Shown one piece after another: positions 1 through 64,000 of a DNA stretch of 64,000 bases (positions are counted from its first letter, which is position 1; the number at the start of each line of letters is the position of its first letter). The notes below the pieces were generated by a model that searched no databases, was not told where the DNA came from, and was given only the letters and a program-made list of their open reading frames with translations. The translations under genes and the position numbers were made by a program. Origin of the DNA: Hydrogenophaga sp. (GTDB taxonomy: Bacteria; Pseudomonadota; Gammaproteobacteria; Burkholderiales; Burkholderiaceae_C); assembly GCF_026125785.1 (NCBI RefSeq), contig NZ_JAHCKL010000011.1, forward strand, positions 58,477-122,476. Reading direction: 5' to 3'.

Positions 1-125
1 TGGTGCCCATCGAGGAACACATCCCGCTGACCCTGAGCATCGTGCGCTCGCGCTACGAGCCCATGAGCCGGCTGGCGCAGGCCTTCATCGAACTGCTCAA
101 GGCGCACGCGGCCCGGTGGGCCTAG
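1..125 (+). CDS. C-terminal end of a probable LysR-type regulator (partial)
   Basis: This is the last 40 codons of a gene that begins before the window; the frame starts at base 3 and ends with TAG. The tail, with its PLTLSIVRSRYEPMSRLAQ stretch followed by an AFIELLK helix, resembles the end of the substrate-binding domain of LysR-type transcription factors, where a final beta strand is followed by a helix. Too little is visible to name the regulator or its targets. The family call rests only on this tail. Confidence 0.5.
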   Translation, partial: VPIEEHIPLTLSIVRSRYEPMSRLAQAFIELLKAHAARWA

Positions 126-132
126 TGTTCAC

Positions 133-717
133 TCAATCCAGCACGGAGCCGACCACGTCGGCGTTCGTGCGCAGCCGCATGGCGCGCTGGAAGAACAGGC
201 TGTTGGGCACGCGCAGGTAACTGGGCTCGCGGCCAGCCACCGGGGTCTCGCGCAGCGTGGTGTAGATCAGGGTGATGTCCATGACCTCGCCGCCCAGGCC
301 AGGTTTGTCGCCGCTTTCCAGCAGCTCCACGTGGTCGTGCAGCCCGAAGGGCCGCGTGGTGTAGATCAGCACCGCGCAGAAGATGTTGGAGAGCACGCTC
401 CAGGCGGCGAAGAAGGCCACCGCCGCCACGGCGGCGAAGCCGGTGAAGGCGGTCCAGATCACGGTGCCGGAGACGCCCACGCGGTCCATCGCCAGCAACA
501 GCGCGGCTCCAAAGAGCACGATGCTGACCAGCCGGCGGCTGCCCACCATCAGCTCCAGTGGCAGGTGCCTGTCTTCGCCCAGACGGTTGATGATCCGGTG
601 CAGCAGCGAGCGCAGCAACAGCGCCACGAGCACGATCAGGGTGATCTGCAGCGCGATGGTGATGACGTCGATCCAGGGGTGCGCCCAATCGGGCAGGAAA
701 TTCTTCATGTGTTGCAT
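133..717 (-). CDS. small MscS-family mechanosensitive channel protein
   Basis: A 194-residue inner-membrane protein of the small-conductance mechanosensitive channel type, expected to open under membrane tension and release solutes during osmotic downshock. About three hydrophobic segments are visible (residues about 17-40, 62-82 and 88-110). The last is alanine-rich, like the MscS pore helix, and is followed by SNIFCAVLIYTTRPFGLHD, which matches the conserved pore-exit and beta-domain start (SNF...RPF..GD). It is shorter than E. coli MscS (286 residues) because the C-terminal cytoplasmic cage is cut down to little more than the beta domain. The stop lies 7 bases from the end of the convergent gene, so it is not part of the neighbouring catabolic operon. 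Confidence 0.8.
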   Translation of the reverse strand: MQHMKNFLPDWAHPWIDVITIALQITLIVLVALLLRSLLHRIINRLGEDRHLPLELMVGSRRLVSIVLFGAALLLAMDRVGVSGTVIWTAFTGFAAVAAVAFFAAWSVLSNIFCAVLIYTTRPFGLHDHVELLESGDKPGLGGEVMDITLIYTTLRETPVAGREPSYLRVPNSLFFQRAMRLRTNADVVGSVLD

Positions 718-768
718 GGGTCAGGCCCGAGCATAACGGGCTTGACACATGGCGCGGCGGGCACGGTG

Positions 769-1293
769 TCACTCGTCCCGCGTGATTTCCTCGGCGCGAG
801 CGGTCAGCTTCTCCAGCGTGCGCGTGAAGCTGGCCAGTTCCTCGGCGCTCAGCACATCGAACAGGCGTCGGTTCTGGGCTTCCGAATGCGGAGCGATGGA
901 AGCGAAGAGATCTTCACCCGCTCGGGTCAGCCACAGCAGCATGCGACGGTGGTTGTCGGGGTCGCGCGCCTCCTCGACCAGGCCGCGCTTGCGCAACGCG
1001 ATCACCGCACGGCTGATGTTCATCGGGTGCAGGCCCGTCGCGGCGCTCACGTCCTGGGCCGCGCTGCCTGGCCGGCTGGACAGCACCACGATGGAGCGCC
1101 ACTCGTTCAGCGTCAGCGCATGCTGCCGCGCGAACTGGCCAAAGAAAGGGCGGCTCATCAGGTTGGTCAGCTTGAGCAGGCGAAAGCCCGCCATGTCCGG
1201 CGCCAGTGTCTGTGCGCCTTCGGTCGCGCGCTCGGCCACCCTGGCGCGGCGGGCGGGCGAGGCGGTGCTGGAGGATCGGGACAGGGCTTTCAT
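769..1293 (-). CDS. MarR-family transcriptional regulator of the adjacent catabolic operon
   Basis: A 174-residue winged-helix regulator of the MarR family. The core motifs are visible: FFGQFARQHALTLNEWRSIV at the start of the DNA-binding domain, a helix-turn-helix around AAQDVSAATGLHPMNISRAV, and the wing RDPDNHRRMLLWLT. I chose the ATG at 1293 because the DNA upstream to 1488 is the operator region and codes for no family-like sequence. The gene is divergent from the ABC transporter operon, and the 147-base gap holds a tandem palindromic repeat (1357-1390), the usual layout for a MarR repressor that responds to a substrate of the operon it faces. The ligand is unknown. Confidence 0.88.
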   Translation of the reverse strand: MKALSRSSSTASPARRARVAERATEGAQTLAPDMAGFRLLKLTNLMSRPFFGQFARQHALTLNEWRSIVVLSSRPGSAAQDVSAATGLHPMNISRAVIALRKRGLVEEARDPDNHRRMLLWLTRAGEDLFASIAPHSEAQNRRLFDVLSAEELASFTRTLEKLTARAEEITRDE

Positions 1294-1355
1294 GGTGTCG
1301 GACGGAAGGATACGGGGGACATTCTGTGCGCAAGACGCAAGTTTAGGGTAAACAC

Positions 1356-1390
1356 CGATATCGATAACATTTGATATCGATAACATTTGA
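1356..1390. promoter_or_regulatory. tandem operator between MarR gene and ABC operon
   Basis: Two exact, abutting copies of the 16-mer GATATCGATAACATTT lie at 1357-1372 and 1373-1388. Each contains TGATATCGATAACA or nearly so; that 14-mer is an imperfect palindrome (12 of 14 bases match its own reverse complement). A one-base variant recurs at 4145-4158 before the AtuA gene. The position between divergent genes suggests the MarR protein binds here and controls both. The binding itself is inferred. Confidence 0.75.
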
Positions 1391-1440
1391 CCCATATCAA
1401 ACAGCTTGCCTCTGCGAGCCCACCCAGCAGGAGACTTCCG

Positions 1441-2349
1441 ATGCCATCCAGACCTTCCCACTCCCGTGCCCTGGCGGGTGCTGGCCACTTGCTGTACCGC
1501 GCGCTGTGCCTGGGTGCATTGACTTGGGCCCTTGGCACCACCGCGTCCGCTCAGACGGTTCAGGCCCCGTTCTTCGACCGCCTGCCCGCATCGGTCAAAA
1601 GCACCAAGGTGCTGCGCATGGTCGGTGACTCTTTTGCTCCCTACCGCATCGTGGGAGACGATAGCAAGACCGTCACCGGGATCGACGCCGACATGGCGCG
1701 GGCGCTGGAGCCGTTGCTGGGCGTGAAGATCGAGCTGACCATTGTCAGCAACCTGCCGGCCATGCTGGCCGGCATTGACACCGGCCGCTACGATTTTTCC
1801 GCCGGTCCGCTGCTATCCACCAAGGCGCGCGAAGAGCGCTACGACATCCTGACCTGGCTGCTGAGCAAACCGGCTTTCGTGTTGCCTGTGGCTGGCGGGC
1901 GCAAGACCTCCCGGCTGGAGGACCTGTGCGGCCTTCGCATTTCCTTCCCTGCAGGTTCCGCGCAAGAGGAATATGCGCGCAAGGTCAGCGAACGCTGTGT
2001 CAGCAGCAAACAGCCGACCATGCAACTGGTGCCGCTGGCGGACCAGAATGCCACCGTGCTGGCGGCTCAGTCGGGCCGGGCCGATGTGGCCGGGATGCAG
2101 CTCGCTGCCGCGCTGTACCTGCAACAGCGCAACCCTGGCAAGTTCACCATACAGACGGACGAGACCGACGGTCTGGGCATCCTCAACCAGGGCTTCGTGC
2201 TCAAGAAGAATGCCGAGCTCAGCCCGGTGCTGCACGACGCGCTCAAACAGGTGTGGGCGTCCGGTGAATACGGGCGCATCATGGACAAATGGGGCCTGAC
2301 GCTGGCCAAGGCACCCGAACCCCGCTTGAACCCATCCAGCGGAAAGTGA
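1441..2349 (+). CDS. ABC transporter substrate-binding protein, amino-acid type (SBP_bac_3)
   Basis: A 302-residue periplasmic receptor for a polar-amino-acid-type ABC importer. A long Sec signal peptide ends near residue 37 (TTASA). The mature part begins LPASVKSTKVLRMVGDSFAPY and continues with IDADMARALEPLLGVKIELT, the standard opening of family 3 solute-binding proteins. I chose the ATG at 1441 because CAGGAGA lies 7 bases upstream; the in-frame ATG near 1387 falls inside the operator. It is the first gene of an operon with the permease (10-base gap) and ATPase, facing the MarR gene. The ligand is unknown: the fold takes amino acids and also other small carboxylates, amines and opines. 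Confidence 0.88.
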   Translation: MPSRPSHSRALAGAGHLLYRALCLGALTWALGTTASAQTVQAPFFDRLPASVKSTKVLRMVGDSFAPYRIVGDDSKTVTGIDADMARALEPLLGVKIELTIVSNLPAMLAGIDTGRYDFSAGPLLSTKAREERYDILTWLLSKPAFVLPVAGGRKTSRLEDLCGLRISFPAGSAQEEYARKVSERCVSSKQPTMQLVPLADQNATVLAAQSGRADVAGMQLAAALYLQQRNPGKFTIQTDETDGLGILNQGFVLKKNAELSPVLHDALKQVWASGEYGRIMDKWGLTLAKAPEPRLNPSSGK

Positions 2350-2359
2350 TGCGCCAGCC

Positions 2360-3292
2360 ATGACACAGGGAAGCGTTGCCATGCCTGTCCATCCCCGCCT
2401 GTCCGCAGCCGCAGGTGCCACCGAACCGGTGGACGTCGCGACGGCCCGCCACCGCACGAGTCCGCTGCGCTGGGGCATGACCTTGCTGCTGTTGGTGGTG
2501 GCCCTGCAGGTGGTCTACTTCCTCTTCACCAACCCGCGCTTCGAATGGGCCGTGGTGTGGAAGTACCTGTTCTCGGTCAACATCTTGCTGGGCCTGGGCA
2601 CCACTCTGATGCTCACTGCGCTGGCGATGGTGATCGGCATCGTGATCGGCACCATCGCCGCGCTGGCCCTGATCTCGGACTTCAAGCCGGGTCGGTGGGC
2701 GGCCCAGACCTATCTGTGGGCCTTCCGCGGAACGCCCCTGCTGATCCAACTGATCTTTTGGTACAACCTGGCGTACCTGATTCCGAACATCTCCATCGGG
2801 CTGCCTTTCCTGCCGCCACTGGCGCAGTGGTCGACGAACACGGTCATCACGCCCTTTCTGGCCGCCTTGCTGGGCCTGGGCCTGGCCGAAGGGGCCTACA
2901 TGACGGAGATCGTGCGGGCAGGGCTGTCGTCGGTGGACCCGCGCCAGCACGATGCGGCCAAGGCTCTGGGCATGACGCCATCCAAGTCTTTCTTCCGCAT
3001 CATCTTTCCGCAGGCCATGCGTTTCATCATTCCGCCCACGGGCAACCAGATCATCGGCATGGCCAAGGCCACTGCGCTGGTCAGCGTGATCGCCATGAAC
3101 GACCTGCTGCATTCGGTGCAGATCATCTACAACCGGACCTATGAAATCGTGCCGCTGCTGCTGGTGGCCGTGTTCTGGTACCTGGCGGTCATCACCTTGA
3201 TGTACGCCTTCCAGTCCCGGCTGGAACGCCACTACTCCAAAGGCCATCGCCGCGATGCCGCGCCGTCCGCCACGCCGACCGGACAGGCATAG
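2360..3292 (+). CDS. ABC transporter permease, His/Glu/Gln/Arg type
   Basis: A 310-residue inner-membrane subunit. After a cytosolic N-terminus of about 35 residues come roughly six hydrophobic segments. The coupling loop has the EAA pattern EGAYMTEIVRAG...DAAKALGM, where the ATPase docks. The FRGTPLLIQL motif is typical of polar amino acid permeases (HisMQ/GlnP group). A single permease gene implies a homodimer. It lies 10 bases after the receptor gene and 15 before the ATPase gene. The first ATG (2360) is used; an internal ATG at 2381 is possible. Confidence 0.9.
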   Translation: MTQGSVAMPVHPRLSAAAGATEPVDVATARHRTSPLRWGMTLLLLVVALQVVYFLFTNPRFEWAVVWKYLFSVNILLGLGTTLMLTALAMVIGIVIGTIAALALISDFKPGRWAAQTYLWAFRGTPLLIQLIFWYNLAYLIPNISIGLPFLPPLAQWSTNTVITPFLAALLGLGLAEGAYMTEIVRAGLSSVDPRQHDAAKALGMTPSKSFFRIIFPQAMRFIIPPTGNQIIGMAKATALVSVIAMNDLLHSVQIIYNRTYEIVPLLLVAVFWYLAVITLMYAFQSRLERHYSKGHRRDAAPSATPTGQA

Positions 3293-3307
3293 GTCGTTGG
3301 AAATTCC

Positions 3308-4099
3308 ATGCAGAACCTTCATTCTTCTTCCGGCCCGCAGGGCCACGTGCTCCGACTGCACAAGATCGTCAAACGCTATGGCAGCCTTCAGGTTCTCAAC
3401 GAAGTCTCTCTGGACATCGACGAAGGCGAGGTGGTCGCGGTGATCGGCCCATCGGGTTCGGGCAAGTCGACGCTTGTGCGTTGCATTCACCAACTCGAAA
3501 CCATTGAGGGGGGCTCCATCTGCCTGAACGGCGAACTGCTGGGCTACCGGCAGGAGGGCGAGCATCTTCGCGCCCTCAGCCCCAGAGAGCTGGCCCGGCA
3601 GCGGCAGCAATTGGGCATGGTGTTCCAGCAGTTCGGCCTCTTTCCCCACATGACGGTGGAGGAAAACGTCATGGAAGGACCGGTGCAGGTGCTGGGTGAC
3701 ACCGTTGCCGATGCGCGCACACGTGCCCACCACCTGCTGGGACGGGTGGGGCTGGCCGACAAGGTGCATGCCTACCCGCAGATGCTCTCCGGCGGGCAGC
3801 AGCAGCGCGTGGCGATTGCCCGCGCCCTGGCGATGCGGCCCAAGGTCATGCTGTTCGACGAACCGACCAGCGCGCTGGACCCCGAGTTGGTCGGTGAGGT
3901 TCTCAACGTGGTGTCGGACCTGGCCAAGGCGGGCAAGACGATGGTGATCGTCACGCACGAGATCGCCTTCGCCCGTGAGGTCGCGTCCCGTGTCGTGTTC
4001 ATGGAGGGCGGGCGCATCCTGGAACAGGGTGACGCACGTGAAACCTTGTCGAACCCGAAGACCGAGCGTCTGCGCACGTTTCTCTCCAGGGTGATGTGA
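3308..4099 (+). CDS. ABC transporter ATP-binding protein, polar amino acid type
   Basis: A 263-residue ATPase that drives the importer. Walker A is GPSGSGKST (residues 47-55), the signature LSGGQQQR is at 160-167, Walker B MLFDEP is at 181-186 and the switch histidine H217 lies in VTHEIAF. Full-length and very like GlnQ/HisP. It ends the transport half of the island. After it come 95 bases that contain the second operator copy, so the catabolic half may start from its own promoter. Confidence 0.92.
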   Translation: MQNLHSSSGPQGHVLRLHKIVKRYGSLQVLNEVSLDIDEGEVVAVIGPSGSGKSTLVRCIHQLETIEGGSICLNGELLGYRQEGEHLRALSPRELARQRQQLGMVFQQFGLFPHMTVEENVMEGPVQVLGDTVADARTRAHHLLGRVGLADKVHAYPQMLSGGQQQRVAIARALAMRPKVMLFDEPTSALDPELVGEVLNVVSDLAKAGKTMVIVTHEIAFAREVASRVVFMEGGRILEQGDARETLSNPKTERLRTFLSRVM

Positions 4100-4144
4100 G
4101 CGGGTCGCGGCGTCTCTCCTTTTTTTTGCCCACTCAGTAACTTT

Positions 4145-4158
4145 TGATATTGATAACA
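4145..4158. promoter_or_regulatory. single operator copy before the AtuA gene
   Basis: TGATATTGATAACA differs by one base from the TGATATCGATAACA units at 1356-1390. It lies in the 95-base gap between the ATPase gene and the AtuA gene, about 37 bases before the ATG. The likely role is a second, weaker site for the same MarR regulator, allowing separate control of the catabolic genes. Found by eye only. Confidence 0.65.
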
Positions 4159-4194
4159 AGCAGTGCCAATGAAGCCATCAAGGAAACCCAAGAC

Positions 4195-5565
4195 ATGACT
4201 CGCCATATCCGCTACCTGTCGCCCACCGGCGTGTTGGGCGTGGGCTTCTCCGAGAGCCACTTTCGCGCGGCACTCTCGCGTGGCCTGGCCTTCATCGGCT
4301 GCGATGCGGGTTCCACCGACGGTGGCCCCGCCAACCTGGGCGGCAACAAGCCTTTCTTCTCCCGAGCGGCGATCAAGCGCGACCTGCGCATCCTGGTCAC
4401 CGGTGCGCGTTCCATCGGGGTGCCCCTGCTGATCGGCTCGTGCGGCGGCAGCGGCGGCAACTGGAACCTGAACTGGGTGCGCGAGATCGTGCTGGAGATT
4501 GCCCGCGAAGAGGACCTGCATTTCCGTATCGCTGTGATCGAGTCCGAGCCGCCACGCGAGCTGCTGCTGAAGAAGTACCGCGAGGGCCGCATCCGCCCGC
4601 TGGACCCGGCGCCCGAAATCAGCGAGGCCGTGCTGGAGAATGCCGACCACATCGTTGCCATGATGGGCGCGGAAGCGTACGTCGCCGCGCTGGAGGGCGG
4701 GGCGGACGTGGTCCTGGCCGGCCGTTCCACCGACGCCGCCATCTTCGCCGCGCTTCCGGTGGCGCGGGGCTTTCCGCCGGGGCTGTGCTGGCATGCCGCC
4801 AAGATCATGGAGTGCGGTGGCGCCGCGGTGGTCACGATGGAAAAGCCCGAAGGCATGATCTGCACGATCACCGACGAGCACTTCACGCTGGAGCCGGTGA
4901 GCCCTGTGCAGCGCTGTTCGCCGCTCAGCGTGGCCGCGCACGCGCTGTACGAAACTGCGGACCCCTACCGCATGCTGGAGCCTGGTGGCGAAATGGACCT
5001 CACCGGGGCACGCTACGAGGCCGTCAACGACCGCGAGGTGCGCGTCAGCGGCAGCGAGTTCCGGCCCATGCCCTACACCGTCAAGCTCGAAGGCGCGAGC
5101 CTCATCGGGTACCGGGCCATGGTGCTCGGTGGCGTGCGGGACCCCGTGATCCTGGAGCAGTTCGACACCTGGTTCGATGGCCTCAAGGACCACATCGCCG
5201 AAAACGTCGAGGCGGTCTACGGGCCGACCATCCGCGGGCAGTACCAGATCCACTACAAGCTGTACGGCAAGTCCGGTGTGATGGGCGAGCGAGAGCCCTG
5301 TGCCGGGCAGACGGGTCACGAGATCGGGCTGCTCATGGTGACGCTGGCGCAAAGCCAGGAAGTGGCCTACGCGATTGCGGGGCAGGCCGCGCACATGGTG
5401 CTCCACCACGCGGTTCCGCAGTGGCAGGGCCTGCTCTCCAACCTGGCTTTCCCCATCGCGCCGCATTTCTGGAACCTGGGCGAGGCCTACCAGTTCGTGC
5501 TCAACCACGTGGTCGAACTCGACCATCCGCTTGAGCTGCATCCCATCCGGTACGAGGAGGTCTGA
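4195..5565 (+). CDS. AtuA-family protein (DUF1446), acyclic terpene utilisation-like
   Basis: A 456-residue protein of the AtuA/DUF1446 family, named after a gene needed for citronellol and geraniol use in Pseudomonas; its reaction is not known to me. Visible hallmarks are the glycine-rich N-terminus (IGCDAGSTDGGPANLGG near residue 32), SCGGSGGNWNLNW, and VLAGRSTDAAIFAALP. The ATG at 4195 follows an AAGGAAACC stretch. It is followed after 2 bases by the DUF4387 gene, its usual partner. The other atu genes, the geranyl-CoA carboxylase subunits AtuC and AtuF, are absent, so this is not the known terpene pathway. It probably acts on a carboxylate or CoA-type intermediate, which is inference. Confidence 0.85.
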   Translation: MTRHIRYLSPTGVLGVGFSESHFRAALSRGLAFIGCDAGSTDGGPANLGGNKPFFSRAAIKRDLRILVTGARSIGVPLLIGSCGGSGGNWNLNWVREIVLEIAREEDLHFRIAVIESEPPRELLLKKYREGRIRPLDPAPEISEAVLENADHIVAMMGAEAYVAALEGGADVVLAGRSTDAAIFAALPVARGFPPGLCWHAAKIMECGGAAVVTMEKPEGMICTITDEHFTLEPVSPVQRCSPLSVAAHALYETADPYRMLEPGGEMDLTGARYEAVNDREVRVSGSEFRPMPYTVKLEGASLIGYRAMVLGGVRDPVILEQFDTWFDGLKDHIAENVEAVYGPTIRGQYQIHYKLYGKSGVMGEREPCAGQTGHEIGLLMVTLAQSQEVAYAIAGQAAHMVLHHAVPQWQGLLSNLAFPIAPHFWNLGEAYQFVLNHVVELDHPLELHPIRYEEV

Positions 5566-5567
5566 CC

Positions 5568-5888
5568 ATGCCACGTCTGCGCGACATCGCCAAACTCATC
5601 CGCACGAAGAACGCGGGCCCGTTCCAGCTCACGCTGGACATCATGTTTCCCGACGCCTCCAGCTACGAACACGTTGTGGCCAGCGGTGTGATCAACAAGG
5701 CTGCCATGGCCGCCTTCTTCAAGGTCGAAGAGTCCCGGGTCCGGCTTTTCAACTACGCGCCGGGCAATGCCATCAAGGTCACCGTGCCTCGTCTGGTGCC
5801 GTCCGGCGATCCGGCCGATACCGACCTCTTCGGTGGGCAGCAGTTCGGCCCTTTGGTCGACATCGAAGTACCCCCACGCCAGTCCTGA
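5568..5888 (+). CDS. DUF4387 protein, AtuA-associated small subunit
   Basis: A 106-residue protein that starts 2 bases after the AtuA gene with an AGGAGG-like site inside the AtuA end. The sequence (IRTKNAGPFQLTLDIMF..., then GVINKAAMAAFFKV) matches the DUF4387 family, commonly encoded next to or fused with AtuA-type proteins. The tight spacing suggests the two form one complex, much as a large and a small subunit do. Function unknown; no cofactor motif is visible. Confidence 0.8.
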   Translation: MPRLRDIAKLIRTKNAGPFQLTLDIMFPDASSYEHVVASGVINKAAMAAFFKVEESRVRLFNYAPGNAIKVTVPRLVPSGDPADTDLFGGQQFGPLVDIEVPPRQS

Positions 5889-5935
5889 TCGCGCGCATCA
5901 GGCCTCTCCGCATTCCTACCCGCAAAGACAACGCC

Positions 5936-6952
5936 ATGAGCAAGACCATTCTTCGCAGCATCGTCCAGGATGCCACCGCCTGGAAAGGCGCCGACGTGCG
6001 CAACGACAGTTCCTGGATCTACCACTTCACCCCAAGCGAACTCGGCGAGATCGACACCGCCTTTCGCCAGGTGCGGGCCAACGGCCTGAGCTGGGGCGAT
6101 TTCGGGAAGGACGCGTTCGCGCTGCCGGTGCTGTCGGCCAAACTGGCCCGCATCGACGACCAGATCCGCAACGGCCGCGGCTTCGTGCTGCTGCGCGGCT
6201 TCCCGGTGCAGCGTTACACGCTCGACGACCTCAAGACCATCTACTGGGGTCTGGGGACGCACATGGGTCAGGTGATTTCGCACAACGTGGCCGGTGACTT
6301 CGTGGCCGCGGTCACCGACCTGGCCCTCAACTCGTCCGACCCGAACCGCCGCAACAACACCACCAACCAGCTGCTGGACCCGCACACGGACCTGGCCGAT
6401 GTGGTGGCGCTGTTGTGCGTGGAGAAGGCGCGCGAAGGCGGCATGAGCAGCCTGGTGAGCAGCGTGGCCATCCACAACGAGATCCTGCAGAACCACCCCG
6501 AGTACCTGGAGGTGCTGTACGAGGGCTTCTACCACGACTACCGGGGCTATGGCCCGAACGCGGACCCCAACGAAGTGACCGCCACGCCGATCCCGGTCTT
6601 TGAATACAACAACGGCCGCGTCAATTGCGCCTTTGCCAAGAAGATCATCGAGACCGGCGCCCACAAGCGCGGCGTTCCCCTGACCGCGCTGCAGCAGAAG
6701 GCGATCGACTACGTGCACGAACTGGGGACCCGCGAGGACATGCGCGTGGACATGATGCTGGAGCCCGGCGACATCCAGATCATCAACAACTACATCACGC
6801 TGCATTCGCGCAGCAACTACTTCGACCACGAGGACGGACGCAAGCGCTACCTGCTGCGCATGTGGATCAACCTGGAAGACAGCGTGCAGCTCTCGCCCGA
6901 CTTCGCCTCCTTCGTGCGGCGCGGCATTCCCGCCATCCGGCAGACCGCCTGA
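5936..6952 (+). CDS. TauD/TfdA-family Fe(II)/2-oxoglutarate dioxygenase
   Basis: A 338-residue oxygenase that should hydroxylate a small substrate using O2 and 2-oxoglutarate. The iron ligands are visible as H150-T-D152 (PHTDLADVV) and distal H290 (ITLHSRSNYFD), followed by the 2-oxoglutarate-binding arginine region RKRYLLRMW. The tail LRMWINLEDSVQLSP resembles the TfdA/TauD group and gamma-butyrobetaine-like members. It lies 47 bases after DUF4387 and 24 before the PrpD-like gene, inside the same operon. Hydroxylation next to a carboxylate or amine would suit a substrate carried by a family 3 receptor, but the substrate cannot be named. Confidence 0.88.
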   Translation: MSKTILRSIVQDATAWKGADVRNDSSWIYHFTPSELGEIDTAFRQVRANGLSWGDFGKDAFALPVLSAKLARIDDQIRNGRGFVLLRGFPVQRYTLDDLKTIYWGLGTHMGQVISHNVAGDFVAAVTDLALNSSDPNRRNNTTNQLLDPHTDLADVVALLCVEKAREGGMSSLVSSVAIHNEILQNHPEYLEVLYEGFYHDYRGYGPNADPNEVTATPIPVFEYNNGRVNCAFAKKIIETGAHKRGVPLTALQQKAIDYVHELGTREDMRVDMMLEPGDIQIINNYITLHSRSNYFDHEDGRKRYLLRMWINLEDSVQLSPDFASFVRRGIPAIRQTA

Positions 6953-6976
6953 GCAACCTCGCACCACGGACCCGCC

Positions 6977-8356
6977 ATGACCGCCGTCACACAGACACTG
7001 GCCCGCTTCGCGGCTGAACTCCGCTTCGACGACCTGCCCACCGAGGTGGTGCAGCGCACCCAACTGCTCGTCATGGATCTGAGCGGCATCATCATCCGCT
7101 CGCAGACGCTGGATTCGACCCTCGTGCTCAAGGAAACGCTGCGCGACCTGGGGTTGAACGGCGGCCACATCCAGGTACAGGGCAGCCGCGAACGCTGGCT
7201 CCCCCAGGCGGCCGCGCTGCTGGCAGGGGCCGCCGCGCACAGCCTGGACTTCGATGACACCCATGCACCCGCGCAACTGCATCCGGGGGCGCCCGTCATT
7301 CCGGCCGCGTTGGCCGCCGCACAGATGGTGGGCGCTGGTACCCGGGAGTTGATCGCGGCCATCGTGGCGGGGTACGAGGTCATGATCCGTGTGGCCCTGG
7401 GCCTGCCCGTCCTCAAACACGGCGAGCGCGGTTACCACCCCAGCGCCACGGTGGGTGTGTTCGGCGCCACGGCGGCCGCCGGCAACCTGCTGGGTCTGAG
7501 CCCTGTGCAGATGGAACACGCCTTCGGCACCGCGCTCAGCGAGTCCGCGGGCACCGGTCAGTTCGTGGTGAACGGCGCATGGACCAAGCGCTTCCACGTG
7601 GGCAACGCGGCCGCTGGCGGCGTGCTGGCGGCCGCGCTTGCGCGACGGGGCTACACAGGGGCCACCCAGGCCTTCGAGGGCAAGGAAGGATTCTTCCATG
7701 TCTATTCCCCCGAACCGCAACCCGAGAAGGCGGTGCAAGGCCTGGGCAGCACCTGGGAAATTCTGCGTGCCGGCCTGAAACCTTACCCCTGCTGCCGGGG
7801 CATCCATGCGCCGCTGGACGCGGTGATGGCTTTGCACGAGCGGCACGACATCGACATCCACCGCATTCAGTCGGTGCGTGTGGGGCTGGCCCGCCGCAGC
7901 GTGTACGTGGTGGGCATTCCGCAGGAGCGTCGGCGCGATCCGAAAAACGTGGTGGACTGCCAGTTCTCCACCCACCTGTGCCTGTCGATTGCGCTCAAGC
8001 ACCGGCGCATGGGCTGGGACGATTACGAGCCGGCCCTGGCCGACCCGGACATCCGTTCACTGATGCAGCGCATCGACGTTTACGAAGACGCCGAATGCGA
8101 GGCCAACTTTCCCACCGCGTTCTCGGGCGTGGTGGAGATACGCACCACCGACGGCCAGACCTGGCGTGAGTTCATCTACCAGCCGCGCGGCGAACCCGAA
8201 ACCATGCTCACCGCCGCCGAACTGCGTGCCAAGTTCAGCCTGCTGGTGCGCGACACGCTGGGCGAGTCCGGCGAGTCCGCACTGTTCGATGCGATACAGG
8301 CCATGGCCCAGGGCAAGCCGGTGGGCTCTCTGTTCGTGCAGCCTCTGGGCCACTGA
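6977..8356 (+). CDS. MmgE/PrpD-family protein (dehydratase/isomerase-like)
   Basis: A 459-residue member of the MmgE/PrpD family, which includes 2-methylcitrate dehydratase, cis-aconitate decarboxylase and iminodisuccinate epimerase. Hallmarks are the N-terminal helical domain (LDFDDTHAPAQLHPGAPVIP near residue 89), GYHPSATVGVFGATAAAGNLLG, and the NAAAGGVLAA helix. Full-length. Members act on di- or tricarboxylates by dehydration, epimerisation or isomerisation. Here it sits between a dioxygenase and an aldolase-like gene, so it may process a hydroxylated carboxylate before C-C cleavage. That order is inferred from the gene neighbours. Confidence 0.85.
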   Translation: MTAVTQTLARFAAELRFDDLPTEVVQRTQLLVMDLSGIIIRSQTLDSTLVLKETLRDLGLNGGHIQVQGSRERWLPQAAALLAGAAAHSLDFDDTHAPAQLHPGAPVIPAALAAAQMVGAGTRELIAAIVAGYEVMIRVALGLPVLKHGERGYHPSATVGVFGATAAAGNLLGLSPVQMEHAFGTALSESAGTGQFVVNGAWTKRFHVGNAAAGGVLAAALARRGYTGATQAFEGKEGFFHVYSPEPQPEKAVQGLGSTWEILRAGLKPYPCCRGIHAPLDAVMALHERHDIDIHRIQSVRVGLARRSVYVVGIPQERRRDPKNVVDCQFSTHLCLSIALKHRRMGWDDYEPALADPDIRSLMQRIDVYEDAECEANFPTAFSGVVEIRTTDGQTWREFIYQPRGEPETMLTAAELRAKFSLLVRDTLGESGESALFDAIQAMAQGKPVGSLFVQPLGH

Positions 8357-8362
8357 ACCGCC

Positions 8363-9124
8363 ATGAGCCCTGCCATCACCGCCGAAGAACGCGCGCTGCG
8401 CACCGAACTCGCGGCCTGCTACCGCGTTTTCCACCTGCTCGGCTGGACCGAGCTCATCTACAACCACATCACGGTGCGCCTGCCCGGCCCCGAGAAGCAC
8501 TTTCTGATCAACCCGTTCGGCCTGCACTACAGCGAGGTCACGGCCTCCAACCTGGTGCGCGTGGACCTGTCCGGCCGCACCGTGGGCTCTTCCAACTGGC
8601 CGGTGAACCCGGCTGGCTTTACCCTGCACTCGGCCATCCACCAGGGCATTGGCGAAGCGCACTGCGTGATGCACACGCACACCACCGCGGGCTGTGCGGT
8701 TGCCGGTTGCCGCCAAGGGTTGACCATGGACAACTTCTACGCCGCGCAACTCCATGGCCGGGTGGCGTACCACGACTTCGAGGGCATCACGGTGCACGCG
8801 GACGAAGGGCCCCGGGTGGTGCGTTCCATCGGTGGACGCCAGGCTGTCGTGCTGCGCAACCATGGCCTGCTGGCCTGGGGCAGCAGCATCCCGCAGGCCT
8901 TTGCGTACCTGTGGACCTTGCAGCGCGCGTGCGAAATCCAGGTGGCCGGCGCGGCGCTTGGGCCGGCGCTGCCCATTTCCGAAGCCATCCAGATCCAGGC
9001 CAGCGCCGATGCCCTGCAGTTTGACCCGGCGCACGGCGCCGGCCGCGACGTGTTCGCGGCACTGACGCGGCAGGTCGAGCGCATCGACCCGTCCTACCGG
9101 GACCTGGACCCCGCGCGGGACTGA
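8363..9124 (+). CDS. class II aldolase/adducin-family protein
   Basis: A 253-residue protein with the class II aldolase/adducin fold. The metal-binding histidines H104 and H106 (VMHTHTTAG) and H167 (LRNHGLLAWG) are present. The serine-glutamate motif that supplies the catalytic acid in fuculose-phosphate aldolase is replaced by NPAGFTLH (about 82-89), as in many adducin-like members, so the reaction need not be a sugar-phosphate aldol cleavage. It starts 6 bases after the PrpD-like gene and ends 2 bases before the next gene, so the genes are almost surely co-translated. Metal-dependent C-C cleavage or decarboxylation is a reasonable guess. Confidence 0.85.
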   Translation: MSPAITAEERALRTELAACYRVFHLLGWTELIYNHITVRLPGPEKHFLINPFGLHYSEVTASNLVRVDLSGRTVGSSNWPVNPAGFTLHSAIHQGIGEAHCVMHTHTTAGCAVAGCRQGLTMDNFYAAQLHGRVAYHDFEGITVHADEGPRVVRSIGGRQAVVLRNHGLLAWGSSIPQAFAYLWTLQRACEIQVAGAALGPALPISEAIQIQASADALQFDPAHGAGRDVFAALTRQVERIDPSYRDLDPARD

Positions 9125-9126
9125 GC

Positions 9127-10131
9127 ATGACAAAGATCTGCATCTACGGACTCGGCGCCGTAGGCGGCCTGCTGGCCGCACGGCTGGCGCGCTCGGGCGT
9201 CGCGGTGAACGCGGTGGCGCGCGGTGCCACGCTGGCCGCGGTGCACGAGAAGGGCCTTTCACTGCGCGAGACAGTGCAAGGCCAGCCCGTCACCACCCAG
9301 CATGCCGTCCATGCCACGGACAACCCGGTTGATCTGGGCGTGCAGGACGTCGTGGTGGTGGCCGTCAAGACCACCGGTCTGGCCGGCGTGGCCGCCGGCA
9401 TTGCACCCTTGATGGACGAGCACACCACCGTGTTGTCGGCCATGAACGGCGTGCCCTGGTGGTTCTTCCATGGCATGGCCCCGGAACTGGCGTCCTTGAA
9501 ACTCGACAGCGTGGACCCGGGCGGCGCCCTGTCGCGCGCCATCAGGCCCGAACGGGTGGTCGGCTGCGTCACACACCTCTCCGCCACCACGCCGGCGCCG
9601 GGCGTCGTGCAGCATGTGGCGGGCCAACGGCTGATCGTCGGCGAGCCCGTTGGCGGCGCCGATTCCGCGCGCAGCAGGCACCTGATCCAGTTGCTGCGCA
9701 ACGCGGACTTCGACGTGGACCCCGCGGCATCCATCCAGCGCGAGATCTGGTTCAAGCTGTGGGGGAACATGACAGTGAACCCCATCTCGGCGCTCACCGG
9801 CGCCACGGGCGACCGCATCCTCGACGACGAACTCGTGCGCGCTTTCATGTCGCGCTGCATGCGCGAGTCGGCCGCCATCGGCGAGCGCATCGGCCTGCCC
9901 ATCGATGCCGATCCCGAGGGCAGGCATGCCGTGACGCGCCAACTCGGTGCCTTCCGCACTTCGATGCTCCAGGACGCCGAAGCCGGCAAACCCCTGGAGA
10001 TCGATGCGCTCGTTCGCGCCGTGGTGGAGATTGCCCGGCAACTGGGCGTGCCCACACCGGAGATCGACACCCTGCTGGGGCTGGCGCGGCTGAAGGCCCG
10101 CGTGGCGGGCCTGTACCCGGACGCCGCCTGA
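9127..10131 (+). CDS. ketopantoate reductase-like NADP(H)-dependent oxidoreductase
   Basis: A 334-residue protein of the 2-dehydropantoate 2-reductase family. The N-terminal Rossmann motif GLGAVGG is at residues 8-14. The catalytic lysine K210 and the conserved N218 are visible in FKLWGNMTVNPISALTG, with a later LEIDALVRAVVEIA. Its position inside a catabolic operon, 2 bases after the aldolase-like gene, argues against pantothenate synthesis as its main job; paralogues in such operons reduce or oxidise other 2-oxo or 2-hydroxy acids. A role on the 2-oxo product of the aldolase-like enzyme is inferred. Confidence 0.82.
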   Translation: MTKICIYGLGAVGGLLAARLARSGVAVNAVARGATLAAVHEKGLSLRETVQGQPVTTQHAVHATDNPVDLGVQDVVVVAVKTTGLAGVAAGIAPLMDEHTTVLSAMNGVPWWFFHGMAPELASLKLDSVDPGGALSRAIRPERVVGCVTHLSATTPAPGVVQHVAGQRLIVGEPVGGADSARSRHLIQLLRNADFDVDPAASIQREIWFKLWGNMTVNPISALTGATGDRILDDELVRAFMSRCMRESAAIGERIGLPIDADPEGRHAVTRQLGAFRTSMLQDAEAGKPLEIDALVRAVVEIARQLGVPTPEIDTLLGLARLKARVAGLYPDAA

Positions 10132-10170
10132 CCTTTTCTCGTTCCTTTCATTCATCGACGGAGACAACAC

Positions 10171-11187
10171 ATGAAGAAATCCGGTGCGGCCCTGGCCGCC
10201 ATCCTCGCCCTGCAAGTCCCAGCCTGGGCGCAGTCCGACGTCAACGTGTTCGGCCTGCTGGACGTCAACGTGCGCAACATCCGCGTGGGCCCCACGTCGA
10301 AGACGGAGATGCACAACAGCAGCGTGGCGGGCAGTCGGCTGGGTTTCCGGGGCAGCGAGGATCTGGGCGGCGGCATGAAGGCCAGCTACTGGCTGGAGGC
10401 CGCGCTCAGCCCCGACACCGGCACCACCGCACCCCGCTTCTTCCACCGGCGCTCCACCTTGAGCCTGAGCGGCTCCATGGGGGAACTGCGCCTGGGACGC
10501 GACCTCACGGCAAGCTTCCAGGGCTTCGTCTATTACGACCCCTTCGCTGTCAACGGCGTGGGCTCGGTGCAGAACGTGTTCGGCGGCGCGGGCTACACCC
10601 TGGGCAGCGGCGCCGTCACGTCCAGCCGCACCGACAACGCCATTTCCTACTTCCTTCCGTCGAACCTGGGCGGCTGGAACGGCCAGTTCATGCACGCGCT
10701 GGGCGAAGGCGTGGCGGGCAGTGCCTACACCGGCTTGCGTGTCGGCTACGCGCAAGGGCCGATCGATGTCTCCGTGGCCTACTCCGAGACCGACGCCGTG
10801 GGCAGCGGCAAGTTCACGGTGCGCACCATCGGTGGCACCTACGACTTCAAGAGCGTCAAGCTCACGGCGGTCCACATCCAGAACGCCTGGCTGCCGCGCA
10901 AGGAGAACGTGTGGTTGCTGGGCGCCGCCGTGCCCGTGGGTGACGCCGGCACGCTGCGGGCATCCTACGTGCCCAAGAACGCCTCGGGCGGCGGCACGGA
11001 CGCCAACGACGCGCGCCAGTTCGCGGTGGGTTACCTGCACAAACTGTCGAAACGCACCATGCTGTATGGCACCTACTCGCGCATCCAGAACAAGGGCGCG
11101 TCCAACGCCACCGTGGGCAGCACGCTGGCAGGTGCCGCCGGCCAGAACTCGCGTGGCGTGGAACTGGGGATCGTGCACGCCTTTTGA
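10171..11187 (+). CDS. outer-membrane porin, betaproteobacterial type
   Basis: A 338-residue outer-membrane porin. The signal peptide is MKKSGAALAAILALQVPAWA, cut near residue 20. The mature start, QSDVNVFGLLDVNVRN, and the motif SRLGFRGSEDLGGGMKASYWLE are typical of 16-strand general porins of Burkholderiales, and the last residue is phenylalanine, the usual outer-membrane assembly signal. The ATG at 10171 follows GGAGA. It lies 39 bases after the reductase gene and probably ends the catabolic operon, letting the substrate cross the outer membrane. Confidence 0.9.
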   Translation: MKKSGAALAAILALQVPAWAQSDVNVFGLLDVNVRNIRVGPTSKTEMHNSSVAGSRLGFRGSEDLGGGMKASYWLEAALSPDTGTTAPRFFHRRSTLSLSGSMGELRLGRDLTASFQGFVYYDPFAVNGVGSVQNVFGGAGYTLGSGAVTSSRTDNAISYFLPSNLGGWNGQFMHALGEGVAGSAYTGLRVGYAQGPIDVSVAYSETDAVGSGKFTVRTIGGTYDFKSVKLTAVHIQNAWLPRKENVWLLGAAVPVGDAGTLRASYVPKNASGGGTDANDARQFAVGYLHKLSKRTMLYGTYSRIQNKGASNATVGSTLAGAAGQNSRGVELGIVHAF

Positions 11188-11201
11188 ACCGGGCGGCTCA
11201 A

Positions 11202-11230
11202 CCCCCTGCAGGGGGACTGATATTCAGTCC
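11202..11230. terminator. two hairpins between porin and xdhB
   Basis: The short gap between the convergent porin and xdhB genes holds the perfect palindrome CCCCCTGCAGGGGG (11202-11215) overlapped by GGACTGA-TAT-TCAGTCC (11214-11230). No clear T-run follows. They probably end transcripts from both sides. Seen by eye. Confidence 0.45.
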
Positions 11231-11243
11231 AGGTCGTACTGGC

Positions 11244-13904
11244 TCACGCGCTGACTGCCCTCAAGATCTCTTCCGCCGTCCCCGGCGCATTCATCGCCTC
11301 GGGCTTGCCGCCCGCCTGCGACACGGCGTCGCGCAGTGCCTCGAACACGCTGATGGCCAGCATGAAGGGCGGTTCGCCCACGGCCTTGCTGCCGTGCACG
11401 TTGTCTTCGCGGTTGGCTTCGGGCCAGAGGTCGACCCTGAAGTGTTCGGGCACGTCGCCGGTGGCCGGGATCTTGTAGGTGCTCGGGGCGTGGGTCTGCA
11501 GGTAGCCCTTGTCGTTCCACACCAGTTGCTCGGTGGTGAGCCAGCCCATGCCCTGGATGAAGCCGCCTTCGATCTGGCCGATGTCGATGGCCGGGTTGAT
11601 GCTGTGGCCCACGTCGTGAAGGATGTCGACCTTGAGCACGCGGCTTTCACCGGTGAGGGTGTCGATGGCGACTTCGGTGCAGGCGGCGCCGTAGGCGAAG
11701 TAGTAGAAAGGCCGGCCCGTGAGGGTGGTCTTGTCGTAGTGGATCTTGGGCGTGCGGTAGAAGCCGTCGCTCCAGAGCTGGATGCGGTTGGCGTACGCGG
11801 CGCTCACCACGTCCTCGAAGCGGCGCGTGCTGCGCGGGGTGATGACCCGGCCGCCGGCGAAGCGCACCGCGCCGGCTCCGCAGCCGTCCAGGCCGGCGAC
11901 GAAGGCAGCGAGGTTGTCGCGCACGTGGCGCGCGGCGAACTGTGCGGCACGGCCATTGAGGTCCGTGCCGCTGCTGGCCGCGGTGGCACTGGCGTTGGGG
12001 ATCTTGCTGGTGTCGGACGCGGTGGAGAGCACGCGCTCGAACGGGATGCCGAGTTCGTCGGCCACGATGGCGGCGACCTTGGTGTTCAGTCCCTGGCCCA
12101 TTTCGGTGCCGCCGTGGTTCACCTGCACGCTGCCATCGGTGTAGACGTGCACCAGCGCGCCGGCCTGGTTGAACAGCGTGGCGGTGAAGCTGATGCCGAA
12201 TTTCACCGGCGTGAGCGCGATGCCTTTCTTGATGACTGGGCTCTTCGCGTTCCACGCGGCGATCTGCGCGCGCCGTTCGCGGTATTGGCTGGTGCGTGCG
12301 AGCGTGGTGATGAGCGGGTCGAGGATGTTGTCCTCCACCTTCATCTGGTAGTGGGTGACATTGCGGTGGGTGGCCTGGGCTTCGACAGGCTCAGCCCGAA
12401 CGGGGGATGGTTCAGCCCGAACGGGGGATGGTTCAGCTCGGACGGAGGCATGTTCCGCTCGAACGGAGGCATGTTCCGTTTGAGCAGGGGAGTTTTTTGA
12501 CCGAAGTGGCATGCCCCGTTCGCCCTGAGCGTGTCGAAGGGCTCGCGAGGTGGGTTCGTCGCTGTAGAGGTTGCGCAGCCGCACGTCCAGCGGGTCCAGG
12601 CCGAGGCGGCGGGCGACGTCGCCCAGGATGCGTTCGATGACGATGACGCCCTGCGGGCCGCCGAAGCCACGGAAGGCGGTGTGGCTCTGCGTGTGGGTCT
12701 TGCAGCGGTAGCTGGAGATGGCCACGTCTTCCAGGAAATAGGCGTTGTCGGCGTGGAAGATGGCGCGGTCGGCCACGGGGCCGGAGAGGTCGGCGCTGAA
12801 GCCGCAGTTGGCCAGCATGTCCAGCTCCAGGCCGCAGAGCAGGCCGCTGTCGTCGAAGCCAACGCGGTAGTGGTAGGCGAAGGGGTGGCGCTTGCCGGTG
12901 ACCATGAAGTCGTCGTCGCGGTCCAGCCGCAGCTTGACCGGGCGCTTGAGCCGGTTGGCGGCGATGGCGGCCCACACCGCGAGGTGGCCGGCCTGGGTTT
13001 CCTTGCCACCGAAGCCGCCGCCCATGCGCCGGCATTCCACGGTCACGGCGTGGTTGTCCAGGCCGAGCGCGTGCGACACCCAGTGCTGCACCTCTCCGGG
13101 GTGCTGGGTGCTGGAGTACACCCACCACTGGTCCTGCTCCAGAGGCAGCACATAGGCCACCTGGCCTTCGAGGTAGAAATGCTCCTGGCCGCCGATCTCG
13201 AACGCGCCTTCGGCCACGTGCGGCGCGCGGGCCAGCGCGGCCTTGGCGTCGCCCCGGTTCACATGCACGGGCGGCAGCACATAGCTCTGGCGCGCGTGCG
13301 CTTCGTGCACCGAGACCACGGCGGGCAGGGGTTCGATGTCGAACCTGACCAGCCGGGCGGCGCGGCGCGCGGTCATCACATCATCGGCCACCACCAGCGC
13401 GGCCACCTGGCCGAGGAATTGCACGGTGTCGGTGGCGAACACGGGCTCGTCGTGCGCGAAGGCGGCCAGGGTCTTGTCGCCAGGGATGTCGCCCGCGCCG
13501 AAGACGCCGCGCACGCCGGGCACGGCCAGTGCGGCGGACGTGTCCATACCGCGCAGCCGGCCGTGCGCCACGGGTGAGCAGACCGGCGCGGCGTGCAGCG
13601 TGCCGCGCACTTCGGGGATGTCGTCGATGTAGGTGGCGCCGCCGGCGACCTGGGCGCGTGCGCTTTCGTGGAAGCGGGAGACGCCTGCGGCCTGCCCGGT
13701 ATTCTCCGTTCGCCCCGGGGGTGTCGATGGGTCGGGCTGCGCTGGGGTGAGGGCTTCGACAAGCTCAGCCCGAACGGAAGTTGGCTCAGCTCCAACGGAC
13801 GTTGGCTCAGCTCGAACGGACGTTGGCTTGGTTCGGGTGGAAGCTGGCTTGGCCTGGGTGGAAGCAGGCTTGGCCTGAGCGTGGGGTTGATCGCGCGCGT
13901 TCAT
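11244..13904 (-). CDS. xdhB: xanthine dehydrogenase, molybdopterin-binding subunit
   Basis: An 886-residue large subunit that oxidises hypoxanthine to xanthine and xanthine to urate with XdhA. The molybdopterin motifs are visible: GGGFGGKET near residue 297, GGTEMGQG further on, and the GEPPFMLA segment near residue 845 that carries the catalytic glutamate. It is longer than usual (about 780 residues) because of two in-frame low-complexity blocks encoded by repetitive DNA: residues about 11-52 and about 450-510. The frame is open through both. The start overlaps the xdhA stop by four bases (ATGA). No xdhC, the cofactor-loading chaperone gene, follows. Confidence 0.93.
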   Translation of the reverse strand: MNARDQPHAQAKPASTQAKPASTRTKPTSVRAEPTSVGAEPTSVRAELVEALTPAQPDPSTPPGRTENTGQAAGVSRFHESARAQVAGGATYIDDIPEVRGTLHAAPVCSPVAHGRLRGMDTSAALAVPGVRGVFGAGDIPGDKTLAAFAHDEPVFATDTVQFLGQVAALVVADDVMTARRAARLVRFDIEPLPAVVSVHEAHARQSYVLPPVHVNRGDAKAALARAPHVAEGAFEIGGQEHFYLEGQVAYVLPLEQDQWWVYSSTQHPGEVQHWVSHALGLDNHAVTVECRRMGGGFGGKETQAGHLAVWAAIAANRLKRPVKLRLDRDDDFMVTGKRHPFAYHYRVGFDDSGLLCGLELDMLANCGFSADLSGPVADRAIFHADNAYFLEDVAISSYRCKTHTQSHTAFRGFGGPQGVIVIERILGDVARRLGLDPLDVRLRNLYSDEPTSRALRHAQGERGMPLRSKNSPAQTEHASVRAEHASVRAEPSPVRAEPSPVRAEPVEAQATHRNVTHYQMKVEDNILDPLITTLARTSQYRERRAQIAAWNAKSPVIKKGIALTPVKFGISFTATLFNQAGALVHVYTDGSVQVNHGGTEMGQGLNTKVAAIVADELGIPFERVLSTASDTSKIPNASATAASSGTDLNGRAAQFAARHVRDNLAAFVAGLDGCGAGAVRFAGGRVITPRSTRRFEDVVSAAYANRIQLWSDGFYRTPKIHYDKTTLTGRPFYYFAYGAACTEVAIDTLTGESRVLKVDILHDVGHSINPAIDIGQIEGGFIQGMGWLTTEQLVWNDKGYLQTHAPSTYKIPATGDVPEHFRVDLWPEANREDNVHGSKAVGEPPFMLAISVFEALRDAVSQAGGKPEAMNAPGTAEEILRAVSA
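12373..12546. repeat. repeat-made insertion inside xdhB (central)
   Basis: Two copies of a known-looking dispersed repeat, CTTCGACAGGCTCAGCCCGA plus ACGG (12380-12403) and its inverted relative CCGTTCGCCCTGAGCGTGTC plus GAAGG (12516-12540), flank a tandem array of about 21-bp units. Translated on the minus strand, the array gives heptads such as EHASVRA and EPSPVRA. The block falls between the RNLY and NVTHYQ segments of XdhB, where relatives have only a few residues, so it looks like an in-frame insertion. Confidence 0.8.
13749..13874. repeat. 21-bp tandem repeat in the xdhB N-terminus
   Basis: Six 21-bp units (126 bases) encode the heptads AKPASTQ, AKPASTR, TKPTSVR, AEPTSVG, AEPTSVR and AELVEAL on the minus strand. 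The unit at 13754-13777 is a one-mismatch copy of the dispersed repeat (CTTCGACAAGCTCAGCCCGA plus ACGG). The array precedes the first recognisable XdhB residues, so it is an N-terminal extension that grew by tandem duplication. Confidence 0.8.
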
Positions 13905-15397
13905 GCCAGGGTCTCCAGGTCGGGTGCGGTCAGGTTTTCCAGGTTGATCTGCCGCAGGCCCTGGCTCTCCAGCCAGAAGCGCTGCAGCAGGTTGCCCAGC
14001 ACCGCCTGGCGGTAGGTGGCGCTGGCGCGCATGTCGGAGATGGGCTGGAACTCGGCGCGCAGCGCGGCCGTGGCGGCCATCACGGTGTCGGCGTTCCAGG
14101 CCTGGTCTTGCAGGGCGGCCTCGGTCTGGTGGGCGCGCACCGGGGTGGCGGCCACGCCGCCGGCCCCGATGGAGGCGGTTTTCACGCTGCCGTTCTTCAG
14201 CGTCAGGCGGATGGCCAGGCAGACGGCGGAGATGTCGTCGTCGAAGCGTTTGCTGATCTTGTAGACCTTCAGCTGCTCATCGGCGGTGGGCCGGGGCACC
14301 TTGATCCAGCACAGCAGTTCGTCCGGCTTCATCACGTTCTGGCGGTAGCCGGTGTACAGGTCTTCCAGCCGGAGTTCGCGGTGGGTGATCTGTCCGCGTC
14401 TGGTGTCCCAGCGCATCAGCACCACGCTGGCGCCGAGGGCGATCAGCAAGGGCATGGAGTCCCCGATGGGCGAACCGTTGGCCACATTGCCGCCCAGGGT
14501 GCCGGAGTTGCGCACCGGCAGGCCGGCGAAGCGCTGGGCGAAGGTCTTGAGTTGCGGGCGCTCGCTCACCAGCGCGGCGTAGGCGTCGGTCAGCGTCACG
14601 CCTGCACCGATGGCGATGTGGTGCGGATAGGTCTCCACGCGCCGCAGTTCGCGCGCGGCGGTCACGTCCAGCATCTGGCCAAAACGCTTGTGCATCTTGG
14701 TGACCCACAGGCCCACGTCGGTGCAGCCGGCCACCACCTGCGCCTGCGGATGCCGGGCGCGGGCCTGCAACAGGGCGGCCAGCGTGGTGGGGCGCAGGTA
14801 GCGATCGGTCTGCGCGGCGGGAAGCTTCTTGAGGGCGGCCACGGTGGCCGCCTCGTCCACCGCGCAGCCGGCGGGCAGGGGCAGGCTGCCCATCTGCTGG
14901 GCGGCGTCCAGGATGGGGCGGTAGCCGGTGCAGCGGCAGAGGTTGCCCGAGAGGTCGGCCTGGGCTTGCGCGCGGTCAATGCCTTGGCCGCCCTTCGTGT
15001 TCTGGTACATGCCAAACAGGCTCATGACGAAGCCGGGCGTGCAGAAACCGCACTGGCTGCCATGGCACTGCACCATGGCTTCCTGGGCGGGATGCAGTTC
15101 GCCGCCCGGGGCCGCCAGGTCCTCCACCGTCCACACCGCCAGCCCCTGTACCGAGTGCGCCAGCCGGATGCAGCTGTTGATGGCCCTGTAGGCCAGCTGG
15201 CCACCGTCCACCGCTTCGCCCAGCACCACGGTGCAGGCGCCGCAGTCGCCCTCGCCGCAGCCTTCCTTGGTGCCGGTGCAGTGCAGGTCCTCGCGCAGCA
15301 CCTCCAGCAGGGTGCGGTCGGGTGCTACATTGGCCAGCGTCACGGGTGTCCCGCGGCGCAGGAAAGTCAGGGTTTGTGCGGATGTTTCGGGCTTCAT
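13901..15397 (-). CDS. xdhA: xanthine dehydrogenase, FAD and 2Fe-2S subunit
   Basis: A 498-residue small subunit passing electrons from the molybdenum site to NAD+. The plant-type 2Fe-2S motif is at C47, C52, C55 and C76; the second cluster domain has CGFCTPGFVMS and CRCTGYRPI. The FAD-binding domain starts near residue 190 (LRPTTLAALLQAR) with the GTLGGNVANGSPIGDSMP motif. I chose the ATG at 15397, where the ferredoxin fold begins; upstream in-frame sequence overlaps the divergent regulator. It is the first gene of an xdhAB operon with a 4-base overlap. Confidence 0.93.
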   Translation of the reverse strand: MKPETSAQTLTFLRRGTPVTLANVAPDRTLLEVLREDLHCTGTKEGCGEGDCGACTVVLGEAVDGGQLAYRAINSCIRLAHSVQGLAVWTVEDLAAPGGELHPAQEAMVQCHGSQCGFCTPGFVMSLFGMYQNTKGGQGIDRAQAQADLSGNLCRCTGYRPILDAAQQMGSLPLPAGCAVDEAATVAALKKLPAAQTDRYLRPTTLAALLQARARHPQAQVVAGCTDVGLWVTKMHKRFGQMLDVTAARELRRVETYPHHIAIGAGVTLTDAYAALVSERPQLKTFAQRFAGLPVRNSGTLGGNVANGSPIGDSMPLLIALGASVVLMRWDTRRGQITHRELRLEDLYTGYRQNVMKPDELLCWIKVPRPTADEQLKVYKISKRFDDDISAVCLAIRLTLKNGSVKTASIGAGGVAATPVRAHQTEAALQDQAWNADTVMAATAALRAEFQPISDMRASATYRQAVLGNLLQRFWLESQGLRQINLENLTAPDLETLA

Positions 15398-15429
15398 GCG
15401 TGCCAGCATAGCGCCGCCCCCATGGCACA

Positions 15430-15449
15430 ACATATGCTCAGCCATATGT
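15430..15449. promoter_or_regulatory. candidate LysR operator in xdhA promoter region
   Basis: A perfect inverted repeat ACATATG-N6-CATATGT lies 33 bases upstream of xdhA and 43 upstream of the divergent LysR gene. A third CATATG is at 15478-15483, also preceded by TCAGCC. Palindromes with a short spacer between a LysR gene and its divergent target usually are the regulator's binding site. Binding is inferred. Confidence 0.6.
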
Positions 15450-15491
15450 CCAAAATGCCCAAAACACCATTCAGCCGCATATGACATGGGT

Positions 15492-16436
15492 ATGAAATAC
15501 GGGTCCATGTTCGACAAGATTGACCTGCACCTGATCCGCGTGCTCCACACCGTGCTCACCGAGCGCAGTGTCTCGCGCGCGGCGCTGCGCCTGGGCATGT
15601 ACCAGCCGGCGGTGAGTGCAGCGCTCAAGCGCCTGCGCGAACTGGCTGGCGACCCCCTTTTGGTGCGTTCGGGGTCGGGCATGGTGCCCACGGTGGCTGG
15701 CCTGCGCATGATCGAGCCGGCGGCGGACATCCTGCGCAGCGCCGAGGTGCTGTTTTCCGATGCCCGCAGCTTCGAACCCGCTACCGCCCACCACAGCTTC
15801 AGCCTGGCCGCCAGCGATTACCTGGATCCGCTGTTCCTGCCGCAACTGGTCACCCAGGTGAAGAGCCTGGCGCCGCATTGCCCGATCGACATCCACCCGC
15901 TGTCGCGCGACTCGGACTACCGCAACCACCTGGCCCAGGGCGACGTGGACGTGGTGATCGGCAACTGGGCGCAGCCTCCCGAGGACCTGCACCTGGGCCG
16001 CCTGTTCGGCGACGAGGTGGTCTGCCTGGTCTCCAGCCAGCATCCGGCAGTGCGCCGGGGCTGGGACGTGGAAGCCTGGCTGGGGGCCGAGCACATTGCG
16101 CCCACGCCCACGCGCCCCGGCGCGCGCGGCTTCATCGACGACCACCTGGCCAGCCAGGGGCTCACCCGCAACATCACCGCGCGCTGTCCGCACTTCGGGC
16201 TGATCCCGGCCATGGTGGCGGGCAGCCTGCTGGTGCTGACCACGGGGCGCCAGTATTGCGAGCGCTTCACGGGCGTGCTGCCGGTGAAGGTGCTGCCCAG
16301 TCCGGTGGCGTTCCCGCGGATGATGTACTACCAGCTCTGGCACGAACGCACCCACGCGTCCAACGCGGCGCGCTGGCTGCGAGAACAGATCAAGAGCGTG
16401 GCCGCTTCGCTCAAGCGGCCGGACGCCGAATCCTGA
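15492..16436 (+). CDS. LysR-type transcriptional regulator, divergent from xdhAB
   Basis: A 314-residue LysR-type regulator. The N-terminal helix-turn-helix is in DLHLIRVLHTVLTERSVSRAALRLGMYQPAVSAALKRL (seen around residues 10-48), followed by a substrate-binding domain. The start is uncertain: ATGs occur at 15486, 15492 and 15507, and I use 15492. It is divergent from xdhAB and lies 33 bases before the nucleoside ABC operon, so it plausibly controls both in response to a purine. The sequence DPLLVRSGSGMVPT is of the NodD/LinR-like group of LysR proteins. Confidence 0.85.
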   Translation: MKYGSMFDKIDLHLIRVLHTVLTERSVSRAALRLGMYQPAVSAALKRLRELAGDPLLVRSGSGMVPTVAGLRMIEPAADILRSAEVLFSDARSFEPATAHHSFSLAASDYLDPLFLPQLVTQVKSLAPHCPIDIHPLSRDSDYRNHLAQGDVDVVIGNWAQPPEDLHLGRLFGDEVVCLVSSQHPAVRRGWDVEAWLGAEHIAPTPTRPGARGFIDDHLASQGLTRNITARCPHFGLIPAMVAGSLLVLTTGRQYCERFTGVLPVKVLPSPVAFPRMMYYQLWHERTHASNAARWLREQIKSVAASLKRPDAES

Positions 16437-16469
16437 CCGATCCCGCCCACCCCACGACCGAGGAGACCC

Positions 16470-18017
16470 ATGACCACCCCCCGATTGCAATTGAGCGGCA
16501 TCACCAAGCGCTATCCCGGTGTGGTCGCCAACAGTGGCGTCTCGCTCACGGTGGCGCCTGGCGAGGTGCATGCCGTGCTGGGCGAGAACGGCGCGGGCAA
16601 GTCCACGCTGATGAAGATCATCTACGGCTCGGTCAAGCCCGACGAGGGCTCGGTGATGTTCAACGGCAAGCCGGTGCATATCCGCAACCCGCAGGAGGCG
16701 CGCGCCCTGGGCATCAGCATGGTGTTCCAGCACTTCAGCCTGTTCGACACCATCACCGTGGCCGAGAACGTCTGGCTCGGGCTGGACAAGTCCCTCACCT
16801 TGTCGGAGGTGAGCGCGAGCATCACCGCCAAGGCAACTGAATACGGGCTGGACATCGACCCCGCGCGGCCGGTGCACACGCTCTCGGTGGGCGAGATGCA
16901 GCGGGTGGAGATCATCCGCGCGCTGCTGACCAACCCGCAACTGCTGATCCTGGATGAGCCCACCTCGGTGCTCACGCCGCAGGCGGTGGAGCGCCTGTTC
17001 GTGGTGTTGAAGAAGCTGGCGTCCGAGGGCTGCAGCATCCTGTACATCAGCCACAAGCTGCACGAGATCCGCGAGCTGTGCAACGCCTGCACGGTGCTGC
17101 GCGGCGGCCAGGTCACCGGCGTATGCGATCCGCGCCAGGAGAGCAACGCCTCGCTCTCGCGCCTGATGATCGGTGCCGAACCGCCCGCGCTGGACGTGCG
17201 CGAGCTGCATGCGGGCGAACCGGTGCTGGAGGTCAGCGGCCTGTCGCTGGCCAGCGACGATCCTTTCGGTACCGCGCTGGCCGACATCGTGCTGACCGTG
17301 CGCGCGGGCGAGGTGGTGGGCATTGCCGGCGTGTCCGGCAACGGCCAGAGCGAGCTGCTGTACGCGCTTTCGGGTGAGGACCGGCGCGCGCCGGCCGGCA
17401 GCATCCGCCTGCAGGGTCAGGACATCTCGCGCTTCAGCCCGGGGCGGCGACGTGCCCTGGGCCAGCACTTCGTGCCGGAAGAACGCCTGGGCCGGGGTGC
17501 CGTGCCCACGCTGTCGCTGGCGCAGAACCTGCTGCTCACGCGGCGCGATGCGCTCGGCTCGGGCGGCTGGATCCAGGTGGGCGCGCTCAAGGCGCAGGCG
17601 GCCGACGTGATCGCGCGCTACAAGGTCAAGGCCAACGGGCCGGATGCCGCCGCCAAGTCGCTCTCGGGCGGCAACCTGCAGAAGTTCATCGTCGGCCGCG
17701 AGATCGAGGCCAAGCCGCGGTTGCTCATCGTCAGCCAGCCGACCTGGGGCGTGGACGTGGGTGCCTCGGCGCAGATCCGCGGCCAGATCCTGGCGCTGCG
17801 CGACGCCGGCTGCGCGGTGCTGGTGGTCAGCGAAGAACTCGACGAGCTGTTCGAGATCAGCGACCGCCTGCACGTGATCGCCAAGGGCCGCCTCTCGCCC
17901 AGCCTGGACCGGGCGGCTGCCACCATAGAGCGCATCGGCGAATGGATGTCGGGCCTGTGGGATGCCCCGGCCAACGACAACCACCAGAAGAAGGAGACCG
18001 CCCATGCTGCGGCTTGA
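16470..18017 (+). CDS. ABC transporter ATP-binding protein, nucleoside type (double ATPase)
   Basis: A 515-residue protein with two ATPase domains in tandem, as in sugar and BMP-type nucleoside importers. Domain 1 has Walker A GENGAGKST (residues 38-46), an LSVGEMQRVEI signature and the Walker B segment LLILDEPTSVL. Domain 2 has the degenerate GVSGNGQSE, an LSGGNLQK signature and VSQPTWGVDVGAS, where the catalytic glutamate is replaced; this is normal for the second domain of the family. It overlaps the first permease gene by 14 bases. The neighbouring xdh and deaminase genes point to purine nucleosides or bases as cargo. Confidence 0.92.
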   Translation: MTTPRLQLSGITKRYPGVVANSGVSLTVAPGEVHAVLGENGAGKSTLMKIIYGSVKPDEGSVMFNGKPVHIRNPQEARALGISMVFQHFSLFDTITVAENVWLGLDKSLTLSEVSASITAKATEYGLDIDPARPVHTLSVGEMQRVEIIRALLTNPQLLILDEPTSVLTPQAVERLFVVLKKLASEGCSILYISHKLHEIRELCNACTVLRGGQVTGVCDPRQESNASLSRLMIGAEPPALDVRELHAGEPVLEVSGLSLASDDPFGTALADIVLTVRAGEVVGIAGVSGNGQSELLYALSGEDRRAPAGSIRLQGQDISRFSPGRRRALGQHFVPEERLGRGAVPTLSLAQNLLLTRRDALGSGGWIQVGALKAQAADVIARYKVKANGPDAAAKSLSGGNLQKFIVGREIEAKPRLLIVSQPTWGVDVGASAQIRGQILALRDAGCAVLVVSEELDELFEISDRLHVIAKGRLSPSLDRAAATIERIGEWMSGLWDAPANDNHQKKETAHAAA

Positions 18018-19062
18018 AGTCCGTCCCCAGCCCTCGGCGCGCTGGGGCTACGCCTCGCCCCTGCTGGCACTGGCCATCACGGTGGTGATCGGTGTGATCC
18101 TCTTTGCCGTGCTTGGCAAGGACCCGGTGCGCGGCCTGCAGGTGTTCTTCTGGGAACCCATCAAGAGCGGCTATGCCATCTCCGAACTGATGGTCAAGGC
18201 CACGCCGCTGCTCATCATCGCCCTGGGGCTGGCGGTGTGTTTCCGCTCCAATGTGTGGAACATCGGCGCCGAGGGGCAGTACATAGTCGGCGCGATCTTC
18301 GCCGCAGGCGTGGCGCTCACGGCCGACAAGACCACCGGCCCCTGGATCGTCGCCGCGGTGATCGCAGCCGGCGTGCTGGGCGGCATGCTCTGGGCCGGCA
18401 TCACCGCGCTGCTGCGCGACCGCTTCAACGCCAACGAGATCCTGGTCAGCCTGATGCTGGTCTATGTGGCGGTGCAACTGCTCAACTTCCTGGTCTACGG
18501 CCCGTGGAAGGACCCGCAAGGCTACAACTTCCCGCAGACCAAGACCTTCGAGGCTGTGGCGCAGATACCGCGCCTGATGCAGGGCTCGCGGGTGAACATC
18601 GGCCTGCTGTTCGCGCTGGCCGGCGTGGTTGGGGTGTGGATCTTCCTGTTCCGGACCTATGCGGGTTATGCGCAACTGGTGGGTGGCCTGGCGCCTGCCG
18701 CCGCACGCTACGCCGGCTTTTCCTCGCGCAAGGCGCTGTGGATCGCCTTGCTGAGCTCGGGAGCGGCCGCCGGCCTGGCCGGTGCGCTGGAGGTCGCCGG
18801 CCCGATCGGCCAACTCACGCCCTACGTGCCGGCGGGCTACGGCTTCGCCGCCATCATCGTCGCCTTCGTCGGGCGGCTGCACCCGGTGGGCATCGTGTTC
18901 TCCGCCATCCTCATGAGCATGTTCTACATCGGCGGTGAACTCGCGCAGTCGCGCCTGGGCCTGCCCAAGTCCATCACCGGTGTGTTCCAGGGCCTGCTGT
19001 TGTTCGCACTGCTGGCCTGCGACACGCTCATCGCCTACCGCCTCGTGTGGAAAAAGAACTGA
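18004..19062 (+). CDS. ABC transporter permease 1, nucleoside type
   Basis: A 352-residue inner-membrane protein of the branched-chain/sugar permease superfamily (NupP/YufP-like). Several hydrophobic segments are visible, with the family motif VCFRSNVWNIGAEGQYIVGA near residue 80 and a later FSSRKALWIALLSSGAAAGLAGALEV. The ATG at 18004 is chosen because AGAAGGAGA precedes it; it lies within the end of the ATPase gene. It pairs with the next gene to form a heterodimeric channel. Confidence 0.9.
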   Translation: MLRLEVRPQPSARWGYASPLLALAITVVIGVILFAVLGKDPVRGLQVFFWEPIKSGYAISELMVKATPLLIIALGLAVCFRSNVWNIGAEGQYIVGAIFAAGVALTADKTTGPWIVAAVIAAGVLGGMLWAGITALLRDRFNANEILVSLMLVYVAVQLLNFLVYGPWKDPQGYNFPQTKTFEAVAQIPRLMQGSRVNIGLLFALAGVVGVWIFLFRTYAGYAQLVGGLAPAAARYAGFSSRKALWIALLSSGAAAGLAGALEVAGPIGQLTPYVPAGYGFAAIIVAFVGRLHPVGIVFSAILMSMFYIGGELAQSRLGLPKSITGVFQGLLLFALLACDTLIAYRLVWKKN

Positions 19063-19069
19063 GGACGCC

Positions 19070-19990
19070 ATGGACTCCACCGCACTTCTGATCGCCTCCT
19101 CGCTCAACGCCGGCACCGTGCTGGCCATCGCCTCGCTCGGCCTGCTCATCAATGAAAAGGCGGGCATCGTCAACCTGGGGGCCGAGGGCATGATGCTCTG
19201 CGCCGCGCTCGCGGGTTTCGCCACCGTGGTGCACACGGGAAGCTCCACGTTGGGCTTCGTGGCCGGCATGGCTGCCGGTGCGCTGCTGGCCGCCATCTTT
19301 GGCGTGCTGGTCATCTGGCTCAACACCAACCAGTACGCCACCGGCCTGGCGCTCAGCCTGTTCGGTGCGGGGTTCTCGGCCTTCGCGGGCACCGGCTATG
19401 TGCAGGAGAAACTGCCGGAACAGGTGCGCCACGCCATCCCGCTGCTGGCGGACATCCCCTTCATCGGCCCCGCGCTGTTCCGCCACCATCCCATGGTCTA
19501 CATCTGTGTGGCGCTGGTGGTGTTCCTGATCTGGTTCCTTTACCGCACGCGCGCGGGCCTGGTGCTGCGCAGCGTGGGCGAAAGCCCGGAGTCCGCGCAC
19601 GCGTTGGGCTATCCGGTGCGGCGCATCCGCCTGCTGGCGGTGGTGGCCGGGGGCGCGCTCTGTGGCCTGGCCGGGGCCTACGTCTCCACCGCCTACACGC
19701 CGCTGTGGGTGGAGGGCATGATCGCCGGCAAGGGCTGGATCGCGCTCGCACTCACCACCTTCGCCACCTGGCGCCCGGCGCGCGTGCTGCTGGGAGCCTA
19801 CCTGTTCGGCGGCGTGACCATGCTGCAGTTCCACCTGCAAGGCATGGGCGTGAACGTGCCCAGCCAGTTCCTGACCATGATGCCCTACGTGGCGACCATC
19901 GTGGTGCTGGTGCTGATCTCGCGCAACCCGACCTGGATACGCATCAACATGCCCAGTTCCATCGGGAAACCCTTCTACCCGGGTGCATAA
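19070..19990 (+). CDS. ABC transporter permease 2, nucleoside type
   Basis: A 306-residue inner-membrane permease (NupQ/YufQ-like), 7 bases after permease 1. It shows the conserved start ASSLNAGTVLAIASLGLLINEKAGIVNLGAEGMML and the C-terminal GVNVPSQFLTMMPYVATIVVL. The ATG at 19070 follows GAGGACGCC. With permease 1, the double ATPase and a BMP receptor it makes a complete importer. Confidence 0.9.
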   Translation: MDSTALLIASSLNAGTVLAIASLGLLINEKAGIVNLGAEGMMLCAALAGFATVVHTGSSTLGFVAGMAAGALLAAIFGVLVIWLNTNQYATGLALSLFGAGFSAFAGTGYVQEKLPEQVRHAIPLLADIPFIGPALFRHHPMVYICVALVVFLIWFLYRTRAGLVLRSVGESPESAHALGYPVRRIRLLAVVAGGALCGLAGAYVSTAYTPLWVEGMIAGKGWIALALTTFATWRPARVLLGAYLFGGVTMLQFHLQGMGVNVPSQFLTMMPYVATIVVLVLISRNPTWIRINMPSSIGKPFYPGA

Positions 19991-20071
19991 TTTGCTAGCG
20001 ACCTGGTACCCAAACCGGTATTCAACTGCGTATCGCCACTTTTCCACCACCCTCCCATTCCGAGGACTTCC

Positions 20072-21226
20072 ATGACTGACCTGAACAAACGTTCCCTGAT
20101 GAAGGTTGCCGCGCTGACCGCGCTGAGCGCCGCCGTGCTGATTGGCTGCGGCAAGAAGGAAGAGGCCGCCGCGCCCGCAGCTGCGCCGGCGCCCGCGCCG
20201 GCTGCCGAGGCGCCCAAGGCCGAGCCGCTGAAGATCGCGTTCGCCTATGTCGGCCCGGTGGGTGATGGCGGCTGGACCTTTGCCCATGACAACGGCCGCA
20301 AGGCATTGGAAAAGGAATTTGGCGACAAGGTCGTCACCAGCTTCGTGGAGAGCGTGCCCGAGAGCGCCGACGCCGAGCGCGTGATCCGCGACATGGCCTC
20401 CAACGGCAACAAGCTGATCTTCGGCACCACCTTCGGCTACATGGAGCCCATGCTCAAGGTGGCCGCCGACTTCAAGGACGTGAAGTTCGAGCACGCCACC
20501 GGCTACAAGACAGCCGAGAACATGCGCACCTACGACAGCCGCACCTACGAAGGTGCCTACATGGCTGGCGTGATCGCCGGAGGCATGACCAAGACCAACA
20601 CCCTGGGCGTGGTGGCGTCGATCCCCATCCCCGAGGTGATCCGCAACATCAACAGCTTCACGCTGGGTGCGCAGTCGGTCAACCCCAAGATCAAGACCAA
20701 GGTGGTCTGGGTCAACGGCTGGTTCGATCCGCCCAAGGAAACGGAAGCCGCGACCTCGCTGCTCAACGGGGGCGCCGACATCCTGTTCCAGAACACCGAC
20801 TCCTCCGCCGTGCTGCAGACCGCCGAGAAGGCCGGCAAGCGCGCCTTTGGCTGGGACTCCGACATGACCGCCTATGGCCCCAAGGCCCACCTGGGTTCGG
20901 CCATCATCAACTGGGGTCCGTACTACATCAAGGCCACCAAGGACGCGCTGGAAGGCACCTGGACCGGCAGCAGTGGTGTGTGGTGGGGCCACAAGGAAGG
21001 CGCCATCGACCTCGTCTCCATCGCCGAGGACGTGCCCGCCGAGATCAAGACCAAGATCGACACCATCAAGGCCGGCCTGAAGGACGGCAGCTTCCACCCC
21101 TGGACCGGCCCCATCGTCGATCAGGCGGGCAAGGAAGTGCTGGCCAAGGACGCCAAGGCCGACGATGCGTTCCTGGGCGGCATCAAGTTCTACGTGAAGG
21201 GCGTGGAAGGCAAAGTGCCGCAGTAA
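20072..21226 (+). CDS. BMP-family nucleoside-binding lipoprotein, ABC receptor
   Basis: A 384-residue BMP/PnrA-type receptor. The N-terminus has a lipobox (LIGC, Cys near residue 26) and an Ala/Pro-rich linker, so it should be a lipid-anchored periplasmic protein. The core has PVGDGGWTFAHDNGRKALEKE, then FGTTFGYMEPMLKVAADF and SIPIPEVIRNINSF, all typical of purine-nucleoside receptors of this family. It follows the permease genes after 81 bases. A close paralogue lies at 23521-24630. Ligand (nucleoside or base) inferred from family and context. Confidence 0.9.
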   Translation: MTDLNKRSLMKVAALTALSAAVLIGCGKKEEAAAPAAAPAPAPAAEAPKAEPLKIAFAYVGPVGDGGWTFAHDNGRKALEKEFGDKVVTSFVESVPESADAERVIRDMASNGNKLIFGTTFGYMEPMLKVAADFKDVKFEHATGYKTAENMRTYDSRTYEGAYMAGVIAGGMTKTNTLGVVASIPIPEVIRNINSFTLGAQSVNPKIKTKVVWVNGWFDPPKETEAATSLLNGGADILFQNTDSSAVLQTAEKAGKRAFGWDSDMTAYGPKAHLGSAIINWGPYYIKATKDALEGTWTGSSGVWWGHKEGAIDLVSIAEDVPAEIKTKIDTIKAGLKDGSFHPWTGPIVDQAGKEVLAKDAKADDAFLGGIKFYVKGVEGKVPQ

Positions 21227-21240
21227 GTGAGGCATGCCCC

Positions 21241-21271
21241 GCCGCGCTTTGCGCGGCCCCCCTCAAGGGGG
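21241..21271. terminator. paired GC-rich hairpins after BMP receptor gene
   Basis: GCCGCGC-TTT-GCGCGGC (21241-21257) is followed at once by CCCCC-TCAA-GGGGG (21258-21271), 14 bases after the receptor stop. A degenerate inverted copy of the dispersed repeat (about 21281-21306) follows. There is no T-run, so this may be a transcript-stabilising or terminating structure. Confidence 0.45.
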
Positions 21272-21334
21272 TGGCACTGGTGGCCCGTCCCGAGCTGGTC
21301 GAAGGGCGGTTCCGCAGTGTCTGCCGGGTCGCTT

Positions 21335-21363
21335 GGCCGCCTTCGGGCGGCCTTTGTTTTTTT
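21335..21363 (+). terminator. Rho-independent terminator before the Rieske gene
   Basis: A perfect 7-bp stem GGCCGCC-TTCG-GGCGGCC (21335-21352) is followed by TTTGTTTTTTT. This is a textbook intrinsic terminator with a UUCG tetraloop. It ends the ABC operon transcript and lies only 12 bases before the ATG of the Rieske gene, so that gene needs readthrough or a promoter inside this region. Confidence 0.85.
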
Positions 21364-21374
21364 CAGGGGTTCCG

Positions 21375-22391
21375 ATGGTTGAAAAACAGCTCTGGCATCC
21401 GGTGGCTGCTTCGCGGGAAGTGCGCGATGCGCCGCTGGCGTGCACCCTGCTGGGCGAGCCGCTGGTGCTGTGGCGTGAGCCAGGGCATGGCGGCGACCGG
21501 GTGCATGCCTGGGCGGACCGTTGTCCGCACCGGGGCGCGCGCCTGTCGCTGGGGCGGGTGCTGTCCGGGGTGCGCGGGGCGCGGCTGGAGTGTCCTTACC
21601 ACGGCTGGCAGTTCGGCGGCGAGGGGCGCTGCCAGCATGTGCCGGCGGCGCCGGACTTCGTGCCGCCCGCCGGACATGCGGCGCAGATGTTCGAGGCCTG
21701 CGAGCGGCATGGGCTGGTGTGGGTGCGGCTCGCGGCGCCGGAGTCGGCGCTGGCACCGGTGCTGGCCGAGCCACCGCTGTTCGCCCCCGGCGGCGAGGCC
21801 GGCTGGCGCGTGGTGCTGTGCGGCCCTTATGAGGTCGCCACCAGTGCGCCGCGCCTGGTCGAGAATTTCCTGGACCTCAGCCACTTCGGTTTCGTGCACG
21901 AGGGCTGGCTGGGTGAGCGCGGGCATGCCCAGGTGCGCACCGGCGTGGTGGAGGAGGGGGCCGCAGGCCTGGCCGTGCGCGATGCCCAGGCCTGGCAGCC
22001 GCGCGCCTATGCCGGCGCCGAACAGGGCGCATGGATCGCCTACCGCTACGAAGTGCAGCACCCGTATGCCGCCGTCCTGCGCAAGGACGCCGCCAATGGC
22101 GACCCGGTGAGCAACGCCATCGCCCTGTTCATACGGCCGGACGCACACGAGCGCTGCACCGCCTGGTTCGTCATGGCCACTTTGGGTGATGCGTCCTCCG
22201 ACCGGGATCTGTTGGCGTTCCAGGACACGGTGTTCGCGCAGGACCGGCCCGTGGTGGAATCGCAGACACCGCGTGCCTTGCCGATAGGCCGCACCGCGCC
22301 CGTGACCGAGGTGCACGGCCCGGCCGACCGCGTTTCCAGCGCCTACCGGCGCTACCTCAATCGCCTGGGCATCACCCTGGGCACCACCTGA
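21375..22391 (+). CDS. Rieske-type oxygenase, alpha subunit
   Basis: A 338-residue Rieske non-haem iron oxygenase. The 2Fe-2S ligands are C50 and H52 (CPHRG) and C73 and H76 (CPYHGW). The mononuclear iron site follows as N164-x-x-D167-x-x-H170-x4-H175 ([12 protein letters not shown]). The size and motif fit the VanA-like group that includes N- and O-demethylases. In this purine locus two roles are plausible: oxidation of hypoxanthine as proposed for Klebsiella HpxD, or N-demethylation of methylxanthines as by NdmA/NdmB. No reductase gene is adjacent. The adenine deaminase gene follows after 29 bases. Confidence 0.85.
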
Positions 22392-22420
22392 CCCGCCCGA
22401 ACCGGAAAGAGCGTCTCAAC

Positions 22421-23437
22421 ATGGATACCGCCGTCAATCCCGCCACCCTGGCCGCCGCCATTCCCAAGGCCGAGCTGCACATCCACATCGAAGGCTCCCT
22501 GGAGCCCGAACTGATCTTCGCGCTGGCTCAGCGCAATGGGGTGAAGCTCGCGTACCCGGACGTGCAGGCGCTGCGCGAAGCGTACGCGTTCACCAACCTG
22601 CAGAGCTTCCTGGACATCTACTACGCGGGCGCCAGCGTGCTGCTGCACGAGGCGGACTTCCACGACATGGCCTGGGCCTACTTCCTGCGTGCCAAGGCCG
22701 ACAACGTGGCGCACACGGAGATCTTCTTTGACCCGCAGACCCACACCGCGCGCGGTGTGCCCATGGCCAGCGTGGTCCGGGGCCTGGCCAGTGCCTGCGA
22801 ACGTGCGCACGGCGAACTGGGCATCAGCAGCGCGCTCATCCTGTGCTTCCTGCGCCACCTGAGCGAGCAGGACGCGCTCGACACGCTGGAGGCGGCGCTG
22901 CCGCTGCGTGAGCATTTCATTGGCGTGGGGCTGGACTCCAGCGAGGTCGGGCACCCGCCCTCGAAGTTCTCGCGCGTGTTCGCGCGCTGCCGCGAACTCG
23001 GTCTGCGGGTGGTGGCGCACGCGGGCGAAGAGGGCCCACCCGAATACATCTGGGAAGCGCTCGACGATCTGAAGGCCGAGCGCATCGACCACGGCGTGCG
23101 CAGCCTGGAAGACCCGGCACTGGTGGCCGAACTGGCCCGGCGGCGTACGCCGCTGACCGTGTGCCCGCTCTCCAACCTCAAGCTGTGCGTGGTGAAAGAC
23201 CTGGCCGACCACCCGATGAAGCGCCTGCTCGACGCCGGCCTGTGCGCCACCGTCAACTCCGACGACCCGGCCTACTTTGGCGGTTACCTGAACGCCAACT
23301 TCGTGCGAACGGTACAGGCGCTGGACCTCTCGCGCGAAGACGTCATCACCCTCGCACGCAACAGCTTCGAGGCCAGCTTCGTGAGCGACACCCGCCGCCA
23401 GGAACTCATGGCGCTGCTGGAGGCCGCGACCGGCTGA
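22421..23437 (+). CDS. adenine deaminase (adenosine deaminase-like, type 2)
   Basis: A 338-residue metal-dependent hydrolase that should convert adenine to hypoxanthine and ammonia. The zinc ligands H20 and H22 (ELHIHIEGS), the [15 protein letters not shown] motif with a histidine ligand, and [11 protein letters not shown] are visible. The pattern [15 protein letters not shown] and the [12 protein letters not shown] variant match Pseudomonas PA0148-type adenine deaminases rather than true adenosine deaminases, from memory of that family. It sits beside guanine deaminase and xanthine dehydrogenase, forming a path from both bases to urate. Confidence 0.85.
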
Positions 23438-23460
23438 GGCCGACGGGTAAAATCCGCCGC

Positions 23461-23491
23461 AGCGAGCCGGTGCTTCCCTGGCTCGCTTTTT
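23461..23491 (+). terminator. intrinsic terminator or attenuator before second BMP gene
   Basis: An 8-bp perfect stem AGCGAGCC-N11-GGCTCGCT is followed by TTTT. It lies 23 bases after the adenine deaminase stop and 30 before the next ATG. A TAAAAT element (23448-23453), a possible -10 box, lies just upstream, so a transcript started there would meet the hairpin before the gene. Confidence 0.7.
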
Positions 23492-23520
23492 CATTCACGG
23501 AAGCCATGTAGAGGAACACC

Positions 23521-24630
23521 ATGTACAAAAACCTCGTGGCCCGGTGCGCCTTCGGCGTGCTGGCGGCCGCCAGCTTTTCAGTCCTTCCCCCAACCCTGCA
23601 CGCGCAGCCCTTGGCAGCCACGGCGCCGCTGAAGGCGGCCTTTGTCTATGTGGCGCCCCTCACCGACGCCGGCTGGGTGCGCCAGCACGAGCAAGGCCGT
23701 CTGGCGGTGCAGGCCGCGCTGGGTGGCCGCGTGGACACGCGTTACGTGGAGAACGTGCCCGAGGGGCCCGACGCCGAGCGCGTGATACGCGACCTCGCCC
23801 AGCAGGGCGCGCGCATCATCTTCACGCCCAGCTTCGGCTACATGGAGCCCACGCTCAAGGTGGCGCGCGAATTCCCGGACGTGAAGTTCGAGTCCATCAC
23901 CGGCTACAAGACCGCGCCCAACGTGGCCACCGCGAATGCGCGCTACTACGAGGGCCGGTACCTGGCAGGCGTGGCGGCCGGGCGCATGGCCACGCAGGCT
24001 GGCTACGTGGCGGGCTTTCCCATTCCCGAGGTGATCCAGGGCATCAATGCCTTCACGCTGGGCATGCGCTCGGTCAACCCGCGCGCCACCGTCAAGGTGG
24101 TGTGGCTGGGCGAGTGGTTCAACCCGCCGCGCGAGCGCGACGCGGCGATGGCGCTGATGAACCAGGGCGCCGAGGTGCTGGCCTTCCACACCGGCTCCAC
24201 CGCCGTCATGGTCGCCGCGCAGGAGCGCGGCCGGCTCGCCGTGGCCTACCACTCGGACATGCGCCGCGTCGCGCCCGATGCGCAGGTGGTGGCGGTCACG
24301 CACCGCTGGGGCGACTATTACACACGCCGCGTGCAGGCGGTGCTGGACGGCACCTGGCAGAGCGGCAGCGTCTGGGGTGGTGTGAAGGACGGCATGATCC
24401 GTGTGGAAGCCTTTGGCAGCAAGGTGCCCGCGGCGGTGCGCGACGAGGTGCAAGCCCGCCAGGCCGAGATGGAGACCGGCCGGCTGCCGGTGTTCGCAGC
24501 ACCGCGCACCTCGCCGGTGCGCGACAACCAGGGGCGGACCGTGATCGAAGCCGGCCAAAGCCTGGGCGATGCGCAGATCCTGAGCATGAACTGGCTGGTG
24601 GAAGGCGTGCAGGGCAGCGTGGACCGCTGA
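23521..24630 (+). CDS. second BMP-family receptor, soluble periplasmic type
   Basis: A 369-residue paralogue of the receptor at 20072-21226, with the same blocks (AFVYVAPLTDAGWVRQHEQGR, FGYMEPTLKVAREFPDVKFE, FPIPEVIQGINAFTLGMRSVNP). It differs in having a normal cleavable signal peptide (cut near LHA, residue 28) and no lipobox cysteine, so it should be free in the periplasm. It has no permease or ATPase genes of its own and may feed the importer encoded at 16470-19990. A terminator precedes it, so it may be regulated apart from its neighbours. Confidence 0.88.
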   Translation: MYKNLVARCAFGVLAAASFSVLPPTLHAQPLAATAPLKAAFVYVAPLTDAGWVRQHEQGRLAVQAALGGRVDTRYVENVPEGPDAERVIRDLAQQGARIIFTPSFGYMEPTLKVAREFPDVKFESITGYKTAPNVATANARYYEGRYLAGVAAGRMATQAGYVAGFPIPEVIQGINAFTLGMRSVNPRATVKVVWLGEWFNPPRERDAAMALMNQGAEVLAFHTGSTAVMVAAQERGRLAVAYHSDMRRVAPDAQVVAVTHRWGDYYTRRVQAVLDGTWQSGSVWGGVKDGMIRVEAFGSKVPAAVRDEVQARQAEMETGRLPVFAAPRTSPVRDNQGRTVIEAGQSLGDAQILSMNWLVEGVQGSVDR

Positions 24631-24703
24631 ACGCGCAGCCGGGTATGGGCCTTATCGGCGGCTCCGTATGCCGGGCCGCGCCACAGGCGTTAAGCTCGCC
24701 GGC

Positions 24704-25993
24704 ATGAGAGCCTACCGCGCCGCGATCCTGCGTTTCGCCGACGACCATTCCCCCCTCTACGAAGCCGACGGCCTGCTGGTGGTCGGCCCCGATGCGCAAG
24801 GCCGTCGTGTGGTGCGAGCGGTGGGAGACCATGCGGCGCTGGTCGGCAACTACCCAGGCCTGGCGGTGGAAGACCTGCGCGGCAAGCTCATCGCGCCGGG
24901 CTTCATCGACCTGCATGTGCACTACCCACAGACCGACGTGATCGGCGCGCCGGCGGCGGGTCTGCTGCCCTGGCTGGAGAACTACACCTTCCCCCACGAG
25001 ACCCGCTTTGCCGACCCGGCGCATGCGGCCGAGGTGGCCGAGGTGTTCCTGGACGAGCTGGCCCGCCACGGCGTGACCACGGCATTGGCCTTCTCAACCT
25101 CGCACCCGGCTTCGGTGGATGCGATCTTCGAGAAGGCGCGCGCACGCGGTCTGCGCTTCATCACCGGCAAGGTGCTGCAGGACCGGCACAGCCCCGATGG
25201 CGTGCGCGACGAGACCGAGCAGAGCCTGATCGACACCGAGGCGCTGATCCAGCGCTGGCACGGCGTGGATCGCCTGGGCTACGCCATCACGCCGCGCTTT
25301 GCGCCCACCAGCACGCCGGCGCAGTTGCGCGGCGCGGGTGAACTCGCCGCGAAGTACCCGGACGTGTGGATCCAGTCGCACGTGGCGGAGAACCGCGACG
25401 AGGTGCGCTGGGCGGCCGAGCTGTTTCCCGAGTCGCGCAGCTACCTGGGCGTGTACGGCGACTTCGGCCTGCTGCGCGAGCGCGCGGTGTACGCCCACTG
25501 CATCCACCTGGATCAGGCGGACCGTGAACTGATGGCCTCCACCGGGACCGTGGCGGCGGTCAGCCCCACGAGCAATCTGTTCCTGGGCAGCGGCTTCTTC
25601 GACTACGCCGCGGCCGATGCGGCGGGCATGCGCTACGGCCTGGCCAGCGACGTCGGCGGAGGCACCAGCTTCTCGCCCTTCCACACCATGCTGGCCGCCT
25701 ACTGCGTGGGCCGCGAAGGCCAGACCAAGCCGGGGCTCAGCCTCACACCGGGCCAGCTCTGGTGGCAGCACACGGCAGGCGCGGCGCGCGCACTGGGCCT
25801 GGAAGGCGTGGTGGGCAACCTGCAGCCGGGCCACGAGGCCGACTTCGTGGTGCTCAACCCCCAGGCCACGCCCCTGCTCGCGCGCAAGACCGCACAGGCC
25901 GACAGCCTCGACGAACTGCTGTTCGCACTGATCGTGCTGGGCGACGACCGCGTGGTCGAACGCACCACCATCGCCGCGGCGCAGCACAGGTAG
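24704..25993 (+). CDS. guaD: guanine deaminase
   Basis: A 429-residue zinc hydrolase converting guanine to xanthine and ammonia, which feeds xanthine dehydrogenase. The metal ligands are visible as H71 and H73 (DLHVHYPQTD), a histidine in QSHVAENRDEV, a histidine in YAHCIHL and the aspartate in ASDVGGGTSFS. PGFIDLHVHYPQTD and the length match GuaD. The ATG at 24704 starts the family-like sequence MRAYRAAILRF. The spacing of 73 bases after the BMP gene suggests co-transcription. Confidence 0.93.
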   Translation: MRAYRAAILRFADDHSPLYEADGLLVVGPDAQGRRVVRAVGDHAALVGNYPGLAVEDLRGKLIAPGFIDLHVHYPQTDVIGAPAAGLLPWLENYTFPHETRFADPAHAAEVAEVFLDELARHGVTTALAFSTSHPASVDAIFEKARARGLRFITGKVLQDRHSPDGVRDETEQSLIDTEALIQRWHGVDRLGYAITPRFAPTSTPAQLRGAGELAAKYPDVWIQSHVAENRDEVRWAAELFPESRSYLGVYGDFGLLRERAVYAHCIHLDQADRELMASTGTVAAVSPTSNLFLGSGFFDYAAADAAGMRYGLASDVGGGTSFSPFHTMLAAYCVGREGQTKPGLSLTPGQLWWQHTAGAARALGLEGVVGNLQPGHEADFVVLNPQATPLLARKTAQADSLDELLFALIVLGDDRVVERTTIAAAQHR

Positions 25994-26106
25994 GCCAGAC
26001 CGAGGAAGACCTTCTCTCTCCAGGCCACAGTCCCCAAAGGCGCCACACCGGCCCAAGGAAGACCCTCACCCCCCAAGGCCGCGCAGCGAGGCCAAAGTCC
26101 CCAGAG

Positions 26107-26208
26107 GCACCGAGGGTCCGGCTCCGCCGGCCCAAGGTGCCGTCCCCCCTCGAAGCGCCGAAGGCGCGCCACGGAGGGGGGAAGCCGCGCAGCGGCGCAG
26201 GGGGGTGT
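26107..26208. repeat. about 100-bp dispersed hairpin element, copy A
   Basis: A GC-rich element with nested inverted repeats: GGTCCGGCTCCGCCGGCC, then CCCCCCT...AGCGCCGAAGGCGCG...GAGGGGGG. A second copy, about 88% identical by eye, is at 50243-50343. Both lie between convergent genes and end a few bases from the stop codon of the minus-strand gene (here cydB). It probably serves as a two-way terminator. The 110 bases before it hold looser partial duplications of the same motifs (CCCAAGGAAGACC twice) and no gene. Confidence 0.75.
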
Positions 26209-26210
26209 TT

Positions 26211-27209
26211 TCAGTGATACGTCAGGGCCCGCGCCTTGCCCCAGAACACCCGGTACATGTAGGCCGTGTACACGATGATCACCGGCAGCGTGATGGCCAC
26301 GCCGATGAAGACCACGGTGAGCGAGCCGGTGGAGATGGCGGCATCCCAGACGTTCAGGTGCCCGATCACGATGTCCGGAAAGATGCTGTAGGCCAGGCCG
26401 AAGAAGGCCAGCACGAAGATCAGCACCGTGGCGGCGAACACCACCCAGCCGTAGCCGGCCCTCACGACCTCCGGATGCGTCACCACCCAGCGCACCGCGA
26501 AGAAGGCAATCGCGCAGGTCAGCGGGACCGGCAGCAGGGCGAAGAGTTCGGGCACGCTGAACCATTTGGCGAACACCGACGGGCTGGCCAGCGGCGTGGC
26601 CATGGAGATCGCCACCAGCGCCACGCCCATGGGCCAGAGCACGCGGCGCGCCCAGTGCACGGCCCGCTGTTGCAGTTCACCCTCGGTCTTCATGATCAGC
26701 CAGCCAGCCCCGAGCAGGATGTAGGCCGCCGGCAGCGTCAGCGCGATGCCCAGGCTGAAGGCCAGGCCCAGTGACCCGCGTTCGAAGCCGGTGATGTAGC
26801 TGCCCAGCATCCAACCTTGGGCCATGCTGGCCAGCAGCGAGCCGGCGAAGAACGCGCGGTTCCAGAAGGGTTTGTAGGGGGCGGGCGCTTTCACGCGGAA
26901 GTCGAAGGCCACGCCGCGCAGGATCAGCCCCACCAGCATCGCCGCCGCCGGCAGGTACAGCGCCTGCAGCACGACGCCGTAGGCCACGGGAAACGCCACC
27001 AGCAACACGCCCACGCCCAGCACCAGCCAGGTCTCGTTGGCATCCCAGAAAGGGCCGATGCTGGCGATCATGGTGTCCTTCTGCGTGTCGTTGGCCAGGG
27101 GCAGCAACAGCCCGACGCCGAGGTCGTAGCCGTCCAGGATCACGTAGGCCAGCAGCGCCAGACCCATCACGGCCAGAAAGATCAGGGGCAGGACATAGGC
27201 CCAGGTCAT
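26211..27209 (-). CDS. cydB: cytochrome bd-type ubiquinol oxidase subunit II
   Basis: A 332-residue inner-membrane subunit of a bd-type quinol oxidase (cyanide-insensitive CIO subgroup likely). It has many hydrophobic segments. Family blocks are visible: the start MTWAYVLPLIFLAVMGLALLAYVILDGYDLG, then GPFWDANETWLVLGVG, AFPVAYGVVLQALYLP and RGVAFDFR. It lies 25 bases after cydA in an operon led by a GbsR-type regulator gene. No CydX-like small subunit is visible after it. Confidence 0.93.
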   Translation of the reverse strand: MTWAYVLPLIFLAVMGLALLAYVILDGYDLGVGLLLPLANDTQKDTMIASIGPFWDANETWLVLGVGVLLVAFPVAYGVVLQALYLPAAAMLVGLILRGVAFDFRVKAPAPYKPFWNRAFFAGSLLASMAQGWMLGSYITGFERGSLGLAFSLGIALTLPAAYILLGAGWLIMKTEGELQQRAVHWARRVLWPMGVALVAISMATPLASPSVFAKWFSVPELFALLPVPLTCAIAFFAVRWVVTHPEVVRAGYGWVVFAATVLIFVLAFFGLAYSIFPDIVIGHLNVWDAAISTGSLTVVFIGVAITLPVIIVYTAYMYRVFWGKARALTYH

Positions 27210-27234
27210 GTGCGTTCTCCTTCGGTTCCGTATG

Positions 27235-28587
27235 TCAGACGCCGGCCTTGCCCAACTCGCCGTGCGGCGCCTCGGGAGCCGGGTGCACAGGGTGTTCGGC
27301 CATGTACTTGAGCACGCCCACGTAGGTGATCAGCAGCAGACCGTACACCACCAGGTAGGCGGTCAGCGTGAGCGCGATCATCGGCGGCGCGATCTGCGTG
27401 GCGACCTCGCTGGTGCGCAGCAGGCCGTAGACGATGAAGGGCTGGCGGCCGATTTCGGTCACGTACCAGCCGGCGAGCGTGGCCAGCCAGCCGGAGAAGG
27501 TCATGCCGGTGAGCGTCCACAGCAGCGGACGGGACAGCACGGCCTTGCGTCCGCGCTGGCGCCACAGCGTCCAGGCGCCCCACCAGGCCACCAGCAGCAT
27601 GAGCGTGCCCACGCCGACCATGATGCGAAAGCCCCAGAACACCGGCGCCACCGGCGGGTGCGCGCCCGGGAATTCGTTCAGGCCCTTGAGTTCGGCGTTG
27701 ATGTCGTGCGCCAGGATCAGGCTCGCCGCCTTGGGAATCTTCAGCGCGTAGTGCGTGGTGCCGGCGGCTTCGTCGGGCCAGCCCAGCAGCGTGAGCGGTG
27801 CGCTTTTCTCGGTGTGCCAGATGCCTTCCAGCGCGGCGATCTTGGCGGGCTGGTGCTCCAGGGTGTTCAGGCCATGCATGTCGCCGGCCAGGAACTGCAG
27901 TGGCATGGCCACGCTGGCGGCCACGATGGCGGTGCGCAAGGCTTTGTGCGTGCCGGCGGTGGCGCGGTTCTTGAGCAATTGCCAGGCACACAAGCCGGCT
28001 ATCAGGAACGACGCGGTGAGCGTGGACGCCAGGAGCTTGTGCGCGAAGCGGTAGGGGAAGGAGGGGTTGAAGACAATGGCCAGCCAGTCGGTGGCCATGA
28101 ACTTGCCGTCCACGATCTCATAGCCGGCCGGCGTCTGCATCCACGAATTCAGGCTCAGGATCCAGAACGCCGACAGCGTGGTCCCCAGAGCGACCAGGAA
28201 GGTGGCGGCCAGGTGCACGCGCTCGCTCACACGGCCGCGCCCGAACAGCATGATGCCCAGGAAGCTGGCCTCCAGGAAGAAGGCGGTGAGCACCTCGTAG
28301 CCCAGCAGCGGGCCGGCGATGTTGCCGGTCTTCTCCATGAAGCCCGGCCAGTTGGTTCCGAACTGGAAACTCATGACGATGCCAGACACCACGCCCAGTG
28401 CGAAGGTCAGCGCGAACACCTTGGTCCAGAAGTAGTAGGCCTCTTCCCAGGCCGGGTCGCGGGTCTTCACGAAGCGCAGGCGGAAAAACAGCAGGAACCA
28501 GCACAGTGCGATGGTGATGGTGGGAAAGAGGATGTGAAAACTGATGTTGGCCGCGAACTGGATGCGCGACAGGATCAGGGCGTCCAT
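27235..28587 (-). CDS. cydA: cytochrome bd-type ubiquinol oxidase subunit I
   Basis: A 450-residue subunit that oxidises quinol and reduces O2 to water at haems b558, b595 and d. Visible blocks are LSRIQFAANISFHILFPTITIAL at the start, then GTNWPGFMEKTGNIAGPLLGYEVLTAFFLEASFLGIMLFG and GWYVTEIGRQPFIVYGLLRTSE. It is clearly shorter than E. coli CydA (522) and has a short Q-loop, which fits the CIO group. It does not pump protons. It supports respiration at low oxygen or when haem-copper oxidases are blocked. Confidence 0.93.
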   Translation of the reverse strand: MDALILSRIQFAANISFHILFPTITIALCWFLLFFRLRFVKTRDPAWEEAYYFWTKVFALTFALGVVSGIVMSFQFGTNWPGFMEKTGNIAGPLLGYEVLTAFFLEASFLGIMLFGRGRVSERVHLAATFLVALGTTLSAFWILSLNSWMQTPAGYEIVDGKFMATDWLAIVFNPSFPYRFAHKLLASTLTASFLIAGLCAWQLLKNRATAGTHKALRTAIVAASVAMPLQFLAGDMHGLNTLEHQPAKIAALEGIWHTEKSAPLTLLGWPDEAAGTTHYALKIPKAASLILAHDINAELKGLNEFPGAHPPVAPVFWGFRIMVGVGTLMLLVAWWGAWTLWRQRGRKAVLSRPLLWTLTGMTFSGWLATLAGWYVTEIGRQPFIVYGLLRTSEVATQIAPPMIALTLTAYLVVYGLLLITYVGVLKYMAEHPVHPAPEAPHGELGKAGV

Positions 28588-28609
28588 GGCAGGTTCCTCG
28601 TGGTGTGTT

Positions 28610-29200
28610 TCAGGCGGCCTTGTCGCCGCGGCTGCTGCCGCTCGAAGACTTGCCCGTCAGGCGGTCCTTGAACTCCAGCACGCGCGTGACCGTGGCACCC
28701 ATGCCCATGAGTTGCATCGCGGTTTCGGGAGCGAGCTTCTGCACGTCGTCGAACCAGGTCATGAGCCGGTCGATCAGGTCGTGCATCTCGCGCATGCGTG
28801 CCTGCGCATGGCGTTCCGCGTCGCTCTTGGGCGTTTCCAGCAAGGCCGTGCGCAGCATCGACAGCGTGGGCTCCACCTCGCGGCGGCGACGCTCTTCTGC
28901 CAGCACGCGGAAGATCTCCCACACGTCCGCGGGCGCCTCGAAGTACTCGCGCCGGTCGCCCGGCTGGTGGCGCAGGCGCACCAGACGCCAGGCCTGCAGC
29001 TCCTTGAGCCCCATGCTTACGTTGGAACGCGAGAACTCCAGCGTGTCGGCGATCTCGTCCGCGTTGAGCGGCCGGGGTGAAATGAACAGCAGGGCATAGA
29101 TCTGCCCCACGGTGCGGTTGATGCCCCAGCGCGAGCCCATTTCGCCGAAGTGGGCGACGAACTCGCGGTTGAGCGGTGGCAGATGATCTTGCAGCGGCAT
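28610..29200 (-). CDS. GbsR/MarR-type transcriptional regulator of the bd oxidase operon
   Basis: A 196-residue winged-helix regulator of the GbsR group: [26 protein letters not shown] at the start, then the helix-turn-helix [23 protein letters not shown] (about residues 46-68) and wing [16 protein letters not shown]. The tail [14 protein letters not shown] is low-complexity. It lies 22 bases before cydA on the same strand, so regulator and oxidase form one operon. A perfect 28-bp palindrome lies 26 bases upstream of its start and probably is its own operator. Confidence 0.88.
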
Positions 29201-29225
29201 GGCCGGGACTCTATCCGGTCACAAC

Positions 29226-29253
29226 TGAATTTTCAGTAATTACTGAAAATTCA
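29226..29253. promoter_or_regulatory. perfect 28-bp palindrome, candidate GbsR-type operator
   Basis: The half-site TGAATTTTCAGTAA (29226-29239) is followed directly by its exact reverse complement TTACTGAAAATTCA (29240-29253). The AT-rich block stands out in GC-rich DNA. It lies between the divergent regulator gene (start 29200) and dcd (start 29305). A dimeric winged-helix regulator would bind such a site. Binding is inferred. Confidence 0.8.
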
Positions 29254-29304
29254 CGAAATTCCGTGGGGTTATTGGCCTGGTCGACATCCCTACAATGGCC
29301 GCCC

Positions 29305-29871
29305 ATGAGCATCAAAAGCGACAAGTGGATCCGCCGCATGGCCGAGCAGCACGGCCTCATCGAGCCGTTCGAGCCCGGCCAGGTGCGTGCGGTGGACGGC
29401 AAGAAGGTCATCAGCTACGGCACCAGCAGCTACGGCTACGACATCCGCTGCGCGCCCGAATTCAAGGTGTTCACCAACATCCACAGCACGGTGGTGGACC
29501 CGAAGAACTTCGATGAGAAGAGCTTCGTGGACATTCATGCCGACGTCTGCATCATCCCGCCCAACAGCTTCGCGCTGGCGCGGACCATGGAGTATTTCCG
29601 CATCCCGCGCAACGTGCTCACCATCTGCCTGGGCAAGAGCACGTACGCGCGCTGCGGCATCATCGTCAACGTCACGCCCTTCGAGCCCGAATGGGAGGGC
29701 TATGTGACGCTGGAGTTCAGCAACACCACGCCGCTGCCGGCCAAGATCTACGCGGGCGAAGGCTGCGCCCAGGTGCTGTTCTTCGAGAGCGACGAAGTCT
29801 GCGAGACCTCCTACAAAGACCGCGGCGGCAAGTACCAGGGGCAGGTCGGGGTCACGCTCCCCAAGGCCTGA
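29305..29871 (+). CDS. dcd: dCTP deaminase
   Basis: A 188-residue enzyme that deaminates dCTP to dUTP, supplying dUMP for thymidylate synthesis. Visible motifs are [24 protein letters not shown] at the start, [15 protein letters not shown], the active-site block [20 protein letters not shown] and [11 protein letters not shown] with the catalytic glutamate. Length and sequence are standard for the trimeric family. The ATG at 29305 lies 9 bases after TACAAT (29291-29296), a possible -10 box, which would give a very short or absent 5' leader. Confidence 0.95.
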
Positions 29872-29884
29872 TGGCGCCCCAACC

Positions 29885-29898
29885 TTGACCTGGGTCAA
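29885..29898. promoter_or_regulatory. FNR/CRP-family-like inverted repeat before the desaturase gene
   Basis: TTGACC-TG-GGTCAA is a perfect 6-2-6 inverted repeat. It differs from the FNR/ANR consensus TTGAT-N4-ATCAA in the last base of each half-site. It lies in the 63-base gap after dcd, 36 bases before the desaturase ATG. It may link the desaturase to oxygen status. Assignment to a regulator is inferred. Confidence 0.5.
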
Positions 29899-29934
29899 AT
29901 TCGGCGGCGGCGCACGGGGCTAGCATCCCGCCCC

Positions 29935-31038
29935 ATGTCCCGCATGCCCCCCCGCCTCGAACGCCCCGACCCCATTCCCGCCAGCGAACCGCTGCCGCAC
30001 CGCAAGGTGATCCGCGACTGGCTCAAGCCCATCGTGGAGCGCCGCACCGCCACCGGCATCGCTCTGCTGGTGCTGGACTGGTGCCTTTTCGCCGCCCTCA
30101 TGGCGGGTACGGTGCTGCTGGCGGCCTGGTGGGCCAAGCTGCTGTGCGGCCTGGGAGCGGGCTTCATGATCGGGCGGCTGTTCATCATCGGCCATGACGC
30201 CTGCCACCAGAGCTACACGCCGCACCGCCGGCTCAACCGCGTGCTGGGACGCATCGCCATGGTGCCCTCGCTCACACCCTACAGCCTGTGGGAGGTGGGC
30301 CACAACGTGGTGCACCACGGCTACACCAACCTCAAGGGCGTGGACTTCGTCTGGGCGCCGCTGACGCGCGAGGAATTCGACGCGCTCTCGCCCATGGGCC
30401 GTGCCATGGAGCGTGCGTACCGCAGCGGCTTCGGACCAGCGCTTTACTACCTGGTGGAAATGTGGTGGCGCCGCATGTTTTTCCCGAGCAAGACCTACAT
30501 GGGCACGCGCAGGCCCGAGTTCGTCTGGGACGGTGTGTTCGTACTGGCGTCGGCCGCCCTGTGGATCGGGGCGCTGGTGGGCGCGGCGTTCGCCACCGGG
30601 CAGTCGCCGTGGCTGCTGCTGGCCATGGGTTTCGCGGTGCCCTTCCTGTTCTGGAACGCCATGATCGGCTTCGTGGTCTATGTGCACCACACGCACACCG
30701 CCGTGCAGTGGCACGACGACAAGCTGGCGTGGGCCAAGGCGGCGCCTTTCGTGTCCACCACCGTGCACCTGACCTTCCCGTTGCGCATCGGCGCGCTGCT
30801 GCACCACATCATGGAGCACACCGCCCACCACGTGGACATGAGCATCCCGCTGTACCGGCTCAAGGGCGCGCAAAGGCTGCTGGAAGACGCGCTGCCCGGC
30901 CGCATCATCGTGCAACGGTTCTCCTGGCGCTGGTACTTTGATACCGCTCGCCGCTGCAAGCTCTACGACTTCGGTCGCCGCTGCTGGACCGACTTCCAGG
31001 GCCGTCCGACCAGCCCGGTCAGCGCCGCCAGCGCCTGA
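29935..31038 (+). CDS. membrane fatty acid desaturase-family protein
   Basis: A 367-residue integral membrane di-iron enzyme. The three histidine boxes are present: HDACH (residues 87-91), HNVVHH (123-128) and HHIMEHTAHH (about 290-299). Hydrophobic stretches lie around residues 41-85 and 195-240. Such proteins introduce double bonds into, or hydroxylate, acyl chains; the exact substrate cannot be read from sequence. The gene stands alone behind an FNR-like inverted repeat. Desaturases need O2, so oxygen control would be sensible, but cold control is equally possible. Confidence 0.85.
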   Translation: MSRMPPRLERPDPIPASEPLPHRKVIRDWLKPIVERRTATGIALLVLDWCLFAALMAGTVLLAAWWAKLLCGLGAGFMIGRLFIIGHDACHQSYTPHRRLNRVLGRIAMVPSLTPYSLWEVGHNVVHHGYTNLKGVDFVWAPLTREEFDALSPMGRAMERAYRSGFGPALYYLVEMWWRRMFFPSKTYMGTRRPEFVWDGVFVLASAALWIGALVGAAFATGQSPWLLLAMGFAVPFLFWNAMIGFVVYVHHTHTAVQWHDDKLAWAKAAPFVSTTVHLTFPLRIGALLHHIMEHTAHHVDMSIPLYRLKGAQRLLEDALPGRIIVQRFSWRWYFDTARRCKLYDFGRRCWTDFQGRPTSPVSAASA

Positions 31039-31106
31039 GCGGCCCGCCGGCCGCCCCATAATGCCGATACCGGCAGCCGTATGAGGCTGCGCGAGGAGGC
31101 TGTGCC

Positions 31107-32015
31107 ATGAAGTGGGAAAACAACCGGGAATCGGACCAGATCGAAGACCGCCGCGACCAGGGCGGCATGGGCATGGGGGGGCTGGGTGGTGGCGGACGCC
31201 GGGTGGGCGGACGCGGGCTGGGCCTGGGCACCATCGCCATCGCGCTGGTCGCCGGGTGGATCTTCGGCATCAACCCCATGACCATTCTGGGCGCGCTGAG
31301 CGGCGCCGGGGACGTGATGTCACCCGCGCCGGTGGAGACATCGCAGCCCAGCACGCCGGCGCAGGCCCCTACCGACGAGATGGGCCGTTTCGTGGCGTCC
31401 GTGCTTGGCGGCACCGAGGATGTCTGGGACCAGGTTTTCCAGCAGGCTGGCGCGCAGTACCAGAAGCCGCGCCTGGTGCTGTTCCGTGGCGCCACGCCCA
31501 CCGCCTGTGGCACCGGGCAGTCCGCGATGGGTCCTTTCTATTGCCCGGCCGACCAGCGCGTCTACATCGACCTGAGCTTCTACGACACGCTGCGCCGCCA
31601 GCTCGGCGCGCCGGGCGACTTCGCGCAGGCCTATGTGATCGCCCATGAGGTGGGTCATCACGTGCAAAACCTCATGGGCATCACCGACCAGATGGAGAAG
31701 TTGCGTTCGCGACTGAGCGAGCGTGAGTACAACGCCATGTCGGTGCGGCTGGAGCTGCAGGCCGATTGCTTCGCCGGTTTGTGGGCGCACCACAACCAGA
31801 AGAGCCGCGCGATCCTGGAGCCGGGCGATGTGGAAGAGGCCCTGAACGCTGCCGCCGCCATCGGTGACGACGCTCTGCAGCGCAAGAGCCAGGGCCAGGT
31901 CGTGCCCGACAGCTTCACCCACGGCACCAGCATCCAGCGCCAGCGCTGGTTCAACGCCGGCCTGCAGACGGGCAGCGTGCAGGCCTGCGACACGTTCAAG
32001 GCGAAAACGCTGTAG
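31107..32015 (+). CDS. YpfJ/KPN_02809-family neutral zinc metallopeptidase
   Basis: A 302-residue membrane-anchored protein: a glycine-rich cytosolic N-terminus ([16 protein letters not shown]...), one hydrophobic segment (about residues 40-62), then a periplasmic domain with the zinc motif HEVGHH (H180-H185). The block [24 protein letters not shown] and the tail [21 protein letters not shown] are diagnostic of the family, whose physiological substrates are unknown. The length is standard. The ATG at 31107 follows AGGAGG after 69 intergenic bases. Confidence 0.88.
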
Positions 32016-32160
32016 AGACTCACCGTTTTCGGCCGATTCGGCCCGAGGTGCGACAATACGGGGCTTTTCGCCGTTGTCCGGGCCGCCCCACCGCAACGGC
32101 TGTTCCCCCTGTGCGGGGGCCTGGCTGGTGCCAGGGTCGGGGGCTCTCAGCCTTATTGCA

Positions 32161-33621
<1,461 letters not shown>

Positions 33622-33654
33622 GGGCCGCGCCCTTGCCCGACCCTGAGCCTTCGA

Positions 33655-33670
33655 GGCGGCGCACGCCGCC
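33655..33670. terminator. hairpin between convergent rhlE and apaH
   Basis: GGCGGC-GCAC-GCCGCC lies in the 68-base gap between the two convergent genes. There is no T-run on either side, so it is only a weak terminator candidate. Confidence 0.35.
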
Positions 33671-33689
33671 GCCTGCATCGCTCCCGTCT

Positions 33690-34529
33690 TCAGTGTCTGC
33701 CGGGCTTGCTGGCCTGCGGGCAGCGCACCGACAGCCTTTCGGCGGCGCCCGGGCGTTGCGGATCGATGCGAGCGGCCGTGAGACAGCCACCCCAGACACA
33801 GCCCGTGTCCAGCGCCTGCAGATCGGCCCGCGCCACCGCACCCAGCGTGGACCAGTGGCCGAACGCGACCGGTACGCCCGCGGTTCGCCGCCCCGGCACG
33901 TCGAACCAGGGCATGAAGCCTTCGGGCGCCGCTGCGGCACTGTCCTTGGTCTCGAACTCCATCACGCCGTCGGCGCTGCAGAAGCGCAACCGGGTCAACG
34001 CATTGACCACCACGCGCAGCCGGGCCGCACCGGTGAGGTGGTCGTCCCAGCGGTCGGGCTGGTTGCCGTACATGCCGTGCAGAAAATCCACCCAGTCCGG
34101 CCCGCGCAGGGCAGCCTGCAGTTCCTGCGCGAGCGCCAGGGTCTGCGTGAGGTCCCATTGCGGCAGCACCCCCGCATGCACCATGAGCCAGCCGTGCGCG
34201 GCGATGGCCAGGGGCCGGGCGCGCAGCCAGTCCAGCAGTGCCTTGCGGTCGTGTGCCCGCAGGATGTCGTCCACGGTGTCGCTGCGGTGGGGCTTGCGCA
34301 CGCCGTGGGCCGTGGCCAGCAGGTGCAGGTCGTGGTTGCCGAGCAGGCACTGCGCCGCCTCGCCCAGCGCCATCAGGCGGCGCAGCACCGCCAGCGAACT
34401 GGGTCCCCGGTTGACCAGATCGCCCAGCAGGTAGAGCGTGTCGCGGCTGGGAGAAAAGCCGACCTCCTCGAGCAGGCGGCCCAGGGCCTCGTCGCAGCCC
34501 TGGACATCACCAATCATGTAAATTGACAT
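33690..34529 (-). CDS. apaH: symmetrical bis(5'-nucleosyl)-tetraphosphatase
   Basis: A 279-residue metallophosphoesterase that splits Ap4A into two ADP. The metal-binding blocks GDVQGCDEALGRLL (start), LGDLVNRGPSS and LGNHDLHLLA are visible, and FGHWSTLG follows later. Length is typical. The start ATG at 34529 gives MSIYMIGD, the usual ApaH beginning. It is divergent from the CorC-like gene, with only 9 bases between the two start codons, so their promoters must lie within each other's coding region. Confidence 0.93.
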   Translation of the reverse strand: MSIYMIGDVQGCDEALGRLLEEVGFSPSRDTLYLLGDLVNRGPSSLAVLRRLMALGEAAQCLLGNHDLHLLATAHGVRKPHRSDTVDDILRAHDRKALLDWLRARPLAIAAHGWLMVHAGVLPQWDLTQTLALAQELQAALRGPDWVDFLHGMYGNQPDRWDDHLTGAARLRVVVNALTRLRFCSADGVMEFETKDSAAAAPEGFMPWFDVPGRRTAGVPVAFGHWSTLGAVARADLQALDTGCVWGGCLTAARIDPQRPGAAERLSVRCPQASKPGRH

Positions 34530-34538
34530 CCGCGCATT

Positions 34539-35849
34539 ATGGATACCGTCCTCATCGTCTTCCTCACGCTGCTCAATGGCGCTTTCGCCATGTCCGAGCT
34601 GGCGCTGGCCTCCAGCCGCAAGGCGCGCCTGACGGCGATGGCCGAAGCGGGTGACAAGGGCTCCATCACCGCGCTGAAGCTGCTGGAGAACCCGACCCAG
34701 TTCCTGTCCTCGGTGCAGGTGGGCATCACTTCCATCGGCATGCTCAATGGCATCGTGGGCGAAGCCGCGTTCAGCGACGAGGTGGCGCGCTGGTTCGTGG
34801 CTTATGGGTTGACCGAATCCACCGCCAGCGTGCTGGCCACGGCCACCGTGGTGGCCGTCATCACCTTCATCACCATCGTCTTTGGCGAACTGGTGCCCAA
34901 GCGCATCGGCCAGCTCTATCCCGAGGCGGTCTCGCGCTGGGTCTCGCGGCCCATGACCTTCGTGGCCAAGGCGGCCAAGCCGTTCGTGTGGCTGCTCACC
35001 CAGACCACGCAGTGGGTGCTCAAGCTGCTGCGCATTGACGCCAACGCCGTGCAGCACGTGACCGAGGAAGAGATCAACGCGAGCCTGGAAGAGGGCGTGG
35101 ACGCCGGCATCATCGAAGAGCATGAGCACCAGATGGTGCGCAACGTGTTCCTGCTGGACGACCGCCAGCTCACCTCCATCATGGTGCCGCGCTCGGAGAT
35201 CGACTGGCTGGACGCGCAGGACAGCGTGTCCGTCGCGGTGCAGAAGGCCTGGGCCATCGGCCACTCCTGGTACCCGGTGTGCCGCGGCGGTCTGGACGAC
35301 GTGGTGGGTGTGATCCACCTGCCGCGCATGCTGGCCCTGCAGGCCGAGGGCGACGACGAGCCGCTGCTGCGCCATGTGCAGCCCGCCGTGTTCGTGCCCG
35401 AGACGCTCACCGGCATGGAGTTGCTGGAGCAGTTCCGGGCGCGTGCCACGCGCATGGTGTTCGTGGTGGACGAGTACGGTGTGGTGCAAGGCTTGCTCAC
35501 GCCACTGGACATGCTGGAGGCGATCACCGGCGAACTCTCGCCCAGCGCTGCCGTCGGCGCATGGGCCACCCAGCGCGAGGACGGTGCCTGGCTGGTCGAT
35601 GGCGCCATGCCGGTGGCCGAACTCAAGTCGCGGCTGCACATCGAGGAACTGCCGGACGAGGACAAGGGCCGCTACAACACCGTCGCCGGCCTGATGCAGA
35701 ACGTCTCTGGCGAACTGCTGACCCAGGGCGAAAGCGTGGACTGCGAGGGCTGGCGTTTCGAGGTGCTGGTGCTGGAGGGGCGCCGCATAGACCAGGTGCT
35801 GATCACCCGCCTGCCAGAGGCCGAGCCGGCGATCGACGCCGGCATCTGA
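34539..35849 (+). CDS. CNNM/HlyC/CorC-family membrane protein (TlyC-like)
   Basis: A 436-residue protein with an N-terminal CNNM (DUF21) membrane domain (about residues 1-190), with blocks MSELALASSRKARL, ITSIGMLNGIVGEAAF and FGELVPKRIGQLYPE. Two CBS domains follow (about 205-335: MVPRSEIDWLDAQD, VVDEYGVVQGLLTPLDMLEAI) and then a CorC/HlyC transporter-associated domain. Homologues are linked to magnesium or cobalt transport and are often misannotated as haemolysins. The first ATG, next to the divergent apaH start, is used. Confidence 0.9.
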   Translation: MDTVLIVFLTLLNGAFAMSELALASSRKARLTAMAEAGDKGSITALKLLENPTQFLSSVQVGITSIGMLNGIVGEAAFSDEVARWFVAYGLTESTASVLATATVVAVITFITIVFGELVPKRIGQLYPEAVSRWVSRPMTFVAKAAKPFVWLLTQTTQWVLKLLRIDANAVQHVTEEEINASLEEGVDAGIIEEHEHQMVRNVFLLDDRQLTSIMVPRSEIDWLDAQDSVSVAVQKAWAIGHSWYPVCRGGLDDVVGVIHLPRMLALQAEGDDEPLLRHVQPAVFVPETLTGMELLEQFRARATRMVFVVDEYGVVQGLLTPLDMLEAITGELSPSAAVGAWATQREDGAWLVDGAMPVAELKSRLHIEELPDEDKGRYNTVAGLMQNVSGELLTQGESVDCEGWRFEVLVLEGRRIDQVLITRLPEAEPAIDAGI

Positions 35850-35861
35850 GTCAGCAGGGCC

Positions 35862-36782
35862 TCAGCCCTGGTGCGGACGGTGCTGAAACAGCCAGTCCTT
35901 GAACGCCAGCGCGGCCGCTGACAGGCGCTTGCCGCGCGGATAGACCACATACCACTGGCGCAGCAGCGGAAACCCTTTCACGTCCAGCTGTACCAGTTCG
36001 CCCAGCGCGAGTTCCGACACCACCGTGGTGGCGGAGACGACGGCGATGCCCAGGCCGCCGGCCACCGTCTGCTTGATGGCCTCGTGGCTGCCGACCTCCA
36101 GCCGGCTTTGCAGCGTGATGCCCTGCTCGGCGAAGAACCGCTCGCTGGTCAGCCGTGTGCCGGAGCCGGCCTCGCGCTGGATGAAAGGCTCGCGCGCCAG
36201 GCGCTGCGGCGCGATGCGCCGCTTGCCCGCCAGCGGATGGTCCGGCGGCGCGATCACCACCAGCGGGTTGTCCATGAAGAACTCGCCCACCAGGTCCATG
36301 TTCGCGGGCGGCTGGCCCATGATGCAGAGATCGTCCTCGTTCGCGTTCAGGCGCTGCACCAGCATCTCGCGGTTGCCCACCTGCATCGCCACGTCGATGC
36401 CCGGGTGCGCCGCGCAGAAGCCACCCAGCAGCTTGGGGACCGTGTACTTCACCGTGGTGAGGATGGACAGGCGCAGGCTGCCGCGCTCCACGCCCTGCAG
36501 CGCCGCGAGGTCCTGCGAAAGGCGCTCCATGCGGCCCTCGATGTCCCGGCAGGCCTCGGCCAGCGTGCGGCCCGCGGCGGTCAGGTGGATTTTCTTGCCC
36601 AACTGCTCGAACAGCGCCTCGCCCACGGTTTCCGACAACTGCTTGACCTGCAGCGACAGCGTGGGCGGAGAGAGATGCAGCGCCTCTGCGGCCCGCGCGA
36701 AGCTCAGGTGGTCGGCGACCGCGAGAAAGATGCGCAACTGGTGCAGCGTGGCATGGCGCAGCGGAATGGGGCGGCCGGACAT
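35862..36782 (-). CDS. cbbR: LysR-type regulator of RuBisCO genes, CbbR (first copy)
   Basis: A 306-residue LysR-type activator of Calvin cycle genes. The helix-turn-helix lies in LHQLRIFLAVADHLSFARAAEALHLSPPTLSLQVKQL (about residues 13-50). The ligand domain has TVKYTVPKLLGGFCAAHPGIDVAMQVGNR, typical of CbbR proteins, which sense metabolites such as RuBP or PEP and NADPH. It is divergent from cbbL across 125 AT-rich bases. A second CbbR-like gene lies at 56625-57566. Confidence 0.92.
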   Translation of the reverse strand: MSGRPIPLRHATLHQLRIFLAVADHLSFARAAEALHLSPPTLSLQVKQLSETVGEALFEQLGKKIHLTAAGRTLAEACRDIEGRMERLSQDLAALQGVERGSLRLSILTTVKYTVPKLLGGFCAAHPGIDVAMQVGNREMLVQRLNANEDDLCIMGQPPANMDLVGEFFMDNPLVVIAPPDHPLAGKRRIAPQRLAREPFIQREAGSGTRLTSERFFAEQGITLQSRLEVGSHEAIKQTVAGGLGIAVVSATTVVSELALGELVQLDVKGFPLLRQWYVVYPRGKRLSAAALAFKDWLFQHRPHQG

Positions 36783-36808
36783 GTGGACTCCAATGATTTA
36801 TCAAAGTC

Positions 36809-36822
36809 TAACGTAACAGTTA
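36809..36822. promoter_or_regulatory. candidate CbbR site between cbbR and cbbL
   Basis: The AT-rich 125-base gap between cbbR and cbbL includes the inverted repeat TAAC-GTAACA-GTTA, which also fits the T-N11-A pattern of LysR-type sites. It is 86 bases upstream of the cbbL ATG. A second AT-rich stretch (36829-36846) may hold promoter elements. Confidence 0.5.
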
Positions 36823-36907
36823 AAACAATTTACTTTTATTTATTTACGGGGAAACCAACAATGCGCTCCACACCCTCTCGAACACCCGATTTTTGCAAGG
36901 AGACACG

Positions 36908-38329
36908 ATGGCCACGAAGACCTACAGCGCCGGCGTCAAGGAGTACCGCAGCACCTACTGGGAGCCGCACTACCAGGTGCAGGACACCGACATCCTGGCG
37001 GTGTTCAAGATCACGCCCCAGCCGGGCGTGGACCGCGAGGAACTCGCCGCCGCGGTCGCGGCCGAATCCTCCACTGGCACCTGGACCACGGTCTGGACCG
37101 ACCTGCTCACCGATCTGGACCACTACAAGGGCCGTGCCTACCGCATAGAGGACGTGCCCGGCGACGACACCTGCTTCTACGCCTTCGTCGCCTACCCGAT
37201 CGACCTCTTCGAGGAAGGGTCGGTGGTCAACGTGATGACCTCGCTGGTGGGCAATGTGTTCGGCTTCAAGGCGTTGCGTGCGCTGCGGCTGGAGGACGTG
37301 CGCTTTCCCATCGCCTACGTCATGACCTGCGGTGGTCCGCCGCACGGCATCCAGGTCGAACGCGACATCATGAACAAGTACGGTCGGCCGCTGCTGGGCT
37401 GCACCATCAAGCCCAAGCTGGGCCTCTCGGGCAAGAACTACGGCCGCGCCGTCTATGAATGCCTGCGTGGCGGGCTGGACTTCACCAAGGATGACGAGAA
37501 CGTCAACAGCCAGCCGTTCATGCGTTGGAAGCAGCGTTTCGATTTCGTGATGGAGGCCATCGAGAAGGCCGAGCGCGAGACCGGTGAGCGCAAGGGCCAC
37601 TACCTGAACGTGACCGCGCCGACACCCGAAGAGATGTACAAGCGGGCGGCATACGCGAAGTCCATCGGCGCGCCGATCATCATGCACGACTACCTCACCG
37701 GTGGCCTGTGCGCCAACACCGGCCTGGCCAACTGGTGCCGCGACAACGGCATGCTGCTGCACATCCACCGTGCGATGCACGCGGTGCTGGACCGCAACCC
37801 GCACCACGGCATCCATTTCCGTGTGCTCACCAAGATCCTGCGCCTCTCGGGCGGCGACCACCTGCACTCGGGCACCGTGGTGGGCAAGCTCGAAGGCGAC
37901 CGCGCCTCCACCCTGGGCTGGATCGACATCATGCGCGACCGCTTCATCAAGGAGGACCGTTCGCGCGGCATCTTCTTCGACCAGGACTTCGGCTCCATGC
38001 CCGGCGTGATGCCGGTGGCTTCCGGCGGCATCCACGTCTGGCACATGCCGGCGCTGGTGACCATCTTCGGCGACGACTCGGTGCTGCAGTTCGGCGGCGG
38101 CACGCTGGGCCACCCCTGGGGCAACGCGGCCGGCGCGGCGGCCAACCGCGTGGCGCTGGAGGCCTGCGTGAAGGCGCGCAACGAGGGCGTGGCGGTGGAG
38201 AAGGAAGGCAAGGCCGTGCTGACCGAGGCGGCGAAGCATTCGCCCGAACTGCGCGTTGCCATGGAGACCTGGAAAGAGATCCGCTTCGAGTTCGACACGG
38301 TCGACAAGCTCGACGTCGCCCACCGCTGA
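36908..38329 (+). CDS. cbbL: ribulose bisphosphate carboxylase large subunit, form IA
   Basis: A 473-residue catalytic subunit that fixes CO2 onto ribulose 1,5-bisphosphate. Active-site residues are all present: K168 in TIKPKLGL, the carbamylated K194 with D196 and E197 in [10 protein letters not shown]53 in [27 protein letters not shown] and [15 protein letters not shown]. The sequence matches green-like form IA, not the red-like form IC. The ATG at 36908 follows AAGGAGA. The cbbQ and cbbO genes downstream mark it as the non-carboxysomal IAq type. CbbS follows after 21 bases. Confidence 0.97.
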
Positions 38330-38350
38330 ACCTTCAAGGAGACACCCCCC

Positions 38351-38698
38351 ATGCAAGACTACAACTCCCGCCTCTCCAACCCGGCCAGCCGCAAGTTCGA
38401 GACCTTCTCCTACCTGCCGGCGATGAGCACGGAAGAGATCCGCAAGCAGGTGGCCTACATCGTGAGCCGTGGCTGGAACCCTGCCATCGAACACATTGAA
38501 CCGGCCTACCTGATGGACTCGTACTGGTACATGTGGAAGCTGCCGATGTTCGGCGAGACCGACGTCGACCGCATCCTCGCCGAATGCGAGGCCTGCCATC
38601 AGGCCAACCCGGACAACCACGTGCGCCTGATCGGCTACGACAACCTGTCGCAGTCGCAAGGTGCCTCCATGGTCATCTACCGAGGCAGGACGGTGTGA
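38351..38698 (+). CDS. cbbS: ribulose bisphosphate carboxylase small subunit
   Basis: A 115-residue small subunit that assembles with CbbL into the L8S8 enzyme. The start [23 protein letters not shown] and the blocks [23 protein letters not shown] and [23 protein letters not shown] are typical of form IA. CAAGGAGA precedes the ATG. Its stop overlaps the cbbQ GTG start by four bases. Confidence 0.96.
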
Positions 38699-39498
38699 GC
38701 GAGGTGCTGCAGGGCTACCGCGTCGAGCGGGAGCCGTACTACCGGCCCGTCGCCGACGAGGTGGCGCTGTTCGAGGCCGCGTGGTCGGTGCGCATGCCCA
38801 TGATGCTCAAGGGCCCCACCGGCTGCGGCAAGACGCGTTTCGTCGAACACATGGCCTGGAAGCTGGGCCGGCCGCTGGTGACCGTGGCCTGCAACGAGGA
38901 CATGACGGCGTCCGATCTGGTGGGGCGCTTCCTGCTGGACGCGCAGGGTACGCGCTGGCAGGACGGGCCGCTGACCCTGGCCGCGCGCCATGGCGCCCTC
39001 TGTTACCTGGATGAGGTCGTGGAGGCGCGCCAGGACACCACGGTGGTGATCCATCCGCTGACCGACAGCCGGCGCGTGCTGCCGCTGGAGAAGAAGGGCG
39101 AGCTGGTGCGCGCGCATCCCGACTTCCAGCTGGTCATCTCCTACAACCCGGGTTACCAGAGCCTGATGAAAGACCTCAAGCCTTCGACGCGCCAACGCTT
39201 CGGCGCGCTCGACTTCGGCTACCCCGAGCACGCCGCCGAGGTGGAGGTGGTGGTGCATGAAACCGGTATTGCCACCGAGGTGGCGGACCGGCTGGTGGGC
39301 ATTGCCGAGCGTTCGCGCAACCTCAAGGGCCACGGACTGGACGAGGGCATCTCCACCCGCATGCTCATCCATGCCGGCGGGCTGATCCGGCAGGGCGTGG
39401 CGCCGCCCGCCGCCTGCCGGGTCGCGCTGGTGCGGCCCATCACCGACGACCCGGACATGCGCGATGCGCTGGACGCGGCGGTGAGCACCTTCTTCTGA
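38695..39498 (+). CDS. cbbQ: RuBisCO activase AAA+ subunit CbbQ
   Basis: A 267-residue MoxR-type AAA+ ATPase that, with CbbO, removes inhibitory sugar phosphates from RuBisCO. Walker A is GPTGCGKT (40-47), the Walker B region is [12 protein letters not shown], and the sensor block [11 protein letters not shown] follows. The start is a GTG at 38695 overlapping the cbbS stop (GTGA). It is not the red-type activase CbbX. The neighbour order L-S-Q-O matches the IAq type. Confidence 0.93.
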
Positions 39499-39501
39499 GC
39501 C

Positions 39502-41835
39502 ATGCCGGCCGGTCTGGAGGAGCATGCCGAACGCCTCGCGGTGCTGGACGCGCCGACGCGCGAACGCCTGGCGCGCGGCTGGCCCGAAGCTGCCCGCGTG
39601 CTCTCCGGGCGTGGCCTGGAACACCACCTGGGCGGGGTGGTGGCGCTGCACAACCTGGGGCGCGGCGTGGACGTGGTGAACGCGTGGATCGATGCCGCGC
39701 CGCAGGTGGCGCGCGAGACTGGCGAGGATGTGCTGCCCGACCTGGCGGCGGCCGCCATGCAACTGGCCAGCAAGACATCCGGCGCGGTGATCGGCCAGGT
39801 GCTGGCGTCCGCGCCCACCGCCGCCCGCCGACTGGCCGATGCCGACCTGTTCCGGCAGTACCTGCGTTTTCTCGCCACGCTGGCGGCGCAGGCGCCGCGC
39901 GGACTGCGCCCCATGCTGGAACAGCTGGACGTGCTGCTGGGCCAGCTCACGCTCGGCGGGTTGCGCCGTTGGGCGAACTGGGGCGCGCAGGCGCACCGCG
40001 CCCAGTTCGATGAACAGGTGCGTTACTTCGGGCTGCAGTCGCCGGCTTCGCTGTCGGTGCTGCAGCAGGAACGCAAGGGCACGCTGCTGGTGGACGTGCA
40101 GCGCCGCCTGGGCATGTACCTGCGTGCGCTGTGGGGACGCGATTTCTTCCTGCGCCCCACCGCAGGAGATTTCGAACACCGCGAAGGCTTGCGGCCTTTC
40201 ATCGAGGACCACACCATCCACCTGCCCGATGCACTGGATGCGGTGCAGGGGGTGGACGCGACCTCGCTCTACCGCGCGGCCGCCGCGCATGCCGCCGCCC
40301 ATCTGGTGTACACCCGCATGCCGCTGCGCGCGCCGGACCTGGACCCCTGGCAGAAGGCGCTGGTGGCCCAGGTGGAGGACGCGCGGGTGGAGGCCTTGGC
40401 CATCGCGCGGTTTCCAGGTCTGCAAAACCTCTGGTGTCGCCTGCTTCAGGTGGCGCCAGTCCGCGACCAGCGTGCTGCCGACTGGCTGGACCGCCTGGCG
40501 CGTGCCCTGATCGACCCCGCGTGCACCGACACGCATCCCTGGATCGTTCGGGCCAGGGCGCTCTGGCAGGCCGCGCTGCCCCGGGTGCTGGCCAACCCGG
40601 GCGACCCTCGCGTGTCATGGGAGCTGGGCCTGGCGCTCGCGCAGGACTACCCGGGGCCGAACTACCAGCCGCGCCATGACGTGCCCGGAGCGGCCTACCG
40701 CGACGACAACCGCTTCTTCTGGGCTTTCGACGGCATCGACTTCGCGCCGGCTGGTGCGAGCGCCCCCCGCGCCGCGGCACCGGTGCGGCGGCAGGTGTCG
40801 GTGATGGCGTTCATCAATGAGCTCGACGTGGAGACCGCGGGCGAGGACGCACAGGAAATCTGGGTGCTGGGCTCCGAGCTGTTTCCCTATGAGGACCTGG
40901 GCGTGTCCTGGAACACGCTCGAAGGCCGGCCCAGGCTGGCGCCGCCGGTGCTCTACCCGGAGTGGGACCACCGCGTGCAGATCGACCGGCCGTCGTGGGT
41001 CACTGTGCAGGAGCGCCATGCGGTGCCGGGCGACACGGCGTTGGTCGATGCCATCGCCAGTCGGCACCGGCCGGTGGTGGCGCGCATGAAGCGCGTGCTC
41101 GACGCCATGCGTCCCCAAGGCGTTCTGCGCATGCGCAAGCAGGAAGACGGTGACGAGGTCGACCTCAACGCCGCGCTGGCTTCGCTGGTGGAACTGCGCC
41201 GTGGCGCGCAGCCCGACCCCCGCGTGATGGTGCGCAGCGTGCGCCAGGTGCGCGACCTCGCGGTGCTGGTGCTGCTGGACCTGTCGCAGTCCACCAACGA
41301 TCCGGTGCCGGGACAGGATCGCACGGTGCTCGACCTCACGCGGGAGGCCTGCGTGCTGCTCGCCGACGCCATCCACCAGGTCGGCGATCCGTTCGCGATC
41401 CACGGCTTCTGTTCCGATGGCCGTCACGACGTCAGCTATTGGCGCTTCAAGGACTTCCAGCAGCCCTGGGCCGATATGGCGCGGGCGCGGCTGGCCGGCA
41501 TGCGAGGGCAGTTGTCCACCCGCATGGGCGCGGCGATTCGCCATGCCACCGCGCTGCTGGAGCGGCAGCCCGCTGCGCGCCGGCTGCTGCTGGTGGTCAC
41601 CGATGGCGAGCCGGCCGACGTGGACGAGCGCGATCCCGCGCACCTGCGCCAGGATGCGAAGAAGGCGGTGGAGGCGGCGGCCCGCGTTGGCGTGCAGAGC
41701 TTCTGCATGAGCCTGGATCCGCGCGCCGACGCCTATGTCAGCCAGATCTTTGGCGCCCGGCGCTACCAGGTGGTGGACAGGGTGGAGCGCCTGCCGGAGA
41801 AACTGCCCATGCTCTATGCCGGACTGGCGCGCTGA
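39502..41835 (+). CDS. cbbO: RuBisCO activase adaptor CbbO, with von Willebrand A domain
   Basis: A 777-residue partner of CbbQ that docks on RuBisCO. The C-terminal vWA domain carries a MIDAS metal site: D593-x-S595-x-S597 (DLSQSTND), a threonine in LSTRMGAAIRHAT and an aspartate in VVTDGEPAD. The first 550 residues are helical and include an acidic segment (NELDVETAGEDAQE). It starts 3 bases after cbbQ, and its end overlaps the convergent helicase gene by 22 bases. Confidence 0.92.
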   Translation: MPAGLEEHAERLAVLDAPTRERLARGWPEAARVLSGRGLEHHLGGVVALHNLGRGVDVVNAWIDAAPQVARETGEDVLPDLAAAAMQLASKTSGAVIGQVLASAPTAARRLADADLFRQYLRFLATLAAQAPRGLRPMLEQLDVLLGQLTLGGLRRWANWGAQAHRAQFDEQVRYFGLQSPASLSVLQQERKGTLLVDVQRRLGMYLRALWGRDFFLRPTAGDFEHREGLRPFIEDHTIHLPDALDAVQGVDATSLYRAAAAHAAAHLVYTRMPLRAPDLDPWQKALVAQVEDARVEALAIARFPGLQNLWCRLLQVAPVRDQRAADWLDRLARALIDPACTDTHPWIVRARALWQAALPRVLANPGDPRVSWELGLALAQDYPGPNYQPRHDVPGAAYRDDNRFFWAFDGIDFAPAGASAPRAAAPVRRQVSVMAFINELDVETAGEDAQEIWVLGSELFPYEDLGVSWNTLEGRPRLAPPVLYPEWDHRVQIDRPSWVTVQERHAVPGDTALVDAIASRHRPVVARMKRVLDAMRPQGVLRMRKQEDGDEVDLNAALASLVELRRGAQPDPRVMVRSVRQVRDLAVLVLLDLSQSTNDPVPGQDRTVLDLTREACVLLADAIHQVGDPFAIHGFCSDGRHDVSYWRFKDFQQPWADMARARLAGMRGQLSTRMGAAIRHATALLERQPAARRLLLVVTDGEPADVDERDPAHLRQDAKKAVEAAARVGVQSFCMSLDPRADAYVSQIFGARRYQVVDRVERLPEKLPMLYAGLAR

Positions 41836-44123
41836 GGCGCCACCCGTTCCACCTGCCACCAGGCGGGCAACAGCGCACGCACGCCGGGCTGTGCAAAACG
41901 GTCGTCCAGCAGCCAGACCGTGCCGCTGTCGCTGGGCGCGCGGATCACACGGCCCGCGGCCTGCACCACCTTCTGCACGCCAGGGTAGAGGTAGGTGTGT
42001 TCGAAGCCCGCGCCGGTCTGGCGCTGCAGCCGCTGCCGCATCTGCTCGTTGAGAGGGGACACCGCCGGCATGCCCAGTGTGGCGATGAAGGCGCCGATCA
42101 GCCGGCGTCCCGGCAGGTCTATGCCTTCGCCAAAAGCGCCACCGAGCACCGCGAAGCCGATGCCTTGACTGTCCTCGGTGAACCGGGCGATGAAGGACTC
42201 CCGCTGTGGCTCGGTCATGCCGCGCGATTGCGACCACACCGGTATGCCGGGGTGCCGCTCGCACAAATGGGCCAGGGCCTGCTGCAGGTAGTCGAAGCTG
42301 CTGAAGAAAGCCAGGTAGTTGCCTGGCCGCTGCGCGTACTGGGCGGCCATTCGCGCCACCAGCGGTGTGAGCGAGGCGGACCGGTCCGCGTAGCGCGTGG
42401 ACAGATCGGGCGCCACGCACACGCGCAACTGCGAAGGGTCGGAAGGGGAGGGCACGTCCAGCCGCGCGGTGTCCTCGGGCAGGCCGAGCAGCGTGGCCAT
42501 GTGGTCCATGGGGCTGAGCGTGGCGGAGAACAGCGTCGCGCTGTGCGCGGCCTGCCACCGGCTCTGCAGCAGCGGACCGGGGTGCAGGTTGCGCAGGCCC
42601 AGCACCGGGTGGCGCGCACCGCCGCGCGCCGCAGCGTCGCGCGTGAGATCGGCCAGCGAATGGTCGCCAAAGAGATCGGCCACGCGCAGCAGGTGCAGCA
42701 CGTCGAACAGCCAGGCCTGCAGCTCGGCCGCCATCGCGCCGGGTTCCTGCGCCAGGTGCGCCAAGAGCTCGGCGCCGTGGCGGCGCAGCGCGTCGATGAA
42801 GGACCGCGGCAGGTCGGTCAGCACTTCATGGTCCTGCGTCTGGTCGCGCGCCAGCCGTGCCCATTGGCGGTGCAGGCGGTCCATCGGCTTCTTCAGGGCG
42901 GCGGGCGCGGCGGCGCGCGCCGCCCTGAAGCCGGCCGGGCGCAACTCGGCGCTGTACATCGCGCGCGCACGCTCGATCAGGTTGTGCGCCTCGTCCACCA
43001 GCAGACCGACGCGCTGGCCTTCGTTGACGGTGAGCGAACAGGCGTGTGCGCCGATGTCGAAGAAGTGGTTGTAGTCGCCCACCGCCACGTCGCTCCAGCG
43101 CAGCATCTCCTGGCCCAGGTAGTAGGGGCACACGGCATGCCGCGCAGCCACTTCGCGCAACGTGGCCTTGTCCAGCCAGCCGGCCTGCGCGGCGTCGTCT
43201 CGCGCGGCGGCGAGTCGGTCGTAGAAGCCGCGCGCCAGCGGGCAGGACTCGCCGTGGCAGGCCTTGTCGGGGTGCTCGCAGGCTTTCTCGCGCGCCACGA
43301 GTTCGAGCACCCGCAGCGGTCTGGCGTCCAGACGCCGCAGAGCGTCGAGCGCGAGCGAGCGCCCCGGGGTCTTGGCTGTCAGGTAGAGCAGCTTGTCGAC
43401 GTGCTGGGCGGGCATGGCCCGCAGCGCACCGAACACCGTGGCCACGGTCTTGCCGATGCCGGTGGGTGCCTGCGCCAGCAGATGGCGGCGCGCGCCATGG
43501 GCGCGGTAGACGGCCGCGGCCAGTTCACGCTGGCCGCGCCGGAACGCCCCGAACGGGAACGCCAGGGCCTGAAGCGCCGCATCGCGCGCGGCACGATGCG
43601 CCTGCTCCGTTTGCGCCCAGCGGGTGTAGCGCGCACACAGCGCATCGAAGAACGCCCGCAGCGCGGCGGCGTCCGCCCAGAGGGCCTCGACAGTCTCGTG
43701 CCCGGTGTCGACGTCGTAGTACACCAGCGCCAGTTCGATGCGCGGCAGGCCCAGCTCCTGGCACAGCATCCAGCCGTACACCCGGGCCTGCGCCCAATGC
43801 AGCGCGCGGTGGTTGTCGGGGATGCGTGCCGCGTCACCCCTGTGGGTCTTGATCTCTTCCAGGCGAGGAACGGCCGGGTGGAAACCGTCGGCGCGGCCCT
43901 GTACGCGCAGCGCGCCGCAGTCGGCGCTGACCGGCCGCTCGCGCTGGTAGCCCTCGGCACGGCGCGCGGTCACCGTGCCATGGCCGGCCACGCCCTCCTG
44001 TGCACTGGGGGCGGGCGTGAAGCGCAGGTCCAGGTCGCCGGTCTTGGCCGCGAACGCGCACAGCACACGCACCGCCACCTGCAACGGGGGCGGCGTGCGA
44101 TCGGTTGGCGTGGCATGGCGCAT
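41814..44123 (-). CDS. DinG/XPD-like Fe-S DNA helicase with N-terminal nuclease-like domain
   Basis: A 769-residue superfamily 2 helicase. The N-terminus has a PD-(D/E)XK-like pattern, D79 (QGRADGF) then E90-I-K92 (RLEEIKTHRGD), like Cas4/RecB nucleases. The helicase part has Walker A APTGIGKT (219-226), four cysteines C282, C289, C294 and C332 for a 4Fe-4S cluster, and DEAH at 377-380. The C-terminal half has FSATLSPMDH and a motif VI-like VQAAGRVIRA. It fits a 5'-3' DNA helicase for repair or replication restart. A LexA-like box lies 12 bases upstream, shared with the divergent nuclease-like gene. Confidence 0.88.
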   Translation of the reverse strand: MRHATPTDRTPPPLQVAVRVLCAFAAKTGDLDLRFTPAPSAQEGVAGHGTVTARRAEGYQRERPVSADCGALRVQGRADGFHPAVPRLEEIKTHRGDAARIPDNHRALHWAQARVYGWMLCQELGLPRIELALVYYDVDTGHETVEALWADAAALRAFFDALCARYTRWAQTEQAHRAARDAALQALAFPFGAFRRGQRELAAAVYRAHGARRHLLAQAPTGIGKTVATVFGALRAMPAQHVDKLLYLTAKTPGRSLALDALRRLDARPLRVLELVAREKACEHPDKACHGESCPLARGFYDRLAAARDDAAQAGWLDKATLREVAARHAVCPYYLGQEMLRWSDVAVGDYNHFFDIGAHACSLTVNEGQRVGLLVDEAHNLIERARAMYSAELRPAGFRAARAAAPAALKKPMDRLHRQWARLARDQTQDHEVLTDLPRSFIDALRRHGAELLAHLAQEPGAMAAELQAWLFDVLHLLRVADLFGDHSLADLTRDAAARGGARHPVLGLRNLHPGPLLQSRWQAAHSATLFSATLSPMDHMATLLGLPEDTARLDVPSPSDPSQLRVCVAPDLSTRYADRSASLTPLVARMAAQYAQRPGNYLAFFSSFDYLQQALAHLCERHPGIPVWSQSRGMTEPQRESFIARFTEDSQGIGFAVLGGAFGEGIDLPGRRLIGAFIATLGMPAVSPLNEQMRQRLQRQTGAGFEHTYLYPGVQKVVQAAGRVIRAPSDSGTVWLLDDRFAQPGVRALLPAWWQVERVAPQRASPA

Positions 44124-44135
44124 GGACAGGCATGG

Positions 44136-44155
44136 TACTGGATATATAGTCAGTG
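44136..44155. promoter_or_regulatory. LexA-like SOS box between helicase and nuclease-like genes
   Basis: CTGGATATATAGTCAG (44138-44153), flanked by TA and TG, fits CTG-N10-CAG with the AT-rich core of LexA operators. Against the E. coli consensus TACTGTATATATATACAGTA, 16 of 20 positions agree by my count. It lies in the 33 bases between two divergent start codons and overlaps a TATATAGT -10-like element, so a repressor here would shut both genes. Confidence 0.65.
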
Positions 44156-44156
44156 A

Positions 44157-44966
44157 ATGAACCAAGACCCTCCCGCCCTGACTCGGCGCCACCACCAGCG
44201 CCTGCGCGAGATCTACCGGTCCGCTGGCTGGCCCTGCCACGACATGCTGGAAGTGGAGTTGCTGGCCGCCGGCCTGCTGGAGCGCCGGCCCTCGCCCGAG
44301 GGTTTTGAGAGCCTGCGCGTGACGGACGCCGGCGTGCGGCGCCTGGCCGAGGTGTTTGCACAGAACAAGGCCGTGCGCACGCCGCACGAGGCCCTGGTCG
44401 AGCGCGTGGCCATCGCCATGGCGCAAGCCGGGCGTCTTACCTGGCGCGGCCTGATGCTGCGCGTGGCGCTGCCGCAGGTGCTGTTCGACAGCGGGGTCGC
44501 GGCGGAGCCTGCCGAGGCGCCGCGCCAGGCCAGCGCCTTCGAGGCCGAGGTGCGGGAGCCGGCGGCGCCGGTGGCCGGCCACGTCTGGTGCATGGCCTGT
44601 CCGGACGTGTTTTCGGTGCGCCACACCACGGTGGAGGCCTACCTGGAGCCCGTGGTGCACGAGATCAAGGTCAGCCGCGCCGATCTGCTGGGGGACCTCA
44701 AGAAGCCGGCCAAGCGCGCCGCCTACCTCGCGATGGCCGGTGCCTGCTGGTACGTGCTGGGCCAGGATGCCAAAGGCAGGCCCATCGCCGAACCCGAGGA
44801 AATCCCGGCCGAGTGCGGGGTGCTGCAATTGCAGGGCGAGCGCCTGGTGGTGGCGCGCGAGGCGCCACGCCGCGCCGTCGAACGCCTGCCCTTTCATGTG
44901 TGGATGGCATTGGCGCGCAGCGGGCCGGCGGTGCGCCTGGACGACGACGCGCAGTCGCTGTTGTGA
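44157..44966 (+). CDS. MmcB-like putative DNA repair endonuclease
   Basis: A 269-residue protein with no name I can give with certainty. The N-terminal 110 residues look like a small winged-helix domain (LLAAGLLERRPSPEGFESLRVTDAG). The C-terminal half has a PD-(D/E)XK-type pattern: C-P-D150, then E169-I-K171 in VVHEIKVSRADLLGDLKKP, and AYLAMAGACWYVLG. This pattern, E-x-K-x-S-x-x-D with a following tyrosine helix, resembles MmcB, an SOS-induced repair nuclease family known from Caulobacter. The divergent helicase and the LexA-like box support a DNA repair role. Confidence 0.65.
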   Translation: MNQDPPALTRRHHQRLREIYRSAGWPCHDMLEVELLAAGLLERRPSPEGFESLRVTDAGVRRLAEVFAQNKAVRTPHEALVERVAIAMAQAGRLTWRGLMLRVALPQVLFDSGVAAEPAEAPRQASAFEAEVREPAAPVAGHVWCMACPDVFSVRHTTVEAYLEPVVHEIKVSRADLLGDLKKPAKRAAYLAMAGACWYVLGQDAKGRPIAEPEEIPAECGVLQLQGERLVVAREAPRRAVERLPFHVWMALARSGPAVRLDDDAQSLL

Positions 44967-45048
44967 CGCCGTCCGCCGCCGGCCGCTGGCGCACCGCCTT
45001 GACTTTGGAGATGATGAAAGCCCCATGCAGTGTTGCCAGGAGACAGAC

Positions 45049-45573
45049 ATGAAGACACTGGAAGACCAACTGAGCCAGTACGCGGCCTACCACCGCGACC
45101 GTCGCAACATCCTCACCCATTTCGTTGGCATTCCCATGATCGTGCTCTCGGTCGTGGTGCTGCTGGCGCGCCCGGCCGCCGAACTCGGCGGCGTGGCCGT
45201 GTCCGCAGCCACGCTGGCGGCGATCGCCTCGACGCTCTACTACCTGCGCCTGGACTGGCGCTACGGCATCGTCATGGGCCTGCTGCTCGCCGCCTGCCTG
45301 GCGTTCGCGCAGACCACCGCCGGCATGGCCACCGCTGCCTGGGCCACGCTGGGCGTGGGCCTGTTCGTGGTGGGCTGGGTGATCCAGTTCGTGGGCCACA
45401 TCTTCGAGGGCCGCAAGCCGGCTTTCGTCGACGACATCATGGGGCTGATCATCGGCCCGCTGTTCGTGGTGGCGGAGTTCGGCTTCCTGCTCGGCTTGCG
45501 GCGCGAGGTCGAGGCCGTGGTGACTGCGCGCGCCGGCCCGGTGCACACGGGTCGGGCCCCGCAGGCCGAGTGA
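45049..45573 (+). CDS. Mpo1/DUF962-family membrane protein
   Basis: A 174-residue membrane protein of the Mpo1-like (DUF962) family; yeast Mpo1 is an iron-dependent 2-hydroxy fatty acid dioxygenase. Hallmarks are the start LEDQLSQYAAYHRDRRNILTHFVGIP, with a conserved histidine pair, and VIQFVGHIFEGRKPAFVDD. Four hydrophobic segments are visible. The ATG at 45049 follows CCAGGAGA. Function in bacteria is inferred only from the family. It stands alone, 82 bases after the nuclease-like gene. Confidence 0.82.
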   Translation: MKTLEDQLSQYAAYHRDRRNILTHFVGIPMIVLSVVVLLARPAAELGGVAVSAATLAAIASTLYYLRLDWRYGIVMGLLLAACLAFAQTTAGMATAAWATLGVGLFVVGWVIQFVGHIFEGRKPAFVDDIMGLIIGPLFVVAEFGFLLGLRREVEAVVTARAGPVHTGRAPQAE

Positions 45574-45639
45574 TCCGTTCCGAGCCACAGGGCCAAGCCT
45601 TCATCGGCGGCGCGTTGCGCGCAGTGGGGCGGCCCGCGC

Positions 45640-46431
45640 TCAGCCGCGCGCCGGCCGCAGCGTGGTTTCGCGCACCGGCTCGAAGCGCCCCGAGGCGGCG
45701 CCATGGTCCCACTGCGTGACCGTGCAGGTGCCTGGCACGGCGTTCCACTGCAGCACGTTCACCGAGTTCGGTACGCCCGGGCGCACCCGGTGCGAGACCG
45801 CCGTGCCGGCCTGCACGGCCCACAGCGGCCGCGCCAGGCCGGGCAGTGGCATCACGTACGGCAGGTGGATATGCCCGCCCAGGACGATGTCGGCGCCGGC
45901 TTCGGCCCAGGCCTGTTGTGCGGTGGTATGCCCCAGCAGGCGGTCGGGCAGGTCCTGCGGCCGCATCACGTCGATGGGCTGGTGCACCACCACCACGCGA
46001 AGCTGGACCGCCGTGGCCTGCGACAAACGCCTGGCCACGCGCTGGACCTGCTGCGTCGACACCTCGCCGTTCTTGTGGCGGTGGGCACGCGTGGTGTTCA
46101 CGCCCAGGACCAGCAGGTCGTGGGAGGCAAACACCGGTTCGAGTTCGCTGCCGAAGGCCGCGCGGTGACCCGCATACGGTCGCGTGCAGCGTGCCCAGAG
46201 GTTGAACAGCGGAATGTCGTGGTTGCCTGGCACCGCCAGCCAGGGAGCACCGAGGCGGTCCATGAAGGACCGTGCGGCCTGGAACTGTGCACTGCGCGCG
46301 CGCTGCGTGATGTCGCCCGACAGGACCACCAGGTCGGGCCGCAGCGCCTGGCTCAGATGGACCAGCGCTTGCGCTATGCCAGGTACCTCGGTCCCGAAGT
46401 GGGTGTCGGAGATGTGCAGCACACGGCTCAA
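45640..46431 (-). CDS. metallophosphoesterase (calcineurin-like)
   Basis: A protein of about 263 residues with the calcineurin-like fold. The di-metal motifs are visible: HISDTHFG at the start, LVVLSGDITQRA, PGNHDIPLF, VVVHQPIDV and GGHIHLPYV. The phosphoester substrate cannot be told. The start is unusual: TTG at 46431 overlaps the stop of the upstream lipid kinase gene (TTGA), giving LSRVLHIS; a GTG at 46422 is the alternative. The overlap argues for coupled translation with the kinase. Confidence 0.85.
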   Translation of the reverse strand: MSRVLHISDTHFGTEVPGIAQALVHLSQALRPDLVVLSGDITQRARSAQFQAARSFMDRLGAPWLAVPGNHDIPLFNLWARCTRPYAGHRAAFGSELEPVFASHDLLVLGVNTTRAHRHKNGEVSTQQVQRVARRLSQATAVQLRVVVVHQPIDVMRPQDLPDRLLGHTTAQQAWAEAGADIVLGGHIHLPYVMPLPGLARPLWAVQAGTAVSHRVRPGVPNSVNVLQWNAVPGTCTVTQWDHGAASGRFEPVRETTLRPARG

Positions 46432-47408
46432 GTGGCAGCCTCCTGCGGGGCGTCTGGCCTCAAGAGGTACAGCGGCTCGGGCAGTACACGAAAGCGCAGA
46501 GGCGGCTTCATGTGCGCTACCTCGCCGTCGAACGCGACCTTCATGCGGCGCAGGCGCATGACGCGCGGTGGATTGACGACCATGTCCTGGAAGGCAAAGC
46601 GCTCTATGCCGTCGTCGTCCCCGAGCGATCCCATGGCACCGCGCAACATCAGGCGCAGCATGGCCAGTGTGCCAATGGGTTTGAGCACGACGGCGGTGAC
46701 GCGGCCTCGATCGGATGCGCCATCCGGCCCGGCGTCCACCAGCACGCCCAACTGTTCGAGCTGCAGCCGGTTGTTGCCGACGAACAGCGTGAGCGTGCGC
46801 AGTTCGCGCTGCTCGCCATCGAGCGATGCGCTGAGCGTCAGACGGCGCTGTGCACGCAGCAGGGTGGCCGCAGCCGCCCACAGTGCGACGATCTGGCTGC
46901 GGCCAAAGCGCGCCTTCCAGGCCTCCCGGTCCTCCAGCAGGTCCGGGTAGAGGCCCACGCTGGCGTTGACGAGAAAGATCTGCTGGTTGACCGCCGCGAC
47001 CTGCACCGGTGCGACGCGCGCCGCCAGCAACTGTGCGGCCGCCTGCGCCGCATCGGTGGCCATGCCGTGGGCGCGCGCGAAGTAGTTGAAGGTACCGCGC
47101 GGCACGACGCCCATCACGCAGCCGGCGGCGTGCGCGGCGTGCGCCACGGTGTTGATGGTGCCGTCGCCACCGACGGCGACGATGGCGCCGCCCTCGTCGA
47201 CCGCCTGACGGGCCAGCGCGGCCGCCAGACGGGGCAACTCCGCAGGCGCGCAGGCATGCAACTGGCCGCGCCGGCCCGCAGCGGCCAGGGCGTTTTCGAT
47301 CCCGGCGCGCGTGGCCTCGCCATCCTGGCTGCCAGCCTGGCCATTCAAGATGAAGTGCAGCGGCGCGCCCGGGTCGAGGTCGGTAGGAATGGGCATGGGT
47401 TTGGACAT
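46428..47408 (-). CDS. diacylglycerol kinase-family lipid kinase
   Basis: A 326-residue protein with the diacylglycerol kinase catalytic domain: a phosphate-binding start (HFILNGQAGS), GGAIVAVGGDGTINTVAHAA with the GGDGT nucleotide motif, and GVVPRGTFNYFARA. Such enzymes phosphorylate diacylglycerol, phosphatidylglycerol or sphingosine-like lipids; which one is unknown. The start is uncertain: ATGs at 47408 and 47450 are both possible and neither has a strong ribosome site. It precedes the metallophosphoesterase gene with overlap. Confidence 0.82.
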   Translation of the reverse strand: MSKPMPIPTDLDPGAPLHFILNGQAGSQDGEATRAGIENALAAAGRRGQLHACAPAELPRLAAALARQAVDEGGAIVAVGGDGTINTVAHAAHAAGCVMGVVPRGTFNYFARAHGMATDAAQAAAQLLAARVAPVQVAAVNQQIFLVNASVGLYPDLLEDREAWKARFGRSQIVALWAAAATLLRAQRRLTLSASLDGEQRELRTLTLFVGNNRLQLEQLGVLVDAGPDGASDRGRVTAVVLKPIGTLAMLRLMLRGAMGSLGDDDGIERFAFQDMVVNPPRVMRLRRMKVAFDGEVAHMKPPLRFRVLPEPLYLLRPDAPQEAAT

Positions 47409-47518
47409 GGGCTCGAGGGGCGGTCCAGTGTAGTGGCGTGTGGTTGGCATCCGTCAGATGGGGTCGGGATAATGCTTCTCTGCCATGGCCTGGTGAGCAG
47501 GTCCTGAGGACGCATGAC

Positions 47519-48763
47519 ATGACGAAGAAAGACATCCTGGTGCTGGGCGCCGGCATGATCGGCACCTGCACTGCGCTGCAGCTCGCGCTGCGCGGCCATG
47601 CGGTGGTGTTGCTGGACCGGCGCGAACCAGGCCGCGAGACCTCCTACGGCAACGCCGGCATCATCCAGTGCGAGGCGGTGGAGCCGTACCCTTTTCCGCA
47701 GGATCCGGCGGTGTTGTTGCGCATGGCGCTGCGCCGGGGCGCAGACGCCCACTACCACCTGGGTGCGCTGCCCGCGCTGGTACCGGCGCTGTGGCGCTAC
47801 TGGCGCCATTCGCGCGCGCCTCTGTACGAGCGCGTGGCCCACGAGTATGGCCAGCTCACCAGCCGCTCGGTGCTGGCGCATGCGCCGTTGATCGAGCTGG
47901 CCGGCGCGCAGGACCTGGTGCGGCGCGAGGGCTACCGCTACGTGTTCCGCACCCAGGCGGCGCTGGACGACCAGGCGCGCACCGCCGAGCGTTTGCAGCG
48001 AGACGCCGGCGTGAACTTCCGCGTGCTGGACAGCGACGCGCTGGCCGCCGCCGAACCGGCGCTGCGGCGCCGGCTGGCCGGTGCGCTGCAATGGACCGAC
48101 CCCTGGTCCGTGTCCGACCCGGGCGCGCTGGTTCAGCGCTACGCCGACCTGCTGGTGCGCCAGGGCGGGCGCATCGTGCGGGGTGACGCGGCCACGTTGC
48201 GGCAGACCGGCGCGGGCTGGCAGGTGCGCAGTGAAGAGGGCCCGATGGAGGCCGCGCACGCCGTGATCGCACTGGGTCCCTGGTCCGATCAGGCCATTCG
48301 TGGGCTGGGCTACCGCTACCCGCTGTTCGTCAAGCGGGGTTACCACCGCCACTACCGCGGCGCCCAAGGGCCAGACCTGCCGCTGCTCGATGCCGAGCGT
48401 GGCTTTGTGCTCGCGCCCATGGCGCTGGGGGTGCGCCTGACCACTGGCGCAGAGTTCGCCCGCCTGGATGCGCCGGCCACACCGGTGCAGATGGGGCGCG
48501 CCGAGGCCCTGGCGCGCGAACTGCTGGACCTGCCTGAACCCGTGGAGGCAGAGCCCTGGCTGGGCGCGCGTCCCTGCACCGGCGATCTCAAGCCCGTCAT
48601 AGGGCCGGCGCCCCGGCACAAGGGCCTGTGGTTCCACTTCGGCCACGCGCACCAGGGCTTCACCATGGGGCCGATCAGTGCGCAGTTGCTCGCCGAGCAG
48701 ATCGACGGCACGGCCCCGGTCGTGGACCCCACGCCCTACCTGCCCGCGCGTTTCGGCGCCTGA
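47519..48763 (+). CDS. FAD-dependent D-amino acid dehydrogenase-like oxidoreductase
   Basis: A 414-residue flavoprotein of the DadA/DAO family. The FAD-binding motif GAGMIG and the glutamate- or aspartate-ended second strand (VVLLDRREPGRETS) are near the N-terminus; the C-terminus has the FAD-binding block LWFHFGHAHQGFTMGPISAQLLAEQI. DadA oxidises D-amino acids to 2-oxo acids and passes electrons to quinones. It is somewhat divergent from DadA itself, so the substrate is open. It is divergent from the lipid kinase gene. Confidence 0.83.
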   Translation: MTKKDILVLGAGMIGTCTALQLALRGHAVVLLDRREPGRETSYGNAGIIQCEAVEPYPFPQDPAVLLRMALRRGADAHYHLGALPALVPALWRYWRHSRAPLYERVAHEYGQLTSRSVLAHAPLIELAGAQDLVRREGYRYVFRTQAALDDQARTAERLQRDAGVNFRVLDSDALAAAEPALRRRLAGALQWTDPWSVSDPGALVQRYADLLVRQGGRIVRGDAATLRQTGAGWQVRSEEGPMEAAHAVIALGPWSDQAIRGLGYRYPLFVKRGYHRHYRGAQGPDLPLLDAERGFVLAPMALGVRLTTGAEFARLDAPATPVQMGRAEALARELLDLPEPVEAEPWLGARPCTGDLKPVIGPAPRHKGLWFHFGHAHQGFTMGPISAQLLAEQIDGTAPVVDPTPYLPARFGA

Positions 48764-48950
48764 CATCGCCGCCAACCGCATGCCCCGGCCGTCCGCAACG
48801 GCGCAAGACCAGGTCCAGGATGCCTGCCCAACTTCATCGGCGAAGGGGCCGCGCCATCGTTCGAGCCGCTTCACGCCCGCGCCCGGGCGCGCGAGAATGC
48901 GTGCGGCATCCCACTACCTCCTCCCTCAACGCTTTCTCTGGAGCTTTACC

Positions 48951-49346
48951 ATGCGCCTGCCCTTACGTCTTCTGGTCGCCTTGTCGTGCGGCCTCGCCGC
49001 CAGTGCGAACTGGGCCCAGGCGCCGCTGGACGGTGCCTGGCGCGTGACCTTCTCCACCGAAGGAGCCGATGGCCGCGAGGCCCAGGTGGAGATCCGGGGG
49101 CAGAGCGGTACCTGGACCACCTACGCACGTTCGGACAAGGACAAGCGCGACCCCTGCGTGGGACGCGCGCTGCCGCTGACGCTCAGTGGCGGTGATGGCG
49201 CCTCGTCCGCGCTGCAACTGCGCGTGGAGGCCTCATCGGTGGTCAGCGGCTGCCGCGACCGCAAGGCCACCCTGCAGCGGGTGGACGAGAAAACGCTCGA
49301 AGGCAGCTTCGACAACGGCCGCCCGCTGCGGCTGGTGCGCCCCTGA
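48951..49346 (+). CDS. hypothetical small periplasmic protein
   Basis: A 131-residue protein that I do not recognise. It has a clear Sec signal peptide (MRLPLRLLVALSCGLAASANWA, cut near residue 22-23) and a mature part rich in beta strands (DGAWRVTFSTEGADGREAQVEIRG, ending LEGSFDNGRPLRLVRP). Two cysteines, in DPCVGRA and SGCRDRK, could form a disulphide bond. The ATG at 48951 follows TGGAGC. It precedes the enoyl-CoA hydratase gene by 4 bases, though a functional link is not obvious. The 187 bases before it show no gene. Confidence 0.7.
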   Translation: MRLPLRLLVALSCGLAASANWAQAPLDGAWRVTFSTEGADGREAQVEIRGQSGTWTTYARSDKDKRDPCVGRALPLTLSGGDGASSALQLRVEASSVVSGCRDRKATLQRVDEKTLEGSFDNGRPLRLVRP

Positions 49347-49350
49347 CCCC

Positions 49351-50055
49351 GTGACGGACGCCCCCCTGCTGCGCGTGCACCACCGCGAGGGCGTGCTGGA
49401 GTTGCGCCTGAACCGGCCTGCGCGCCTCAATGCCCTCACCGCGGAGCTCGCGCGTGCACTGCTGGCGGCGGTGCGTGCCGGCATGGGCGATCCCGACGTG
49501 CGCGTCCTGCTCCTCAGCGGCGAGGGCCGCGCCTTCTGTGCGGGGAAGGACCGTGACGACCCACCGACCGCCGACTTCGTCGACACGCTCCAGGCGCTGG
49601 CCGGCGCACTGGTGGAGGGACCCAGGCCGGTGGTGGTTGCCGTGCGCGGCTGGGCCGTCGGTGCCGGCCTTGAACTGATGCTCAATGGCGATCTTGTCGT
49701 GGCCGCGCGCAGTGCGCGCTTTGCGCTGCCCGAAGTGCGGGTGGGCCTGTTGGGCACCGGCGGGGTGGCCGCATTGTTGCCGCGTCTGGTGGGCTTGCAG
49801 CGCGCCAAGGGCCTGCTGATGCTGGGACAGGAGATCGACGCACAGGAGGCCGCCCAGTGGGGCCTGGTCTGGCAGGTCGTGGACGACGACAGGCTGGATG
49901 GGCACGCCCGAGCGCTGGCCACGCAACTGGCGCAGAGCGATCCGGCGCTGCTGACCCAGGTCAAGCACCTGGTGCACCGCGAGCAACTGGGCGATTTCAC
50001 AGCGTCGCTGGCGCGCGAAGCGGCCGCACACGCGCAGCCAGCCGCCGCGCCATAG
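49351..50055 (+). CDS. enoyl-CoA hydratase/isomerase-family protein
   Basis: A 234-residue crotonase-fold protein. Both catalytic glutamate positions of enoyl-CoA hydratase are kept (GAGLELMLNGDLV and LPEVRVGLLG), and the oxyanion-hole segment GEGRAFCAGKDRDD is present, so hydration of an enoyl-CoA is likely. The start is a GTG at 49351, 4 bases after the upstream stop; there is no ATG before the conserved LLRVHHREGVLELRLNRP. It is a little shorter than usual (about 255-260). Confidence 0.85.
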   Translation: MTDAPLLRVHHREGVLELRLNRPARLNALTAELARALLAAVRAGMGDPDVRVLLLSGEGRAFCAGKDRDDPPTADFVDTLQALAGALVEGPRPVVVAVRGWAVGAGLELMLNGDLVVAARSARFALPEVRVGLLGTGGVAALLPRLVGLQRAKGLLMLGQEIDAQEAAQWGLVWQVVDDDRLDGHARALATQLAQSDPALLTQVKHLVHREQLGDFTASLAREAAAHAQPAAAP

Positions 50056-50242
50056 GCGCCGGGCGACCATCCGCTGCTGCGCGAGCGCGACCTCGACCGC
50101 ATGCAGACATTGGACGTCGAAATTCTCGGTTGCACCGTAGAGCGACGACAGAGACCACCGGGCTGCTGCAACTAGCGCTGATCAACCCAGCCCAGAGGTC
50201 AGCACGAAGCACCCCAGCGTAGCGAGGCGCCCCAACCCAGAG
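50056..50242. other. intergenic stretch without a supported gene
   Basis: No convincing gene lies between the enoyl-CoA hydratase stop and repeat copy B. A short open stretch from the ATG at 50101 (MQTLDVEILGCTVERRQ...) has protein-like composition and could be a gene remnant, but it lacks any motif I recognise. Confidence 0.4.
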
Positions 50243-50343
50243 ATGCCGAGGGTCCGGCTTCGCCGGCCCAAGGCATCGTCCCCCCTCCCAGCGCCGAAGG
50301 CGCGCCAGAGAGGGGGGAAGCCGCGCAGCGGCGCAGGGGGGAG
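50243..50343. repeat. about 100-bp dispersed hairpin element, copy B
   Basis: The second copy of the element at 26107-26208, in the same orientation and about 88% identical by eye: GGTCCGGCTTCGCCGGCC, then CCCCCCT...AGCGCCGAAGGCGCG...GAGGGGGG and the shared end CCGCGCAGCGGCGCAGGGGG. Like copy A it lies between convergent genes and stops a few bases before the minus-strand gene's stop (slyX). Confidence 0.75.
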
Positions 50344-50350
50344 TTCCCCT

Positions 50351-50590
50351 CTACCAATGCGGAGGCAGCTCGTCCCGCAGGCTGCGGGGCGTGGTGGGTG
50401 CCTCGGGGTCGGCGCGCTGGCGCAGGCGGGCGACTTCGCGCAGCAGGAGGTCGATCTGCGCCTGTTGCCGGGTCACCAGCGCATTGAGCGTGTCCAGCAG
50501 GTCGTCGGCGTAGCTGGCTTTGATCTCCAGTTCGGTCAGGCGCTGGTCGACCAGGTCGTGGGGCAGGGGGGAGTCGTCAGGTTCGGGCAT
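50351..50590 (-). CDS. slyX: SlyX-family protein
   Basis: A 79-residue coiled-coil protein. The helix LVDQRLTELEIKASYADDLLDTLN, followed by QAQIDLLLREVARLRQR, shows the heptad pattern of SlyX, and the tail PRSLRDELPPHW matches the family's conserved P-P-H-Y/W ending. Function is unknown; in E. coli it is encoded near the prolyl isomerase gene slyD. The ATG at 50590 is chosen because the family begins shortly before the coil. Confidence 0.85.
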   Translation of the reverse strand: MPEPDDSPLPHDLVDQRLTELEIKASYADDLLDTLNALVTRQQAQIDLLLREVARLRQRADPEAPTTPRSLRDELPPHW

Positions 50591-50616
50591 GACGCCTATG
50601 CTAAAACCTGGCGACC

Positions 50617-51171
50617 ATGTCCAGCAGCAGTTCGGCACACGTCATGGCGGTTCACCGCAGTCCGTCGCACCGGTTTTCCAAGCAGGCCGAGGCGGTGATC
50701 ACGCTGCTCGAAGGCCGCGGTGTGCAGGGCGATGCGCATTGCGGCATCACGGTCAAGCACCGTTCGCGTGTGGCGCGCGACCCCAGCCAGCCCAACCTGC
50801 GGCAGGTGCACCTGTTGCACGCGGAGTTGTTCGATTGGCTGGCCGTCATGGGGCACACCGTGCAGCCCGGTGACATGGGCGAGAACATCACCACTGCGGG
50901 GATCGACCTGCTGGCCTTGCCCACCGGCACGGAGCTGCGGCTGGGGGCCAGCGCGGTGGTGCGCATCACCGGTTTGCGCAATCCGTGCGTGCAGATCGAT
51001 CGTTTCCAGAAGGGGCTCATGGCGGCCGTGCTCGACCGAGGGCCGGACGGCGAACTGGTGCGCAAGGCGGGGGTGATGGGCGTGGTGCTTCGAGGCGGCA
51101 CGGTCTGCGCGCGCGACCTCATCGAGGTGACGCCGCCCGCACCACCGCACTCGCCGCTCAGGCCTGTCTGA
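50617..51171 (+). CDS. MOSC-domain protein
   Basis: A 184-residue protein with the MOSC fold (molybdenum cofactor sulfurase C-terminal domain). The sequence has AVITLLEGRGVQGDAHCG, PGDMGENITTAGIDLLALPTGTELRLG and the LRNPCVQIDRFQKGL block with the conserved cysteine. Such proteins handle sulfur for molybdenum enzymes; E. coli YiiM and YcbX act on N-hydroxylated compounds. Whether it serves the xanthine dehydrogenase encoded here is unknown. Its end overlaps the convergent thiE gene by 14 bases. Confidence 0.85.
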   Translation: MSSSSSAHVMAVHRSPSHRFSKQAEAVITLLEGRGVQGDAHCGITVKHRSRVARDPSQPNLRQVHLLHAELFDWLAVMGHTVQPGDMGENITTAGIDLLALPTGTELRLGASAVVRITGLRNPCVQIDRFQKGLMAAVLDRGPDGELVRKAGVMGVVLRGGTVCARDLIEVTPPAPPHSPLRPV

Positions 51172-52072
51172 GCGCCGCGTTCCAGCGTGCGACCGCTGCC
51201 TCCAGCGGATCGGCCGTCAGCAGCGCCCGCACCACGGCCACCGACCCCACTCCGCTTGGCAGCACGGCGGGCAGGCGCTCCAGGTCGATGCCGCCAATGG
51301 CCACCTGGGGATAGTCGCGCAGCAGCCGCGCATAGGCCGCCAGCCGGCCGGTGCCCTGCGGTGCCGTGGCCATCTGCTTGAGTGTGGTGGGAAACACCGC
51401 TCCCATGGCGATGTAGCTCGGGCTGTGCCGGTCGGCTGTCAGCATTTCGGCATAGCCATGGGTGCTCAGGCCCAGGCGCAGTCCCGCCTGGCGGATGGCT
51501 GCCAGCGCGGCCGGGGCCATGGCCTGCAGGTCCTCCTGGCCCAGGTGCACACCGTAGGCGCCGGCATCGATCGCCTCTCGCCAGTGGTCGTTGATGAACA
51601 GGCGCGCCGCGGTGCCGCTCACGCCCTTGACAGCGGCTTGCACCTCGGCGCGTACCGCGGCGGCATCGGTGGACTTGAAACGCAACTGCACCGTGGGCAC
51701 ACCGGCTTGCGCCATGCGGATGGTGGATGCGGCATCGGGCATGACGGCGTAGAGACCCAGGGCGCGCGGGCAGGCGGCGAAGGCTTCGCTGCGTGGGAAC
51801 GGTGCCATGCCGAAATCCACAGGTTCATCTGGCCAGCGCAGCGGGTCGAACCCGCCGGTGCGCTGGCTCTGGCGCGACCACGCGCGTGCGATGCACAGGG
51901 CGTCGTCGGGCACGAAGCCCAGTGCCTGAGCCGCCTGCAGGCTGGCGCTGAATACCGGATCGCCGGTTTGCACCGACAGCGGACTGGCCTGGGCGCGCAG
52001 CGGCAGCGCCAGGGTACCGCGGTGCGCGTCCACGATGGCCTGGGCGAGAGGGTCGGTCGGGGTCATGTTCAT
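51158..52072 (-). CDS. thiE: thiamine-phosphate synthase with N-terminal extension
   Basis: A 304-residue protein whose last 205 or so residues are ThiE, joining the pyrimidine and thiazole halves of thiamine. Visible ThiE blocks are GLYAVMPDA, VPTVQLRFKST, ARLFINDHWREAIDAGAYGVHLGQEDL and VAIGGIDL. The first 95 residues are extra. They include TGDPVFSASLQAAQALGFVPDDALCIARAW, similar in pattern to the C-terminal helix region of ThiD (TGCTLSSAIAAQLALG...), but without its active-site cysteine. It starts 2 bases after thiG and is last in thiOSGE. Confidence 0.87.
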   Translation of the reverse strand: MNMTPTDPLAQAIVDAHRGTLALPLRAQASPLSVQTGDPVFSASLQAAQALGFVPDDALCIARAWSRQSQRTGGFDPLRWPDEPVDFGMAPFPRSEAFAACPRALGLYAVMPDAASTIRMAQAGVPTVQLRFKSTDAAAVRAEVQAAVKGVSGTAARLFINDHWREAIDAGAYGVHLGQEDLQAMAPAALAAIRQAGLRLGLSTHGYAEMLTADRHSPSYIAMGAVFPTTLKQMATAPQGTGRLAAYARLLRDYPQVAIGGIDLERLPAVLPSGVGSVAVVRALLTADPLEAAVARWNAALRQA

Positions 52073-52074
52073 GC

Positions 52075-52887
52075 TCAGGTGTGGTGCCAGAAGGGGGTGC
52101 CCATTACCGGTGTGCTGGGTTGTGCCTGCTGCTGTGGCTGCATGGCGCCAGCGCGAAAGGCCGCGCGGCCCGCCCGCACCGCGTCCGCGAAGGCGCCGGC
52201 CATGTCCACCGGCGATTGCGCCAGCGCCACGGCGGTGTTGAGCAGCACGGCGTCGAAGCCCCATTCCATCACGGTGCAGGCGTGCGAGGGCAGGCCCAGA
52301 CCGGCATCCACGATCAGGGGCACCTCCAGGCGTTCGCGCAGCAGGCGCATGGCATACGGGTTGACGGGTCCCTGGCCGGTGCCTATGGGCGCGGCCCACG
52401 GCATCACCGCCTGGCACCCGACGTCGACCAGGCGCTGGCACAGCACCAGGTCCTCGGTGCAGTACGGCAGGACCTTGAAGCCGTCGTCGATCAGTTGCCT
52501 GGCGCAGTCCACCAGGTTCAGCGTGTCGGGCTGCAGACTGTAGTCGTCGCCAATGAGCTCGAGCTTGATCCATTCGGTGCCGAACACCTCGCGCGCCATC
52601 TGCGCGGTGGTGATGACCTCCTGCGCCGTGTGGCAGCCGGCCGTGTTGGGCAGCACCGGCACGGCGAGCTCCTGCAACAGTGTCCAGAAGGCCGTGCCGG
52701 CCTCGGGCTGCGCCGCGCCCTGGCGGCGCAGCGAAGCGGTCAGCATGGCCGGTTGCGCCCGCTGCACGGCGGCGCGCAGCGTGGCCGGCGAGGGATAGCG
52801 CGACGTGCCCAGCAGCAGGCGGCTGGCGAAGACCTCCCCATAGAGCACCAGCGGGTCCTGGTGTGTGAGCGTGGGCGTCATGTCCAT
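52075..52887 (-). CDS. thiG: thiazole synthase
   Basis: A 270-residue enzyme that forms the thiazole phosphate of thiamine from deoxyxylulose phosphate, dehydroglycine and ThiS thiocarboxylate. The Schiff-base lysine is in TEWIKLELIGDD; NTAGCHTAQEV, VMPWAAPIGTGQGP and IVDAGLGLPSHA are family blocks. The tail after residue 245 (MQPQQQAQPSTPV) is low-complexity. It lies 9 bases after thiS. Confidence 0.95.
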   Translation of the reverse strand: MDMTPTLTHQDPLVLYGEVFASRLLLGTSRYPSPATLRAAVQRAQPAMLTASLRRQGAAQPEAGTAFWTLLQELAVPVLPNTAGCHTAQEVITTAQMAREVFGTEWIKLELIGDDYSLQPDTLNLVDCARQLIDDGFKVLPYCTEDLVLCQRLVDVGCQAVMPWAAPIGTGQGPVNPYAMRLLRERLEVPLIVDAGLGLPSHACTVMEWGFDAVLLNTAVALAQSPVDMAGAFADAVRAGRAAFRAGAMQPQQQAQPSTPVMGTPFWHHT

Positions 52888-52896
52888 GGCTTGTCC

Positions 52897-53094
52897 TCAG
52901 CCTCCGGTGATGGGGGCAATGATCTCGATGCGGTCACCCTCGTGCAGCAGATGCTGCGCGTGCTGGGTGCGGGGCACGAACTGCAGGTTGACGGCGGTGG
53001 CGAACACCGCGGGCGCTTCCCACAGGCGCACGGCGTCGGCCAGTGTCGCGCCCTCGGGCAGCTCGCGGGCCTGCTGGTTGATGAACACGTTCAT
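52897..53094 (-). CDS. thiS: sulfur carrier protein ThiS
   Basis: A 65-residue ubiquitin-fold sulfur carrier. It begins MNVFINQQARELPEGATLAD and ends in the required Gly-Gly (IEIIAPITGG), whose thiocarboxylate gives sulfur to the thiazole ring. Its ATG overlaps the thiO stop by four bases. Confidence 0.93.
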   Translation of the reverse strand: MNVFINQQARELPEGATLADAVRLWEAPAVFATAVNLQFVPRTQHAQHLLHEGDRIEIIAPITGG

Positions 53095-54191
53095 GTGGCG
53101 GATTCCGATCTGTGGACCGCGAGGCCGAGCGACTCGGCCAGCGGCGAATGGCCTTGGTCCATCACGTCGATCGCCGCGTCGAGCAGAGCCGGGGCGATCA
53201 TGAAGCCGTGGCGGTAGAGGCCGTTGATCGACATTCTGCGCGATGCTTCCAGCCGCAGCGCAGGCAGGTTGTCGGGCAGGGTCGGGCGCAACTGCACGCC
53301 CAGTTCGAGGATGCGGGCTTCGCCAAAGCCCGGGTGCACGGTGTACGCCGCGCTCAGCAGCTCCAGCGTGGAGCGCACGCTCGCCGGGCTGAGGTCGTCG
53401 GCCTCGATCTCGGTGGCGCCGATCACGAACACACCCTCCGGTTTGGGGGCGATGTAGAGGGGATAGCGCGGATGCACCAGGCGTGTGGGCCGCGAGAGCG
53501 TCACCTGCGGCGCGTGCACACGCGCCACTTCGCCGCGCACGCCGCGCAGGCCGTTCCATTGCGGCCGGGCACCCAGGCCGCGGCAATCGAACAGCCAGGC
53601 CTGCGGCCCTGGGTCCACCTCGGCCGGCGTGCGCGGCGCGTGCCAGTGCACCGTCACGCCCAGCACCGACATCTGATGGGCCAGTGCGGCGAGCAGCGCC
53701 CGGTTGTCGAGTTGGCCTTCGTCCGGCAGGTACAGGCCTTGCGCGAAGCGCTGCGCCAGCGCTGGCTCCAGCGCCGCGATGCCGCGGCCGTCCAGAGGCC
53801 TTGCCGACGGCAGCGACGGCAGGGCCGCGCAGGTGCGTGCGAGCTGGCCGGCAAAGCGTTCGGCCTCGGGTGCGTCCTGGCGGTGCCACAGCACCAATGT
53901 GCCCTCGCGTTGCAGGAAGACCGGTTGCGCCAACCCGGCGATCAGTTGTGGCCAGCGCGCGAGCGCGTGCTGGCCCATGCGCACGACATTGAGCTCGGTC
54001 ACGGCCGACTCGGCCAAGGGCGCGAGCATGGCGGCGGCCACACGGGCCGCCGCATGCTCGGCGTCGGGCCCTCCGGCGTCGAAGACCTCGACCTTTTGCC
54101 CGCGCTGCGCGAGTGCGCAGGCCAGCAGCCGACCCATGAGGCCGGCGCCCAGCACCACCGCATCGGGTCTGGCGGAACGGCGTGTGTTCAT
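53091..54191 (-). CDS. thiO: glycine oxidase ThiO (FAD-dependent)
   Basis: A 366-residue flavoprotein that oxidises glycine to dehydroglycine (iminoglycine) for the thiazole ring. The FAD motif is GAGLMG near residue 14, and VFVIGATEIEADD and YRHGFMIAPALLDAAID mark the DAO fold. Use of ThiO rather than ThiH implies aerobic thiazole synthesis. The ATG at 54191 is chosen; longer starts would run into thiD. It heads thiOSGE, 32 bases from the divergent thiD. Confidence 0.9.
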   Translation of the reverse strand: MNTRRSARPDAVVLGAGLMGRLLACALAQRGQKVEVFDAGGPDAEHAAARVAAAMLAPLAESAVTELNVVRMGQHALARWPQLIAGLAQPVFLQREGTLVLWHRQDAPEAERFAGQLARTCAALPSLPSARPLDGRGIAALEPALAQRFAQGLYLPDEGQLDNRALLAALAHQMSVLGVTVHWHAPRTPAEVDPGPQAWLFDCRGLGARPQWNGLRGVRGEVARVHAPQVTLSRPTRLVHPRYPLYIAPKPEGVFVIGATEIEADDLSPASVRSTLELLSAAYTVHPGFGEARILELGVQLRPTLPDNLPALRLEASRRMSINGLYRHGFMIAPALLDAAIDVMDQGHSPLAESLGLAVHRSESAT

Positions 54192-54223
54192 GCGTTTTCT
54201 CCGGCGCTGCCACAATGCGCGCC

Positions 54224-55078
54224 ATGACGTCCACGACAAAGCCCAACGAACCCCGGCGCTACACCCGCGTACTGTCCATCGCTGGATCCGACAGCGGCGG
54301 CGGGGCGGGCATACAGGCCGACCTCAAGACCTTCGCCGCGCTGGGTTGCTACGGCATGACCGCCATCACCGCACTGACCGCGCAGAACACGCTGGGCGTG
54401 CGCGGCATCCATGGTGTGCCGCCGGACATGCTCAAGGCCCAGCTGAGCGCGGTGTTCGACGACATCGGTGCCGATGCGGTCAAGATCGGCATGCTGCATG
54501 CGCCCGACATCGTGCGCACGGTGGCCTGGGCCTTGCGCCACTACCGCGTGCAGCGCGTGGTGCTGGACCCGGTGATGGTGGCCACCAGCGGCGACCGCCT
54601 GATCGCGCCGGAGACGGTGCAGGTGCTGGTGGACGAGCTGTTTCCGCTGGCCACGGTCGTCACGCCCAACCTGGACGAAGCCGCGCTGCTGGTGGGCCAT
54701 CCCATTGAGGACGCGCAGGCGCTGGAGACCGCCGCGCGCGACCTGCTGAAGCTGGGGGCACCGGCGGTGTTGCTCAAGGGCGGGCATCTGCCGGGCGACG
54801 AGGTGGCCGACCTGCTGGTCAGCGGGCCTGGGCCCGCGTTGCGCCTGGCCTCTCCGCGCATCGAGAGCCGCAACACGCACGGCACCGGCTGCACGCTGTC
54901 CTCGGCCATCGCCGCGCAACTCGCGCTGGGTGAGCCGCTGCCGCGCGCCGTCTCGCTCGCGCGCGACTACATCCTGCGCGCCATCGCCGAGGGCGCAGAC
55001 GTCCACACCGGCGCCGGGCACGGCCCGCTCAACCACGGCTTCGCGCCGCAGATCCAGTGCAAGCTGCCGCGCGGCTGA
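54224..55078 (+). CDS. thiD: hydroxymethylpyrimidine / phosphomethylpyrimidine kinase
   Basis: A 284-residue ribokinase-fold enzyme that phosphorylates HMP and HMP-P to the pyrophosphate used by ThiE. Visible are SIAGSDSGGGAGIQADLKT at the start, VLDPVMVATSGDRL, VVTPNLDEAALL and the anion-hole motif NTHGTGCTLSSA. The ATG at 54224 is used; 54215 is an alternative. It is divergent from thiO and convergent with the transporter gene. Confidence 0.93.
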   Translation: MTSTTKPNEPRRYTRVLSIAGSDSGGGAGIQADLKTFAALGCYGMTAITALTAQNTLGVRGIHGVPPDMLKAQLSAVFDDIGADAVKIGMLHAPDIVRTVAWALRHYRVQRVVLDPVMVATSGDRLIAPETVQVLVDELFPLATVVTPNLDEAALLVGHPIEDAQALETAARDLLKLGAPAVLLKGGHLPGDEVADLLVSGPGPALRLASPRIESRNTHGTGCTLSSAIAAQLALGEPLPRAVSLARDYILRAIAEGADVHTGAGHGPLNHGFAPQIQCKLPRG

Positions 55079-55101
55079 AAGGCGCTGCTGGCGCATCGGT
55101 C

Positions 55102-56412
55102 TCAGGCCCCGGCCGGCGCCATGCCGGCCGCGCCGCGTGACCGTGTGAGCGCGGCCAGCACGAAGGTCAGCGCCAGGGTGGGCAGGGCCGAACCCCATTG
55201 CGGCGCGAACTGCGCGAGCAGGTGGTAGGTGGCGATGCCCAGCACCCAGAGGCCGGCGGCACCCCAGTCCACGGAGCGGCGCACGCCCGGCAGGCCGCCG
55301 CCCAGGCGGCCCAGGATCACGCCGTACAGCGGCACGAACACCGAACTGAGCAGCAGCAGAAAAGGCTCCAGCGTGTGCATGGGCAGCAGCAGCGCGAACA
55401 GCGTGCACAGCGCGGCAAAACCCAGGCCGGCGCGGCGGATGCTCCAGCGCGGCCACAGGCTGTGCAGCGAGACCGCGCCCGAGTGCGCGTCGCCATACGC
55501 GTTGTCCATCTCGTCGAGCAGGATCAGGCCCAGCGCCACCAGGCCGCCTTGCGCCAGCAGCAGGGCGCCCACGAGCTGCGTGTCGGGCTCGACCGTGCTC
55601 ACCACCAGCACGCCCAGGGCGTAGCACCAGATGTTGGCCAGGGCATAGCCCATCCACGTTCCCCCCAGCGTGGTCGCGCTGCTGCGGCCATGGCGCGCGT
55701 AGTCGGCCACCAGTGGGAGCCAGGAGACCGGCATGGCGATCACCAGGTCCATGGCCGAGAACAGGCCCATGCCACTGCTGCCCGGCCGGTCCCAGAAGGC
55801 CTCCAGGCCTTGCGCCTGCAGGCGCGTGCCGAACTGCCAGGTCAGCCAGAGCAGCGACGCGATCACCAGTGGCAGCGCGAAGCGGCTGACGAAGCGGCGC
55901 ACCAGCGTGAGCATGGAACCCGCCATCAGCGCGAACAGCACACCGCCCCACAGCAGCGTGGCGAGCAGCTTGCCGCCCATGCCGTCGAGCAAGCCGCCAG
56001 GCTCGCTGCCCAGCGCCTGCTTCAGGATCGCCACCGTGCCCTCCTGCATGATGACCAGTTCGAAGGTGGCCCAGCCGATGAGCTGCGCGATGTTGAGCAG
56101 CACCGGCAGCCGCGCGAACGCGCTGCCGTAGGTCGCGTGCATCAGGCCCGCGCTGGCCAGGCCGGTGCGGCAGCCCAGGCGCGCGGTCCAGGCCAGCAGG
56201 CCGGCGCCGATCAGCGAGCCCAGCACGATGGCCACCAGCGCGTCGCGCGTGCCGACCGCCGGCACCAGGTAGGCGCCGATCTGCATCACCAGCAGACCGG
56301 TGCCCAGGCTGAACCACAGCGCGGCGTGCTCGTGGAAATGGAAGACCCGGTCGCCTTGTGCGACGGGGGTGAGGGCCAGGTTGGCCGGTGAACGGGACGT
56401 GTCGGATGCCAT
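55102..56412 (-). CDS. cytX: CytX-type hydroxymethylpyrimidine/cytosine permease
   Basis: A 436-residue inner-membrane transporter of the NCS1 (cytosine/purine permease) family with about 12 hydrophobic segments. The N-terminus has FHFHEHAALWFSLGTGLLVMQIGAYL, and LDEMDNAYGDAHSGAVSLHS lies later. The thiamine riboswitch in front of it identifies it as a probable HMP importer. The ATG at 56412 follows GGAGC at a good distance; the in-frame TTG at 56430 is less likely. A GGCCGGC-GCCAT-GCCGGCC hairpin (55111-55129) lies in its last codons. Confidence 0.88.
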   Translation of the reverse strand: MASDTSRSPANLALTPVAQGDRVFHFHEHAALWFSLGTGLLVMQIGAYLVPAVGTRDALVAIVLGSLIGAGLLAWTARLGCRTGLASAGLMHATYGSAFARLPVLLNIAQLIGWATFELVIMQEGTVAILKQALGSEPGGLLDGMGGKLLATLLWGGVLFALMAGSMLTLVRRFVSRFALPLVIASLLWLTWQFGTRLQAQGLEAFWDRPGSSGMGLFSAMDLVIAMPVSWLPLVADYARHGRSSATTLGGTWMGYALANIWCYALGVLVVSTVEPDTQLVGALLLAQGGLVALGLILLDEMDNAYGDAHSGAVSLHSLWPRWSIRRAGLGFAALCTLFALLLPMHTLEPFLLLLSSVFVPLYGVILGRLGGGLPGVRRSVDWGAAGLWVLGIATYHLLAQFAPQWGSALPTLALTFVLAALTRSRGAAGMAPAGA

Positions 56413-56496
56413 CGGTTTGCTCCAAGCCAAGTTGAAGCAGGTGGGCGGGGCCGGCGCCGCGCCACGGCCTGGACGGCGATGGCATGGATCCGGCCT

Positions 56497-56577
56497 GCTT
56501 CCCTGCGCGAGGATTACCTCAATCAGGTTCGAAGGGACTCTCTCAGTCGCGGCTTTTCAGTCGCAACACCCCTAGCG
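56497..56577 (-). promoter_or_regulatory. TPP riboswitch (THI element)
   Basis: Read on the minus strand, the conserved TPP aptamer blocks appear in order: TAGGGGTG, CTGAGA, a CCCTT stretch, GAACCTGAT, then GGTAAT and CGCGCAGGGAAG, which closes the outer stem. It lies about 85 bases before the cytX start. Rising thiamine pyrophosphate should shut off the transporter. No second copy was seen before thiO or thiD. Confidence 0.93.
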
Positions 56578-56624
56578 GATGCGCCTTGCGGCGTGGGCGT
56601 GAGTATACGTTCGCGCCGCAGGCG

Positions 56625-57566
56625 TCAGCCGGCGGGCACCAGGCGCATGAAGCGGCCGTACTTGTCGGCCAGGTACCCTTCGGCGCGCTCCAGCATGAAG
56701 TAGCGGAAGGACTCGGCCGCGGGAGACAGCAGCTTGGAGAGTGTGTGCACCACGTTCCAGGCGCGCACGATGGGCGTGCCTTCCACGTCCAGCACCGCGA
56801 TGAGCTGGTGTTCCAGCTCCAGGCCTATGGTGTGCAGAGAGAGAAAGCTGATGCCCATGCCGGCCATGACCGCCTGCTTGATGGTCTCGTTGCTGGACAT
56901 CTCCATCACCACGCGCGGCTCCAGCCGTGTGCGCTCCAGGAATTTCTCCAACGCCGCGCGTGTGCCTGAGCCGCGTTCGCGCAGGATGAAACCATAGGGC
57001 CGCAACGACTCGACGGAGGGGTGGCCGACCCGCAGCAGGGGATGGTCGGTGGGCGCGACGAAGACGTGCGGATGGGCGGCGAAAGGCTCGGCCCGCGTAG
57101 CCAGTTCGGTAGGCGGGCGACCCATGATGGCGATGTCCACCTCATTGCCTTGCAGCATCTTCAGCAACTGTTCCCGGTTGCCCACCTGCAAGCGGATTTC
57201 GATGCCCTCGTGCTCGTGCTGGAACTCCGCCAGCAGGCGCGGCATGAAGTACTTGGCGGTGCTCACCATGCCAATGGTCAGCGTGCCGGTCTCCAGGCGT
57301 TGCAGGCGCGCGGCAGCGTCCTCGGCGTCCTTGAGCGTGGACAGCACCTTGCGCGCGTAGACCAGCATGTACTCGCCCGCGGTGGTCAGCGCCACCTGGC
57401 GGCCCCGCCGGTCGAACAGCGGCAGGCCCACGTGCCCTTCCAACTCCTTGATCTGCATGGTCACCGCCGGTGGCGTGAGGTGCAGCACCTCGGCCGCGCG
57501 GGCAAAGCTGAGGTGGCGGGCGACCTCGTTGAACACGCGGAGCTGGCGGAAGGTGGCGTTTTTCAT
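56625..57566 (-). CDS. cbbR: LysR-type regulator, CbbR-like (second copy)
   Basis: A 313-residue LysR-type protein similar in layout to the CbbR at 35862-36782, with the helix-turn-helix in FRQLRVFNEVARHLSFARAAEVLHLTPPAVTMQIKELE and the CbbR-like block MVSTAKYFMPRLLAEFQHEHEGIEIRLQVGNREQLL. It is divergent from the cbbY-led Calvin operon, and the 73-base gap holds an inverted repeat. The two CbbR proteins clearly differ in sequence, so they may sense different signals. Confidence 0.92.
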   Translation of the reverse strand: MKNATFRQLRVFNEVARHLSFARAAEVLHLTPPAVTMQIKELEGHVGLPLFDRRGRQVALTTAGEYMLVYARKVLSTLKDAEDAAARLQRLETGTLTIGMVSTAKYFMPRLLAEFQHEHEGIEIRLQVGNREQLLKMLQGNEVDIAIMGRPPTELATRAEPFAAHPHVFVAPTDHPLLRVGHPSVESLRPYGFILRERGSGTRAALEKFLERTRLEPRVVMEMSSNETIKQAVMAGMGISFLSLHTIGLELEHQLIAVLDVEGTPIVRAWNVVHTLSKLLSPAAESFRYFMLERAEGYLADKYGRFMRLVPAG

Positions 57567-57594
57567 TCAGGTTTTGCTTAATCAAAAACCAATG
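57564..57594. promoter_or_regulatory. candidate CbbR operator before cbbY
   Basis: An AT-rich inverted repeat: CATT, then GGTTTTG at 57570-57576, and CAAAAACC followed by AATG at 57583-57594. The core TTG-CTTAAT-CAA fits the LysR T-N11-A pattern. It sits just after the second cbbR start and upstream of cbbY. Binding is inferred. Confidence 0.55.
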
Positions 57595-57639
57595 AATCGT
57601 GAATTTACCTTATCTGAATCCCTGCCTACAGTGCCTCGC

Positions 57640-58350
57640 ATGCTCGACGCCCTGATCTTTGATGTGGATGGAACCCTGGCCGACACCGAAAGCGTGCACC
57701 TGGCCGCGTTCAACCATGCCTTCGAGCAGGAGGGCCTGGACTGGCGCTGGGACCCTGCCCTTTACACCCGCCTGCTGGAGATCTCCGGCGGCAAGGAGCG
57801 GCTGCTGCACCACTGGCGCAGCGTGCGGCCGGCCGTGACGGAACTGGATGCCGGCGCGGTGCAGGCGACGGTGAACCGCCTGCACGAGCTCAAGACGGCG
57901 TACTACGAGAACGCCGTGGCCGCCGGTGCGGTGTCGCTGCGAGTGGGGGTGCTGCCGTTGCTGGAGGAAGCGCGCTCCCTGGGCCTGCAACTGGCCATCG
58001 CCACCACCACCTCGCCGGTCAACATCGCCGCCCTGCTGCGCCGCGCCATGGGGCCGGACTGGCGCAGCCATTTCCTCGCGGTGGGCGATGCCTCCTCTGC
58101 GCCGCTGAAGAAGCCGCACCCGCAGGTCTACCGCCAGGTGCTGGCCGGCATGGGCTTCGACGCTGCGCGCTGCCTGGCTTTCGAGGACTCGTCCAATGGC
58201 CTGCGCGCGGCCACCGCCGCCGGGCTGCGCACGGTGGTCACGCCCACCGCCTACACCGCCCACCACGACTTCGGCGGCGCGCTGCGCGTGTTGCCCGATC
58301 TCTCCTCGGTGACCGTCGATCGCCTGCGCGAGTGGGTCCGCCGCCCCTGA
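57640..58350 (+). CDS. cbbY: HAD-family phosphatase CbbY
   Basis: A 236-residue HAD hydrolase that dephosphorylates xylulose 1,5-bisphosphate, a RuBisCO inhibitor. Motif I is [10 protein letters not shown] with its two aspartates; [12 protein letters not shown] and [14 protein letters not shown] are motifs III and IV. The ATG at 57640 starts [11 protein letters not shown]; a GTG at 57631 is possible. It is the first gene of the regeneration operon and ends 13 bases before rpe. Confidence 0.9.
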
Positions 58351-58363
58351 GCCCATCACCACC

Positions 58364-59053
58364 ATGAACCCCATCCGCCTTGCGCCCTCCCTGCTGTCCG
58401 CCGACTTCGCCCGCCTGGGCGAGGAGGTGCGCGCCATCGAAGCCGCGGGAGCCGACCTGGTGCATTTCGACGTGATGGACAACCACTACGTGCCCAACCT
58501 CACCATGGGCCCCATGGTGTGCGAGGCGATCCGGCCGCATGTGCGCATTCCCATCGATGTGCACCTGATGGTGGAACCGGTGGACGCGCTGATCCCGCTC
58601 TTCGCCAAGGCCGGCGCCAACCTCATTACGTTCCACCCCGAGGCCAGCCGCCACGTGGACCGCAGCCTGCAGCTCATCCGCGACCACGGGTGCAAGGCCG
58701 GCCTGGCGTTCAACCCGGCCACGCCACTGGGCTACATGGAGCATGCGATGGACAAGCTCGACCTGGTGTTGCTCATGGGCGTGAACCCGGGTTTTGGCGG
58801 GCAGCGTTTCATCGGCTCCACGCTGCTCAAGCTGGCCGAAGCGCGCCGGCGCATCGACGCGCACCATGCGCGCGGCGGGCAGCCGGTGTGGCTGGAGGTC
58901 GATGGGGGCGTGAAGCTGGACAACATCGCCGCCATCGTGCAGGCCGGGGCCGACACGCTGGTCGCAGGCAGCGCCGTGTTCGGCGCGCCGGACAACGACG
59001 GCGGCTACCACACGGTGATGCGGCTGCTGCGCGAGCACGCACGCGGCGCCTGA
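58364..59053 (+). CDS. rpe: ribulose-phosphate 3-epimerase (CbbE)
   Basis: A 229-residue TIM-barrel enzyme interconverting ribulose 5-phosphate and xylulose 5-phosphate. Visible are [17 protein letters not shown] at the start, [17 protein letters not shown] with a metal-binding histidine and aspartate, [21 protein letters not shown] and [10 protein letters not shown]. Here it serves the Calvin cycle as CbbE and also the pentose phosphate pathway. Confidence 0.95.
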
Positions 59054-59103
59054 CGCCCAGCCCGGACAGTTTCCATTTCATCCCATCCAGCCCGAGGTCC
59101 GCC

Positions 59104-60204
59104 ATGCCCTTGTCCAGACGCACCACCCTGACACAGTTCCTGATCGAGGAACGCCGCCGTTTTCCAGACGCCAGCGGTGATTTCAACGCGCTCATCCTCG
59201 ATGTCGCCTTGGCCTGCAAGGCGATCGCGCGCAGTGTGGCGTTCGGTGAACTCGGCGGCGTGCTGGGTGGCCACGCCGCCGCCGAGGGTGGCGCCGTCAA
59301 CGTGCAGGGCGAGACCCAGCAGAAGCTGGATGTGCTCAGCAACGAGGTGTTCATCCGCATGAACGAGTGGGGCGGTCATCTGGCCGGCATGGCCTCGGAG
59401 GAGATGGCCGCGCCGCGCCAGATCCCGGCGCAATACCCGCGCGGCAAGTACCTGCTGGTGTTCGACCCGCTGGACGGTTCCAGCAACATCGACGTCAATG
59501 TTTCGGTCGGCAGCGTCTTCTCCGTGTTGCGCGCCCCGCACGACGCGATCGAGCAAGGCCGCGACGTGAGCGAGGCCGATTTTCTGCAGCCCGGCAGCCA
59601 GCAGGTGGCCGCCGGCTACGCGCTCTACGGGCCCACCACCATGCTCATTCTCACCGTGGGCAACGGCGTCAACGGCTTCACGCTGGACCCCAACCTGGGC
59701 GAATTCATGCTGACGCATCCAGGGCTTCGGGTACCCGCCGAGACGCAGGAGTTCGCCATCAACGCCTCCAACAGCCGCTTCTGGGAAACCCCGGTGAAGC
59801 GGTATGTGGACGAGTGCCTGGCGGGCAAGACCGGGCCGCGCGGCAAGGACTTCAACATGCGCTGGATCGCCAGCATGGTGGCCGAGGCGCACCGCATCCT
59901 GATGCGCGGCGGCGTCTTCATGTACCCGCGCGACACCAAGGACCCTGGCAAGCCGGGCCGCCTGCGGTTGCTGTACGAAGCCAACCCGATCGCCATGGTG
60001 ATGGAGCAGGCCGGCGGGCGCGCCAGCACCGGGCGCGAGCCCATGCTGGGTGTCGTGCCCACGGCGCTGCACCAGCGGATCGGCCTGGTGTTCGGTTCGC
60101 GCAGCGAGGTCGAGCGCATAGAGCGCTACCACGCCGAACCTCAGCCCTGCAAGGATCCGGCCAATCCGCTGTTCGCCGAACGCAGCCTGTTCCGCGCCGC
60201 CTAG
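59104..60204 (+). CDS. fbp: fructose-1,6-bisphosphatase class 1 (CbbF)
   Basis: A 366-residue metal-dependent phosphatase acting on fructose 1,6-bisphosphate, and in the Calvin cycle often on sedoheptulose 1,7-bisphosphate too. Visible are [15 protein letters not shown], the metal site [19 protein letters not shown], and [15 protein letters not shown]. The ATG at 59104 follows CGAGGTCCGCC. It is 50 bases after rpe. The 72-base gap after it carries a dispersed repeat. Confidence 0.95.
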
Positions 60205-60213
60205 CGCGCGAGG

Positions 60214-60237
60214 CTTCGACAGGCTCAGCCCGAACGG
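60214..60237. repeat. dispersed repeat unit inside the Calvin operon
   Basis: CTTCGACAGGCTCAGCCCGA followed by ACGG: an exact copy of the unit at 12380-12403 inside xdhB, here in the fbp-prk gap. The unit carries short inverted parts (CTTCG...CGAA-like) and is the kind of short intergenic repeat common in this group of bacteria. Confidence 0.8.
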
Positions 60238-60276
60238 ACACCCACAGCGCTCAACGCACCAGGCAGAACGACGACC

Positions 60277-61143
60277 ATGTCCACGCAACACCCCATCATC
60301 GCCATCACCGGATCATCCGGCGCCGGCACGTCCACCGTGACGCGCACCTTCCAGAACATCTTTCGCCGCGAAGGTGTGCGCGCCGCCATCATCGAGGGCG
60401 ACAGCTACCACCGCTACGACCGCCTGGCCATGAAGCGCCAGGCCGCCGAGGCGGAGAAGACGGGCAACCAGCACTTCAGCCATTTCGGTGCCGAGGCCAA
60501 CCTGTTCGAGGAAATCGAAAGCCTGTTCCGCACCTACAGCCAGAACGGCACCGGACGCAGCCGCAAGTACCTGCACAACGCCGAAGAGGCCGCGCCCTAC
60601 GGGCAGGAGCCCGGCACCTTCACCGCCTGGGAGCCGCTGCCGGCCGGCACCGACATGCTGTTCTACGAAGGGCTTCACGGCGCGGTGGTCACGCCGCAGG
60701 TGAACGTGGCCCAGTACCCGGATCTGCTGGTCGGCGTGGTGCCGGTGATCAACCTGGAGTGGATCCAGAAGCTCTGGCGCGACAAGAACATGCGCGGCTA
60801 CAGCGCGGATGCGGTGACCGACACCATCCTGCGGCGCATGCCGGACTATGTGAACCACATCTGTCCGCAGTTCCAGCACACGCACGTCAATTTCCAGCGG
60901 GTGCCCATGGTCGACACCAGCAACCCCTTCATCGCCCGCGACGTGCCCACCGCCGACGAAAGCATGGTGGTGATCCGCTTCGCGCAGCCCAAGGGCATCG
61001 ACTTCCAGTACCTGCTCAACATGATCCACGACTCCTGGATGAGCCGGGCCAACACCATCGTGGTGCCCGGCGGCAAGATGGAACTGGCCATGCAGCTGAT
61101 CTTCACGCCCTTCATCTGGCGAATGATGGAAAGGAAGAAGTGA
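60277..61143 (+). CDS. prk: phosphoribulokinase (CbbP)
   Basis: A 288-residue type I phosphoribulokinase that makes ribulose 1,5-bisphosphate, the RuBisCO substrate. The P-loop is GSSGAGTSTV near residue 12; IIEGDSYHRYDR, FYEGLHGAV and LRRMPDYVNHICPQF are family blocks. The length matches other proteobacterial enzymes of this type (about 290). Transketolase follows after 3 bases. Confidence 0.96.
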   Translation: MSTQHPIIAITGSSGAGTSTVTRTFQNIFRREGVRAAIIEGDSYHRYDRLAMKRQAAEAEKTGNQHFSHFGAEANLFEEIESLFRTYSQNGTGRSRKYLHNAEEAAPYGQEPGTFTAWEPLPAGTDMLFYEGLHGAVVTPQVNVAQYPDLLVGVVPVINLEWIQKLWRDKNMRGYSADAVTDTILRRMPDYVNHICPQFQHTHVNFQRVPMVDTSNPFIARDVPTADESMVVIRFAQPKGIDFQYLLNMIHDSWMSRANTIVVPGGKMELAMQLIFTPFIWRMMERKK

Positions 61144-61146
61144 CCT

Positions 61147-63155
<2,009 letters not shown>

Positions 63156-63159
<4 letters not shown>

Positions 63160-63857
63160 AAAGCTACCCCTACGACCTCATCCTGTTCGACCTCGACGGA
63201 ACCCTCATCGAGACCGCGCCCGAGATCGCCGACGCCGTCAACGACACCTTGTCCGCCTGGGGGCGCGCTCCGGTCGACCAAGGACAGGTGAACGACTGGA
63301 TCGGTCATGGCACGCGCGAACTGCTGGTACAGGCGCTGGCTTTCACCGACGGCACCACCGCGCAGGCGGTGCGCGAGAGTCCTCAGTTCCCCGCCATCGA
63401 AGCCGCGTTCGGTCGCCACTACGACCAGCGTTGCGGCACACGCAGCCGACCCTACCCCGGTGTGCGCGGCGTGCTGCAGGCCCTGCGCGGTGCAGGCATG
63501 AAGCTCGCCGTGGTGACCAACAAGGAGGGGCGCTACACCCGCGCGGTGCTGGACGCGCACGGCCTGGCACCGCTGTTCCACCGGGTCATCAGTGGCGACA
63601 CGCTGGCGGTGAAGAAGCCACACCCCGCGGCGGTGGACGATTGCCTGCTGCACTTCGGCGTGGACCGCGCGCGGGCCCTGTTCGTCGGCGATTCCAGCAT
63701 CGACGTCGCTACCGCTCGCAATGCCGGCATTGCGGTCTGGGCGCTCACCTATGGCTACAACATGGGCCACCCGATCGAGGACAGCCGGCCCAACCGTGTG
63801 ATCGCCGACTTCTCCGCGCTGGCCATGCTGCTGCCCGCCTGCACCGCCGGTGCGTGA
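63156..63857 (+). CDS. gph: phosphoglycolate phosphatase (CbbZ)
   Basis: A 233-residue HAD phosphatase that removes 2-phosphoglycolate made by the oxygenase side reaction of RuBisCO. Motif I is [31 protein letters not shown] is motif [14 protein letters not shown] and [15 protein letters not shown] are motifs III and IV. The start overlaps the tkt stop by four bases. Confidence 0.93.
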
Positions 63858-63871
63858 CGTTCTCTTTTTGA

Positions 63872-64000
<129 letters not shown>

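Follow-up and report, generated by a model that had tools for sequence, protein, structure and literature searches.

The operon described here most likely imports a small dicarboxylic acid and splits it with relatives of citramalate lyase. It occupies positions 769 to 11,187 of the window, that is, of the whole 64,000-nucleotide stretch of Hydrogenophaga sp. DNA that was analysed. It is probably a catabolic operon under the control of a MarR-family regulator, for a substrate that we do not name. The complete pathway appears not to have been described before: term searches found no open-licence paper with this gene set, in agreement with the original prediction that no named pathway combines these genes. 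The central enzyme pair, AtuA and DUF4387, no longer looks like a complete mystery. The operon supplies concrete candidates, namely the enzyme pair, a dioxygenase that may produce the compound which the pair cleaves, and a binding protein through which that compound could be recognised.

Organization and conservation of the operon

All of the genes named in the original prediction are present, as open reading frame positions and Pfam matches bear out, and they form a single block with small gaps and a divergent MarR gene (Table 1). The binding protein more likely starts at ATG 1441 than at TTG 1387, because AGGAG lies upstream of the former and the latter abuts the operator-like repeat. The MarR gene probably starts at 1293, and its product may act at the 16-bp repeats. 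A 29-bp form of the repeat, with at most seven mismatches, precedes the first gene of the operon in seven of eight loci, as against 9–14 for the best of five shuffles per locus.

Table 1. Features of the operon, given in window positions
Feature	Position	Strand	Support
MarR-family regulator	769..1293	-	Pfam MarR_2, 27.3 bits (cut-off 27)
16-bp direct repeat GATATCGATAACATTT, 2.1 copies, probable operator	1357..1390	.	TRF, 100% match
Periplasmic binding protein SBP_bac_3	1441..2349	+	Pfam, 62.7 bits; ORF opens at TTG 1387
ABC importer permease, amino-acid (PAAT) type	2360..3292	+	Pfam BPD_transp_1; TIGR01726, 62.6 bits (cut-off 42.2)
ABC importer ATPase	3308..4099	+	Pfam ABC_tran; nearest models GlnQ/EhuA, both below cut-off
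AtuA-family lyase large subunit, CmlA homologue	4195..5565	+	Pfam AtuA, 82.9 bits (cut-off 22.8)
DUF4387 small subunit, CmlB homologue	5568..5888	+	Pfam, 106.6 bits (cut-off 27)
Fe(II)/2-oxoglutarate dioxygenase, TauD family	5936..6952	+	Pfam TauD, 115 bits
MmgE/PrpD protein	6977..8356	+	Pfam MmgE_PrpD N+C
Class II aldolase/adducin-fold protein (Ald), PRK07044 subfamily	8363..9124	+	Pfam Aldolase_II; NCBIfam, 342.3 bits (cut-off 207)
Ketopantoate-reductase-like oxidoreductase (KPR)	9127..10131	+	Pfam ApbA N+C; NCBIfam PRK06522.1-4, 416.7 bits (cut-off 223)
Gram-negative porin	10171..11187	+	Pfam Porin_4, 181.5 bits

When the gene order was searched for in other genomes, the six-gene core AtuA-DUF4387-TauD-MmgE-Ald-KPR recurred, with its order kept, in 6 of the best 80 loci (L045, L047, L048, L049, L050 and L096, the window not counted), the 80 being the top matches to a single query alignment. 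Four named genera are represented among the six, along with an Alcaligenaceae MAG; KPR is split over two frames in L047, and L026 has a truncated copy of the core. Such conservation indicates more than a chance association. L047 and L050 are among the loci that lack the importer, which 5 of the 80 have. A porin homologue (25–28% identity) occurs in 4 and a MarR homologue (56–76%) in 7. The expectation that the genes travel together therefore holds for the six catabolic genes, whereas the importer does not always accompany them.

The central pair is homologous to citramalate lyase

The AtuA protein matches PDB 9erq_A with an E value of 8.3e-102 over residues 1–440 of 456, at 39% identity, and DUF4387, encoded next to it, matches 9erq_B (E 6.1e-18). 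An AF2 model of AtuA has the same large-subunit fold as 9evf_A (TM 0.93), and 34 of 36 family-invariant residues are common to CmlA, which differs at the remaining two. PDB entries 9ERQ and 9EVF label the pair as citramalate lyase subunits A and B (CmlA/CmlB); the title of 9EVF, released on 2025-10-08, includes ADP and pyruvate. A 94% homologue is located among methylaspartate-pathway genes, neighbours that are present at L126; none of these genes is among those scanned at 769–11,187. Given these labels and this gene context, the view that no reaction is known for AtuA with DUF4387 is not supported, and with it has largely gone what had been the main attraction of the operon. By homology, fold and invariant residues, the window pair belongs to the AtuA/DUF4387 two-subunit lyases, with its catalysis predicted from sequence. 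In a quick tree, the window AtuA and the CmlA of 9ERQ fall in different starred clades, and so their substrates may differ.

AtuA/DUF4387 proteins turned up in several phyla, with annotations that refer to terpene use or DUFs. In the Atu pathway of acyclic terpene utilisation, genes for geranyl-CoA carboxylase and CoA-ester metabolism lie beside atuA; none was seen among the genes scanned at 769–11,187. The Hydrogenophaga genome itself has a single DUF4387 and a second, distant AtuA on another contig (C23). The open-licence AtuA papers found appear to concern terpene use or other topics. Passages of a 2015 paper (PMC4682846) still list the gene as DUF1446, with no function assigned, and leave it unclear what becomes of citramalate. 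The word DUF4387 was found in none of the open-licence papers searched, and none of the papers that a further search matched looks from its title like one on citramalate lyase; a publication for 9ERQ may exist elsewhere.

Enzymes encoded beside the pair

The best PDB match of the TauD-family enzyme is FrbJ (5eqn, E 2.6e-53), with which its HxD...H metal ligands align; these are conserved in the family alignment. Among 102 AtuA/DUF4387 loci, a biased set made up in part of the 80 best hits of one query alignment and 15 loci found via DUF4387, a 2-oxoglutarate (2OG) dioxygenase is nearby in 28. Of these, 14 belong to a single tight clade of betaproteobacterial MAGs, whose TauD is of another subfamily. 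An FMN monooxygenase of the NtaA/DmoA family takes the place of TauD in five related loci (four distinct). No locus among the 102 has both oxygenases, which is not significant since 28 and 5 are too few, and 42 have no searched partner gene within 4 kb. The closest relatives of the window TauD (best 47%; 399 genomes of the order) have AtuA nearby in none of 20 regions and MmgE in three; thus TauD alone does not predict AtuA.

For the MmgE/PrpD protein, the best PDB match is iminodisuccinate epimerase (2HP0/2HP3, E 5.9e-45). The residues of the 1,4-dicarboxylate site (H88, D91, H102, H154, K204 and K268) are kept in all seven orthologues. The position of the epimerase Tyr is occupied by Gly, Ser or Ala throughout the window clade (7/7), and by Tyr in 14 of 46 AtuA-linked MmgE rows. 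Epimerisation, the role first suggested by the PDB match, is no longer preferred because this catalytic Tyr is absent; for the same reason, removal and re-addition of water is likelier than a two-base epimerisation.

PDB matches of Ald include TqaM (E 6.6e-31) and NovR (E 6.6e-21), the latter named a "decarboxylase" there. KPR exceeds the cut-offs of two NCBIfam subfamily models and of no equivalog (PanE comparison). Relatives of Ald and KPR lie side by side without AtuA in other genomes, so the Ald/KPR step in the window operon is a guess. An Acinetobacter KPR-Ald-TauD set was considered as the same module and set aside, at 29%, 48% and 36% identity, respectively.

Proposed pathway and alternatives

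The reading that we favour, tentatively and with rather less than even confidence, is that a 2-substituted succinate is broken down without CoA: it would be oxygenated, altered at C2 and cleaved in the manner of CmlAB, and the product would be processed further. We infer every reaction, the reaction order, the substrate and MarR binding. The substrate would be a 1,4-dicarboxylate, succinate with a substituent R on C2, and the families of the porin and ABC importer suggest that they take it up. The TauD-type enzyme would use O2 and 2-oxoglutarate to add a hydroxyl, and MmgE/PrpD would act at C2 of the same dicarboxylate, together giving 2-hydroxy-2-R-succinate. AtuA and DUF4387 may then split this into acetate and the 2-oxo acid R-CO-COOH, as citramalate lyase does with citramalate, after which KPR would reduce R-CO-COOH and the aldolase-fold protein would cleave or decarboxylate the product. 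The original order of oxidation, isomerisation or dehydration, C-C cleavage and reduction was a fair guess, which the data refine and do not prove. The amino-acid type of the importer is left unexplained by the 2-R-succinate reading.

It is unlikely that the AtuA/DUF4387 reaction differs from that of CmlAB, with a substrate such as a 3-hydroxy acid that lacks the succinate backbone, in which case the operon would be real and the pathway logic wrong. The 39% identity to CmlA, the separate clade and the two deviating invariant residues speak for such a reaction, but the other 34 invariant residues are shared, and the adjoining MmgE retains its dicarboxylate-site residues.

Less likely still is a heteroatom-linked succinate, such as an iminodisuccinate-like aminopolycarboxylate or a sulfonated or thioether succinate, with the oxygenase cutting a C-N or C-S bond. 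This would account for the amino-acid-type importer, the resemblance of MmgE to iminodisuccinate epimerase and the replacement of TauD by an FMN monooxygenase in related loci, one of which (L051) also encodes a binding protein that resembles the taurine/sulfonate type but scores below the model cut-offs. Once hydroxylated, however, a heteroatom-linked succinate falls apart to oxaloacetate, and direct formation of oxaloacetate leaves AtuA/DUF4387 without a task; nor does MmgE have the epimerase Tyr.

We consider improbable a plain methylsuccinate/citramalate route (R = methyl), in which TauD converts methylsuccinate to citramalate, MmgE interconverts the methylsuccinate enantiomers and AtuA/DUF4387 yields pyruvate and acetate. 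The homology to CmlA/CmlB agrees with it, and parts of two papers describe methylsuccinate isomerases of MmgE/PrpD type (PMC12290011; PMC9875883, section 2.2). Against this, KPR and Ald would be idle, yet they are kept in all seven complete loci, the isomerase Tyr is replaced throughout the window clade, and AtuA belongs to a clade other than that of CmlA.

The least probable of the four is an aromatic version, with R of hydroxybenzyl type (e.g. benzylmalate, benzylsuccinate) and an arylpyruvate passing through KPR and the aldolase-fold enzyme into a meta-cleavage pathway. It draws on the mhp (3-hydroxyphenylpropionate) genes that adjoin the operon in L049 (mhpA, B and D models) and in L048 and L096 (Pfam hit, ORF starts and mhpB coordinates), on mhpE and mhpF matches in L050, on an MFS carrier in L047 that comes nearest to the model for the aromatic acid/H+ symport family (182 bits, where the cut-off is 419), and on close relatives of Ald and KPR in a Vitreoscilla hpa cluster and of KPR in a Sphingobium hpa-type cluster. 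The link is weakened because mhpB, over its cut-off in five of eight operon genomes, is absent from the three of the window's genus (one 79% complete). The amino-acid type of the importer in the window also speaks against an aromatic substrate.

Returning to the CoA-free 2-R-succinate pathway, a wider and more doubtful possibility is that AtuA/DUF4387 proteins are general CoA-free 2-hydroxy-2-R-succinate lyases, which aerobes feed via interchangeable oxygenases (two 2OG subfamilies or the NtaA/DmoA-type FMN monooxygenase). The window operon would then be one such pathway, and its substituted succinate one that is not known to support growth. Should the pairing with oxygenases prove functional, many clusters could be understood in part from a single structure, 9EVF, as CoA-free routes for splitting 2-substituted succinates.

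Comparison with known systems

FrbJ, the closest structural relative of the window dioxygenase, is the 2OG hydroxylase of FR-900098 biosynthesis, a biosynthetic phosphonate enzyme, whereas the context here is catabolic. TqaM and NovR, which we take to be class II aldolase-fold oxidative decarboxylases, are relatives of Ald, and TqaM has the stretch N-x-x-G-F-x-x-H-S-x-I-H in common with it; yet Ald is nearer to 3OCR and adducin. Iminodisuccinate epimerase shares six site residues with the window MmgE, but its Tyr145, part of a proposed two-base mechanism, corresponds to Gly149 here.

The itaconate/methylsuccinate cluster of Pseudomonas and Cupriavidus, as described in parts of two papers (PMC9875883, PMC12290011), likewise has an MmgE/PrpD protein whose substrate is a C5 dicarboxylate in free form, and its final step is a C-C cleavage of the citramalate type. 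That cluster is CoA-dependent (Ict, Ich, Ccl and acyl-CoA dehydrogenase), and these families are absent among the genes scanned at 769–11,187; its isomerase has the Tyr that the window MmgE is without.

The closest likeness in the central step is to CmlA/CmlB, where both subunits are homologous over nearly their full length, the genes are adjacent and the large-subunit fold is the same. The neighbours differ: glutamate mutase, methylaspartate ammonia-lyase and fumarase there, and the oxygenase, MmgE, Ald and KPR here.

A rare operon around an AtuA/DUF4387 pair

The island recognised in the original prediction is present: a divergent MarR gene, an amino-acid-type ABC importer with one permease, AtuA, DUF4387, a TauD-family Fe(II)/2-oxoglutarate (2OG) dioxygenase, an MmgE/PrpD protein, a class II aldolase/adducin-fold protein (Ald), a ketopantoate-reductase-like protein (KPR) and a porin. 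From the coordinates, AtuA and DUF4387 are 2 nt apart, the gaps that follow measure 47, 24, 6 and 2 nt, and 39 nt lead to the porin. The earlier interpretation was right in part; its view that the AtuA/DUF4387 pair lacks a known reaction has been overtaken by PDB entries 9ERQ and 9EVF, the homologous citramalate lyase CmlA/CmlB.

We scanned an AtuA alignment against species genomes. Among the best 80 of 144 candidate loci, the six genes from AtuA to KPR recur in identical order in six: Hydrogenophaga (L045), Paraburkholderia solitsugae (L047), an Alcaligenaceae MAG (L048), Advenella (L049 and L096) and Cupriavidus lacunae (L050), with identities to the window of 72-88% for TauD and 66-87% for MmgE. 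L047 and L050 are without the importer, an MFS carrier sits between MarR and AtuA in L047, and a porin homologue (25-28% identity) occurs in four of the same 80 loci. The operon is rare: across 399 sampled genomes of the order, the only one with a TauD above 47% identity was the operon's own. The two-frame KPR gene of L047 reflects either a sequencing error or a decayed gene.

A 29-bp version of the 16-bp repeat, with at most seven mismatches, lies ahead of the first operon gene in seven of eight loci, and in L050 it precedes AtuA, there the first gene. Five shuffles per locus gave best matches with 9-14 mismatches and six control loci 12-13; the best match in L047 (11 mismatches) was no better than shuffles. 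These sequence patterns, and the MarR homologue found in 7 of the best 80 of 144 loci, support control of the operon by MarR, which would bind the repeat.

Downstream, the second 21-bp array may precede the true start codon of the xdhB-like frame, given its position near the frame's start. Allowing up to two mismatches, the window contains the word GGCTCAGCCCGAAC 8 times versus 1.33 expected, and five of these copies are inside the two arrays.

Coordinates of the operon, repeats and related loci
Feature	Sequence	Positions	Strand
Operon block	window	769-11187	
16-bp unit, 2.1 perfect copies (TRF)	window	1357-1390	
xdhB-like open frame	window	11244-13904	-
First 21-bp tandem array, within xdhB-like frame	window	12391-12466	
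Second 21-bp tandem array, within xdhB-like frame	window	13763-13877	
KPR gene, two reading frames (pieces at 52% and 65%)	L047	14898-15934	
Second AtuA, very distant, classical Pfam type (415.5 bits)	own genome, contig C23 (L002)	101615-102985	
FMN monooxygenase, then directly AtuA/DUF4387	L051, Arthrobacter	2117-9400	

Oxygenases beside AtuA

DUF4387 adjoins AtuA in 101 of 102 AtuA loci (101 distinct; 15 located via DUF4387); the one exception lies at a contig end. In 28 loci a 2OG dioxygenase from one of two subfamilies is encoded within 4 kb of AtuA, and in 26 it shares AtuA's strand. Of all 30 such matches, 28 fall within less than 2 kb, in distance bins that reached 10 kb and were covered on 200 locus sides, falling to 124. 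Half of the 28 loci (14) come from a single tight MAG clade. In five loci (four distinct), AtuA has an NtaA/DmoA-family FMN monooxygenase within 1 kb, and none of the 102 carries both oxygenase types. Mapped onto the AtuA tree, the 2OG label requires eight changes, of which starred branches force at least seven; three are needed for the FMN label. MmgE/PrpD is near AtuA in 35 of the 102 loci, two loci have a TcuA-like dehydrogenase within 4 kb, and 42 have none of the searched-for partner genes.

The second 2OG subfamily is taurine-dioxygenase-like (62-100% identity to the L076 copy, 3-135 bp from AtuA) and occurs in the 14-member betaproteobacterial clade (L063, L065, L067-L070, L072-L074, L076, L077, L080, L081, L118). 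The FMN monooxygenase directly precedes AtuA/DUF4387 in L029, L030 and L040 as in L051, which also has a taurine/sulfonate-type binding protein; isocitrate lyase and malate synthase genes, identified by eye, lie nearby there. Only one DUF4387 was found in the own genome. Of 51 plasmid records that match AtuA, 12 are from Klebsiella; a K. pneumoniae plasmid (L127) carries the pair with aldehyde dehydrogenases and a fumarate hydratase, and one stretch of a Cupriavidus oxalaticus plasmid (L131) holds two pairs beside citrate synthase and tricarboxylate-receptor genes.

Probable substrate class

According to PMC12290011, which also names the site residues, known MmgE/PrpD substrates have a four-carbon 1,4-dicarboxylate in common. 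All six residues (H88, D91, H102, H154, K204 and K268) are present in the window MmgE and six orthologues, which makes a substituted succinate the probable compound. The tyrosine of the family's two epimerases (Tyr145 of iminodisuccinate epimerase) is Gly, Ser or Ala in all seven, which makes a hydro-lyase-type or other one-base enzyme more likely than a two-base epimerase. That tyrosine is present in 14 of 46 AtuA-linked MmgE rows, including one row each from TauD-bearing L062, L079, L100 and L120. By alignment, PDB 7bra (B. subtilis 'IRG1') keeps the tyrosine and all six site residues; this fits the doubt voiced in PMC12290011 about its cis-aconitate decarboxylase role and suggests an epimerase.

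The conservation of Ald and KPR suggests that both are needed; if so, R, the substituent on succinate C2, is not methyl alone. By E-value, 3OCR, adducin and TqaM are closer relatives of Ald than E. coli-type fuculose-phosphate aldolases are. Relatives of Ald and KPR are neighbours in an hpa cluster of Vitreoscilla and in Caballeronia SBC2, there beside an opposite-strand gene for a GlcD-like FAD oxidase that scores below the GlcD cut-off. A guess that would fit the last steps is that a 2-oxo acid is first reduced and then undergoes cleavage or oxidative decarboxylation.

What remains new here is the oxygenase-coupled use of the AtuA/DUF4387 lyase family, plus the operon itself. From the recurring neighbour pattern across the 102 loci, we read this as several routes that would prepare 2-hydroxy-2-R-succinate for one lyase, the methylaspartate pathway by hydration and the window operon by oxygenation.
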